Source: Chamaea fasciata (lineage: Eukaryota > Chordata > Aves > Passeriformes > Sylviidae). From it: a stretch of DNA of 64,000 bases. Under the pieces are notes generated by a model. That model was given only the letters and a program-made list of their open reading frames with translations. It made no database searches and was not told the origin of the DNA. The stretch lies in the NCBI GenBank assembly GCA_029207755.1, contig JARCOQ010000025.1, positions 4,270,820-4,334,819 of the forward strand, in the 5' to 3' direction. The position numbers and the translations under genes were made by a program. Shown piece after piece: positions 1 through 64,000 of the stretch (its first letter is position 1; each line of letters opens with the position of its first letter).

Positions 1-426
1 TCATGCAGCACTTGCCAGGGTCTGGTAACAACAAATTCCTATTACAGTGCAATGTACTTCTTTTTTTCAGCTCTTCAGTGCAGAGGTGCTTCACTAGTCA
101 CTTACTAGTGACTGTCAAACCTTGTCAGTCATTTAATCATCAAAACTAGGCCTGAATTGTCATGAGACATGGTGTGGGGCAGGGGACCCCCACCAAAACT
201 AGGAGGTACAAGCGTTGTTACTGGGTAGATATCTTGGATCACAGAAATTACAAACCAGTCATAGATGCTGCCCAGTGCAAGGAAAAATTCCCTTTAATGT
301 GAACGAGATTAGGTCACAAAGGAGTGTCACAGCATGTTTGAGGGGAAAGATCTACAGGTCTTTCTTTGGGTCTCAGCCTCACCACATGCCAGACAGTGCT
401 GGCAGAGAACTCCAGCGTCCCTCAGA

Positions 427-700
427 AGCAGAGCTGTGTGTCCTGCAGGCAGCTCCAGCATCCCACAAGAGCAGAGCTGTGTGTCCTGCAGGCAGCTCCA
501 GCGTCCCACAGGAGCAGAGCTGTGTGTCCTGCAGGCAGCTCCAGCATCCCACAAGAGCAGAGCTGTGTGTCCTGCAGGCAGCTCCAGCATCCCACAGGAG
601 CAGAGCTGTGTGTCCTGCAGGCAGCTCCAGCATCCCACAGGAGCAGAGTTGTGTGTCCTGCAGGCAGCTCCAGCATCCCACAGGAGCAGGCACAGTGTCC
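427..700. repeat. 43-bp minisatellite, six full copies plus partials
   Basis: The unit begins AGCAGAGCTGTGTGTCCTGC and contains GGCAGCTCCAGC. It starts at 427, 470, 513, 556, 599 and 642, with a degenerate copy from 685. Copies are almost identical. Because 43 is not a multiple of three, each copy shifts the reading frame. This keeps several long open frames on both strands that are not genes. Confidence 0.95.
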
Positions 701-1944
701 TGCTGCTGTCCAGGCCCAGAGCCTCAGTCTGTGGCATCTGCACAACCTGGACAAGGCTCACAAACACCTGTGGCTTCCCATGTGGGTGCCAGCCTGGCAC
801 GGTGCTCCCCTAACCTGTCCTGCATTCTTTGGCACTTGATCCATTGGCACAGCTCCACAAGCCAAGAGAGCAGGCAGTTGTGCAGCTGGAGAGCTCGGGA
901 TCCCGGCTTTCCTCACAGATGTGTCCCCAGCAGAGGGTGAGGGTCCCCTTCCACCCTGTCACAGCATGGGGACCTCCCCGCTGGCAGCCTTGGGCTGCCA
1001 GGGCCTCTCCAGGCTGTGGAGTGCCCCTGGCAGCTCGGGATGAATGTCCCAGCCAGCTGAGGAGATGGTTCCTTCCATCTCAGCGAAAAGGCAGATAACA
1101 AAACACAGTACTTGTCACTTTTGAGAAACAAATAACACAAAGCTTTGTCCTTCTGCTGCCTTGCAGCTGCAGCTGGGCAGCATCACTCTGCCCCTCCAGC
1201 TCGAGCACAGCAGCACTGTGTCCCCGGAGCGCGCAGCGCTGTCACCACGAGGGAACAGCCTTTGGTTTAACTGTGCTTCAAGCATAAAGGAGACAAAAGC
1301 CCAAAACTGCTTGGTCCAGAGAGGCTGAACAGGATGACTTTGTGACTTCTTTTAAAAAGACCCCAGTGAATCAGAAGGAAAGAAAAAGACATTTAAGAAG
1401 ATAACATTGCTGATTGTTTTCTGGAAAGCTGAAGGGAGAACAGAGCATGAGGGAAAGTGAGAGAAGAGAAAGCGTGAATTCAGCTGCGTGGAACTGTGAG
1501 ACTATTGAAAAGGTGCGATGAGGGAAGAATGGACACAGCATTCCCTAAATCTCTTGGGGGTGATGCGAGGACTGTCTTAGGATGAACTTGTAGCAGCTGT
1601 TGGCTCTCTACTTGCGATGACATTCGTAAAAAGCACCGTGGTGCTGTGAAATGTTCAGCTCACTGCACTGCACTGGGGGGAACCTCTCCCAGCCTCCTGC
1701 TGCAGCCACGTGGTTGCCGGGGAAATGATCGCTACTTTAAATGATCAGTTTAGACAGATGCTGTCTCTGCTCAGCCGTGTCATCTTACACCGAGCCGGTG
1801 CTTTCCCAGGCAGAGCTGTATCTCCCTAGGAGCGAGCAGAAGCCGGGAGCGCTGGCCGGGCGCTCCCGCAGCCTCAGCTCGGGCAGGCGATCCCGGCAGG
1901 GCTGCCCGGAGGGAGCCGCGCCCGTGCCACCCCCCGGACCCCGG

Positions 1945-2015
1945 GCACCCCCGGCACCCCCGGCACCCCCGGCACCCCCGGCACCCCCGGCACCCCCGGC
2001 ACCCCCGGCACCCCG
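1945..2015. repeat. 9-bp GC-rich minisatellite (GCACCCCCG)n in TSPAN2 intron 1
   Basis: There are seven perfect copies at 1945-2007 and a partial one after. On the transcribed (minus) strand it reads repeated GGGGGTGCC, so every copy supplies a run of five Gs. That gives strong potential for a G-quadruplex in DNA or pre-mRNA. It starts about 55 nt downstream of the exon 1 donor. Confidence 0.95.
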
Positions 2016-2073
2016 CACCCGCAGCAGGTGCCCCTGCCCCGCCCGGCCCCGCTCCGCCCGGCGCGGCGCTCAC

Positions 2074-2142
2074 CCAGAAGGTCAGGTTGAAGATGAAGAG
2101 CAGGATCTTGATGCAGCGCATCCCCCCATAGCCCACGCCCAT
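2074..2142 (-). CDS. TSPAN2: Tetraspanin first coding exon, best matched to TSPAN2 (partial, N-terminus)
   Basis: The exon encodes 23 residues beginning MGVGYGGMRCIKILLFIF and ending NLTFW. This is the tetraspanin N-terminal pattern: short cytosolic tail, a CIK motif with a palmitoylatable Cys, then the start of TM1. As I remember it, human TSPAN2 exon 1 has the same length and the same break after FW. The next bases are GTGAGC, a consensus donor at 2068-2073. The ATG has a strong Kozak context (GCCATGG). Tetraspanins are four-pass membrane organisers, and TSPAN2 is prominent in oligodendrocytes. Position and strand relative to NGF match the mammalian gene order. Later exons lie outside the window. 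The symbol rests on 23 residues plus synteny, so a paralogue is not fully excluded. Confidence 0.78.
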
Positions 2143-2370
2143 GGCGGGCGCCGGCTCCGGCAGCAGCTCCCGAGGCGGCTCGGCCCGACTCCGGCGGGGC
2201 GGCCCCGGGGGCAGGTGCGGGGCCGGGCGGATCCGCCGACCTGGGCCCGCCCCGGGGCGGACTTTGTGCCCGGCGCCGTGCCCGGGGGTTCCTGCGGCCG
2301 CGGCTGCCGGGCGGGGCACGGGCGGGGCCGGGAGCCGCGCTCGCCCCGTGCGCTCGGTGAAATCTCTCCG
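2143..2370 (-). promoter_or_regulatory. TSPAN2 5' UTR and proximal promoter (CpG island core)
   Basis: This is very GC- and CpG-rich DNA immediately upstream of the tetraspanin ATG on the minus strand, with several GC-box-like GGGGCGG and CCCGCCC motifs. The island spans roughly 1840-2370 and so covers the first exon and the start of intron 1. No clear TATA box is seen. The transcription start is not determined. Confidence 0.6.
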
Positions 2371-4200
2371 TGTGTCTCCAAAAGTCGCTCAGATCTTGCA
2401 GATGCTGCCCACAAACTTACAGGCAGGATCAAGAATGTGATGTCGTTAAACTTGGCTTGGTTCATAGCCATAGCTAAGAGCCCCTCGAGTTCATTTTCTA
2501 ATCATTATTTTGTTCTCTGATTTGACCCAAAATGCTGACTCTGCTGTCAAAATCTTACAGCTTTCCCATCTTCTGATTTTTTTTTCAGCTGCTCCTTCGA
2601 GATCTCCAGGAACTCGGAGTCCAAAGTTGCCTGTGGGGCTTTGACAGCACGAGGTAAAGTTGTGTCTGTGGAAAAGTGCAGTTTCTAAGTTAAACATTTC
2701 CTCCCCTTATTTAACGAATAAAGGACTTATTTCTTATTTATTTTAGTTTGTTCTCTAGTCATAACTGTAGAGTTCTACCTGTTCTGATTATTTTCAGGTT
2801 TTGTATAAATTTTCCCTGAAGTGTGTATGGAAACCATGCAAAAATGTGTGGGAAAAGATGTTTGGTGTTGTTATTTCGAATCACACTCACCTAATGATGC
2901 AATAACACCAAAGCATGTTGGAGGTGGTTTGCTTTTTCACCCACTTTGCTCTTCATTTTCAGTTGTGTTAAAGCCTGGCCACATTTTGGAAAAATAATCC
3001 CAAACAAACAAACAAAAAAAAAATTGGAAAAAAAATTCCCAAGTTTATCTGACTTGGACTGACAGAGTTTAATTAAGAATACCTTATTCCATTTGTAATG
3101 AAATACACTTTATTGGTTTAGTTGTTTTGGGGTTTTTTTAAGAAACGTTGAATCTACCTTATAACTCAGAGCAAACCCCACAATTTCCCTTTTTTTTTGC
3201 TTCCATGACGCTCTGCTAGATGGTGTTGACTTAGCAGGTCCAATGTATTCCTTCTAAAATAACAAAAGCATGAACGCGTTTGAATAATCAAAAAGCTCCA
3301 TGACAATGAGACGCATCAAACAGTAGCAAAAGCCTTCATTATCCTTTGATACATTTGAAGCAGAGGAAAAATGAGGGAGCAGTTTTGCCTTGGATTGTGA
3401 TGGCAACATACAAAGTTTCTTTAAAAATCTTTAATTAGGCGTCTCTATTTCTCTGGTAATTTTCATGCTGACTTTCTCTAAAAGTGTAGGAACGGAGCAT
3501 TCGGCCCTCATAAGTAGCAGGTCTCCTTCCCAGGTAATTCTTGCAATGAATTAACCCCAAGGCGCTGCTTTTCAGCACGTGGTTCTTGGCATCTCCAGGA
3601 GGCACCTCAGGCTTCCTCTGGCCCTGCCCAGGGCTCACACAGGTGTGGGTGCCCGGCGGTTCAGGCAGGGTTGGGGGTACAGGGGCTACATGAGGCTGGC
3701 AAAAAGTCACCGGTGGGGCTCAGCTGGGCTCGGTTTTAGGGCTGCAGTGTCTTCATAAACGATTCGGATCAGGATGAGGATCATCCCTCAAAGGGGTGCT
3801 GAGGAATTTTGCTGGCAACACGGAACTGGGAAGAGCTGTTGTCTCCCTCGGAGGCAGAGAGATCTCGATAAATGCGTGGGCTGGGCACTCACCAACCATG
3901 CGGAGTTTCACAAGGGCAAGTGCTGAGTTCTGCAACTGAAGAGTTGCAGGACCTGGTGACCCTGGATGGACGGACAGAGCGGGGAATGAGACTCGGGAAA
4001 GCAGTGCCGTGGAAAGGCACTGGGGCTCCTGGCGATGGCAGGTGGGATGTGAGTCAGTGTGCCCTGGAGCCAGGAGGGACATCGCTGTCCTGGGGCCACC
4101 AGGCACGGCATCGCAGCCTGGGTGAGAGAGGGATTGTCCCGCTCTGCTCTGGGCTGGGGCTGCTTCTCCTCTAGGGCTGGGGTCGGTTCTGGGTGTCACG
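2371..4200. other. Intergenic, no gene recognised (left part)
   Basis: This is AT-rich sequence upstream of TSPAN2, becoming GC-richer after 3550. No exon, ORF with family signature or complete repeat was recognised. Open frames at 3435-4313 are short and have no recognisable domain. Confidence 0.4.
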
Positions 4201-4204
4201 GCAT

Positions 4205-4575
4205 GAGAAGGGTATAAAGTTGTTGGAGAGTGTCCGAAGGAGGGACGCGAGGACGGTGAAGGGTCTGGAGGGGCCGCACGAGGAGCGGCTGAGGGCACTT
4301 GCGGTTTGCTCAACGTGAACGAGCCTGAGGTCAGAGCTCATCGCGGGCTGCGGCTCCTCCCGAGGGGCAACGGAGGGACGGCTCCCATCTCTGTGACAAG
4401 GACAGGGCTGGAGCTGGACATCAGGGAAAGGTCCTTCCCCCACAGGCACTGCCCAGGCTCCCCAGGGAATGGGCACTGCCCCGAGGCTGCCAGAGCTCCA
4501 GGAGCGTTTGGACAGCGCTCCAGGGATGCCCAGGGTGGGATTTTGGGGCTGTCTGTGCAGGGCCAGGGCTCGCCG
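4205..4575 (+). mobile_element. CR1-type LINE fragment, GC-rich subfamily
   Basis: It reads as a CR1 3' portion: TGGTGAAGGGTCTGGAG-like start (here GGTGAAGGGTCTGGAGGG), GAGGAGCGGCTGAGGG, then AGGCTCCCCAGGGAA-like and CGTTTGGACAGCGCTC, ending near CTGTGCAGGGCCAGG. It belongs to a different subfamily from most CR1 copies in this window. It is 5' truncated with no reverse-transcriptase frame. Confidence 0.75.
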
Positions 4576-4599
4576 ACCCTCGCGGCCCTCAGGACGTTC

Positions 4600-4745
4600 C
4601 TCAGGCCGGGGAGGGTTCCGCGGGTCCCCTCACGGCGCGGGCGGCAGCGCCCCCTGCCGGCCCGGAGCGCCCGCCGCTCCCGCCTCAGCCCCGCCGTGGT
4701 CAGAGCGGCGCCGGCCGCCCGCCGGTCCGCGGGCTTTGGGGAAAA
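4600..4745. promoter_or_regulatory. CpG-rich patch with a CTCF-like motif
   Basis: This is about 145 bp of dense CpG between a CR1 fragment and a minisatellite. The minus strand at 4643-4662 reads GCCGGCAGGGGGCGCTGCCG, very close to the vertebrate CTCF core CCASYAGRGGGCGCT. It lies between TSPAN2 and NGF, so an insulator or domain boundary is plausible. Occupancy is inferred only. Confidence 0.5.
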
Positions 4746-4749
4746 AACA

Positions 4750-5218
4750 ATCCGGGATTCTGCCATTCCCAGCTGGAATTTCGGGGCTCCCAGATGGATT
4801 TTCGGCATTTCCAGCCGGGTTTTTTTTTTTGTGTATTCCGGCTGGAATTTTGCGTTATCCCAGCCGGAATTTTGGGGTATCCCAGCCGGAATTTTGGGAC
4901 TCCCGGCTGGAATTTGAGTTCCTGGGGAAATCTGGAGTTCCTGAGGGTATTTCGGGGTATCCCAGCCGGAATTTTGGGGTATCCCAGCCGGAATTTTGGG
5001 ACTCCCGGCTGGAATTTGAGTTCTTGGGGAAATCTGGAGTTCCTGAGGGTATTTCGGGGTATCCCAGCTGGAATTTCGGGGCTCCCAGCTGGATTTTCGG
5101 CATTTCCAGCCGGAATTTTTTGTGTATTCCAGCTGGAATTTTGCGTTACCCCAGCCGGACTTTTGGGGTATCCCAGCCGGAATTTTGGGACTCCCAGCCG
5201 GAATTTTGGGGCTCACCG
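4750..5218. repeat. Higher-order minisatellite built from CAGCCGGAATTTTGGG monomers
   Basis: Monomers of about 18-26 bp alternate between CCCAGCCGGAATTTTGGG and the centre-inverted CCCGGCTGGAATTTG. A larger unit of about 102 bp is repeated: GAGTTCCTGGGGAAATC at 4916 and GAGTTCTTGGGGAAATC at 5018. The array has few stop codons, so long open frames occur on both strands. They encode only low-complexity repeats (for example [15 protein letters not shown]) and are not credible genes. Confidence 0.92.
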
Positions 5219-5219
5219 G

Positions 5220-6160
5220 CAGCAAAGAGGTTGAGGTTGGGATGCGCTGCCAGCGCCCAGAGATGGTTGTGGTCGTGCCGGACCGTTTGGACGCTGGTCA
5301 TGCCAAAGGTCATCAGTGTTTTCTTTCCCAGCCTGTTTGGAACAAATCAATACCGTGAAGGGAAGAAGAGAGGCACTGCATTTTTGTCAGTAGGATCATC
5401 AGATTGTGAAGGAGGCATTTGCTTGTGTTGTTCCATGAGCTTCTGTAGTTAGTCCCGTTTGCTGGGAAAAGTGACATTTCCACCTTGGACGAGTCCACCT
5501 TCAAAATCCATGGATTTTATTGCTTTTTGTATTAAAGACCTTTCTGTTATCAAAGTGTCCTTTCCCCCTGAGGTTCTTAATGAAACAAGCATGCAGATAT
5601 TTGTAATAGCCTTCAAGTCTGGCAATTTCTTTGCAGTTAGATTTAAATTATGCAGATCCTGGGGCAAAGACTATTTGGATTTGGTTATTTTCTGATTGCA
5701 TATCATGCTAGGAAACTTTTCAGGGAAGTGTTATCCAACTGTAGCACTAGGTGTTCAGATACTGCTAAACACATGGAATTATTTGTACTTGTGGTGACAG
5801 ATGGATAAGAAACTGTCATTGCTAGAGCAAGTGCTGTTTAATTTCAATTACAAGAAGAAAGCCTGAGTTATTATTCCCATAAATATAAACCTGACTTGAG
5901 AATTAAAATATTTAAAAATGTATTTGGGTGAGGGAGGGGTGAATTTTACCATTTTCCTTCCAGATCTGACCTACCCTTCCTCTGTTTTTCAGTGTTCCAA
6001 ATGGTTCTCTGGTAACCCATTAACCTTTCAGATATCAGGAGAGCACAATATTCTTTTTTCTTTCCGGTGTTTGACTGTTTCCTAAGTGGTTTACAATCCA
6101 CTTTTAGGCTTTATGAACAGCAAAACTCCTAGGAGTGTTTCTTAGCTCTGCAGAGGATTG
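5220..6160. other. Intergenic, no gene recognised
   Basis: AT-rich single-copy-looking sequence. No splice-bounded exon or repeat was recognised. Confidence 0.35.
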
Positions 6161-6167
6161 TTCAGAT

Positions 6168-6545
6168 TTCATAGAATTAAAGAATAAAATTATAGAATGG
6201 TTTGGGTTGGAAGGGACCTTAAAGACCCCCAGTGCCACCCCCTGCCATGGACAGGGACACCTTCCACTGTCCCAGGCTGCTCCAAGCCCCATCCAATCTG
6301 GCATTGGACACTTCCAGGGATGGAGCAGCCTCAGCTCCTCTGGGCAGCCTGTGCCAGGGCCTCCCCACCCTCCCAGAGAAGGATTTATCCCCAGTATCCC
6401 ATCTAACCCTGCCCTCGGCAGTTTAAAGCCATTCCCCTTGTCCTATCTGTTTCCTGTTTCTCAGCTGCTTCTATGCATGATAAGCTCAAATTCCCTGTTC
6501 AGGGTCCAAAATAGCCCTTCAGAGAAACATCAGCCAAGGAGTGAG
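6168..6545 (-). mobile_element. CR1 LINE 3' fragment
   Basis: The plus strand begins with the antisense CR1 tail (GAATGGTTTGGGTTGGAAGG). It then passes through CCTGCCATGGACAGGGACAC, GCTGCTCCAAGCCCCATCC and GCCAGGGCCTCCCCACC. No ORF2 domain remains. Confidence 0.88.
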
Positions 6546-7614
6546 GAGGAGCTTCCTTAATAAAAATAATCTTATTCTCTGATTTAAATATTTAATTTAT
6601 GTGGAACTACAACTGATTTTAAATTCCAAGCAAACAGCCCCAAACCCATGCTGGACTCCCATTCTTCCAGGGACAATGAAACTTGCATCATACCTTTGGC
6701 ATCTCTGTTGCTGTTTCCATTTCCACTGAGTAATTGCCGGAATTCTGGGCCTGGCAACTTTGTCTCTGTCTCTGAATGCAGCTCAGGAATTGCTCCCTGG
6801 AATACAAAGGAGGTCAGAAGGGACTGCACTTCTCCAAGTGTCTGGGCAAATCGTCTGCTCCTTTGTTTCTTTCCACGCTTTTAAATGTTTTTTGATATAT
6901 TTACTTGTTTTGCATCAGGCACTTGCATGCTGGGTCAGTCTGCAAAGCTCATCCAGGGTTGTTGAGAACTGATTGGATGCCCTGGCAAACACACTGGCCT
7001 TGTTTTCTTTTTTTCAGGAGTGTTCAGGATATGCTGTGCTTCAAATCCCGGCCGAAAGCTGCTTCTCAGAAAATGCATTGCAAGGGTGTAAAATCCCAGA
7101 ATCCTGTTCATTTCTACAGCAAGCATGATCTGGATATTATTTCTAGCATAACCCCTTAAAGGCCAAAGTGGGAAGGAAGATAGAAGAACACCAAGTTGTC
7201 TTTTCTCTTTTGTTGCAACAAGCCTTTCCCAGTCCCAGCTTGGCGTTTTGAGTCCTCTCCCAGCTCTCCACTAAACAAATGAGAGGGGTTCATCCAATTA
7301 CCAGTTATATTCTCTCTTTACAGATTCCTTTTGCTCTTGGGCCTGGTTTCTCTCTTCTCAGGTAGATGTGAGCTGGACAATCCCACTTGGATTCAGCAGC
7401 TCTTCCTGCTGAGTCTCTCTGCAAGGTGCAGGTGAGTGGTGCCTGACACTCACCCAGAAGATCACCGTGTGTGATTTTGGTGGGCAGGAACAGAGGAGGA
7501 CCTGGTTTGCAGGCTCTTGTAACAGGCACAGCCTGCACAGCCTCTAAGATGTGGGTGTTCCAAAGGAACATTCCCACTAAATCTTCCCTTGCCAAGGGAA
7601 AGGAGCTTCCATAT
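6546..7614. other. Intergenic, no gene recognised
   Basis: Mixed-composition single-copy-looking sequence. Short open frames have no recognisable domain. Confidence 0.35.
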
Positions 7615-8158
7615 CACAGTTCAGCATCTGTGCCCTGCTCAGGTGAGACCCCACCTGCAGAGCTGCCTCCAGCCCTGGGGCCCAGCACAGGAGGGACCTG
7701 GAGCTGCTGAAGCCAGGCCAGAGGAGACACCAGGATGATCAGAGGGATGGATGGAGCAGCTCTGCTGGGAGGAAAGGCTGGGAAAATGGGATTGTTCAGC
7801 CTGGGGAAGAGAAGCTTTGGGGTGACCTCATTGTGGCCTTCCAGGAACTGAAGGGCTGGACAAGGAAGGTGGAGAGAAACAAGGTCCTGGAGGGACAGGA
7901 CAAGGGGGAATGGCTTCCCACTGCCAGAGGGCAGGGGTGGATGAGATATTGGGTAGGAATTGTTCCCTGGGAGGGTGGGGAGGCCCTGGCACAGAGAAGC
8001 TGTGGCTGCCCCTGGATCCCTGGAAGTGTCCAAAGCCAGGTTTGGATGGGGCTTGGAGTAACCTGGGCTAGTGGAAGGTGTCCCTGTCCATGGCAGGGGT
8101 TGAAGGAGAGTGGCATTAAGATCCTTTCCTGCCCAAACCATTCTGGGATTCTGTGATG
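7615..8158 (+). mobile_element. CR1 LINE 3' fragment, about 545 bp, longest ordinary copy here
   Basis: It runs from CAGGTGAGACCCCACCTGCA and GGATGGATGGAGCAGCTCTG through GAACTGAAGGGCTGGA and the 3' signature GAAGCTGTGGCTGCCCCTGG. It ends at CCATTCTGGGATTCTGTGAT. Severely 5' truncated. Confidence 0.9.
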
Positions 8159-11100
8159 TGGTAAGAGCTGGAGTTTGTGTCCATGGGAAGAGCCCCTTTT
8201 ACACATTTTTTGCTGTAGCAACATCCCATTCTCAGCAGTGGAGTTTCCTCGACCAAAACACAAAACTGCCAGAGAGGAACTTTTGTCTCTGGTTGCCTCT
8301 GGACATGAAGTAGACTTTAAAAAAGCAAGCTTAGTTGTTTCTTCTCCCCATTAATCAGTAGCACATTCTGGGCAGTTGACGTTGATTTATCCATGAACCA
8401 TCTCTGACAAAATGTAATGAATGCTCATGAAATGTTTTAATTTGGCATAATTTCCCTGAAAGGATTACAAAAGTAAGAAGATGCTTTGTTTCCCAGGAAA
8501 CCTGGCCTAGAAGATAATAACATGATCCGTCAAACTGTGAAAAACACTAAGGAAAAACAGGTTATCAGAACTGTTGCTCATGTTTAATTAGAAGGAATTC
8601 TTCTGTTATGTGTGATGGCTGAGGTCTTTTTGAGCTAATCTGGCTGTTTGGGTCAGCATGGAAAATGAGGTATGGAACTGATTCCATGATGAGTCACGGG
8701 GGGTCTGGGACAGCTGGACAGGGATTAATTTATTTTCCCCAGGCCAAAGAGTCTCTGCTGTGGATTACAGTGGAAGCAGTTCCCAGAAGGGGGTCTCCAC
8801 TTGCACGTGGATATTTCTCCTGTATTTACAGCCTTCCCGGTGAGAAGGATTGACACTCTAATCCTCATTCTTACAGACTGAACACCTTGAGACACTGCCT
8901 GCTCTCCATGCCCAGAGGGAGAGGAAGAGGCTGTTTTTCCAGAACTTCTGTGTGTCCATTGCCTCTCGGCTCAGAAGGCTTCCACAGGTCCAGGGGATGT
9001 GTATCACAACCAGTGTGGAGTGGAGATTTTCTGTAGAGATTGGGCCACTGGAGTGATCCCAGAACTGTAAGTTCTTGAGTCTTGTCCTAGCTCAGCCCTG
9101 TGGTTTACTCCCATATAATCTGTCGTTCTCTTTAGGGAATTAAAATCTAATACATATAAAAGGGTCTAAGAGTGACTTATTTCATAGTGCTCTGGGACTG
9201 TTTATTACAGAAAGCCTATTAAAAAGCTCTGCTAATCTCTGAGCTGTATTCCATCATCTTTTCCAACCTTAATGACTCTAGGAGCTAGAGGAGGGTGTGC
9301 AGCTCTGCCCTTAGCCTGGAAAGTAGCAACAACAGAAAGCCAGGGTGCTGTGCAGAGCTCCAAACATTGTCAGCCATTCCAGGAATACCCCTGGGGCAAT
9401 CCCCTGGGGGCACGTGGAATTTCATGCAGTCAGCACGGAGGTCCCAAAGGGCCTGACTCACAATCTGCATCACAGGAGGGAACAAGCTGTTGCTGCTGTC
9501 GCTGCTGTCTTGACTTGAAAATCGTTTGAGCCAAGTAGGAAAAGGAAACTGCTCCAAAGGGCAATGGAAAAAAAGAAAGTTACTCAAATTCAAAGCTTAT
9601 GCCTCAGGATCAAGGAAGTTTACTAGACAGGTTTTAAACTGCACATTTCTGTGGTCCTTCAAAAATGCATCACGGCTGGAATGTGAAATCAGAGAAGTGA
9701 GTGGTGAAACGTGCCACGTCCTCTCTGCTTTCGCTGGACTGCCATCGGGGACTGGGCTGATTTGCAACACCATGAGACATACCAGTTCCACCAGTGAGGT
9801 CTGGGAGCAGGGTCAGCTCCCGGGGAGGGAGAGATGCCTTGCTGGGTGAGCTCCCTCCAGCAGAGCCTGGCTGCAGTTCAGAGCTGCCTCCAGCTGGCAG
9901 GAGATGAAGATTTCACTGACAGCAGGGGCTGAGTGGCACTTGCAGGGTTTGTATCCTGTAGTGATGGTGGAGAGGGTACCCAGCAGACATTAGAGATCCT
10001 TATAGAGAAATGTCTGCTTCCACAAAACTGCTTTAAACTGGGAATTGATGGAGGTTGGGGCATATTTTCAAGTTTCAGTATAAGGACAGCAGCAGCAGAT
10101 GATGTATTAACTGTAGCAGGTGATTGGTATCACAGGGAAATACTTCCTGACACCCAAGGCAAAGGGAGATCTCAAAACCTTTATGGCCATTTAGGATGTA
10201 AATTTGTTTGTTGGTTAAACAGAAGAGAACAAGGGAACTGAAGAAGCCTAGAAAGCCCATTTATTTTCCGATGTCTCTGAATATTGATGGCTTTCCATCA
10301 GGAAGGGCAGCTTTTAAAACAAACTGACAAATGACACTATGGAGTTTAAAGCTTCATCATTATTAACATTTGGTTATTGTTATATCTGGGGCACCACCAT
10401 GCTGCCTGCTCTACCCTTACTGTGAAATGTGATTTTCTCTTGGCACAGAAAAACTCTGCCTGTGTTGTACCAGAAGAATATTTGGACACAGCTTTCAGTT
10501 ATCTGAGGGAAGTTTTGGTTTCTGTTCAAAGAAATCATCAGTACAACATGTTTATGATAAATGCTTTTGTTAATTTTTTGGGAAGATTTCTCTGCTATTT
10601 AATCTGTCCTGCAGGCTACAAGATGGCAAGGGCTCCACTCAAGCTGGCAGCAGCCGTGCCTTTCTCGTGCTCTTCATCCTCACTCCAGGAGTAGATTTCT
10701 TTGCTGGGCTGCCCCTTGAATTCAATGGTTTTAACTCAGCCCTTTCACATCCACCATCAATGTTGGGAGAACTTTGGGGTCCAGAGCCTCAGCACTGATT
10801 AAATGTAAAATTATCCCTGCAAGATGAGCTGCTGCCCAGGACAGAATCTCAGTCAATGACTGAGGAGTACAAAGAGCTTTTCTGAATTTTACCCTGAGTT
10901 ACTCCTTTGCCAGGAAAAAACAGAAGGGAAAAGTCCAAAATGAACTTTGTTGTGTGAATGGTTGCTTCTCAAATAAACAGAAATGCTGCTGAGTCTTCCA
11001 TCTTCCATGGAAATTTGCTAGAAAGCAGAGGAACTGAGAAGAGGGGGAACTTTTAAAAATTATGTGTCCAAAGCTATTCTTGTGCTATTTATACAAAGCC

Positions 11101-13569
11101 TTTGCATCTGTAACTGCATGTCAGAAGGTACAAAATGTCCTTCCAGAGCAAATGTACTCAGACTAATTCAGACATATTTGGCAACTCATAAAGGTGTTTA
11201 ACTGTTTGTGAATCTAGGTAGGAAAGTCAAGTACTTTTGACTTTAAGACTGAAATCAGATGCTAATAGTGACTGATGTTTATCTCAAGAACCTGCCACTA
11301 AGACCAAAATATCTATTTTCATGCTAAGTCAAATCACCCCATGTTTAAAATCAATATTTATTGCTTGTTAACTACAGAAAACTTGACTGCGTTTTATAAA
11401 TCTCCTCCCCTTCCTCAGTTCCTATTAACCCCTGTAAGAATCACTCATCAGGACTGTTAAAGTATTTGCAGGTGTGGAAAGGAAAATCATGGCAGTACGA
11501 GGACATAATTCCTATTTCACACGGATCCCTATTTCAATCATGGGAGAATCTCATTTTCTGTCCCGTTCACATGAGTGCTGCTCTTCTGCTTCTGCCTGGA
11601 ACACTTGAAGGAAATACATTGGTGTGATCGTGGTGTGATGGTGTTTGGGTACAAGAAGAGAAAATTTCCATCAGGGAGAGCCGATCTGAGCACAGCTGCT
11701 GCTGCTGCTGCTGCTTGGAAACTCGCCAGTGTTTTAAATAGACTTCTCTATTTTCCCAGGTCTAAGAAGTAGTAGAAAAGGCTGTTAAGAGTGGAGTAGG
11801 ATTAAGTGTTTAGGAAAAATTAGGGGAAAGGTATTGGAGTCTTCGTGCCTGGCTGTGAAGTGCAGAGGAGAATTGGAGAGAGCCATTTGCAGTGCTCCAA
11901 TCTGTGTAACCACGAGCCAAGGGACGGGACTCTTCCTTTGAAACCATCCCACAGCTCAGCCTGCCCTTATTCCCATTATCCTTACTCTAAATTTTCTTCT
12001 GATCTTCTTAAAACAAACATCACTGAATTCCAGCAGGCCGAACTGGGAATGTGCTCCTCCTATTCCAACCCTTGCATTCCCAAGCTGTTTCCTTTAGCAT
12101 TTACTGGCAGCTGCCCATCAAGAGGACAGGCCATTGGTGCTACCAGAACATATATTTATTTCTCTGGAATTTCTTTCGAGTCAGCTCTGAGAATTTCACT
12201 ACTATGCAAGATGTCTGAAACATTATCAGTCCCTCCAGCCTGTGCTCTTCCCATTTCCACCTTCAGTCTGGGAAAAACAAACCCATTTGGTGCCTGAGTC
12301 TGTTCACTCACATGGTGTGCACACGACTGGAGCTAAATCAGAATTAGCTAAAACAGGAAGCTTATTTCAAAGCCTGTGCAGCCCAGCCAGGAAAGCTTCC
12401 AGAAACATGTGCTCTGAGATGATCTCAGCACGTTCATTATTCAGACTGTGAATAGCTTTAAAAGGGCCAAATTTCTTTGGGTTGAATCAGCTAGGAAAGT
12501 AATTCAAATGGAGCAGTAAGAATCTCTTGAGCAGTTCAGGGAATGTTTGTTGGAGCCACTAAAAATGCAGGAGGTAGAAAAATAAAATCAACTTTGATAA
12601 ATATGTATTAAAAGTTTGGGCTTACAAGAAACTGGGAAAGTAAATAGAAGTACCATTTTTTTGGTAGAATGGTGATGCTCTAAACCCTTTTACGTCAAGA
12701 GAAACAATCCAATAACAACAACACTCCACAAGCAGATAGAGTGGTCATGAAAATATCAGACATGTTGAGTAAATTTTGCTATTTTGGGGATAAAGGGAGA
12801 GTAGCCATAACTATCATTCAGCAATTTTATAAAAAAATCACAATCACCATCAATTTTGCAGTCAACCTGTTTTTCACAGTGGCTTAAGTCATGAAATTCT
12901 ATGGATCTATAGAAATGCTTCAAGCCAAAGACAAACCCTCTCATTTCATACTGAAAACTTGGGAAAAGCATGGACTGGATATTCTGAAACCACACTAGAG
13001 GGCACTTGAGCTGCTTCTTCTTGAGTAGATAAAGGTCAGAGTAGTAGGATGCTTATCCAGGAGCAGCAGTGGACTGAATTGAACATGGGAATTATTAGGA
13101 TTTATCAAGTTGGTAGAACAATCATTGATTTCCCCCAACATCCCAATGCTGGGGAATAGGTGTGAATTTCCAGGTCTAAATTTTGCTTGTAGGTACTGTA
13201 AGCAATTAGGAGGAAATAATGTAAAAATTGCTGCTTGATTGCAATAGTGTTTTGTCTTTGTGTATGGATCAACCTCAGAAATGTGGGATACTTTGGGAGT
13301 TTCAAAGAAAATCTGGAGAGCTGAGCTGCTCTTTGCTCCCACTGTAATGGTCTTGCTCCTGTCCTGTTCCCATTTGGAGTGTGAAGCCCTAAAATGATTG
13401 ATTTTGTGGGAATGGAACCAACAGCACTCGACAGCCTTTCTGTAAAGTATCCACAATAAATACTGAAGGCTAGGAAGGGAGTGAAGACCCCACTGCTTAT
13501 AACCCACTTTCAGAGGTTTGGTTAAAAAAAAAAAATAATGTGTTGATCTGGTTCCCAATGTGGAAAACA
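8159..13569. other. Intergenic, no gene recognised
   Basis: About 5.4 kb without a recognisable exon or full repeat. It includes a (GCT)n run at about 11696-11716 and a tiny CR1-like tail at about 9258-9284 (TTCCAACCTTAATGACTCTA). The rest is AT-rich with short uninformative open frames. Confidence 0.35.
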
Positions 13570-13962
13570 CCCACAGAAGTTTGAGTGTGTTTAGCTGGAG
13601 AAAAGGAGGCTCAGGGGGAATTTCTGGCTCTGCACAAGTCCCTGACAGAGGGGACAGCTGAGGGGTCGGGCTCTGCTCCCAGGGAACAGGGACAGGAGGA
13701 GGGGGAACTGCCTCAAACTGTGCCAGGGTAGGTTTAGATTGGATACAGGGGAACATTTTTTCACTGAAAGAGTGATCAGACACTGGCACAGCTGCCCAGG
13801 GCAGTGGTGGAATCACCATCCCTGCAAGTGTTCCCAAGTCATGTGGATGTGGCACCTGGGGACAGTGTTTAGTGGTGAGCACAGCAGTGCTGGGGGAATG
13901 GCTGGACTTGATAATCCTGAAAGGCTTTTCCAGCTGAACGATCCCATGATTCTCTGATCTCT
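13570..13962 (+). mobile_element. CR1 LINE 3' fragment, divergent subfamily
   Basis: Landmarks are GGAGAAAAGGAGGCTCAGGG, CCCAGGGAACAGGGACAGGA, GGCTGGACTTGATAATCCTG and a tail CGATCCCATGATTCTCTGAT. It shares its layout with the minus-strand copies at 46560 and 56836. Confidence 0.85.
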
Positions 13963-16900
13963 CAGGGATTTCTCAGGGATCAAGGCCTACCTTTGGTGCT
14001 GGGACCCACGTTTCAAGGTCCTGGAGCCCAGCCCTGGCAGAGCAGCTCCTGGGCACCTTCCCTGCCTGTGCAGAGCCCAGTGGGCTCAGGTGCTGCTGCA
14101 CAGCCCCACTGACAATTCATTTCCTGCACCCGACCATGATGTGTTTGTAAAACAAACTCTGCTCAAGAAGTGGCTGCCTCTGAAGCAGGAGGCATTGGAA
14201 TGGCTGAGTTTCAAACAATTCTCCTTTTGCCCTGACAGGCACAACCAGACTCCAACTCGCAGCAGCTTCAGTCTGTCATCGCTGAAACAAAGCTACGAGC
14301 TGCAATTAAATTTCTGGGCAATTTACAGATTTTCTGGTAAGTCAGGTTTCTGATGAAGGACATGGACTCTCTTTGTGTCTACTGTGGAACACCCATTTTC
14401 TGTGGATCACATTCCCCCAGTCACAGGGAATTGCTGGCCAGTTTTGTGACCTTTCTGTCTGTGTTTGCTGTTCCTCAGCCTCTCATCTTTCCCTTTCCTG
14501 TGCCCTCGTGAGACCCCACCTGCAGCAACTATTAAATAAACTACAGTTGGATTGCTGTCCTACCAATTCTGCCTTTCAGTACATGTTTCCTCATGAGAAT
14601 CCAGGCACAGTGGGAGTTTTCCTGCTCCCAGCAGTGAGGTAGGACACGTTTGTTGACAGGCTGACACGTGCAGCACGTCCTTGCAGTGAGGACAAGCGCT
14701 GTGCAGAGGAAAAAGCTTTGGGAGAGCTGGACAAGCCCTCACAGGATCCAGGAGCCACCCCAGACCTCTCTGCATTCCATTGAAATGCCAGGTGTGCTCT
14801 TTTGATCTGGCTCCAGGAGCAAGGAGGCACGGAGTGAGGCAGGAGCAGCACTTCCATCGTCATGGATGAGGCGAGGGGCAGGATGCTTTATGACAGATGC
14901 TGGCTTTGCTTTTTTTGGAGCACTATTGGGTAATGCTTGGAACCTGTTAATGAGGTTATTGCAAAAGCTGAGTGGGATGGAGTGGATGAAGACACAGATC
15001 TGGTTTTTACTACTGATATGTTGATCTAATCCTTCCATGCTTTCCATGTAGGTCCTGGATATTTATGGCATAAGAACACACCACTAGAAACACTGAGCAC
15101 CCAGATCCTCCATTTTTTATCCCTTTGTAAAGCTCCTCTTTGAAGTATCTTGAAGGTTTTTTTTTTTTTTTCAGTTTAGTAATATTCAGAATTTGGAGCA
15201 CATGAGTAACAAAAGGAGTTATTCTGTAGTGACCTCCTGAATGATAACAGTGCTGTGTACTGGGGAACTTGTCTGTCTAAAAGGAGCATATCCTTTAAAA
15301 CTGAATAAATTTTACCTCCCTAGGAGGAGCTTTCTATGCCTGGAATAAGAAGAAATTGCTTTCCTTCTTCGGAGTGGAGGTTTTGCAAATATATTTTGTT
15401 GGTTTTGGGGTTTTAAATTAATTTTATGTTGGGAGTTTTTTAAAGCAAATACTGTGACTTGAAGTTTTGGGTGCACTCCCTCTTTCCTGAGTGTTTTTGG
15501 GTGGAATAGAGAACAGAAATGAAAGTTTAGTGAAAGTCTGAGGCTAATGACTCTGTTCTTTAGCTTAAATTAGATTGTTTCCATGACAATTCTTCAGTTA
15601 ATTGCATTTAAGGCACTTAATACCACAGTTTCTTCTGGGCTTCCTGTGCTGCTGCATGTGTGGCCTCACAGGAGCTTTCTTAGCAAAACAGCTGAAACTG
15701 CATCAGTGAGGACTCAGAACATGGAAAGGAAAAGAGAAGTGAGGAAGAATAACAGAACAATGGACAATAAGTGTGAGTCTAACCCAAACTGCTGGGATGC
15801 ACGTGGAGCTGGAGGATGATTGAGGCAGAAAGGAAGGAACGAGAACAAAAACTTCTCCCCTGGGTTCAAAGCTCTTGGTAAAAGCACAGGAGCCCCTCCA
15901 ATTGCTGAAACATGGAGGAGATGGCTGTGTAGAGATTTAGGATGTCTGGAACTGCCAACCTTCCAAATAAATTACAGAACAGTGCTCTGGACATGGAGAA
16001 ACATGAAGGAATAAAGCCTGTGTGATGCCATATGACTTGATTTGGACAAGAGGTAAATTTTAAAAATAGTGCAGGGGCAGAGTTGGCAACGGATCTGGAC
16101 TCAGAATTTTGACCTGTTACTGAAAAAGCAGCACTTCAGATTTTAGATATGGACTTGTTTCTCTGAGATGTGTGGCTGAAGAAAACAAGATAAATGTGAG
16201 TAAAGATCTATGAGAATTTTCTGGAAGTCAGTGCTTTTCCATGGATGTTTTCGGCAATATAACCTGCACCAGTTCCCTGTGCTTCTTAGTGCCTATCAGG
16301 TGAAGTTGGGTGATGTTGTGTTGGCCAATATTTTCTTTTACATGACCTGGATAATGTAATGGGAACTCTGTCAGGAATTTATGAATGACAACAAAGCTGT
16401 AAAATGCTGCCAGAATGGGGGAGGACAGAACTCGAATTATAAATGACAGACTGGAGAAAACCTCTAAAAGAGCTGCTATAACTTCATCATAGCATTGAAG
16501 ATCATGGATTTGTGTAGGAATAATCATCATCACAGGGGCAGCATTGGGAGCAAATGGCCAGGTAAGGTCTGCAGTGAGGAATTTGGGAGATGCTGTGAGC
16601 TGAGCAGAAAATGCTGCAGGGGAGGAGGTTAATGTGGACATGTCCATTTTGGGGGTGACCATGACAATCAGCACTCACAACCCCTGTGGGGTTCTGCTCC
16701 CCAGGAATGATGGGCACCACTAGGGGACAACCCAGACCAACTTTCAGCTCTCTGATCCCACTTGGAGCTGTAAACATGAGATCATTCCAGGATATCTCCT
16801 GCATATGTCCTACATATGTCTCCAGTCTTCACTGTGAACTCTGCAAATACTGCAAAGAATAATATAAAAGCACAGCCCAGATGAGGTGGTATCAGAATGT

Positions 16901-17584
16901 AGGAAAAAAGCTTAGAATGTAAGGGGGGGGGGGGGGGAAATCCAAGTGACAAAAGCTGGATGAATCTGGAAACTTGCTCCTTCATAGCTTTGTGATTAGA
17001 ATCCTGCTTTCTGTCTTTCTTTGGCTGTCCTGTTTGATTGCTCAGAAATGGGGGAAGTCTAAACCCATTTCCTTGATTCTTGCAGTCATTATCTGAATGT
17101 CTTTTTTCCAGCCCTGCCCTACAGTTGCAGCCTGGGTAGGGAACTTCGCCTGGATGCTTGTGGTGATTAAGGATGCCTTGCAAAGTTGCTGGTGCTGCTC
17201 AAAAACTGTTGGAAATCACAGGATTTCTGGTGCTTCTGATGTTGGCTTATATCTGGCTTACTTCTGTGGCTTTCACAGGTCCTTGAGAATTAAGCACTTC
17301 TGCTGGAATTGAGGTGATGTGGGAGTGTCACCATTCCCAAATCTTTTTTCTTTCCATCCACATCTCCTGGGTGTTCCTGTGCCTGCAGGTCGTGTGTCAC
17401 AGTCGTGCCCTGTTGCAAACACTTGGGGAGACACAGATTTGTTCTGGCTCCGGATGTTTTAATGCTTGTGAGGTAAAAAATTGGGCGTTTAGTGTAAAAA
17501 TAGGACCATCCACCAACGCTTGCTGCTCTGATGAATGCCAGCTTCTGCTGATCCTGCAGAGGGAGGGACATGGATAGGGTGGCT
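13963..17584. other. Intergenic, no gene recognised
   Basis: Single-copy-looking sequence with a G homopolymer of about 15 at 16923-16937 and a T run near 15159-15172. No exon was recognised. Confidence 0.35.
16923..16937. repeat. Poly(G) homopolymer, about 15 bp
   Basis: An uninterrupted G run on the plus strand. It is G-quadruplex prone and its exact length may be affected by sequencing. Confidence 0.85.
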
Positions 17585-17815
17585 TTAGATCAGATGTTAG
17601 GGAGGAATTGTTCCCTGGGAGGGTGGGGAGGCCCTGGCACAGGGTGCCCAGAGAAGCTGTGGCTGCCCCTGGATCCCTGGAAGTGTCCAAGGCCAGGTTG
17701 GATGGGGCTTGGAGCATCCTGGGCTAGTGGAAGGTGTCCCTGCCATGGCAGGGGTGAAACTGGATGAGTTCTAAGTTCCCTTCCAGCCCAAACCATTCTG
17801 TGGTTCTACAATTTT
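17585..17815 (+). mobile_element. CR1 LINE 3' fragment
   Basis: Starts near GATCAGATGTTAGGGAGGAA and carries GGTGGGGAGGCCCTGGCACA, GAAGTGTCCAAGGCCAGG and CCATTCTGTGGTTCTACAAT. Only the terminal 230 bp are present. Confidence 0.9.
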
Positions 17816-20800
17816 GCGACCCCATCAGAACAATACTTATTATTGAACATTTAAATTTTTGTTTTTCTGAGCAATAACTTCCCTGTCAGTTTTTTGTGGC
17901 TGCAGTGAATTCTGCAGATACCCAGATATCAGGGTACTCATGGTCCTGTATTCCTGGTGAGATCTCGACCAACATTTAAATGTGTGTTAAATGAGTCCTG
18001 TCTGATAAAGGTGGCAATTTGCAGCTTCCCTATAAATGCCACTTTGCATAGCAAATATTTTTCAATCAGTATCATCTGTCTTGCAGGTTTTGTTTCTTCC
18101 AGGATAACAAACCCCTCCTCTGTTTGCAAGAGTCTTTGCTCTTTCCAAGAGTTGCAAGCTATTTACTGAGGGTAATAGTAACTCAGTCTCAGTAAAAAGA
18201 ACCATACGGCTGAGTTAAGATCCTCCAAGGAGGAATATGGCTGGAAGCAGCTCAGGTCTCTGCACTGAGCTGTTAAGGCTGAGCTTCCAAGTTTCTAATC
18301 AAAAGCTGAAACCAGATGGAAGTAAAATGTGAGGAATAATATGAAAAATATGTTGCTGAGAAGATCAAATGGAAGAAAGAAAATGAAAATGTTCTCAATT
18401 GACTGCAGGGTTCCTTCAGAAGCAGCTTTGGAGTAGTCATCTCGTTCATCCTCCACCTTTATTTTGTCCCCAGGTGCACCCAGGTGAGGCCAAGTGGAGC
18501 TGGGGCTTTGCCACAGTGCTCTGCCAGCACTGAGCAGATCACGTTTTCTGTGTTACTAAATCAGATTTAGGAACCTAGCGGGTTTTCTGTGCTCTCCAAA
18601 GGCTCTCACTGCAGTAACCAGCTGAAAGGACAATAATTGAAGGTGTCTGCTCTGCAGGTAAAACTGTCCTTGTTTCTTTATTTGAGGTAGTTAGGATGAC
18701 TTTCTCTGAAGAGCAAGATTTAGAAGGACCTGAAACCTCCTGATCTGAAGATCCAACAATTTAAGGAGAGGGGAAAATAAATAATTAAATCTCTCTGACA
18801 AGCAAGATGTGTCCTTATTCAGAGAACAGGAATACCATTCTTTCCTTCTTTGGGGAGTACATGAACAGAAAAATGAACCCAGAGACAATAACATGAGAGT
18901 GTTGTCAAAGTATTCCAAAAAATAACTGAGACTTGTGCAGATGCCAAGTCTAACTTTGGCTGATTCTCTTTTTTAGGAATGTTGTAGAGCAATTTTCTGA
19001 ATTCTATTAATATAACGAGCAAACAGACTTTGGATGCTCTGGATCTACATTGTGGGAAGTAAAGGTGATTTCTTGGAGATTTTATAGAGGCCAAGAGGCT
19101 GCATGCATTTGAAATATGAACTTAGATGTTATTTATAAATTAGAAGATGGTAAAAAGTTTAGGGAAGGGAAAGAGGGATGCAAGGCCTATGGAATAAGCT
19201 GTTAATGGTACAGGATTTGTGCAGTCCGTGATGAGGGATGATTATAGCAATAAATTCTGTTTATTCCAGCCATGGCAGGGAGCATTGAGAGGAGAGGTCT
19301 GTCCATGGCTCTGAGCTGATTCCTTTCTGTAGCACTTGGCCTCCTGCTACAGCAGCTTTGTTTGAACGTACGTTGCTGTGTCCTTCTGCAAAATTAAGAT
19401 GGGAGTGACCTGCTGAACCTTCCACCACTGAAGTGCATTTGTCTTTCTTTGATGTGGTTTCCCAGACTCCTGGTAACACTGGTGTGTCCTCAAGCTCCCT
19501 GCAGGGCTGACAGTTTGGGTGGTGAGCTCCAAAACAGGAGGCTAAAATGTTTATTTGATTCCTTGCTCATTCCCAGCTCCCTCAGTGTCTTACATTTATA
19601 ATGGAAGAGCCTAAACAGAGGCACAGACACTTTTACCAAAATCCTGTTTAGGTGCTAAAAGCAGCTGGTTTTGACAAGGTTAACAAGGTTTTTGGGTTTG
19701 CTGCTGTTGGCTCAGGGGTCCTGTATTTCTTATCTCTGTTTTGTTTCCTATTTTCTTTTCTTACCCTGATAAAATGAACCAAGAGCCTTGAAGTTTTCCC
19801 CCTTTTCCAGGGACCAGACTGTCCCAAAGGCACCACAATTCCCAAGCTGAGAGCAATGGGCTCAGCTTTCCTCTGTTACTGCTCCAAAACACCCCTCAGC
19901 TGGAGCCTGAGCCTCTGTCTGCAGAGTCAGTGTTGTCATAGAGGAGCAGCACCACGTTCTGCTGCTTCCATCACACTGGGAAAATAAATAAAAGCAATTT
20001 CACTTTGACCTCTGGCTTAGGGACGAAGACAATTTAAACACAAAGAAAAAACATAAAATGGAGGATGTACAGTTGAAGCACTACCAAGTCATTCCTAAGG
20101 ATTCTGTATATCTTTTGCTGTTGATTAGACTCTGCTTGACTAAGGATCTTCTGTGCCTTCACAGCAAAGATGTGAATGAAAGTAACAGGAATTTAACAAC
20201 AGTGAATTAGTTCTTGCAATGTTACCTGTCAACAGTGGCAGACAAGAAGCTGTCTCCAGATGATTTCAATTTCTCACATCTTCTATCATCTGAACAGCTT
20301 TATTCCAGCAATGAAAGAGGGTAGGAAAAGCTGAGTAACGCTGTCACCTGAGTCAGGAAATGTATTCCTAAGCATGCTGTCACAATATAACTGCAGGAAT
20401 GCAGGTTTAGTGAACTTCTAACAATATGTGTGTCAGATTTCCAGGCATAAATCACTATTTTGGTGTTGTGTGGATGTGTGCAGAAAGTACCCAGAGCAAT
20501 CTGCTGGAGCAGTGAGGAACAAAAATTAATAAAACTCGTTGGAAGGGGCTAAAAAGGCACGGCTGTGCAGGTTGCACACTGCTCATTCAAAGTGAAGGCA
20601 AAGGCAAAAATGCCTTTGAGAGTGGAAATGTTTTGAATGAGAAGCACAGCCTCGAGTGGAATCTGCAAACTGAACGAGTCCAAACAACTCTCACAGAAGA
20701 AGAAAGGGGAAACCAGTAGGAAGGAGAAAAACCCCAAGCAACTGTAAGGAAATGTTACTACAAAGTAGTTGATGAGGAGAAATGAGTAGGGGCTTAAGTT

Positions 20801-21139
20801 TTTCAGGCCTCAGAGGCTGGTTAAGCTCTGGCTGGTGCAGCACAGTGGAGGTGCTAAGACCATGTGCCTGCTTCCAATTTCATGCTGCATTTGCACTTTC
20901 CACCTCTCATTCCTGACGTGCTTATCTCTCCTGCTGGATCACTGAATTAGGAGTAGTCTTTAGCTAAATATTTCCTAAAGCTCTTGAAACCTAATGTCTA
21001 GTGGGTCAGGAGAGAGTGTTTGAAGAGAGGGCTGAGTGATACCTTCCTTTTCTGCTCTCCCCATGTTCCTCCTTCTTCCTTCTGGTTTCCATTTCATGAT
21101 GTTTGAGTCAGACGAGCTGAACCAAATGATTGGTATTGG
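17816..21139. other. Intergenic, no gene recognised
   Basis: AT-rich single-copy-looking sequence. No gene, clear repeat or regulatory signature was recognised. Confidence 0.35.
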
Positions 21140-21282
21140 AGATCTTAGAATTCCAAAGTGGTTTGGGATGGGAAAGATCTTAAAGCTCATCCACTTCCGA
21201 CCCCAACACCTTCCACTATCCCAGGTTGCTCCAACCAGGGATGGAGCAGCCAGGGCCTCCCCACCCTCCCAGGGAAGAACAT
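21140..21282 (-). mobile_element. CR1 LINE 3' fragment with an internal deletion
   Basis: GTGGTTTGGGATGGGAAAGA through TTCCACTATCCCAGGTTGCT. It then jumps to GGATGGAGCAGCCAGGGCCT and CTCCCCACCCTCCCAGGGAA, so the middle of the usual 3' end is missing. Confidence 0.82.
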
Positions 21283-23524
21283 AAACTCCACATTTGCTGG
21301 ACGCTCCAATTTTTTTTGCTGCCTATGAACAGGCAGAGCACACCAAGACACCTCCCTGCAGCACATTTCTCCAGGCCTGGCTGTAACCTTGCCTTCTGTC
21401 CTAGGCAGACCACAGGCACATCTCTCAGGAGTGTTCTTTGCTGCAGGACTTTGTCCAAACATTTTCCCACTGGATCTAATCCAGTCTGGGATCGCAACTG
21501 TCGTGAGAATGCAACAAATCATTCTGGGAAGTATCTAATTTTGCCCCTATTGGTCAAAGCAATGTTTATGCACAGCCAGAGCCACATGACAGAGGAGAGG
21601 GTACTCTTGAACCCTGTTAGCAATGTCTACTAAAAAAATACCAGAGCTCCCAAGTTTTTGTATGAGTAAATGGCAAAACTACTGTTTCCTAGTTTGAACA
21701 ACCCCTGATTTGAACATCACTGGAAAAAAGCCAGGAAAGGAACTGGAGCCAGCCCAGAAACTTTTTTTAATCCTTGTGGCTGCTTTATTTAATCAATAAA
21801 CAAACAAACAAACAAAACCCCTCAATAAACCAACAAAAAGCCTTTTCAAAAATGTACTTTGTCTTTGAAAGGGCGTTTTAGGGCTTTACAATGATGCTTG
21901 AGATGTGGTACCTACGCAGAGACTGACAGGGAAATGTGAAACATAAAATAAATGTCTTAAGTGCATGTGGTTTCGATCATTTTTAGTCCAGCCTCAAATA
22001 AATAATTGAATAAATAAAACATTGCTCAGGTCCTCTATAGGAACTTGTTCACATTTCCCAGGTGTCTGCAAAGGCCCAGCCTGGCAGAGAGTTCTCTTTA
22101 GCAGTTTTCCAGTGGAGATGTCTGCAGAACTCTCACACATCCAGGGCAAATGGCCAAGAAATGGATTATTCCCGTGGCTTGCTCTGAATCCTCTGAAGGG
22201 GTGGGTTTACCTCCAGTTCTAACTGACGCTTGAGCTGAAAAACAGAGCATTTAATATGTACCTGAGGGGAAGATCTGAGGCAGCTGAGTGACAGAGGCTG
22301 TGTCAGGGAAGAGGGAGACAGGCTGGCAGGAGCACTGTGCTGCTGCAGCCTGTTCTGCAGGAGCTCTGCAGGGTAAAATGTCTTTTTACCCAGCCACCAC
22401 CTCTTCAGGAGCACTAAAACTGGCTGGGGTGCTCCTGCCTCCAGCTGCCATTTCCCTTTAGGATATTGACGGGGAAGATCCTTTGGGAAGGAATAAAACT
22501 TGGTTTGAAGGCTCAGACTGATGGAACACCCACCCCGTGCATGGTCACCTGCCTGGGGGGAGTCACAGCATCTCCTGGCTGACAATTTGAGAAACAAATG
22601 AAGGTTTATGGCACGAGGTGCAAAGCAGGTAAGTGAAATATATTGAAAAAAAAAATAGAAGGAAAATTAGAATGAGAATTGCTGCTGTTGAGGACCATTT
22701 TAAAATAATATAAATAACCAAGATCCTGAGCACAAAAAAAAAAAAAAGTCCATGAAAATAAAAGAGAAATAAGAATGGGATGAAGAAAATTGGCTAAAAC
22801 AAAACAGAAACTGGGCAATGCTGAGAAAGTGACAGTGTGCAATGTTTGTTGAATCACCTTTGATGCTCAAACACAAGATCCTGTTACAACTGGTTAACAC
22901 AAACCCAGGGCTGGTTGATGGATGGGAAGATAAGTGCTGGATACTCTGTCTGAAGAATGATGGGTTGTTATGAACATTAAGAATAAACTACTGCAATCAA
23001 CATCATTATTCAGCCCAGCACTGAAGGAGCCAGAGTATATCCAGTTTGCAAAAATCTCGTTTATTAATTTGATTCTTCCTGTTTGCCTTCGCATGGCTTT
23101 GATGTTCCAAAGTCGGTATTGAAGCCTTGCTGCTGATGACAGCTCTATTAGGAGTTATTAATCACCAAATGAATCATCTCCTCACTCACATGAGACACTG
23201 TCTAAGCAGTTTGATAAAGCTGAAGGTGATCTGACCTTAGGCAAGATGAGATAAATAATATTTTTTTCAATTTGTCCCAAATCCATTGTAGATAAGGTGA
23301 TCTGGATCTTAAATTCTCCAGATAAATGTCTGGCTATTTTTTAGCAAATCAGAAAATTAGGACCTGTAATGTCTTTAATGCATTGGTGAAATAGAAGCAA
23401 TTTAGTATTTCAAGTGCAAATTTCGAGAAAGTTTTTGGGTTTGTTATACCTGAGGTGCTGGGGACCTCATCTTGAATTTTCAGAAAGAAACATCTCTTAT
23501 GTTACTTAACTGGAGGGTTCCAAA
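21283..23524. other. Intergenic, no gene recognised
   Basis: Includes an (AAAC)n-like run at about 21797-21816 and an A run near 22733-22746. No exon was recognised. Confidence 0.35.
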
Positions 23525-23755
23525 GTGACAGAGAGTAGGTTTAGTTCAGGTGTTAGGAAGCCATTCTTCACTGTGAGGGTGGTGAGGGCTGGAATGGATT
23601 TCCCAGAGAAGCTGTGGCTGCCCCTGCACCCCTGGAAGTGTCCAAGGCCAGGCTGGACGGGGCTTGGAGCAACCTGGGATGGTGGGAGTTGTCCCTGCCC
23701 ATGGCAGGGGGTGGGCCCTTCCCACCCAAACCATTCCATGATTCCATGACTGTAT
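23525..23755 (+). mobile_element. CR1 LINE 3' fragment
   Basis: CATTCTTCACTGTGAGGGTG, CCCAGAGAAGCTGTGGCTGC, GGACGGGGCTTGGAGCAACC and the tail CCATTCCATGATTCCATGAC. Terminal 230 bp only. Confidence 0.9.
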
Positions 23756-24304
23756 GAAAAGGGGGTTTTGTCAGCAGCGCTGAGCTTATACAGGATCTGC
23801 TACCCCTGGAAGTGTGGCCTTAATTTTCACAGTCCCACTCTCCTCCCTGTGCTGGCTGTAGAAATTGCAATCAGAGTAACTGATTCCACTCAGGACACAG
23901 TAGAAACGCTTTATCTTCTCCCAGAAGCTTTATTGCCACTGTTCTCCTGGCTCTGACTCTCTCTTACTGCAGCAGCACGGAGGAAGCATGAAAACTCCAA
24001 CAGAAGGTTGTCCAGAGCAAATAACCCAAATTTGGGGTTTTTTGTTTGGGGTTTTTCCTTTCCTACGTCAGGAATTAGTCACTAATTGTATCAGTCCCTT
24101 CAGTGCATAATGAGCTGCATTCTGTGTAGGTCACTGTGCTGATGTGGCCAGGGTGGAGCAAGAAGATGCCGTGAGCTTGATGTGGCTTTTCCACATCAGC
24201 TCCTGGCCTTGTGGCAAAAAGGGTTTCTGCAGTTCAGTGGCAGAGCTGTGTGTGGGCATTCTGACCCTGCAGCTGGAAAATAACGCTGCAGGAGCTGCCT
24301 GGTC

Positions 24305-24485
24305 AGGATGAGTTTGGGGATGGGCTTGGGGATGGTTTGGAGATGATTTGAGGATGAGTTTGGGGATGGGTTTGGGGATGGTTTGGAGATGATTTGAGGA
24401 TGGGTTTGGGGATGGTTTGGGGATGGGCTTGGGGATGCATTTGGGGATAGTTTGGGGATGGGTTTGGGGATGATTTGGGGATGGA
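24305..24485. repeat. 12-bp purine-rich minisatellite (GATGGGTTTGGG)n
   Basis: About 14-15 degenerate copies of a 12-bp unit (GGGGATGGTTTG, GGAGATGATTTG and similar). There is strong strand asymmetry: almost no C on the plus strand. The unit length is a multiple of three, so the minus strand holds an open frame with repeated HPQTIPKPIPK that is not a credible gene. Confidence 0.93.
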
Positions 24486-27400
24486 AGCGGTGCCTGGCTG
24501 ATCTGTCTGGGCTCGCTGCAGTCACACAGCTGAGAAGTTGTTTGCTTCAGCCTGACAATAACCCTGGCCAAGTTTGTTGTCTTTGGCTTCAGGGATCTGC
24601 TTTGGGAGGGCACACTGAAAGGGAACTTCAAGAACTCTTCACTTCCTAGAACGAGAGGCTTGGGCTTCCATCATTGTCCAGTAAACAGTCCCAGTTTAGA
24701 ACAGCAGTTTCCCATTAGATACTGCTTTTCCTGTGCTCCCAATCATCTAAATTTATGGATATGATTCCAAAACCTCTTTTTTGCTCTTCTTGTCTATTCT
24801 GATTTATAGTCTTGAGAAGTTAATGGAGGACAAGGGACTTTTCACAAAATTTTGAATTCTGGTCACCTTCACTTCTTCATTTTAGCTCATTACAGCTGTT
24901 CTGATTCAGAATATTTTTAACAAAGCCTCCAGTTTTACTGTTTGCTAAACAACATTTGTGGCTAAAAATTTCTTTTAATTGTTGTCAGTGACGTAAAAGC
25001 CTTTAAAAATTTGTGCAAAATCTGTCTGCTTGGGTTTTTACTACCTTAATAGGAAAATGTTTTCCATGACTTTCTGAAAAGTATTATGGACATTGTGTGA
25101 GAAAACAAAATAAAGACTTGGGGTTTACATTTATAGGTTTGGTAGAGTGGACATTGTCCAGCAAATTGGGCACACTCTTTTGTTATCTCCCTGTTGAGCA
25201 GCTCCTTCCTATGTCCATCATGTTCCACCCCACTTAAAATGTCAACTCATGGTGTCTAAAGGCTTGGAGTGCACATGTTTTTAGAAATTTGGGTTCCAGT
25301 CTCTGTAAAGAGCCTAGAACCAAAGCAATCCTTTGCAGCTGGTGGCATGAACACTTTTCCTTTCCCTTTTCTTCCTGTGCATCATCAATCCAAAAAGAAA
25401 ACAAACAGAGCTTGAATGTAATTGCCACAGATCAAACTGAATTCTGGAATGAGTGTTCAGTTCAGCTCCTAAATCAGACAAGTCCTGTTCTAATTAGAAC
25501 CTGTAATAAAAGGCTCGTTATTTATTGCTTAATAGACCTGTCACCAGGGAATTGGGATTGTGCACACTCCTTCCTTCCTGCCACAGCTTAACTTGTTCTC
25601 AGACTTGGACTCTGTGCAGTAGAACTGGAACGTAACCAAATCCAATGATTCAAGAGGAAAAAGGGAAACGGAACAAAATCCCCAGAGGACATATCTGAGC
25701 AGTAACAACAGCAGATGTGTTTTGCACAGAGGTGCCACGAGCATCTGTGTGTTCACCCGAGGCTGGAGGTGTTACCTGGGCTGAGGTTCCTGCAGAGCTT
25801 TGCAGCCAGGTGAGTCACTCCTGCTGCCATCACAGCTCAGATCACAGCCCTGAGGGCAAGATCTTGCTAAATGCCTGACAAGGCCCACTGAGTGTGCTGG
25901 ATTATGGAAATAGAGGCGATAAAAAAAGAGGCAATCCGTGAGTCAGTGTGCTCAGTACAGGCTTGCCTTTTCCAGGCAGAAGGAGCCTTCACACAGGCAC
26001 TGGAGCCGAACACCACTTTGCAGAGAGGGGCTGCTGGGGTTTGTGCAGGAACTGCTGGCAATATTCTATTTAAAAGCCATGTGTGCCTAAGCAATGCTTC
26101 AAAAGAAAAAGCTATTTGCATTTAAAGCAGAAATCCATTTCACTGACTTAGACATTTCACTGACTTAGACATTTCACTGACTTAGACATGAGAAGTTTTG
26201 GGTTGTTTTTATTTTTCATTTTCTTTAAAATTTGTTTTATTTTTCTTTGGTGTAAAGCAAGAAAATGTTTTCCTCCAGAACAGTTTGTCAGAAACACAAC
26301 AGAATAACCTCCCACCCCATCCCAGCTGCTTTAATTGTCAGAGTGTATTGTCCCCATCATTCAGACAGCAAAGGTGCACAGCAAAACCTGGCAGCTTCAT
26401 TGCTCCTCTTCATTTCTCGGAGAGCTTAGGGAAACCCTCCAAAAGCTATGAATTTCTGATTCCCTCGGGAACTGTTTGGTGTTTGAAATCTGGAAGGACA
26501 AGAAGGAAAACTCAAAGAGCACTGAGGAAGTGCTGACTAGGTTGTTGAAGTAAAGACAATTATTGCAGCACGGTCACTGTGAGGATAAGGACTAAATATT
26601 TTATCTGGTAATTTGAGGCCAGTGGCTGGGTTCTGCTGTAAAATTGGGCATACAGGAAAGAGCTGATCATCTGATCCTCTTTAGCACCAACCAAACCAAA
26701 GAACATCCATTTTTCTAACAAGACATTGGTCCCGTCAGGGTTCCCTTCTGCTGTCTAAAACCAATGGATGCTGTCTCCTGGCCAGATTAGAAATTGCATA
26801 ATTCTATCTTGTATTTTCTTAGTTTCAGCCTTGTGCCAGGTGTTCTGCTGGAGTGTTTTCTCTATGTATTAAACTGCTGTTCAGTGGTAATTCCATATTT
26901 TGTTCTGCTTTGGGCTCCATTCAGAGTTCCTTAGGTTTTGCTGATTTGCACTTCTCAAAGTAGCTTGGTTGAAGGGTGATCCTGAAGTGTCAATGTACAA
27001 CCCTTGATGGTTTTACTGACCAAGGGATTCAGGATTGAATGTCAGGCCCAATGATTTATATCAGGCTGGAGATGCCACCTCAGAACAATTTGGAAACACA
27101 GAGACACTGACTTCTCCAGAGCAGACGATTCCTCAGGTGAACAGGCTGAGAAAAGTGAAAACACACGGAGACTGATTCCAAACCCTGCAAGGAAATTCCC
27201 CGAGTGGTTGTAATTGCTCTCCTGAGGTGCTGCTTACTAAGGAAGAGCTGGCAAGGGTGTGGCTGCTCTTTAATCTTGAACAAGGGATTAGAGAGTGGAG
27301 CAGCAGTGTCATGCAAGGGGTGAAAGCACGACTGTTACGTAAACTCTGTCAGTGTCAGTGTTTCCTGTCTGTATTGCAGCTCAAGTGAAAATAATCACCC

Positions 27401-28670
27401 AGGCCCGACGAAGTGCAGCCTGGTTGCAGGTGTAGGCATTGCAATGGACTTTCTGCCATTCCCGGCTCTTGGCATCGCCTCAGCAGCAGGAATGACTGAG
27501 TAACCTTGTGGGGTTTCAGATGGGCTCTTGCCAATCTCCCACACCCCCCTCAAAAAAAGCCCCACCAAACTAATAACAGCAGTGATGAGAGGATGAGTCC
27601 CATGCTGGGTGATGGAAACTAATTATTATCCATCTCTCTAGACATTGATCTGTTTTCCTCCAGGCAAAATTTAACCTTCACTCCTTAGTCAGACTGGCTG
27701 AGCCAGGAGTGAAATTGTGGGTGTCAGGCTTGTGGCATTTGGCTAAAGGTGAAACCAAATTGATCTGATCTGCTTTTTCAATATAAGGATCTTGCTTTTC
27801 TGTCCTCAGAGTCTAAAGAGAATTTCAGATTCTTGAATTAGTGACTATCCAAGTCTTCCAATAAAACTGCTTCTCAGCAGTCCCTCTAGTTGGTCTCATT
27901 TTAGATGAAGTAGCTTTATTTTTTCTTAGCCATAAATGTTTTCAATCCTTTCATTTCGAAGTAGGGCTTTGAGGAGAAATGAAGAAGCTCTATCTTTTTA
28001 GGGAAGCAGTTGGTTATCATGCTTATATATATAATTAAAACTGGTAGACTTCTAAAACAGTAGGAAGAGAATTCAGCACACAGTGAGTAGCACTTGTTCC
28101 AACAGCAGTGGAAAAGCTGAGGGCACCAGAGGAACTCTTGGGAAATGCAGAGAGCTGTAAGTGAGCAGTTAATGTTGAACAAAGTTGGTCTGTAGAGATC
28201 CTTGCTCACAGGTTTTTCAGTTATTGTCACCTTACACAAAATGCTGAGCAGCGCAGCTCCATTCTCCATGCTGAGCTCCAGTCTTGATTCATCCTACAGA
28301 TTCTAATGCAGCTGATACAAGTGAAAGTAACTTACCTGAGTATGGACTGTCCTGTCAGCCCCTGGATCCTGCAGAAACAAAGCAGATGAGGCTGATTTGG
28401 GTGCCTTTGGCAGTGTCTCAGCAGCGTGAGTTGAGCTGCAATGTCCCCTGGCCCTTCCATCCCTCACCCCTTCTCTTGCAGTTGTGGGCTAGATTTGATC
28501 ACCTGAGATCTCACTCAGAACCCAACATGATCTTGCTGAGTAGTTAAATCCTGCGGTTGTTTTCTTCTTTCCCTAAAGTGGCATCAACAAACAGATTTCC
28601 CCATCTGCTCTGCTGTGTGGCCTCTTGGTGTGACCTGTAATTAGGGATGGCAGCTCCGAAGACTGCTTTA
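24486..28670. other. Intergenic, no gene recognised
   Basis: About 4.2 kb of AT-rich single-copy-looking sequence. The only distinctive item is an 18-bp triplication at 26138-26189. Confidence 0.35.
26138..26189. repeat. 18-bp tandem triplication
   Basis: CATTTCACTGACTTAGA is repeated three times with an 18-bp period and no visible differences, so it is recent or conserved by replication slippage. Confidence 0.93.
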
Positions 28671-28671
28671 A

Positions 28672-28985
28672 TTATCATGGAATCCCAGAATGGTTTGGGC
28701 TGGAAGGAACCTTTAGGATCATTTTCTTCCAACACCTGCCATGGGCAGGGACACCTTCCCCTATCCCAGGTTGCTCCAAGTTCATCCAACGTGGCCTTGG
28801 ACACTTCCAGGGATCCAGGGGCAGCCAAAGCTGCTCTGGACACCCTGTGCCAGGGCCTCCCCACCCTCACAGGGAAGAATTTCTTCCCAATATCCCACCT
28901 AAATCTTCCCTCCTTCTGTTTAAAGCCATCCCCCCACTATCACCAAGTGTCCCTGTCAGAAGTCTCTCTCCAGCTTTCCTGAAGA
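28672..28985 (-). mobile_element. CR1 LINE 3' fragment
   Basis: ATCATGGAATCCCAGAATGG, CACCTGCCATGGGCAGGGAC, GGACACTTCCAGGGATCCAG and CCTCCCCACCCTCACAGGGA on the plus strand mark an antisense copy. Confidence 0.9.
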
Positions 28986-29600
28986 AGAAAGGCATCACTT
29001 TCAGGGCTTTTGAAGAAGTGCCAGGTCTTACACATGCTTGCAATTACCAAAGGCATTCAGAAGACACTTTCAATTGCAATTCTCTTATGTCAATGGTAAA
29101 ATAGTCTCGGTCTCCATAAACCTGGGATTCCTGAATGAGCAGCTGCTCCATTCTACTCTAGTCTCATTGTGTCAGGTCTGGAAAACAGTTCTATAGCAAT
29201 TTGTTACCGTGGCTTTAGGGCCACTGGGGAGCACAGGTGGAAGTCTGCTCCAATTCCATGCTTTCCTCTGCCCACAGTGTGTCACTGATGTCTCTGCATC
29301 CCTCCTGTGATGGTGACAGGGAGGTGGCTGCCCCTGCTCCTGTGTTCTGCTGCTGTCAGGGCACCTGATACTTCTGTTTGCACTCGAAGCACCCTGAGCT
29401 TTCCTTGCCTCCCCCTGCTCCGGAACAAGTTGTTATCTGGAGGATCAGGACAGCCAGGAGCCTGCCTCCTCCTCAGCCTTTCAGATAAGTGATGATTCAT
29501 GAAAATATTGCAAATATTGTTGTTCTGGAGAGAGCCATACTTATCACTGGGACATTGCTGCCCCACACCATAAAAACTTATCAGAGGGGGGTGAAAACTG
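28986..29600. other. Intergenic, no gene recognised
   Basis: No exon or repeat was recognised between the CR1 copy and the LTR. Confidence 0.35.
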
Positions 29601-30234
29601 TGTCTTTGGTTGTAATACAAGATACAACCAAAAGTATGCATTCTATTACCAGCTGTTAAAATCAGTTGGGGCAATGTTCTCTATCTCTTCCACTACCCAT
29701 CCTCCCTCCAGGGGATATCTGCTGTTAATGGGCCATCGAGGCTCACTGCACAGCTGATACGATTACATCATTCCATTGGGAGATGCTCCACCCAGGGGGA
29801 GGAGCCCATCATTCCTACCTGGATAAAACCTGAGATATGAAATACCAGTACAGCCTGTTTGCACTGGATTCCCAGAGGGAGACCTGACCCATATCAGCAC
29901 CACTGGACCTTCAGAGGAAAACTACACCCTTCTACAGGATCATTGCTCCAACAGAACCCCATCTGTCAGTCCAGGAGGACTGCAGTCATGATTTAACTGG
30001 ACACCCAGACCAACAGGGCATCAGGTTGTATTCTGATTGTCAGTGCTCTTTTTGTATGACTGCTTTTTTTTGTTGTTTGTTTAATTTTCCTAGTAAAGAA
30101 CTGTTATTCCTATTCCTATACCTTTGCCTGAGAGCCTGTTAATTTCGAAATTTTAATTTGAAGGGAAGGGGTTTACATTCTCCATTCCAAGGGAGGCTCC
30201 TGCCTTCCTTAGCAGACACCTGTCTTTCCAAACC
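29601..30234 (+). mobile_element. Solo LTR (ERV-like), copy 1 of a pair flanking the NGF coding exon
   Basis: Starts TGTCTTTGGTTGTAATACAA and ends near CCTGTCTTTCCAAACC. Features include CTCCAGGGGATATCTGCTG, a GGATAAAACCTGAGATATG promoter-like stretch and a CTAGTAAAGAACTGTTATTCC-like 3' region. It matches 32949-33674 along its length in the same orientation but clearly diverged. No gag, pol or env was seen beside it. Target-site duplications are not clear. Confidence 0.8.
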
Positions 30235-31414
30235 AAAACAAACTGGCAGAGCAGTGACGTTCAGGAGTGGTGTCTGTACCCTCCACATCACACAGACTGG
30301 CACTGTCCCACCAGGAAGCACCTCCTTCCTGCCCTGGGTTAATTCCACTGGCACTGTTTTACCCCAGCACGTTTTCTCTGGAGATTTGCTGCCCTGCTGT
30401 GCTGCTTACGTGGAGGAAGCAAAGGTCAGCTCTGCTTTTTGCATTAAAGCAAGAACCGTGCAGGAGGGGAGGTGAGGGTGGCTGTGCCCTCTAGGATTTG
30501 GAAGGGACCATGCTGGAAAGCCTTGGTGGTATTTGTTTTGAAACAGTTTCTGCAATGGAGAACAGCTGCTCTTCCAAAGGAAACAACGAGAGGATCTGCA
30601 GCTTTTGGATAGTGCAGTGAAACGCCCAGCACAGGCCTGGGGCTCCGCCGGGTATTTTTGGAGGTCGATGTCCCCAGCACGCAGAAATCTCGAGCACAAG
30701 GTTATTTTGGGTCCTTGCTAAAACACAGCCTCGGTGATTTTTTTAATATTTATTTTTGGATTTTATTCTGTCTTGCATGAATAGACTTGTTCCTATGGCA
30801 GGTCCTCATTATGAGAACACTGGCTTGAGAAAATTATCAAATTTGGATTATAAGGCACTTGAACTTTTAAAATTTACGTAAGTATATTGACATCTGAAAT
30901 CCCTTCACTGTAATATAGCTCTGAAGTAATGAGCTGTAAAATACCATTTTAACACAGAAATACACACTTTGAGATTCTACTCTTGTGCAGACAAATGTTC
31001 CAAAATAATACAGTATGGATTATTTTTGCAATAAAAATACTTTGGCAATTTTAAAATATGCACTAAAGGTCTTACTTAGAAATTAATCTGACAGGAATGA
31101 AGAACTAGTGTTTCTACCAGGACCTCACTAAGATGATTGATTATATACAATTAATACCTTTATGGATAATTAGTAACGCTGGAAGCAAGTTTTGTTTCGA
31201 TCTCTTGTATTTGGACAAAAAAAATTCAATTGAAAACAAACCTACCATAGACCAGCAGGGAAGTTTTCTTGTAGAAGAGAGCAATATGTGTGAAAGCTAT
31301 GTGGAAAACATTTTCTTTCTGCTAAAAGCTTGTTCATTAGCCCAGAGTTGTAGGGGTGAATGAGACTAAAACGAACACTTTTCAAAGAGCTCTGCCAGTA
31401 AATAACTTACAAAA
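30235..31414. other. NGF downstream flank
   Basis: AT-rich sequence between the LTR and the NGF poly(A) site, with no gene recognised. The GC-richer part (30240-30700) has short open frames without domains. Confidence 0.35.
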
Positions 31415-31548
31415 CACCAAAGGTTTCCAAAAGAGTTTAATAAATAATGAGGTTCTTTCTGTACTGTATAAACTATAAATATACCATGCAGTCCTTTATA
31501 ACTTAAAATAATTTACAGGCTGAGGTAGGGGGGTCGGAGGGCGCGGGC
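31415..31548 (-). other. NGF: NGF 3' UTR
   Basis: This AT-rich stretch directly follows the NGF stop codon on the minus strand. It contains runs such as CTGTAAATTATTTTAAG and GGACTGCATGGTATATTTAT, which resemble my memory of the mammalian NGF 3' UTR. It ends a short distance past an ATTAAA hexamer. The exact cleavage point is inferred, about 20 nt after the hexamer. An AU-rich nonamer lies close to the end. Confidence 0.75.
31436..31441 (-). terminator. NGF: NGF polyadenylation hexamer ATTAAA overlapping an AU-rich nonamer
   Basis: The minus strand reads TTATTTATTAAAC. ATTAAA is the commonest variant poly(A) signal. It overlaps TTATTTATT (31439-31447), which fits the AU-rich nonamer UUAUUUA(U/A)(U/A). 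No AATAAA is seen between the stop codon and this point on the minus strand. Both motifs are seen directly; use of the hexamer as the poly(A) signal is inferred. Confidence 0.6.
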
Positions 31549-32250
31549 TCAGGGCCTGGCCGCCTTCCTGCTGAGCACGCAGACGCAGGCGGTGTCGATG
31601 CGGATGAACCTCCAGGCTGCCTGCTTGCCCTCCATGGTCAGGGCCTTGACGAAGGTGTGGGTGGTGGTGCAGTACGAGTTCCAGTGCTTGGCGTCGATGC
31701 CGCGGCACCCGCCCGACACCGGCTTGGGGTCCCTGCACTTGGTCTCGAAAAAGTACTGCTTGAAGACGTTGTTGTTGATGTTGACCTCGCCCAGCACCGT
31801 CACCTCCTTTCCCTTGATGTCGGTGGCCGTGGTTTTGTCCCCGACCCACATGCTGACGCTGTCGCACACCGAGAACTCCCCGCGGTGCAGCACGGGGTGC
31901 GTGCTCCTCCTGCTCCTGGCAGTCCTGTTGAGAGCCCCCGCGCCGCTGAGAAACCCCAAATTCCGGCCCTGCCCGGCCACTGGCGGGGGCTGCGTGCTGA
32001 ACAGCACCCGGGGAGACCGGAAACGCCGCTTCCGAAAAATTTTGGGGTCCACGGTGATGTTTACAGCTTCTCTCCTGCCGAGGCTCCACGTGGCGTGGCC
32101 GTGGGATGTGTGCGGAGCCGCCTGGGCAATGTGGGTACTGAGCAGGGAGTGTTCCGCAGGGTACTCCAGTGGAGCATTGTCCTCTGACTTGGGAGCTGCC
32201 TGTGTGCCGATCAAAACAGCTACAGCCAGAGTGTAGAACAGCATGGGCAT
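31549..32250 (-). CDS. NGF: Nerve growth factor (beta-NGF) prepro-protein, complete, 233 aa
   Basis: NGF is a secreted neurotrophin that binds TrkA (NTRK1) and p75NTR to support sympathetic and sensory neurons. The reading frame shows a signal peptide (about residues 1-18, [18 protein letters not shown]), a pro-domain with sequons at N64 (NIT) and N108 (NRT), a basic RKRR at 73-76, and a furin-type RSRR at 112-115. The mature chain is residues 116-233 and starts [11 protein letters not shown]. Its six cystine-knot cysteines are at 129, 172, 182, 194, 222 and 224, with the spacing of mammalian NGF. Hallmark stretches include [34 protein letters not shown] and [18 protein letters not shown]. 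The whole protein is in one exon, as expected for NGF. I chose the start at 32250 because it lies 11 nt inside a canonical acceptor (TTGCAG|GTCACC at 32262/32261). The frame stays open to an ATG at 32319, but that extension lies inside a tandem repeat (see findings). The coding region is much richer in GC than its flanks. Confidence 0.98.
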
Positions 32251-32495
32251 TACGTGGTGACCTGCAACGAGAGAGAAAGGCTCTGTTACTGCAGTCAGAG
32301 TGTAGAACACCATGGGCATTACGTGATGACCTAGAACGGGGGAGAGAGGCTCTGTTATTGCAGAGTGTAGAACAGCACGGGCATTACATTATCACCTAGA
32401 ACAAGAAAGGCACTGTTACTGCTGTCAGAGTGTAGAACAGCATGGGCATTACGTTATCACCCAGAATGATAGAGAAAAGCGCTGTTACTGCGAGC
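32227..32495 (-). repeat. Four tandem copies of the NGF acceptor and start-codon segment (65-69 bp unit)
   Basis: On the plus strand the unit begins CAGAGTGTAGAACA at 32227, 32296, 32361 and 32426, giving periods of 69, 65 and 65. On the minus strand each unit reads: pyrimidine tract, acceptor, a 9-11 nt leader, ATGCCC, then eight codons beginning MP and ending LFYTL or VFYTL. The ATGs are at 32250, 32319, 32384 and 32449. Acceptor AGs are intact in copies 1-3 (TTGCAG, TTCTAG, TTCTAG; exon starts would be 32261, 32330 and 32395). Copy 4 reads TTCTGG, so its AG is lost. Copy 1 continues into the NGF coding sequence and is the ancestral boundary. Copies differ at several positions, so the array is not brand new. 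Confidence 0.93.
32262..32264 (-). promoter_or_regulatory. NGF: 3' splice acceptor of the NGF coding exon (copy 1)
   Basis: The minus strand reads CCTTTCTCTCTCGTTGCAG followed by GTCACCACGTA and the ATG. The 11-nt leader resembles the leader I recall from mammalian NGF, which supports this as the ancestral boundary. Competing AGs lie 69 and 134 nt further upstream in the tandem array. Confidence 0.8.
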
Positions 32496-32948
32496 CAGGT
32501 GGGCACAATCTGCTGCTGTTCTGGCCATAAATTTATCAGATACCCAGGATCGTACGGATTTCATCTGGTATTCATGTGAGTGCCAGATGTTGTTCTTCCG
32601 GAAGAGCTCATTCAGACAGCATCAGTGTTCTTAATAAAGCGAGAACATTAGAAAATAATAGCTAGATTATTATTAATTCCTCTGGTATTTGTTGTTAGAG
32701 CACTGTTTATGAAGCACTTGTTTGGTGTTATTAATGTGGAGACCATATGGCGACAGCATGTTCCCAGGAGTCAGATCTCCAGTGAGTTTTGCAGCAACCT
32801 TTTTGGCCAGGGCCTGTGTCTTGGCTGCAGAGGAGTGAAAGTAGAAGCAGTCCCTTGGCTAAAACAGCTGTGGATTCCCTAAATTTGTCTGCAGAGGTGT
32901 CCTTGGAGCTATGGTGGGGCCACCAAGCCAGCACCTCGTGCCATGATC

Positions 32949-33674
32949 TGTCTTAGGTTGCAATGCAAGTTGTAACCAGAAGTATGTATTCTATCCCTGT
33001 TACCTATCAGTATCTATTCTATCAGCTGTTAAAACCAAGTGGGGCAGTGTTCTCTATCTCTTCCACCACCCATCCTCCCTCCAGGGGATATCTGCTGTTA
33101 ATGGGCCATCGAGGCTCACTGCACAGCTGATACAATTCCATCATCCCATTGGGAGATGCTCCACCCAGTGGGAGGGGCCAAGCATTCCTACCCGGATAAA
33201 ACCTGAGATATGAAATACCAGGACAGCCTGTTTGCACTGGATTCCCAGATGAAGACCTGACCCATCTCACCACCACTGGACCTTCAGAGGAAAACTCCAC
33301 CCTTCTACAGGCTCTTTGCTTCAACAGAACCACGTGTCCCTGGAGGAGAACTGCAGCCATGATTTAATTGGACTGCTGCCAACATCCTGACCAGCATGGT
33401 GTCAGGTTGTATTATGACTCTGTCAGTGGGGATTTTGTTTGTTTGTTTGTTTTTTGGTTTTTGTGGGTTTGTTTTTTGGGGTTTGGTTTGGGGTGTTTTT
33501 TTGTACTGCTGCATTTTTATTTTCATAGTAAAGAAACTGTTATTCCTATTCTCATATCTTTGCTTGAAAGCCCCTTAATTTCAAAATTATAGTAATTCTA
33601 GAGGGAGGGGGTTTACATTCTCCATTGCAAGGGAGGCTCCTGCCTTCCTTATCAGACACCTGTCATTCCAAACA
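32949..33674 (+). mobile_element. Solo LTR (ERV-like), copy 2, in the NGF intron
   Basis: Starts TGTCTTAGGTTGCAATGCAA and ends CTGTCATTCCAAACA. It aligns with the copy at 29601-30234 (shared CCAGGGGATATCTGCTGTTA, TAATGGGCCATCGAGGCTCA, ATAAAACCTGAGATATGAAA) but has gained a T/G-rich stretch at 33430-33505 and extra bases near its start. No internal retroviral genes. It lies about 450 bp upstream of the NGF tandem acceptor array. Confidence 0.82.
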
Positions 33675-35734
33675 AAGACGTTATCACACCCTCAACAGCC
33701 ACACACCTGCCACGTGGCCAGACCCCAGTGCTGGCTGGCTCAGCAGCCTCCAGTGGCTGCCAGCTCTCCCACCTGCCCTTTCAGCACACACCACATCACT
33801 GAGTTAGGGCAGATAAAGCCCAGACTCCTTCCTTGGAGAGCTCAGGTATCTGTGTCACAAGGACAGATGGGATTTTTCCACATTCAAGGGCAAATACGGG
33901 AGTACTGTGGGTGCCAAGCTACCTCTGCATTGGCATCCTAGATACAGCACAGCTAAAGCCATTGAGGCCAAAGCACTGGGAGTCCTGGACAGGGAAACAC
34001 CTGGAGTTTTTTTCAGAATGCCATGAGCAAGAACTCCCTAAAAGTGCCTGCAGAGCAGATGCAGTGCCAGTGCTGGTCCTCCTTCAACCCAGAGGACAGG
34101 CACATCTGTTTGGGTGTGGAAAAGTGCAAGCCAAATGTCTAAACCTTTGCTAAGACCCATGTCATGCTGGAAGAGCAGCAGCAGCAATACCTCGTTGGAC
34201 AACTACCATGTGCTGACTAATTCAGCCACATGTTGGGAATGAGAGACATTCAGAAAGGCTCTGGAATTGCAGTGAAGGGCAGACATTGTATTTCCTCCGT
34301 AAAGACTTAATAAGCAGAGACAGGGTATAAACAGAAAAGCCCGGGTGAGGCTCCTCCCCGTCTCTTTGCCTTGTTTTCCTGACATGTCTCAGCTGGCCCC
34401 GAGCTCTGCCGTGGCTGGCCAGCAGGCAGGGAGCCCCAAAGCCACTGGACAAACAGGGTTTTGTACCAGAGGAATCGGGCTCTGCAGTTCCACTGTGATT
34501 TTCCAGAATGTCCTAATGTTTTTTCTGGGTGTGGGTCAATTATGGTTGCAGTTCCCCCTCTCTGTGGAGCTTTCTCAGATTAGAATCCCAAACAGCATTG
34601 AAGGATTTGACCAGGGTGCTCTGCCAGAGCATAATCCTCTGGAAAATGCAGAGGTGTCCCACAGGACCTGGTGTGTCTTATCTCAGACAGGAGCTGAAAT
34701 GACATAAACACGGGGTTTGTGCAGGGCTGAGCAAATATTTAGGAAACCAGGAGCCAAGTGAAGGTAGCGTCTGAGGAGGGTGGAGAAGCAGAGCCTGCCT
34801 GGAGGCGAGGAAGGCAGAGAAAGGCCAATAGCTGTGTGAGCACTTGTCTGTGCAACTGCTGGGCTGGAGGCACTGGGGACAAAATGATGACGAGGGGAGT
34901 CAAATGTTTATCACAGAGCAAATCCTTACTGTCCCAAAGCCACTTGAGTTTGCTTAAAGCCAGGCTGAGGGTTGCTGCTTTCCCACGTGCTGCTCGTGCT
35001 GGAGCACTCGTCATCCTCTGTATAAGGAAACAGAGCTGGGTGTAGCTCGGAGCTTGGCTGGGCACCCTCCAGAGAGTAACCCCTTGTTCTACCACCAAAT
35101 TAAAGTCAGATGGTTCATTGCATCCCTCCAGAGTCAGCTTTCCCGACAGAAATGTTAATGGGAAAGGTTTGCAGAATAAAATCCAGGCACAATTTTGCCA
35201 TGCCAATAGCAGCCTCAGTGTATTGTGTTTATGCATAAACCCCTTTTTTATTATTTCCTTCTATAGGAAAGAGATGGTGCAATGTCAGCAAAGAGCTGGT
35301 TCTGGTTTTGTGCTGTACCACATTTGCTGCTCTAAAATGCAGCTACATTTACCTCCCTTCTCTTGAGTTGCCTGTGCTGAGATTTTTGCTTTAATGCCAT
35401 TAACACAAAAGCAGAAAGACCTTGCCTGCTTGCCTTTTTTCTTTAATTGCCTTGTATTTCCTCTCCTTGTGCTAAATTATTATGTGGAGTGTGGCCCAAA
35501 CACAAACAGAACACATCTGGGATACAAGGTAACTTTTCTGGATTCAAAATGGAATATTTTTATCAGTTAGTGAGTTAGTGGAGAATAGAAAGTGACACAT
35601 TAGAAAAGTGAACTTGGCTTGATGACAACACAGGCAAGAGAAGTTAACATCAAAGAACAGATTACCCTTGGGCTGTGAGGGTTGTGAACTCTTTTGCTGG
35701 CACATAGTGGTATTTTACGGGCTATTTTGGGGAG

Positions 35735-35828
35735 TTTGGGGTGTCCCTGCCCATGACAGGGTGTTGGAACAGGATGAGCTCTAAGATCCCTTCCAACCCA
35801 AACCATTTGGGGATTCTACGATTCTGTC
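35735..35828 (+). mobile_element. CR1 LINE extreme 3' end
   Basis: GTGTCCCTGCCCATGACAGG, CCCTTCCAACCCAAACCATT and the tail GGGATTCTACGATTCTG. Only about 95 bp remain. Confidence 0.85.
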
Positions 35829-37934
35829 TCCAAACTTTGTCACATAATTAGTTCTTAGAGCCTCTGCTGGTGCTTTCTGGGGATGTTCACAGTGGATGCC
35901 TCGTGCAGCCGCCTGGACTTGCAGGGGACGTGCAGCTGCCAGTTCCAGTGCTGGGGGTCCATGGATGCCTGATGGAGCCCGGGCCACAAAGGTTATCACG
36001 AAATGACACCACCTGCACTGACCCCACTTCTGTGCTGGTCAAGTGTCATTACCCCTTCCTCTGGAGCCCGGCCATGGGTGACTCCAGGCTGCTGTGGGCA
36101 GGGAGTGCTGCCTTACCTCTGAGTGGACTGCACGAAGAACTGCTCCCCCAGCAAGGTCCTTATTTCATCCAGAGCTGAGCCGGGCTGTGCTGCACCTTGC
36201 CATGGGGCCCTGCTGCTCCTGCCAGCTGCCTGTGCCGTGGGTCACTGGGGGCAGAAGGGTCTGTGTCAGTAATTAGCCAGCAAATCAGTATTGGCAGTGC
36301 CATTCCCCCCTTGGCAGCAGGAGCATGGGGACAAACCCCCTTGGCTTTCTGCGCTGTGCCTTTTCCCTGTCACAGCACCAAGCTTGTCCAAAGCAGTTGC
36401 AGACTGCAGAGCAGCACTTTTGTAAGCCAGGGCTGCCTTTACTCAGCACCTCTACTAGAGTGTGGTTATTGATCCACTGCTTCCCACTCCTCTCAGAGCC
36501 TTCCGGGCTCAGCAAACCCAGGAGAGGTGCCCTGTGGGGCAGCAATACCTGATGGCGCTGCACAGCAGCCAGGCACAAACCAGGGATCACAGCCTCAACA
36601 TCTGTTCTGGGAAGCAAGTCTGGTTACAATTAAATTCAGGAGGAGACTCCCAGATTGCCATTTATTGGCAGACAATTATCTCATTGTGGCTGATATTTGA
36701 GAAGAATTGAAGATACAAAACTCACAGGCACGTAAAAGCACACAGGTGTTTGTTGTATTGCTGCTGTAAGGGCAGCAATGACTCCAGTCTTAACCACTAC
36801 ATTGTGAATGGTCATACAGACCCCAGCTAAAGGAAAACCATTTTTAATTTTTCTTCAGCACTTAAATCCAGCACACTGACACCTTCTCAGCAAAACACAT
36901 TTTCTGATTGTAAATTCATGGCACTGAAAGGGATAGAAGTAGTATTTTATTAATCTTATTATTCAATAGCTTATCTGCTCCATTTCATAAGGGAAGTAGG
37001 GGTTGTATAAGGTAAATAGGGGTTGGATGAGGTACTCCTGTACTGCAAAAATCCTGCTGCATTCAGGCTGGAGTGCATTTGCTAAGGAGAACAAGCTGCT
37101 AATGCCAAAGCATGAACTGAACTCACTTTCCACCTGCACAGTGTCTGTCCTCGGGAGCTCTGGCTGCCAGCAAAGGCAGCCGCTGACTTTGGCTCCTACC
37201 AACACCCAAGCAGAAGTTACTTGATGTTTAAACCTCCAGCTGAAACCCTCCCAGCCTGTTTCCAGCAGTGCAGGGCACAGGAGTCACCCTGTTCCGTGCT
37301 CCTGGAGCAGCACTTGTGCAGTGGTTTGGCCACCCTGCCTCTGTCTGGGGCCGTGGCTCAGGTTCCCCCTGGGTGTTACAGGATTTGGGAGCTGAGCTGG
37401 CTGCACTCGTATCAGCATGTCAGAAAGGTCACACAGAGTTCCAGAGTCCAGAGCTTCATGCTACAGATGGAGTATGCTGTATTTTTGCAGGAATGTACTA
37501 GTGAAGTAATAACCCTTTCAGTGAACTCTGGAGAGTTGAGTACCAGTAATGATAGAGCTATAATGTGCTGGCCACTGCCAAAAATAATCCAACAACTTTT
37601 CCAACTGTTCTGCCACCCTAAGAAAACACTGTTTCAGTTCCAACTGGCTGTTTTTTAACCACAAAAGCATTTATTTTCAGCAGGACTTTTTTTTTTTAAA
37701 GTTCTTTTACTGTCTTTTTCCCGGATTCCTGGCTGTGGCAGAATCCAGTAAATGATGTGGTGTTATTCAGCATCCATAGACTATTCCTCTGTTCTACCAC
37801 TCCCAGACATTCATAAAATATCCTACTGAAGTGAGTCTTTCTTCAGCATTTACATGAATACAGGATGACAGACCTGGTGGGTAAAAATGCCTCATTCAAT
37901 CTGATTTCTTGGTCTCAGCACATGTAGAGTAGAA

Positions 37935-38145
37935 TTAAAGAGTCCCAGACCGGTTTGGGCACAGGGTGCCCAGAGAAGCTGTGGCTGCCCCTGGATCTTT
38001 GGAGCGTCCAAGGCCAGGCTGGACAGGGTTTGGAACAACCTGGGATGGTGGAAGGTGTCCCTGCCCATGACAGGGGCTTTAAGATGACATTTAAGGTCCC
38101 TTCCAACCCAAACCATTCTGGGATTCCACAATTCCGTAATTCTGT
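37935..38145 (+). mobile_element. CR1 LINE 3' fragment with an inverted head
   Basis: From 37960 it is a normal sense 3' end (GGGTGCCCAGAGAAGCTGTG to CCATTCTGGGATTCCACAAT). It is directly preceded at 37937-37960 by AGAGTCCCAGACCGGTTTGG, which resembles the antisense start of the same tail. The locus is therefore a short fold-back. Confidence 0.78.
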
Positions 38146-39394
38146 CGAGTGGAGAAATGGATCACACCAAAAAGCAAATGGTTCTGTGTCTTGGAAAGCT
38201 CTTTGCCTGTAGGAACTGTAAGTGCAACAAGGGCCAAACAAAACAAGTTTAGGGAATTCCCCTTTTGTTAAAGTTACCCACAGAATCCGAGGGAAAATGG
38301 ACAATCAGGGAATGTTGCCTGCAAAGTTACTAGGAATGAAAATTTAATAAATTTACTAAATTAATTGTTTCCAATCAGAGCAGCAGTCAGTGCAGCCTTC
38401 TCACTGCACATTGACCAGCTGCCATTAAAGCAGCTCCTCCACAGAGTAAAGATAAATTAATATTCATTTGGCTCAGTCAAACACAGCAAGTAAATTATTT
38501 TCTAAATAAAAATAAACATAGTCAATAAACATAAGCATGGAACGCTGTAATCTAAGGCATGATATAATTTGGAATGTTGTTTTCTGTCATTCTTGAAGTT
38601 GTTGGCGTGTTTCAGGGATGTGCAAAAAATAAACAGAACTGCTTGGCTGTCAGTGCAGCAAGTGGGATCATGGAGGTCACCAAAATAAGCAACAAGTAGT
38701 GAATTAGTTTTGTCTCATTGCTTCTGGGAGTGAGAGAGAAATGAGGGAGGCAGTTGCTGCTGAAGTTGCTGCTAAAGAGAAGGTGCCTCTGGCACATCTC
38801 TCGTGGAAACATTTTCACAGGTATACGAGCTACATGAATTAAAATTTAGCACTAGCAACTCAGGGGAAAGAGTTCTGAGCCCTGGGAGGCCTTGAAGGGA
38901 ATCCTGAAGCCATTATGACTAAGAGCAGTGTCAGCCACAGCTTTCTCTTGATCTTAGCTGATGAGCAAGAAAATGGGAATCTCTAATGGACCCAACATTT
39001 CATTCCTCCATTATATCTCCAGTGACTCAGCCTGTAAATAAGAGCTTTATGAGTGCTGGAGAGCCAGCTGGAAGCTACCTGTGTCTCATACACTTCCTTT
39101 TTTTTTTTTTCCCTTCTTTTTTTTTTTTTTTCCAAATGCCTCCAGCACTGAAATGTTGCCTTGAGGATTTCTAGGGAGAGAGCAGCAGACTGAGAAAAAT
39201 GCTGCCCTGCAGCGGGGAGCATCGTGTCACCGTGATCCTCCTCGTCATCAGGATGTGCACCCAGCATCTGCCTCCAGAGCTCTGACTCAGCCTAAACCCA
39301 GATAAAGATAATGACAGGGATGGTTCCCAGCCCACTGAGCCTCTCCTCTGGTGATTTGGCGTGCTGAAGGGGGAATTGCACCATGAGTCTCAAC

Positions 39395-39445
39395 CCATCC
39401 CTGGAGGTGCTCGAGGCCAGGTTGGATGGGCTTGGAGCAACCTGG
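39395..39445 (+). mobile_element. CR1 LINE 3' fragment, left part, split by an LTR
   Basis: CCCATCCCTGGAGGTGCTCG and GGATGGGCTTGGAGCAACCT match the CR1 3' consensus. Homology stops at CCTGG (39441-39445) and resumes at 39897. Confidence 0.82.
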
Positions 39446-39896
39446 TGATGCCTGGAGTTTGAACTTTCACGTTTTTCAGATTCTGTGCTGCCTAGGGGTG
39501 CAGTTCTGAGCCTCATATTAAGTGTTAGTGAGCTCTCTTCACAGAGTAGGGAGGCAAAACAAATCCTTTTCCTGCTGGAGACCGAGGACACCGAGTACAG
39601 CTTTCAGGCCCAAAAGTACAAACAACAGTGGGCTGAAGAAGGAAAACAAGGAGGATGGGACTTCACAAGCAAAAGCTGTAACTGGACAATTAAACCCCAA
39701 TATGAAGATTGACCAAAACTATAAAAGTGTGAGACCTTGTGACTGTGCATTTTGTGACCATTTTGCGTCCACCTTGGGTGTAGCTCTGGTCAGGCCCTGT
39801 CCTGCCCAAGGTGAATCCTGGAGGCCTTTCAATAAATCCCTATTTTATTCTCTAGCTCTGTCCAGTCTGTGTTCAAGGTCAGCTTTCCCTGGCATC
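39446..39896 (+). mobile_element. Solo LTR-like insertion inside a CR1 copy, 451 bp
   Basis: It interrupts CR1 between GAGCAACCTGG and GGATAGTGG, with a perfect 5-bp target duplication CCTGG at 39441-39445 and 39897-39901. The ends are short inverted repeats (TGATGCC and GGCATC). It carries a TATAAAAG box at about 39720 and an AATAAA at about 39830, in the order expected for an LTR. No retroviral genes, so a solo LTR. Confidence 0.8.
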
Positions 39897-39992
39897 CCTG
39901 GGATAGTGGAACATTCCCTGTCCGTGCCAGAGGGTGCAGTCAGATGATCCTTGAGGCCCCTTCCAACTCAAACCATGCTATGGTTCTGTAAG
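39897..39992 (+). mobile_element. CR1 LINE 3' fragment, right part of the split copy
   Basis: Resumes with GGGATAGTGGAACATTCCCT and CAGATGATCCTTGAGGCCCC, ending CCATGCTATGGTTCTGTA. It is the direct continuation of 39395-39445. Confidence 0.82.
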
Positions 39993-42900
39993 GTGGGGAT
40001 GCACCAAACCCAAATCCAGTGAGGCTCTGGAAAACACTTCTTAAGGTTTATCGTATATGTATTGGGGTGTAAGTAACGGAAGTGACTTATTTGCAAGGGC
40101 CTAATTTTATCCCTTCTTTCATCCTGAACCAGTACATCAGTATTTCAGTTGCTGGTGTCTCACAGAGAAGTTCAAAGAGAAGGAAAGAAGTGTATTTCCC
40201 ATCATCTTCATTGACACCCCATTCCCTCAGAGCATTCCACCTGCTGGGAGAGATCCAGCCTGGAGCCACAGCTGGAGGTTCCTGACAGGAGGTGACAGGT
40301 CTGGTGACAGGGGGCAGGCACAGCTCACCTCACTTTAAAACTCCTGAGTGGTGAAACAAACCCCAAACTCCTAGGAATATAATCATTTGTTTGGCTTCTC
40401 AAATTTGTTTCACAGTGTTTGGCATCACGATCCTCTCGCTTGTAGAACATGCTGGTGGGAATTCAGAGGCATCAACAGTCATGTAAAATGCGATTCCTTT
40501 GGGAAAAACCCCATGATCTTAGGTCAGGGTGGCCATACCAGCAAAGGCTTGTGACAGGATGCAGCCCTTGCTGTGACAGATTGGCTGTTAGTGTGAAACA
40601 TGCCCAGAGCCACCCTGACAGAGCAGAAAGCTTTATCCTGCTGCAGATAACAAAACCAAACTGACAGTTGTTAAATGAAAGATAAAGAAATTGTCTCTGA
40701 TAAAAATCTCTTTAAATAAAGTGAAGGAAAACGCGGCACTTACAAAACTAGTGACAAATCTGAAAACAGATGACAGAAACCAGCTTTTGGAGGAGCATGT
40801 GAATCTGATTCTCCTGAAGTCAATGACCCCGATGGCATAAAGCTGGCAAATTAAATGAGCTAGAAATAAAAATCCTGGCTAGGAGTAAGTTATTGCAGCA
40901 TACCAGGGTTGTATATCATCCCTATATTACCATCCAAGAAGCAAATCCTAAAATCAATGATTGACATGTGATGACTGCTTTGGAACTTTCCATATCGCCT
41001 TGAAGCTGGATGTATATTTTTTATAGGACTCCAGGGTTTCATATATCCTAATTCATAGGCACCAAGGAGTGACTAAAGATCTCAGGCATTAACTGACAGG
41101 AAAACTACTGCAGGATAAATCCATCTATATAAAGTTGGATGCCTCCATCCTCCCCAGCTGACAGCCTGCATGGGACTGCTGCTCCCTACAATTCCTGTCC
41201 AAACACAGCAGGACACCTTCCCTATTGCTGCTTAAAACACTGAGTCCAAAGGCCTTCCTGAGGCTGGAGCATGGCCTGCCCTTCTCCCCTCCACACCTTT
41301 CTCAAATGGATTTAAATTTGGGAATAGTTGGCTTGCTATATTCGGCCCCGAGGTTTCCAATACAATATTACCAGGAATGAAAAGACTGGAATTTCAGACT
41401 TCACAACACTACCAAAATCAAACTGGAATTCAGCTGGGAACAAAAAGTATGAGGGCAGTCAGACTGTGATGTTACATCCCCTCTTACAGCCAAGAGTAGT
41501 TAAGGCAGAAAAATACAATATCTTCAGGGCCAGTAAACCTTTCCAACTAGTGATCTTATTCCAGCTATTCAGAAGGGAATATAAATCCTGATGCTTTTCC
41601 AAATCCTGATTAATAAGAACCAGCTGAATCCCAGCAGCAATGCTAGCATTTAGTTTTTATTCAGCCTCGTATTTTTCATTTATATTCTCCTTTTTCACTC
41701 TTCTACAACTGCACAAATAAACATGAACACAGGCAATTTTTAGCAATTGCACGCGTTGTGGTGTAATGACCATCAATGTAGTGACTCCAAAAATGAGGTA
41801 GAAAACAAAAATGAGCTGGGATGTCATGATCCGATTCCCAAAGGTAGACTCCATCATCTCCAGTGTTCCTCTGGATCACGAATTTGGAAAAGAACATTAT
41901 GTAAGGACAAGGAGCAGCCATAAATTATGGCCACAACTTTTCTATTAATTATTTACATCCAAAAGGAATTTTATCTTCTGCAAATCTTCCAGTGTGTTTA
42001 TAACTATTTCACATGACTCAATGATATTTTAATGGGGCAAGAATTCTGAGAAGTTCCAAAGGGAAGCGGAAGGGTGTCTGTGCTTGGCATGTCAGAGTAC
42101 AGAGGGATGCAGCAAAGGATAGAGTTGAAAGAACTTTAAAATCTCTGTTCTACTGAACTGAGGGTCTGGCTGCACCTGATAAAAAGTTCTGTAGCTGGAG
42201 AAATTCAAACTGATGGGTTGGGTTGTTTTTTGGTTTTTTGGGGGTTTTTTTTTCCATTAAAAAACCCCTTAAGGATATAGACAAAAATCTACAAAATTAA
42301 ATCTTATGACATGGAGGTGCTCTTGTGTTCACTCAGAGTGCTGTGAGATAGGGAAGAAGCGGTCAATGCTGGATTGGAATATCGCTTTGCTTTTTGTGTA
42401 GGATTTTTCCATCCAGAAATGTCGAGTGGTTTTACAAACACTTAATAAAATGATCCTCCCCACTCGCTTATGGTCAGTAGAATTTACTTCTATAGCATGT
42501 GAAGAACCCAAAGAATAACACAGCATTCTTGCCAAGCAGAAGCAATATTCCTCTTCTCCATTGCTCACCTCCTTTTGTTTTCTTTTTTTTTCAAATTTCT
42601 AGAACATTCTTTCCCATTTTATAAATCTATTTTACTTTCATGAGACCTACAGAATTCAATTGCCTTCTCAGGGATTGAATTCTCTCTCTTATGATTTACT
42701 TTACATTACAATAGGAAAAATCATGAAAAAGACCCCTCAAATGACACCTTTAGAAATCAAATTCCTTATTTTTATTGCAGCTGGAAATGGGTGTTGACCC
42801 CAGAGCAGTCTCAGTCATTCTATGTCCTTCTTGTTGTAACTCACAAGGCACAGGCAAAATACTTTGAACTATAGAAAAATTTTAATATTTTTCCTTAAAC

Positions 42901-44859
42901 CAGCACACCCCAAGGGGAATTGTGTGTACAAAAGAACTCAGTCACCGGGCTGTTGCTCCTTAGCCGTTTGTTTTCTGTATTCTTTGACACGTCCTGTACA
43001 TTTGAGAAGAATATTTCCATATTTTCTGGAAATAAGCTTCGTGTCCTGCTTTACATGAGGTGACCTTCAAGATTTAAGCAGATATTTGTCCATCTGCTCA
43101 TTGCAGAGCCTGAGTTTTTTTCTGCAGATTGTAAAGATGTGGTAATGCTCAAAGCCTTGTACTCCACCTGCCTTTCCCATTTGAGATTCAGTTCAAAACA
43201 ATTTCTTTAGAATTCCAAAGCACTCCACTACAGAGATGTGAAATACAGTGGGTTTTAAACTCAGCAGATCTAAATAAATAGTGATATAGCAATATATTAT
43301 AATAATAAAAATATATATTAAGTAAAAATCTTAGTGTTAGATCTAAACTAAGCAAATACTTTAAGTTAGGTGCAAGAAAATCTTTCAGCTTTGAAGTGTT
43401 TTGCTCCTTGCTGGCGGCTTAAAAATTTGGTTACCAAAGAGGTGGAAAAAAGGGTTTTCTTTCCCTGCACAGCAGGAACCTTTTAGATGTGGTGTAGTTT
43501 TGAAATGAGAGGGTAAAACCTCCTAAGAAACAGGGTAGAGTTTTCCACAAAAAATCTGGAAACACCACCAAATAAAACAAAGTAAACCACAGAAACACTG
43601 AGTTATCAGATTGCAGTGTCATCTTGTAATGTTCTCTGCAAGCACAAGTAGTTCTTGCAGGAGAAATAGGAGTCTCCGGGTATCTAGGGTAGTTTACCAA
43701 GAAAAACATGAAGTTTTTACTATTGCTTAGGCCTTTCAGATATTCCTGCTCATCTGAACACAATCAGAAAAAGGGAAACAAGCAAATGGGGTTTCACCTT
43801 GCACTTCCAGCACTCCAGACAACGGAGCTGCATCGTTTTCCATGAAGAGACAGAGCTGGATTGTGAGCTGTGGTGCTGCTGGAATTCTTACCCCTGGGCT
43901 TTCCTACTCTGTATGTCTGTCCTCAGCACTTAACGAGGATTAGAGCCGCTTTCTATGGGAGTGTGTTGACACCATGCAAAAAGCTCCATACCTACATTTT
44001 CCCCCTGTCCTCTTTTCCGAGTTCAGCCTGGGAGATCATCTTGATTACTTGGCAGCAGAGTAAACCTCTGCAAAGCACAAGTGTTCAGGATGTTTGGGAA
44101 ACTGATCCTACTTCTTCACATGCTTTTATTTGCCTTATTGTCCTTATTTGTTCATTGTGTTTTAGTGTGTGCGTGCCTCAAGGGGCAGAAAAACAAGAGT
44201 GGTTTTGCCAGTGTTTGTGATCCATGTGAGTACCAGCTCCTTCTCTCTTTACCAAAACCCTTGTCTGCCCCTTTCTTTATGGAGTGGACGGATTAAAAAG
44301 CAGCAGGAGAGTGAGATAACCATGCCTTAAAATCTGTTCTCTGGCTCTCTCTCTCCTGCCCCTGGTCATGCTTATGTGTTGACATCCTCTGTTTTGTTTC
44401 CTCTCCAGCTCCAAGTGCCGCTCCACGTGCTTTCTGACTCCTTTATCTGCAAGGCTCCTGCCTTCCCCTGTCACACATTGAGTCCAGCTGCCTCAGAGCT
44501 GCTGCCCCACACAATCTTCTCTGCAGCACACGTGGGACCTCTTCAGCATCTTGGCTTTCATCTGCTGTGGAAGGTATTTACTCCTTGCTGTGTGATTGTT
44601 TTAACTCATTGCTGTATTAACTCACAGTCCCAGACAACTGCTGGCAGCCCTAAGGAGGGGCGGTAACGAAATGTGATGGATTCTGTGCATTAGCAACAAA
44701 ATATATATTCAGAGACGCTAATCCAAGTTGTGTTTCCTTGCACTGAGTTAGCACAGAGATTGATTTAGGGGTTGCTTCATCCCTGTGCTCTGAGAATCTC
44801 AGCTCTCCTTTAGCTGCCACCCCGACACCAAACATGTGAGGCCAGAGAAGCGCAGCCCA

Positions 44860-45178
44860 AACTTCAGCATTCAGCATCCCCAGTGTGTCAGGCCAAACAG
44901 AGCCCTCTGAGCATCCCCAGTGTGTGAGGACAAACACAGCCCAAACTTCAGCCCTGTGAGCATCCCCAGTGTGTCAGGCCACAGAAACCCCAAACTTCAG
45001 CCCTGTGAGCATCCCCAGTGTGTCAGGCCACAGAAACCCCAAACTTCAGCCCTGTGAGCATCCCCAGTGTGTCAGGCCACAGAAACCCCAAACTTCAGCC
45101 CTGTGAGCATCCCCAGTGTGTCAGGCCACAGAAACCCCAAACTTCAGCCCTGTGAGCATCCCCAGTGTGTCAGGCAGC
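44860..45178. repeat. 49-bp minisatellite, about six copies
   Basis: The unit GAGCATCCCCAGTGTGTCAG...CAGCCCTGT starts at 44909, 44958, 45007, 45056, 45105 and 45154 (last one partial), with a degenerate copy before 44909. Copies 44958-45153 are virtually identical. The length is not a multiple of three, so frames rotate. Confidence 0.95.
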
Positions 45179-46559
45179 TGCTGCACAACAAATCTGCTCG
45201 TGCTCCCAGGGAGCAGAGACAGTTTGAGCTGGGGCCATATTTCAGCTGGACATTGTGGGCTGCTGGGCACAGGCCCAGCGAGCAGTGGGGAGTAGGAGTA
45301 GGAGTTTTCCATCTTTGTGTTATGTCAGAGTCTGAGGGGAGGCAGCTGCTGTGGATGTTTTCACATAGGAGGTTTTTATTCCCCCGCTCAGCCGTTTAAG
45401 GTGAAATGAAATTTAAGGTGACACTTCAATGTGGGAAGGGGGTTTGTTTGTCTGGATCTTGAACCTCTGGAGGCTGACAGCTCTGGAATATCCTCACCTC
45501 ACACAAAGCTTGAAGGATGTAACACGCAGAGAGGTGAATGATGCTGCAGCGTGCAGGACGTCTTCCCTTGCTGGGAGCCTGCAGCTGTCTGTGGAATAAA
45601 TTCCTGTGCCTTTGAACACCTCTCCTGGCCACACAGCCCCTCTGTGCAAAGGACAGGCCAACAGAAGGGTTTCTGTAAAGGAGAGATCAGGTCCTGTCCT
45701 GTGCTGTGGGAATCCTTCAAGCGCAGAACGGAGCGCAAAGAAATTTAAATGGAGTTCAGCAACCTTTGCTTAAGAACAGGAAACAGGGAGTTGGACTGAC
45801 CTGACACAGCTCTTATAAATCTGTGTTTGGCAACTCACTTGTGTGAGGAGCATCTGAAGGGTCTTTACATTTTCTGGCATCATCTGGTTGTTGAAAACCT
45901 TTTGTTGCTGCAGTGCAAATTGTAATGGGAAAGATGCCTCTCTTTCCTTTGAATCACGCCCTTGAGTGTTTCTACCACTAGAAATGTTCTATAACTGTTT
46001 TCTGGAACTCTCTTTGGCCCTGCTCTAAGTCTGAACAGCTCTGAATCCCTGAATTGCAACACAGTGCTATCACTGATGGCATTGGACATCTTTGGACTAC
46101 TCACACGTCAGCTTTCTGTGGGGTTCACTGACTTCCCTGGTATGTGGACTTGGAAATTCTTATAAAAGTAGGCCAGGACTAGAAGATTAGTATTCCTGTG
46201 TTTAGCAGCGTATTATTTTCCTTGCTACCTTTTATTATATTAGATATGAACCTTTCCCCCCCCCATTTCCACAGCGAGAGCAATCAGTGGATTGAATGTG
46301 GGAACTCTTGGACTGGGAGGACCAAACTTCTGTAATGAGTTTCCTCAGCCTACGTCCACCAAAACAATCTTGTGGAAGCTGATTAAACAAAACTGTCTCT
46401 TAGTGCTGCGTCACAGCCTTAGAGAAAAGGGGGAAGGAGTGAGGGCAGGAGGGGCTTCTGAAAGCTGTGGAGTGGTACCTTGAGACAGCTACAGAACTGA
46501 AAACTTTGTAAAAACAATTTCAAGGCTGCACCTGGTAAGAGAAATACATCTTGAAGTTC

Positions 46560-46985
46560 ACAGGATCATTAAGGTTGGGAAAATGCATTAAGTTCGTTAA
46601 CACAGCACTGTCATGTCCACCATTAAACCACACCTTCAAGCACCACATCTCCATGGTTTTTGGGCATTTCCAGGTGTTCCACTCCTACAGTGCCCTGGGC
46701 AGCCTGGGGCAATGCCTTCAGAAGAAATTTTCACTAATATCCAATCTTCTTCTGGCCCAGCCTGAGGCCGTTCCCTCTCCTCCTGTCCCTGTTCCTTGGG
46801 AGCAGAGCCCGACCCCCCCGGCTGTCCCCTCCTGGCAGGGAGTTGTGCAGAGCCAGAAATTCCCCCCGAGCCTCCTTTTCTCCAGGCTCAGCCCCTTTCC
46901 CAGTTCCCTCAGCCCCTCCTGGGGCTCCAGCCCCTTCCCCAGCTCTGTTCCCTGCCCTGCACACTCTCCACTCAAATCATGCTTC
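46560..46985 (-). mobile_element. CR1 LINE 3' fragment, divergent subfamily
   Basis: The plus strand begins GGATCATTAAGGTTGGGAAA. It carries CACAGCACTGTCATGTCCAC, CAGCCTGAGGCCGTTCCCTC and CCTTTTCTCCAGGCTCAGCC. Same subfamily layout as 56836-57260. Confidence 0.85.
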
Positions 46986-47067
46986 TCCCAGTTTAATAAG
47001 GAAAAAAATGCTGCCAAAAAAAGCTTGTGTGCACCTGAGAGGAGAAGATGTTGGGAGCCTTTGGTTG

Positions 47068-47400
47068 GCAGGGACACCTTCCAGTGTCCCAGGTTGCTCC
47101 AAGCCCCATCCAACCTGGCTTTGGGCACTTCCAGGGATCCAGGGGCAGCCACAGCTGCTCTGGGCACCCTGTGCCAGGGCCAACCCACCTTCACAGGGAA
47201 GAATTCCTTTCCAAAATCCCATCTAACCCTGCCCTCTGGCACTGGGAAGCCATTCCCCTTGTCCTGTCACTTCAGGCTGTCCAAAGTCACTCTCAGAGCC
47301 CCTTTAGGCCCTGGAAGGAGCTCTTAGGTCTCCTTGGACCCTTCTCTTTTCCAGGCTGAGCATTCTCAGCCCTCCCAGCCTTTCCTTGTAGGAGATGATG
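47068..47400 (-). mobile_element. CR1 LINE 3' fragment, adjacent independent copy
   Basis: TTGGCAGGGACACCTTCCAG, GCTCCAAGCCCCATCCAACC, GGGATCCAGGGGCAGCCACA and TTTCCAGGCTGAGCATTCTC on the plus strand. It lies about 80 bp from the 46560 copy but belongs to the common subfamily. Confidence 0.88.
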
Positions 47401-48711
47401 TTGATCCCGCTACAAAATGAACCCTGTTATTCAAACCAGTGTGGATAAAAAGTTATGGCCTGCCTGGAAGAGAGCTATCTTTGTGCAAGCTTTGATGTTA
47501 AAAAATAGTAACTTGAACTCACAGATGTACTGATTACCCTGCTAAAAGAAGACGTGGAATCTCTTCTCAGAATTACAGCATTTTAATTAGAAGAATGTGA
47601 GCAAAGTCTTAATCTTGTTAGGAGGGATAGATACGGATGAGGCAGGAACAAAATCCACAGCAACATAGTCCAAACATGAAAAGCTGTGTCTTGGAGGTTG
47701 GTGACAGCACCAGAACTGCTCCCTGCCACTGCTTTTCCTGCAAGACTAAGCTCGACAGTGACTAAGTTGGAAGAAATAGCTCTTCTGCCTTGTAGCACTG
47801 AGCTACATCACACACAGCTGCTCGAAAACAAAAAAAAAAATAGCTGAAATATGGGAAAGGTACCTCAGATTTACAAACCAAATCCACAGATACTTGATTA
47901 TTCTCTTTAAAGTTCTTCTGAGCCCTTCTAAATTCTTGTGACGTTCAAGGATCAATAAGAATATCATCTGTAGCTGATCCTGACAGATGTTAATCTTTGC
48001 CTTGGCTTTGCAGTCTGCTTGAAATAGTACTTGTTCCTTCATGTCAGGCCTCTGGCAATGCTTTCAGAGTCAGGATTACAGTCTCCAGTGAATCCCATTT
48101 GTACTGTCATTAACTTTCTAAACTGTTCCCCATAGCTGGCAACCTTTCCATGCTTGGAGATCTACTTAGTGGGAAGCTGGGAGAGTGATGGGTTTTGCCT
48201 GTCTGGAATCATTGTGCTTTTAATTGAGATTTGTTTAATTTTGTCATTAAGTCCATTTACATTGTAGGCATTTCATGGCCATGATTACACACTGTGCCTG
48301 TAGCCTGGCTGTGTTTTGTGCCATTTACCTATTAAAGAAAGAGAAAAAAGCTCCGTGTTTACTTAAGATTTTTACAAGTAGCCATTTTCTTTTCTTCCAT
48401 TAACTTAGTTAATAAATTAATCTAATTTTTGGATTGGAAAAAACGGCTCATCTGCAGATTCTGTGCTGTGTTCTAAAGAAGTGATTAGATTTATTTGGCA
48501 AAATACAGCTGAGGATTCAGTACCTGCTGGTCTGGAAGGAATTGTCAGAGCCCATAAACATGGGAATTATGGTCGATTCCAAATTAGGGACAAATCTCGA
48601 TCAGAAAGCAACAGGAATGGGAACATTTCTCCTGCCAATGCCAAGGACTTCATGGTGAACAGCAATCCCTGGGTGAGGCATTGCTGTGCATGTCCCTCAG
48701 TCACAGAGGTG

Positions 48712-48820
48712 TGGGAGGGCTTGGAGCAGCCCGGTCCAGTGCAAAGTGGAATGAGATGAGCTTTAAGGTCCCTTCCAGCTCAGACCAGTCTGGGACTCTG
48801 TAATTCCATGATTCTCTGAC
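48712..48820 (+). mobile_element. CR1 LINE extreme 3' end
   Basis: GGGCTTGGAGCAGCCCGGTC, TTAAGGTCCCTTCCAGCTCA and the tail TAATTCCATGATTCTCTGAC. Confidence 0.82.
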
Positions 48821-50057
48821 AGATCAGGGGTGCAGGCGACTTTTCCTGCTCTCAGAATGTGAGTCAGGGGTGATCAGAGGTGTGTGAGTTACAACACGAG
48901 CTCGATAGTGATCACTTCAGCAGCTGGGGAAGCCAAAGTCTTGCTTGTTAATAAGAGAAAAGAAAGCTGATTAATCAGCTGAGTCATCCTGCTCTGCCTC
49001 AGTGCTGGTATGAGTGGCATTCCCTATGGATCAGCCTATTCTGAGGGAAAAGCCAAACCATAATCAAGGCTAATTGACTGAGCTCAATCAAATGTTTCAA
49101 AATACCACCCGTGAGTTAGACATCAAATAAAAAACAGGGATATTCCCAGTCAGGCAGTTAATTGCTTCCTGAAAACTTGTTCTTTGCAATAATTTGAAGA
49201 TTTTCACCAGAGCTCCCTTTTATTTCCATTTGCAAGGTTTATAGCAGGTTACAGTGTAATGTACAGATTAACAGGCTGGAACAAGACACCTGCCCTCTCA
49301 CATTTCTTCCTTCTGAAAGATGCTGCAGTGCTGCCTTGTCTCTGCAACGGAAAATCTGCAGCCTCCAGGAGTTCAAACAACTTTTTAGGAGGTTTTAGAA
49401 AGATAAACAATACCAACTTCTTGCAGCTATTAGAACTAGCAGCAAAAATTGCAGTATTTTAGAGTGAAGCCAGTAGGCTTTTTAGTCATTCTGTGTAGAG
49501 AATTGATCCCTAAAGGATACTTCTATGGGTTTTGTTTCTTACATCCAGCAGAAATTGTTTCAAAGAGGAGCTGAAACGTCAGACTTTTTGCAAGAGTTTG
49601 TCTGGTGGAAAATAACGGTGGTGTTTAAAGGCTTTTTCTGGTTCCTGATGTGTCCCAGGTTGTGTGCAGCGATGAAAAACCAGCAGCACATCTGTAAATG
49701 AATCATCTTTTTCCCTGCACGCACATGGTTGCACAATTTTATTGACTGCTCGCTTTGATGAGTATTTGATATTTGTCATGTGCAGCAGTCCCATCCCATT
49801 GTAATATCAGAAATTCCAAGCACAATTAACAACTGGATTTGATGTCACAGCTAACGGGGCACAGTCCTGCTGTGACCCAGGGCAATAGCGCACAGGGTGA
49901 GCCAGCCCGCTGCAGTCAGCAGTGATCCCAGGACTGAAGTTCCAACAGGGACATCTGGCTGCAAACCCTGCACCTGGGTTGGGCATTTCCTCCTCTGGCT
50001 GAGCCTGCAGAGCAGGTGGGAGCACCTCAGGTGAACCCCAGCGTTGGAAAGAATCAG

Positions 50058-50234
50058 TATGGAATCCTGGAATGGTTTGGTTGGAAGGGACCTTAAAGCT
50101 CGTCCACCTCCAACCCTGACACCTTCCACTGCCCCAGGCTGCTCCAAGCCCCATCCAGCCTGGCCTTGGACACTGCCAGGGATCCAGGGGCAGCCACAAC
50201 TTCTCTGGGAAATCCATTCCAGCCCCTCCCCACC
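50058..50234 (-). mobile_element. CR1 LINE 3' fragment, first part of a copy split by an LTR
   Basis: GGAATCCTGGAATGGTTTGG through CACTGCCAGGGATCCAGGGG to CAGCCCCTCCCCACC, where CR1 homology stops abruptly. It resumes at 50814. Confidence 0.87.
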
Positions 50235-50813
50235 TGCTGGAACCCTGGAGGCTGAAAATTTCAGGCTTTCTGAGCTGAGGGGTGCTGACCCTCTGGCAAG
50301 CACCACGTTTCACCTGAGGCTGTGGAACAGGCTCCCGAGATTGAGTGATCCCTCCGGGGTTGTGGGTGTGTGGTTTGAATTGTGTGATCTCACAGGGTGA
50401 AAAACTTGGATTTAAGATTTTAGTACATAGTAACACACATGGGTCAAGATGGAGGATTTGGGGCGTTGTCTAAGTCCTTCTTCATCTTCTTCTTCCTTCT
50501 TCTTCCTGGGTTTGGGTGTAATTGGGTGAAGAGGGCCTGCACTGTGGCCTTGGGTGGTCGTTATTGGGTCAAAACCATAAATAACATAGGTACCATCTTG
50601 TTATTGGGCAATTATTGCTTAAATAACCTTGGAAAGAGTTAGAAACTCTCCATTTTACCTCCGTTCTCTAACTTGCTAGTTAGACCTCACACCTTGTGAG
50701 TCTGTAAATAGATAAGAAACAATAAACATCTAAGTCTGAACTCAAGAACCTACATTTCCCGTGTCTTAATCCTGACCTCAGCAGAGAAAAAGAAACCAGA
50801 ATTGTAACAGCCA
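50235..50813 (+). mobile_element. Solo LTR-like insertion inside a CR1 copy, about 579 bp
   Basis: It interrupts CR1 between CCCCTCCCCACC and CTCTCACAGGGGAG. It starts TGCTGGAACC and ends TAACAGCCA, giving TG...CA termini. It contains AATAAA at about 50721 (ACAATAAACATC) followed by a TTCCCGTGTCTTAATCC-like 3' part. A clean target duplication was not found. Orientation is inferred from the poly(A) signal. Confidence 0.72.
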
Positions 50814-50885
50814 CTCTCACAGGGGAGAATTCTTTGCCAATATCCCACCTAAACCTTCCAACCTTTCTGTCCACCCCTGCGAAGG
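50814..50885 (-). mobile_element. CR1 LINE 3' fragment, second part of the split copy
   Basis: CTCACAGGGGAGAATTCTTT and CCAATATCCCACCTAAACCT continue the copy interrupted at 50234. Confidence 0.82.
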
Positions 50886-51054
50886 GAAGTGTTGGGATTT
50901 CTCAGGGAATCTGGGAAAACTGAGTGAGAGCTTCTAAATTGCTCCTTCAACCTCGTGATCCCCTGGGAAGGTCCTGGTGGGACCCCCCAGCTCTGGGATG
51001 TGGCTCTGGCCTTTGCTGTGGGGCGTTGGTCACAACAGGGGGTGCAAAATGATT

Positions 51055-51140
51055 TCGTGGGTGTGGTGGTGTTCAAGCAGAGGTTGGACTTGATGATCTT
51101 GGAGGTCTTTTCCAACCTTAATGATCCTGTAATAAATTCC
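51055..51140 (+). mobile_element. CR1-type 3' tail, other subfamily
   Basis: GTGGTGGTGTTCAAGCAGAG, GTTGGACTTGATGATCTTGG and TTTTCCAACCTTAATGATCC form a familiar avian retroposon 3' end. It resembles 54045-54125. Confidence 0.7.
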
Positions 51141-52671
51141 ATTATTCTTTTTCCCCACGTAGTCATGATTCTGGTTTGTATTCCACTTAAAAATCCATCA
51201 CTTTCCTGCAGCACGACGTGAACACAGGTGCCACAGGCTTCACACCCTCTGCAGCTCCACAAAAAACCTTAAAGAAAGCTCGCATTCCAAATCTGAATTT
51301 CCATGGGGGTTGTGCCAATATTAATTAGTACAAATGACCTGATGTGTTTGAAATTAGCTGTCATTATAACAACCCCATATGTAACCACGTATTTTCCTTG
51401 TCTGGGTGTTTGCTGTGCACCTTGTATTTATTACAGTGTTATTTGTTAATGCTTTTGTGTGGTGGATCAGTTGTCAGGAAGAATGATTGTGGTTACAAAA
51501 AAAAAAAAAAAAGCAGTTTTACTGTGAGCTGGAAGGAAGAGAATATGGATGAGGATGGAGAAGGAGGAGACAGAAGATGACATTTGTAGGCAGAGGTGAT
51601 TTGTAGCATGAAAATATTAAATGCTGTTGAAAAGTGGGACTCCACAGATTATTGACATAATTGTGGCAATAGGAATAGATTTTTCTCTGCTATTTGCCTA
51701 TTTTTGCTACAATTTTCATCAGATGATGAATACATGACTATTTTACATTGTTTAACACAAAAGAAATTGGCTTTTTATTCTATTTTTTAAAATAACATAT
51801 GTCTAGCAGATTTCTAACTGAACCATCTTTTTAAAAAGCCTATTGTGATTGAATTTTGCATCTTTCAACTTTTCTCTGGGGTTTCTTTGCATTAGTATTG
51901 GGTTCAAAGCAATAATCAAGGTCTAAGCCTTACAAGATCATTTTTTGCCTGCTTAAAATGAAAACCAGAGGGGAGTTTTGCTGATTAGGTGTGTACTTCA
52001 TTTCTGTGCACAATGCCAGAGTTTAAATACATGTCACTTGGAAATGAGCTTTTGCAAATTCAAAGGGAGAGAGATGAACTTTAAAGCTGAACTTTAAACC
52101 TCACATCAGTTTTCCTGTGGCACTGGAGATGTGTTATTTTCACAGAAAGTATTTCCTTTTGCTTTCAAGTGATGGCACAAGCAAAATGCTGAAGACTGAA
52201 TTCAAATTACTTGAATTCTTTCAAAATTTTGAAACACTGAACAAAGGGGAGAAATTCTGCAGGTCATTAAATAGTTTCCTAATTTCTTTGCTTTCAAAGA
52301 GGAGGGAAGAAATGAGAAGGAAAGGGCCACACACTTTTCTTTCTCAGAACACACAGAGAAAAGAAATGGTCTCTAGTACAGCCCTTCCCAGCACCAGGAA
52401 CGTGCACCCAGGGAGAGCTCATGGATCAAACTCCCTCTGATGCTTTGGATTCTGGATGCTTTGCCAAAACCAGAAACTCACACTTTTGGCATAGATAAAG
52501 TGTCCTGGAATGTGAAGCTGAGCAGTGACCCTTTGCACTCTCCTCTTTACAGCTTGTGCCTGAGAAAATGATGAGAGGAAGGTTTGGCAGGAGGGACCGG
52601 GGCAGGGAGTGCTTGGATCCAGGCAGAAGGAAAACGTGGATGTTGAATGTGCAGAGCACTGATAACACCAG

Positions 52672-52785
52672 TCACGGAATTCCAGGATGGTTTGGGTGGG
52701 AAGAGACCTTAAAGCTCATCCCATTCCACCCCTGCCACGGGCAGGGATAGCTTCCACTGGACCAGGTTGCTTCCCAGTAATGAGG
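52672..52785 (-). mobile_element. CR1 LINE extreme 3' end
   Basis: CACGGAATTCCAGGATGGTT, GGGTGGGAAGAGACCTTAAA and CACCCCTGCCACGGGCAGGG on the plus strand. Confidence 0.85.
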
Positions 52786-53472
52786 GAAGGGATGGAAAAG
52801 ATTTTTGACATGGAAGATAAACCCACACCTCACCTCAATGGCCCGTTCTGTTCTTATTTATTTCCCTTGACACACTTCATGTACTTTCTCCTCCCAGGTA
52901 AGAAGTGCAGTTACTGTGATCAGTTTTTCCTGAGGGAAATGGATAAAATTGGTAACACTGGGCAGAAGCAAGAATAATCAACTTACTCCTTTTTAGACAG
53001 AAGCCCTTTAATGTCCTCTCGGCACAGGAAAATGACCAGGTGAGGGGCTCGTTGTCTCTGACAGGGGCAAATAGAAGATTCTGAGGGCAAGATGAGCGTA
53101 TCATGGTCCAAATAATTCACATAAACAGATTGTATGGCTGTGGGAATGCAGCCACCTAAAATCCCTTACTGGTCTGGTGCTGGGACATAGAGAATCCCAA
53201 AAGGATCATGGAATAATGGGCAGGAAATGATGCATTTGGAAAATGCAGGCTGTGTCATCCACCACAGGGCAAAGCTCTTTGTGAACAAGCGCAGGTCTTT
53301 TCTCATACCTGACTCATCCAGCACATAAAGTCGTCAAAGAAAAAGAATAAAAGCTATGTTTCAAAATAGAAAAACACATATTCTGTGAGCCAGAGCTCTT
53401 AAATGTATCTTAATCAAAGTATTACGTAGCATTGAGGCGCCTGGCAAATCCCCATCACAAAAATTTCTAAAT

Positions 53473-53475
<3 letters not shown>

Positions 53476-53520
<45 letters not shown>
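53476..53520. repeat. Poly(T) homopolymer of 45
   Basis: An uninterrupted T run on the plus strand (A on the minus). Adjacent sequence does not match a retroposon I recognise and no flanking target duplication was seen. The exact length is probably unreliable. Confidence 0.9.
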
Positions 53521-54044
53521 CCTAAAAGAGCCTGGATCACATATGGTTGTGTCAGGAACAAAATAAAACAGTCAGAAGTAAAGCAGTGAACCAGACCAGT
53601 AAAAAATCTGTGTCACCTTGCTACCTATGCAACAGGGGGAAATACAAAGTGATTAAGAACGGGGAAAAAATCACAATACTAGTTTTTCACCTGGCAAAGC
53701 CCTACTTTGCAAATAGAAAGTTATCAAACACATAATCTGCTTCCCAGCTGTATTTACACTGGCTAGTTTACTCACTGTAGGTCAGAACTGTCAGAATCAG
53801 TGTAATCTTTATAAATTTCTTGGGCAGTTAACAAGTAAATGAGCTAAGGCAATTTTTGCTGGATCCTCTTTAAGGCAGCAACATTTCTCACAAATAATGG
53901 CAGATCAAAAGAAACGACCAGCCCTGAGTTACAAACCAGATTCATTTTATCCATTAGTCATTCATTTAATTCATTTCTTTGATTTCATTCTTGGAGGAGC
54001 TTCATTCATATTTGCATAACATAAATGGTCATTATGGTTTAGTG

Positions 54045-54125
54045 GGCACCGTGGTGTTCGTCAAAGGTTGGACTTGATGACCTTGGAGGTTTTTCCCAAC
54101 CTCAATGATTCCATGATTTTGTCAA
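54045..54125 (+). mobile_element. CR1-type 3' tail, other subfamily
   Basis: TAGTGGGCACCGTGGTGTTC, GGTTGGACTTGATGACCTTG and CCCAACCTCAATGATTCCAT. It is short, with only the terminal part present. Confidence 0.7.
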
Positions 54126-54591
54126 TAATACGTAAACCAAGGCCCAAAACAAAGCCAAAGAACTTGTTTTACTTTCTGGTTGAGTTTTGTCTGTCTTTGC
54201 TCTTGAATCTTTTCCCACTGAAATCAGTGGGGATTTTGATTCCTAGCAAGTCAATGGGAGCAGAATCTGATATTTTATTAGCACGTCGTTATGGACCCCA
54301 TGAGGACAGGAAATTGGATTTTGGAGCCAGGAAGATAAATGAGGGAAAGACTTTTTGGAAGCAGTTTATGGTCTGTGTTGGTATTCAGTTTTAGAAAACC
54401 TCTGAATAAAAGAAGGCTTGAACTACCTCAAGTGGTCTGGGCACTGCAGGTTTCATTTCTGTCACACTGAGGGGGATTTTGTCAGGGTTTGGTTGGGAAG
54501 TCCCAGCCAGGCAACTCCTCACCCTGGTGCGTTGTCAGCACCTCTCAGTTTCTTCCAGGAAATGTCTCTGTGAAATGTGGAAGTCATGACC

Positions 54592-54858
54592 ATGACACAG
54601 GACAAGGAGGAATGGCTTTAAACTGAGAGAGAGCAGGGTTAGATGGATACTGGGGACAAATTCCTCCCTGTAAGGGTGGGGAAGCCCTGGCAGAGGGTGC
54701 CCAGAGCAGCTGTGGCTGCCCTTGGATCCCTGGAAGTGTCCAAGGCCAGGCTGGATGGGGCTTGGATCAGCCTGGGACAGTAAAAGGTGTCCCTGCCGTG
54801 GCAGGGATGGGATGGGAGGAATTCCCTTCTCACTCAAACAATCCTCTGATTTTATGTG
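54592..54858 (+). mobile_element. CR1 LINE 3' fragment
   Basis: GACACAGGACAAGGAGGAAT, GGGTGGGGAAGCCCTGGCAG, GTGCCCAGAGCAGCTGTGGC and CAATCCTCTGATTTTATG. Confidence 0.9.
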
Positions 54859-56835
54859 GTAAAACCAATCCCAGGCACAGACAATGTGTGACTGACACAT
54901 CTTGACTTGGGTCATCTGATGGTGTCCACCACTGTGCCATAAACTCTCAAAGGATTGTTGGAAATGCAGGGGAATAAAGAAGAAAGGTGATTAAACAGCT
55001 GCCTCCAAGATAAGGAAAAGTCCAAGAGTTTCATTCAGTGAGCAGTGGCCTGGGGCAACTCAAAGGGTGGACAGGAAGGTGACAGAAAAGCCATCAAACC
55101 TTATTTCAAACTACCTGCTGCGGTCATTTGAATTTAGATAATATGTTCGTGTGTGTATTTAGGGCCTGATTTCTCCCTGCACTGGGCAGCTTTCAGCTGT
55201 GTGCAGACTCCAGATTCTGAGCAGCACTTTGCCCATTCTCTCCTGCCCTGGTGTGATCTAAATGTCTCTCCCAGGAGCTGTTCTGACTCTGGGTTGCTGT
55301 AGCCACCTCTGGATGTCCTTGGTGACTCCTCAGCTCTCTGCCAATGCATCAGGTTCTTGGCATCCAGGTTTCACTGCTGCATTTCTCAGGGTGATGCAGC
55401 TATCAGAGTGAAAGGTTGTTGTCAGTGTAATTAATGAGGCATTTCCCTGATACTTTTTACTTGAGATTTATTCGTGTATAATATTTTTAGTAGAAGCCGT
55501 TAGAAAAGACCTGAGTTCAATAAAAAGTTTCAAATGAGATGCCAGCTCCATATGAAGACCACACTGAGATGAGATGAAATGGTATTTGCCCATTTCAGTG
55601 AATTTCACAAGATTCACAGGCCCTTCTCCAGTGTCTCATAATCTGCTCAGACACTGATTCGCCTGAAGAGCTGTAAATCTCAACACTGGCCCACACCTGA
55701 TCCTTGAGCAAAACCCAAAATGAGGGATGCTATTTTACCTTTCCATTTTGCCAGAATTGCCATTCTTTCAGCAATGAACTGACAACCCACAGTAAGTATT
55801 ACACGGTCACCTTTTCTGGGGTGGGGTAGGCCAAGAATTTGACAGCTGAAGCACCAGGGAGGAGGAACTAGAGCAGAAGTGCATCCAGATGAGGAATTCT
55901 GCCTCCTGCAGCCCCTGGGCATGGCTGGGGAGTGGGGTGCACACAGAGCAGCCACGTAGGGAGCATCTCCTTGCGCTGCTCATCCCACTCAGGGCTCATT
56001 GTGGAACCACAGATTTCTGGAACCACAGGCAGCAGCTTTGCCCTCAGTGATTGCTGTCTGAACCCTGTGACCTGCAGCATCCCATGGGGAGGAATTCCAC
56101 AGCTCCCTTATGCCCAGAGAGAGGAACCACCTTGTTCTGTTTGCCTCGACATTGCCACCTGCCAGCTTTACTTCCTGCTCCTCGATTTTTGACAACAGCC
56201 ATTTCCTCTCAACATCTTAAGGACAACTGTGGCTATAAATATCTCCCTCACAACCCTGCACAGCCATCTCTTTTCCAGACAGAAATCATAGTCTCTGTAG
56301 TTTCTCTAAATACAGAAAATGTTCCAGGCTTTCGTCAACCTGCACCTTTTCTTGTTTTACTTTATGCTTTTATCTTTGTAACCAGTGACCAGAACTACAA
56401 GCAGTACCCAGGATTTGGGGATGGGATGGGTTTATATGGAGGCTCTGAGATCTTCTTCCCCCAAATTCCATGGCTTTAGTATTAGTGGCACTGGGCAGAC
56501 GGGAGTGCAATAACTCACAGGGATTGATACTGTGATCTCTTGGCAAAATGATCTTGCTTTGCTTGACCACATAGTTTGTGGTACAAATCCACATCCACAC
56601 GCACACAAATATTTAATGAATTCTGTGGGCCTGCACAAAGGGCATTGTGGGGAGAGAAAAAGCCACAACACATCCCACAGGACATCTGTCCCTGAGCTTT
56701 GGTTGGAGAAATGTTCTTAAAATGCTTTGGCCTCTGTGACCCTGCTCAGGTCAGACCCAGCACAGGGAGAATTTCCCTCTGGCCAGGGCAGGAATGCAGC
56801 TGTAGGAGTGTTGGTGCATGTGCCTTTTGCTTCCA

Positions 56836-57260
56836 CGGAATCATGGAATCACGAAGGCTGGAAAAGAGCTCTCAGAAGATTGAATCCACACGTTAACACA
56901 GCACCACCGTGCTCACCCCTGAGCCACATCCCCGGGTGCCACACCTGTGCATTTTTGAACACTTTGGGATGGTGACTCCAGCACTGCCCTCAGCAGCCTG
57001 TCCCAATATCTGGCAACCCTCTCAGGGGAGAAATTTTCCATAATATCCAACCTGACCCTCCCTTGGCACAACTTGGGGCCACTTCTTGTCCTGTTCCCTG
57101 TTCCCAGAGCCCAGCCTCCCGGCTGTCTCCTCCTGTCAGGGAGCTGTGCAGAGCCAGAAATTCCCCCTGAGCCTCCTTTTCTCCAGGCTGAGCCCCTTTC
57201 CCAGCTCCCTCAGCCCCTCCTGGTGCTCCAGCCCCTTCCCCAGCTCCACTGCCCTGGGAC
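56836..57260 (-). mobile_element. CR1 LINE 3' fragment, divergent subfamily
   Basis: GGAATCATGGAATCACGAAG, TTAACACAGCACCACCGTGC, TATCCAACCTGACCCTCCCT and CCTTTTCTCCAGGCTGAGCC on the plus strand. Confidence 0.88.
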
Positions 57261-59467
57261 AACTTTCTTTCTTTCCACGAGATAAATTTGGTGGGAAGAG
57301 GTGTTTCTCCCTTTCTCTGGGAATAGAATGAGATTTGATAAATACTTGGGTTTAACAAATCCTTTGCCCGGGCAGCTGCCGGCAGAGGTCACCGTTGCTG
57401 TAGCTGGGCTGGAAGGGGTTGAGTTTTCCCCGGCTTTTATTGGCCTCACATTTGGGATCGACAAATATTTCTAACCCCACCAATCCAGCGCTGACTGCTG
57501 CTGTTAGAGCACTGAATCTTTTGGAATGAAACCGTCGGGTTTAGTAACTCTTTATCTTTTCCTTATCAGCAGTTTGTAAAATGCAGATGAAGGAGGAAAA
57601 AAATCAAAGATTTCTGTTAACTTCTTAAAATTACCAGTATTTTTGCCAAGTGCCTTTAATTTGAGTCAGTAATGCTAATTAGTACATATTCAATATTCTG
57701 TTAGTCCTAAAAGCCTTTTGTAAGGAAACAGAAAACCAGTTATTAGAATCTGTGCTTAAAGGAACATTTATATGGCCAAAACCATGGAGCAGTAGGGGAA
57801 TTTATGGGATTTATTCTATTGATTGAAACAATGTCGTTTTTAATGTCTTCTGTTTGACCCTTTTTCTAGACATCCCATTAAATAAAGATATTTTACACCT
57901 GAAAATGCGAGTCTGAATACGTATTTTAGCTATTTTTCTAAACTGATTTTTTAAATTAATATTTTGTGGTTATTTCATAGTTATCCTATGAAGTAATTGC
58001 TTATTTAGCATTTTAACCCACTAAAATGATGCTTGTGCTCATTGTAACTCTCCACCGAACTTAAATGAAGATGTCTAAAAAGACAATTTCAGATTTCAGC
58101 GGGGAAAAGGGACAGTGCTCAGCTACAAGGATGAGGAAATAGAGCCACAGTTACTTTCTTTACCACCTTGTTGGGAGAGCCAGATCCCTGCGGGGTGAGT
58201 GGCTGGGATTGATCAAGCTGTGCAATCCCTGGTACTGCACAGATGTGTCAGGGGGCTCCTCTGCAGACCTCGCTGAGATTTGTTTAAAAATGATCCATAT
58301 CTGTGACTATTAATACATTTAAAGGCCGAGTCTTTCTTATCACACTTGAGAACTCTCCAATATATTTGATTCTTTCTTCCATCCCTGTAACCTCTCGGGG
58401 AAGTGCAGAAAATATTGCAGCCCTCTGAATTTCAGACAAAACTGCCTGAAATGGCAGTTGGCAGGGGGATTTTAAAAGCCCGTTTTCCACAATATCTGAA
58501 CCAGCTCAGAAGTACCACAAGCAGGAATGTACAGAAGAATCGGCTCCCTCTCCGTCTTATTGCAGATAATCATCACATTTTAGTTTGGCTTAGCAAAAAA
58601 AAGTGCCCCAAAAACTTTATTGTGATACTCTAAAGCACGAAAACATCCATAAATTATCTGTCTAACAGTCACAATGCAACTTCCAAGCTGTGACAACTTG
58701 GAAAACCAGCCTGACAAGCACGCTCACTTTTGGTGTTTTTCTAAAACTTCCTGAGCTTTATAAAGAGAATTTAAAGTGAAGAAAGAACCAAAGCACAAAC
58801 ACTTTTTGTTCTCAGCACACAAATTCCTTCTGTCTCCCTGCCCGGGGTCCCCGTTTTTATCTGTGAGCAGTGTCTCAGCTAAAGCAGTGTTATCACCAGC
58901 TATAAATCAATAAACATTGTCAGCTCCATCCTGTCACTACACACAGGCAGCAGGGAGGTCGTGAGCTTTTCCAAGTGGACATCCCAGAGGATAACACGGT
59001 CTTTACTGAAGTACTGCTCTGTCTGCAGCTAAGAGGATCCTGCCTTGGGTCAGTCACGCTTTGATTTAGCAGAATTCCTATTTATTTATCCTAGTAAAGA
59101 AAGAAAGGAGTTTTGATCTAGAGTAGAATTATCACGGGGAAGGGTGGAGGGTGGGGAAGGAAATAAGAAAGCCTCAATATTCAGAACAAAGCCAGTCAAG
59201 AATTTTCATATAGGTGTAACTGCTGTAGAATGCAAATAAAACTAAGTTCCCGTATACCTGGATAAAAAGAGTAAGAACACTCGCATTTCCCTGAGCTTAA
59301 GCTGCTCCCGCTAAAGATGTTTTTCAAGCCTTAAGCTTCTCCACAGCTGCACCACGAACACCTTCCAGATGTGCGTGCAGCCAAACCTGCCTCAGCAGAT
59401 GCGATTTTCGTTTTTCACCCAACCAAACGCCGCTCGCAAGCAGCGAGCGCTCCGCGCTGCACGGCTC

Positions 59468-59493
59468 ATCCCATCCCATCCCATCCCATCCCA
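59468..59493. repeat. CCCAT pentamer run in the NGF CpG island
   Basis: Five consecutive CATCC/CCCAT units at the edge of the island. Minus strand ATGGG repeats. Confidence 0.92.
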
Positions 59494-59624
59494 TCGGTGC
59501 CTCCTCCTGCCAGAGAGGCTCCGGAGCTCCGGGGCCGGCGCCGGGCTCCGCAGCGGGGCCGTGCCGCGCTGCCCGCGGTGCCGCAGCCGCGCTCGGGCCG
59601 TGCGGGGCCGGGCGGGTCACTCAC

Positions 59625-59960
59625 CTCAGAGCCCGAGCGCTGCTCGCCGGGGGCTCGGCGCTGCCCGAGGGGTGTCCAGGCTGCTCTGCGCTCCGTGGCA
59701 CCCCTGTGCTCGGCCCCTGTGGCCAGCCCGCAGAGCCATTCACATTCCCGCTGCCGTCGCAGCCTCATTCAGCGCTCAGGGCTCCGCTCTGATTCACGGC
59801 GTGCCGGCTCCCTCTGGGTCCTAGCGCTGTGGACGTGTGGGAGCTGCTGGGACTCGCAGGAATTCAGCCCCCTTGGCTCGCTGCCGAGCGCAGGCAGGGA
59901 TGCACAGATGTGCAGTGAAAGTTTCAAAGCGCGGCTGGTCGTGTGAGTGCGCTCACAGAA
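59625..59960 (-). other. NGF: Candidate NGF 5' non-coding first exon
   Basis: The minus strand reads TCTGAG|GTGAGTGACC with the exon end at 59625. This is a near-perfect 5' splice donor at the heart of a CpG island about 27 kb upstream of the NGF coding exon. Mammalian NGF has one or more 5' non-coding exons far upstream, so the placement fits. The right-hand (5') limit is a guess because no TATA box or other start marker was recognised. I did not find an intermediate non-coding exon. The alternative is a first exon of another minus-strand transcript. Confidence 0.5.
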
Positions 59961-60009
59961 CGCCCGGAGAACCCTCCGGCTCCGCCGTGCCGCTGGCAGC
60001 GACTGAAAC

Positions 60010-62084
60010 CCTCTGCAAGGGATGTTTTGTCCTCAGCCTTTCCACTCTGCATCCTAATCCTTGCCCTCAATTTAAAGATGAGGGCTCCCGGAGTGAAACT
60101 CCCGGCTCCCTGATGAATGGGTCATTTAGAAAATCATCTCCAGAGCCCTTTGCTCATCTCAGGAGTGGGGAAACGAACCTGGAGGAGCACCAGCGGTTAA
60201 CTGGGGAAGGAGTGGAGCGGGTTCCCCGCAAAAACTGTGCAGTCCCCATTATCAGCTGGCTTTAACTGGGGTCAGCCAAGCACTGGTTGAGAGTAGCAAA
60301 GAAATATTTGACCCTGACTTGAGGAAAAGATTATATGAGAATCCTTCCAACAGAAATATTCTGTGTTTAACAAGCTTACCTTCAGCAACAAAGAGAAATG
60401 GAAATGTTTTCCAGCGTGTTTGAGGAGAGGGATTAGGCAGCTTACAAGGGAACAACAGCGGGATTTAGGCAATGGTAAATGTAGGAAAGAAATGTAAAAA
60501 TTGAAAACTTTGTTATGTATATATAAAAAAGGCAATTTGGCTAAAAACTCTACTCTCAGAAAAGTTGGCAGCTCTGTTGAGGATTATGAAGCAGCCCCTT
60601 AGAATTTCATAGTTCTTGTTCTGGCACAGTGGAACCTTTGTGATTATACAGATCCAAGGGGAAAAAAAATTAAAAGCAGATCACTGCATTTTATCTAAGT
60701 GGAAGTAATCAAACACACTTTTTGATTCCATCCAGGAGAGGGCAGCCAGCTGGAGAGACTGGTCCTTAAATCCTTTGGGAAAGATGTGTGGAAGGCACTA
60801 CATAAAGGCAAAGAGCAAGGAGGCAGAGAAGCCTTGAGAAAATCGAGTTATTTGCCACGGGGATGTGCTGCTTTCTGAACCTGGAGCACCCATATCCTCA
60901 TGTTTTATTTAGCACCAGCAGAACAACCTTAAATTCCTCCCCCACAGAGCCAAAGTGGCTTCAGTGCTAGATTGATTCTTGGAGGTGATGTGTGTTTAAA
61001 ATTGCCTGGAATATCCTTTAGGAAATTGCAGCACAAAATGCTGGATATGAGTGCTGAAATTGCCTTCCCCATTTGCCAGGATTATGCAGATTGCTTTGTT
61101 TTTCTCCAAGAAAAATGCTTCTGCATGTGCTGGCAGTGACAGGCCAAAGTGTGTCTTCGTTTACACAGGGAGAGTTTCTTCAGATGTTGCCTGCAAACCT
61201 TGACCTCGGGATTTGGCCATGGCAGAGCTGCCAGGCTGGGCTTGTGCTGAGCATTTGTCTCATTAGGACATCTTCAGATTAGGACTTAGTGCTGGAAAAT
61301 TGGAAAGAGCCTTTGAGTCCATTGTGAGTGCAGCAAACAGCGTCAGATGAGAGCGATAAAATGATGGGATTTTTCTTGTCTTTACATAAAAGTTAGTGCA
61401 CACTTGTGTTGAGCATCTCTAAGAGTATTTCTTGGCAAGAGTTGCCTGTTTTTTTTTCTTAAAACTGTGTCGCAAAAGCTCGTTTGGACACAGTAATCAA
61501 CAATACATTGTGTTTGTGCTTAATCTGTATCACCAGCACTAATTTCAGTCTTGAAGAAATCCTCCTCTTGTCCCACATTCTCGTCCCTCCTGAGCTCACC
61601 CCAGCAGGCTGATGTTAGCAAGCAGCACAGCTGGGGTTCCTGGGAAGAAGCAGGAGCTTGTCTGATTTTTCTGACGTTCCCATGTCACCCAAACAAACAG
61701 CAGTTCAGCTTTTGGAGAAGGTGTGGCAGCACGGAGGAATGTCTGATCCCAGGGCACTGCTGTGCTCGGAGGTGAATCCTTCTCCTTCAGCAGTGGTTGG
61801 AGGCACAGATTTAAAGAGGAAAGCCTTGCTCAACCCTCCGTGAGCTGAGGGTTCTCTTGTTTTGGCAGGTCACTGGTGCAAGGTGAGGGATCGGAATGTC
61901 AGGCTGAGTAAGGAAAAGATGTGCTCTGGAATCAGAGCGGCAGCTGCATAAAGAGTCTTGTGAGCACAGGATTAACTATTCCCGATTCTCGACTGGGTTG
62001 CATCCAGTTATTTCTCTGCTTCTACTACAATTTCATGTCTCCCATGATCTCTTGGCTGAGCATCTTATGTGAGAAGCTTCCAGG
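60010..62084. other. NGF upstream flank, no gene recognised
   Basis: Mixed-composition sequence beyond the CpG island. A CTCF-like CCAGGAGAGGGCAGC is present at 60732-60746 on the plus strand. No exon was recognised. Confidence 0.35.
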
Positions 62085-62235
62085 CTGCCCCAGCCCTGGA
62101 AGTGTCCAAGGCCAGGCTGGGCAGGGCTTGGAGCACCCTGGGATAGTGGAAGGTGTCCCTGCCCATGGCAGGGAGTGGAACAAGATGAGCTTTAAAGTCT
62201 CTTCCAACCCAAAATGTGACATGACTCTATGGGTT
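62085..62235 (+). mobile_element. CR1 LINE 3' fragment
   Basis: CCCTGGAAGTGTCCAAGGCC, GGGCAGGGCTTGGAGCACCC, GTCCCTGCCCATGGCAGGGA and a degraded tail ATGTGACATGACTCTATGGG. Confidence 0.88.
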
Positions 62236-62840
62236 CCTCCTGGAATTCGTGCCCTTTGTGCTGCTGGAAGTCTCAGAGAAGGCATTTGGGAAGAAGTGTC
62301 TGTTTAGAAGAAACAGCCTTCGAGGAAAAATGTTGCTTTTGATGAATCCTCATTTATTTCTGAAATCTTTGTGGGTTTGGAAGCAACATGGGTGAGTACA
62401 GCTGCTGTTCATAAAATCTTGGCACTTCAGAGAGGTGTCAGGTCACTGAGAAAGGGACCCACAGAGCATCAAACAGTTTTCAGAGATCCTGTAAACATAT
62501 AACGAGATGGGATGAGCTTAACAAGTTTTATTTTCTTCAGAGACGCTTATTTTAATGCGTGTGTGCATTTCATTCAAGATTTCCTTGTAACGCTAAGTCT
62601 TTACATGAGAAAAGATGTATCACAAGCAACCCTCCCCCCTGCCTGTCCTGGGGGTGCTTTGATGTGAGTGTGAGGAAGAGTTATAAACACCTCAAATTAA
62701 ACACTCAGAGTGGAAGACGGTGTCTGTTTTACCTGAAAGAATATTTAGCTCCTGCACTTTTACATTTGCAGGAAGCAGAACGTTGTTAACTTGTGTAAAC
62801 TTGCCTGAGAGCTGTTCTCAGGGCTAAAGTGAATGGAAAG

Positions 62841-63252
62841 AGATCACAGAATCCCAGACTGCTTTGGGTGGGAAGGGACCTTACAGCTCATCCAGTCCAA
62901 CCCCTGCCATGGACTGGGACACCTTCCACTGTCCCAGGGTGCTCCAAGCCCTGTCCAGCCTGGCCTTGGACACTTCCAGAGATCCAGAGGCAGCCACGGC
63001 TTCCCTGGGCACCCTGTGCCAGGGCCTCCCCACGCTCACAGGGAAGAATTCCTTCCCAATATCCCATCTCTCCCTGTCCTCTGGCAGTGGGAAGCCATTC
63101 CCTGTGTCCTGTCCCTCCATCCCTTGTCCCCAGTCCCTCTCCAGCTCTCCTGGAGCCCCTTTAGGCACTGGAAGGGGCTCTGAGGTCAGCCTGGAGCCTT
63201 CTCCTCTCCAGGTGAGCACCCCCAGCTCTCCCAGCCTGGCTCCATAGGAGAT
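62841..63252 (-). mobile_element. CR1 LINE 3' fragment, about 410 bp
   Basis: ATCACAGAATCCCAGACTGC, TCATCCAGTCCAACCCCTGC, GTGCCAGGGCCTCCCCACGC and CTCCAGGTGAGCACCCCCAG on the plus strand. The open frames across it are CR1-derived and not genes. Confidence 0.9.
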
Positions 63253-64000
63253 GTTCAACCTTTATGACTCAGCTGGAGGAAGCTCACCCATGTTTGGCTG
63301 AGTAGAAGTTAATGAAGAGATTGGAAGGGAGGATCACAATGCAAATTCTCTTCTTGTTCCTTACAGAAAATGGAAGAGCTGTTAGAGGAGTTGAAGGCGT
63401 GTGTTGCCTTTGGGGGTTTGTGCAGCACCACTGTGGGGTTGTGTGTGTGGAGGAGCCATTTCCAGAAAAAACCCGAAGCTCACTTATGGGTCATGAATAA
63501 ATGGGTCAGACAAACAAGTTCATTACTGATTTGCTGTAGGACTCAGTCTCCTGTAAATATTTTCTTAACTGTCTCTGCCTCATGGCTTCACAGCTGAGTC
63601 GATACCACATAGGGAAAGCGGCTTGGGTCGGAAAATCGATGGGAACACGATGCAATTCCAGCAGCCTGCACTCCAGCCCGAGCGGGGACACAACCACTCA
63701 GCTCTGCTGGATTGCTGGAGTGATCTGCACTAATCCTTCCTTTCTCTTTTGCTGGGTTCTGTACTGCACAGGAGAAAGAAACCCTTTGACTCTAAATGAA
63801 AACATCTCAAAAGCCGGAGCTGACTAAAAGCAAAATTTCTGGTGGTGGTTCAAGTGCTACTAACAGACAGAACATAATTGTAGTGGCAGTGACATATAGA
63901 CAGAGCTCTGAGAAAAACCTCACATTCTGCTTCAGACTCCGCACAGATTTGGCCTGACAGTTGTTTGAAGAGATAACAACAACCACCATTTCTTTCTGGA
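63253..64000. other. Right end, no gene recognised
   Basis: Short open frames without domains. No repeat was recognised. Confidence 0.35.

Follow-up and report, generated by a model that had tools for sequence, protein, structure and literature searches.

Organization of the NGF locus

The window, by which we mean the whole 64-kb stretch of Chamaea fasciata DNA that was analysed, has the NGF coding exon on its minus strand, and the 3' splice site of this exon is straddled by four diverged tandem units spaced 69, 65 and 65 bp apart. The gene had been named as NGF in a first-pass annotation, and the identification is borne out by a PF00243 domain (E 2.4e-54 to 3e-54; 182.4 bits, the cut-off being 27), by PDB 6xuo as the best solved relative (E 2.5e-96), and by the top three database relatives, which are songbird NGF proteins with 92-93% identity. 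Other NGF relatives were three further oscine representatives at 84-89% identity and the suboscine Corapipo at 88%. These identities place the window among the songbirds or their near relatives. The features of the locus are collected in Table 1, in which, as in the text, a slash marks a splice junction.

Table 1. Features of the NGF locus in the window, ordered by position
Feature	Position	Strand	Basis or content
NGF coding exon, acceptor 1 to stop, preproNGF of 233 aa	31549..32261	-	PF00243, PDB 6xuo
Extended ORF, 256 aa, reachable via acceptor 2 or 3	31549..32319	-	Computed translation
Unit 1, adjoins the coding exon	32220..32288	-	TAACAG, pyrimidine tract, acceptor CAG, exon start 32261, ATG 32250
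Unit 2	32289..32357	-	Layout of unit 1, acceptor TAG, exon start 32330, ATG 32319 in frame with unit 1
Unit 3	32358..32418	-	61 nt, two 4-nt alignment gaps, acceptor TAG, exon start 32395, ATG leading to a 9-codon ORF
Unit 4, farthest upstream	32419..32487	-	GG replaces AG at homologous position 32460 (TGG/GT)
Probable proximal 5' exon	33707..33851	-	Similar to a Coturnix NGF N-terminus, stop inside; tblastn E 2.4e-11 (33851-33732); donor CAG/GTGTGT
Possible second upstream 5' exon	36117..36187	-	Two pieces in different frames, similar to an Apus NGF N-terminus (tblastn, E 0.001 and 0.22, respectively); donor GAG/GTAAGG
Homologue of the first coding exon of long preproNGF (MRLRRQRECEW...GSE)	59625..59768	-	tblastn with Corapipo isoform X1 N-terminus; donor GAG/GTGAGT

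Two further stretches of the minus strand were observed. An open reading frame with MRCIKILLFIFNLTFW lies at 1780-2319; a Pfam scan of it found no Pfam families, and we take it to resemble exon 1 of the NGF neighbour tetraspanin-2. The intronic stretch at 34778-35014, once translated, matches the beginning of the canary NGF gene model at 87% identity. Because that model has no normal start and also takes in pro-region sequence in the wrong frame, its start is probably an annotation fault and was given no weight as evidence.

Structure and age of the tandem array

With a threshold score of 50, Tandem Repeats Finder (TRF) reported a single array at 32223-32491 with a period of 65, 4.0 copies and a score of 328, and when the 411-bp segment 32150-32560 was shuffled 200 times with its dinucleotides kept, the program gave one array at a score of 50 and none above. 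At the spacings given above the interval holds four ungapped 49-nt copies, with identities to the first of 82, 84 and 88% for the other three. Both results confirm what had been noticed at first pass, namely that the acceptor, the start codon and the beginning of the signal peptide are tandemly duplicated fourfold. Measured from TAACAG to TAACAG, units 1-4 are 69, 69, 61 and 69 nt long, with the exon attached to unit 1. Pairwise identity between units is 82-89%, with differences at 11-18% of sites and two 4-nt gaps; since the units differ to this extent, the array is probably old and not an assembly stutter. The motif TAAC was found in all four units and is, we assume, a plausible branch point. 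Three of the units carry an AG acceptor with a strong pyrimidine tract (CAG/GT at 32261, TAG/GT at 32330 and TAG/GT at 32395) and the fourth a GG, and these positions agree on the minus strand with those first noted. The earlier observation that every unit contains ATGCCC and eight signal-peptide codons also held when all four were read, the codons spelling MPMLFYTL in units 1 and 4, MPMVFYTL in unit 2 and MPVLFYTL in unit 3.

A four-unit profile recovered its own four units with nhmmer at E values up to 10, and no further copies of the unit were found in the 64-kb window. An exact 27-mer of the bird DNA, sought in a viral contig collection, gave 0 matches. Tandem arrays are plentiful in the window, which contains 16 others at a TRF score of at least 50 (simple runs included, merged by hand). 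Among the other repeats of the window, minisatellites were seen at 410-703 (43 bp), 4827-5220 (102 bp), 24305-24484 (46 bp) and 44901-45175 (49 bp).

The relationships between the units could be read from their differences. Units 1 and 2 differ at 7/62 sites and units 3 and 4 at 7/57, and the mixed pairs at 9/57, 10/62, 9/57 and 11/62 (in sum 39/238). Two columns are parsimony-informative, both in the exon part; each joins unit 1 with unit 2 and unit 3 with unit 4, no column conflicts, and the unit tree is ((4,3),(2,1)). The residue before V-M is N in units 3 and 4, as in songbird proteins (QNVMPM, HNVMPM, PNVMPM), and units 1 and 2 read HHVMPM, which dates the HH to a time later than the first duplication. 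All four units and 6/6 oscine proteins compared have the P and F of the MPMLFY type, and MSMLYY is present in 10/10 other proteins with the region (suboscine, non-passerine, and one without a name), which places the duplication later than that change.

Distances amount to 0.122 and 0.134 within the pairs and to 0.185 between them, with standard errors of 0.047-0.061. With the intron rates reported for chicken and turkey (2-3.9e-9 per site and year; PMC2946954), the pairs would be roughly 16-34 My old and the first split roughly 24-46 My old, rough values that come from stretches of 57-62 sites and from a rate that is not a songbird one, and that conversion or constraint would bias. The array thus probably dates back tens of millions of years, and an array of that age should be common to several songbird families. 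By hand-counted columns, variation was lower in the exon part (6/35) than in the intron part (11/27; Fisher p 0.049), and without unit 1 the counts were 5/35 and 9/27 (p 0.12), a weak hint of constraint or conversion.

Predicted splicing and competing readings

Acceptors were scored with an approximate matrix, so that its scores are meant for ranking alone. On this scale units 1-3 reached 10.61, 8.74 and 10.66 bits and unit 4 reached -1.82, and acceptors 1-3 fell at percentiles 99.34, 97.82 and 99.35 of the 9537 AG sites found on both strands of the 64-kb window. In in-silico mRNAs acceptor 1 yields the ordinary preproNGF of 233 aa; acceptor 2 lengthens this in frame by 23 residues, to 256 aa; and acceptor 3 gives a bare ATG-stop, then a 9-codon upstream ORF (MPVLFYTLQ), then the 256-aa ORF of the acceptor-2 start. 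The extension is less hydrophobic than the authentic core, its best 9-residue mean being 1.78 against 2.56. Provided that the signal peptide is still cleaved, one proNGF could come from all three acceptors. As the three acceptors score well by the approximate matrix and the in-silico mRNAs can be translated, it is possible that the array gives rise to alternative 5' ends of NGF.

Tandem repeats over exon-intron boundaries have been named "mirages", from the amphioxus Adh3 gene (PMC3087553, PMC3902484). We think it fairly probable that the NGF array is an old and mostly neutral mirage, with acceptor 1 as the main splice site and acceptors 2 and 3 as minor sites at most. A stretch of about 69 bp, comprising a presumed branch-point region, the pyrimidine tract, the AG, the 11-nt leader, the ATG and eight codons, would have been duplicated within the songbird lineage, perhaps between the similar sequences CTGGCTCGCAG in the intron and CTGGCTGTAG in the exon, a similarity whose shortness weakens this suggestion. 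Two units would have come first and each would then have doubled, with the exon staying attached to unit 1 and units 2-4 becoming intron. In some mRNAs the splice may fall at acceptor 2 or 3. With acceptor 2 the 23 extra residues would precede the same signal peptide and should leave with it on cleavage, and with acceptor 3 the 9-codon upstream ORF would be expected to lower translation. The array may have been tolerated because every one of these outcomes can still yield the same secreted proNGF.

The predicted role of acceptor 1 as the main site rests on the lancelet precedent, in which regular splicing is apparently undisturbed according to amphioxus Adh3 data and globin RT-PCR, and the Adh and TnC mirages are reported to generate no aberrant mRNAs (PMC3087553, PMC3902484). 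Counting against its dominance, acceptor 3 scores level with acceptor 1 (10.66 versus 10.61, on the ranking scale) and lies earlier in the transcript, and the choice of an AG has been described as a 5'-to-3' scanning downstream of the branch point.

It might also be proposed that regulated use of the three acceptors sets the dose or targeting of NGF, by way of the upstream ORF with acceptor 3 and a longer signal peptide with acceptor 2; we judge this unlikely. In its favour, all three acceptors are within the top 2.2% of the 9537 AG sites by the approximate matrix, the 69-bp unit 2 is in frame with unit 1 and without a stop, and the exon part is slightly more conserved, but units 3 and 4 are spaced at 65 bp, which is not a multiple of three, the AG has been lost in unit 4, and a single open in-frame unit is by our estimate unremarkable by chance. 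That 16 other tandem arrays share the window likewise argues against a special function. The 23-residue extension was found in no database protein, being absent from 6 hits among 30 candidates that each covered 53-56% of the 45-residue query, which is weak counter-evidence in a database of cluster representatives with many songbird entries labelled "partial".

In mouse, long and short preproNGF are made from alternative 5' exons. The Corapipo match at 59625-59768 covers 51 residues, 3 of them beyond the donor, at 67% identity (tblastn, E 4.9e-16), and the exon (59768-59625) is open throughout. As in the long preproNGF of the birds Corapipo, Chroicocephalus and Guaruba, an MRL-RQRECEW...SE exon lies upstream of the same coding exon; their proteins, however, read E-VHNV-M or E-VHSV-M, implying 12 nt before the ATG if the junction is equal, whereas in this bird 11 nt lie between acceptor and ATG in all four units. 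Because 11 nt and not the expected 12 precede the ATG, the long frame runs through acceptors 1, 2 and 3 into SEVTT, SEVIT and SEVIM, respectively, and then into a TAA that overlaps the NGF ATG, so that with each acceptor the upstream exon is out of frame with the coding exon and stops after three of its codons. Rescue by other AGs was considered and rejected: of 17 AGs from 32520 to 32261, two are open from the phase-0 donor, namely the AGAG/CC sites at 32280 (unit 1) and 32349 (unit 2), which restore the long frame and are both very weak (-5.73 and -5.86 on the ranking scale). As read from the sequence, long preproNGF is closed with ordinary splices and the upstream exon would become a 51-codon upstream ORF; by ordinary splices, then, this bird would no longer be able to make the long form. 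When songbird long-form proteins were sought with the Corapipo N-terminus, the query returned its own cluster only (1 of 7 candidates), and the gull and parrot long forms were also missed by this search.

A further proposal is that after a one-base loss at the exon start had shut long preproNGF the choice among acceptors 1, 2 and 3 came to act in this songbird lineage as a dial which sets NGF translation through the upstream ORF and the doubled signal-peptide start; we hold it to be quite improbable. Very little weight is given to ongoing intron gain, in which the donor would lie in one unit and the acceptor in the one after it, producing introns of 65-69 nt or recursive splicing. The AG/GT of units 1, 2 and 3 does form a proto-splice layout, but by general knowledge GTCACC, GTCATC and GTGATA are poor donors, and the resulting introns would be very short. 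Mirages have been proposed as a source of new introns (PMC3087553), yet the amphioxus cases are reported with regular splicing (PMC3087553, PMC3902484). An assembly artefact, or an expansion in one individual, is very improbable: tandem arrays are error-prone, and in amphioxus mirage length varies between haplotypes and one draft-genome array was aberrantly assembled (PMC3087553, PMC3902484), but divergence of 11-18% together with two 4-nt gaps is far above read error or recent slippage, although the number of copies may yet turn out to be inexact or to vary.

The NGF array among known boundary repeats

The first-pass annotation knew of no earlier description of such an array. For NGF this stands, as no report of a boundary repeat in NGF or in songbird NGF was found among the matches listed from titles and abstract openings of the open-access literature, but it does not stand for the kind of repeat, which has been described in amphioxus as mirages (PMC3087553, PMC3902484). 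No further vertebrate mirage was present among the matches listed from the same titles and abstract openings. If the array is real and common across songbirds, it would mean that a first-rank vertebrate gene carries a mirage, and it would offer a natural test, perhaps tens of My old, of how the spliceosome chooses among near-identical acceptors. It would also suggest that a strongly conserved gene is able to carry a repeated start.

Besides Adh3, mirages were described in lancelet globin, troponin C and PGBD5 genes (PMC3087553, PMC3902484), and like the NGF array they consist of short tandem units over an exon-intron boundary. In the NGF array the units span a boundary that is placed by homology and sequence, and AG is retained in 3/4 of them, in line with the amphioxus mirages, in which splice signals are kept in many but not all units (PMC3087553, PMC3902484). 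The unit of 61-69 bp compares with 150-160 bp in BflGb6 and 10-72 bp in Adh3, and in lancelet PGBD5 imperfect repeats of 60 and 108 bp lie across splice sites (PMC3087553, PMC3902484). The NGF array differs from the amphioxus mirages in its bird host and in units that carry a start codon and the start of a signal peptide.

A second known system is the gain of introns when segments bearing AGGT are duplicated in tandem (PMC4974935; also discussed in PMC3087553). The trait shared with it is the AG/GT present in 3/4 units, unit 4 having GG/GT. It differs from the present case in that here, on the simplest reading, the original intron would merely have been lengthened.
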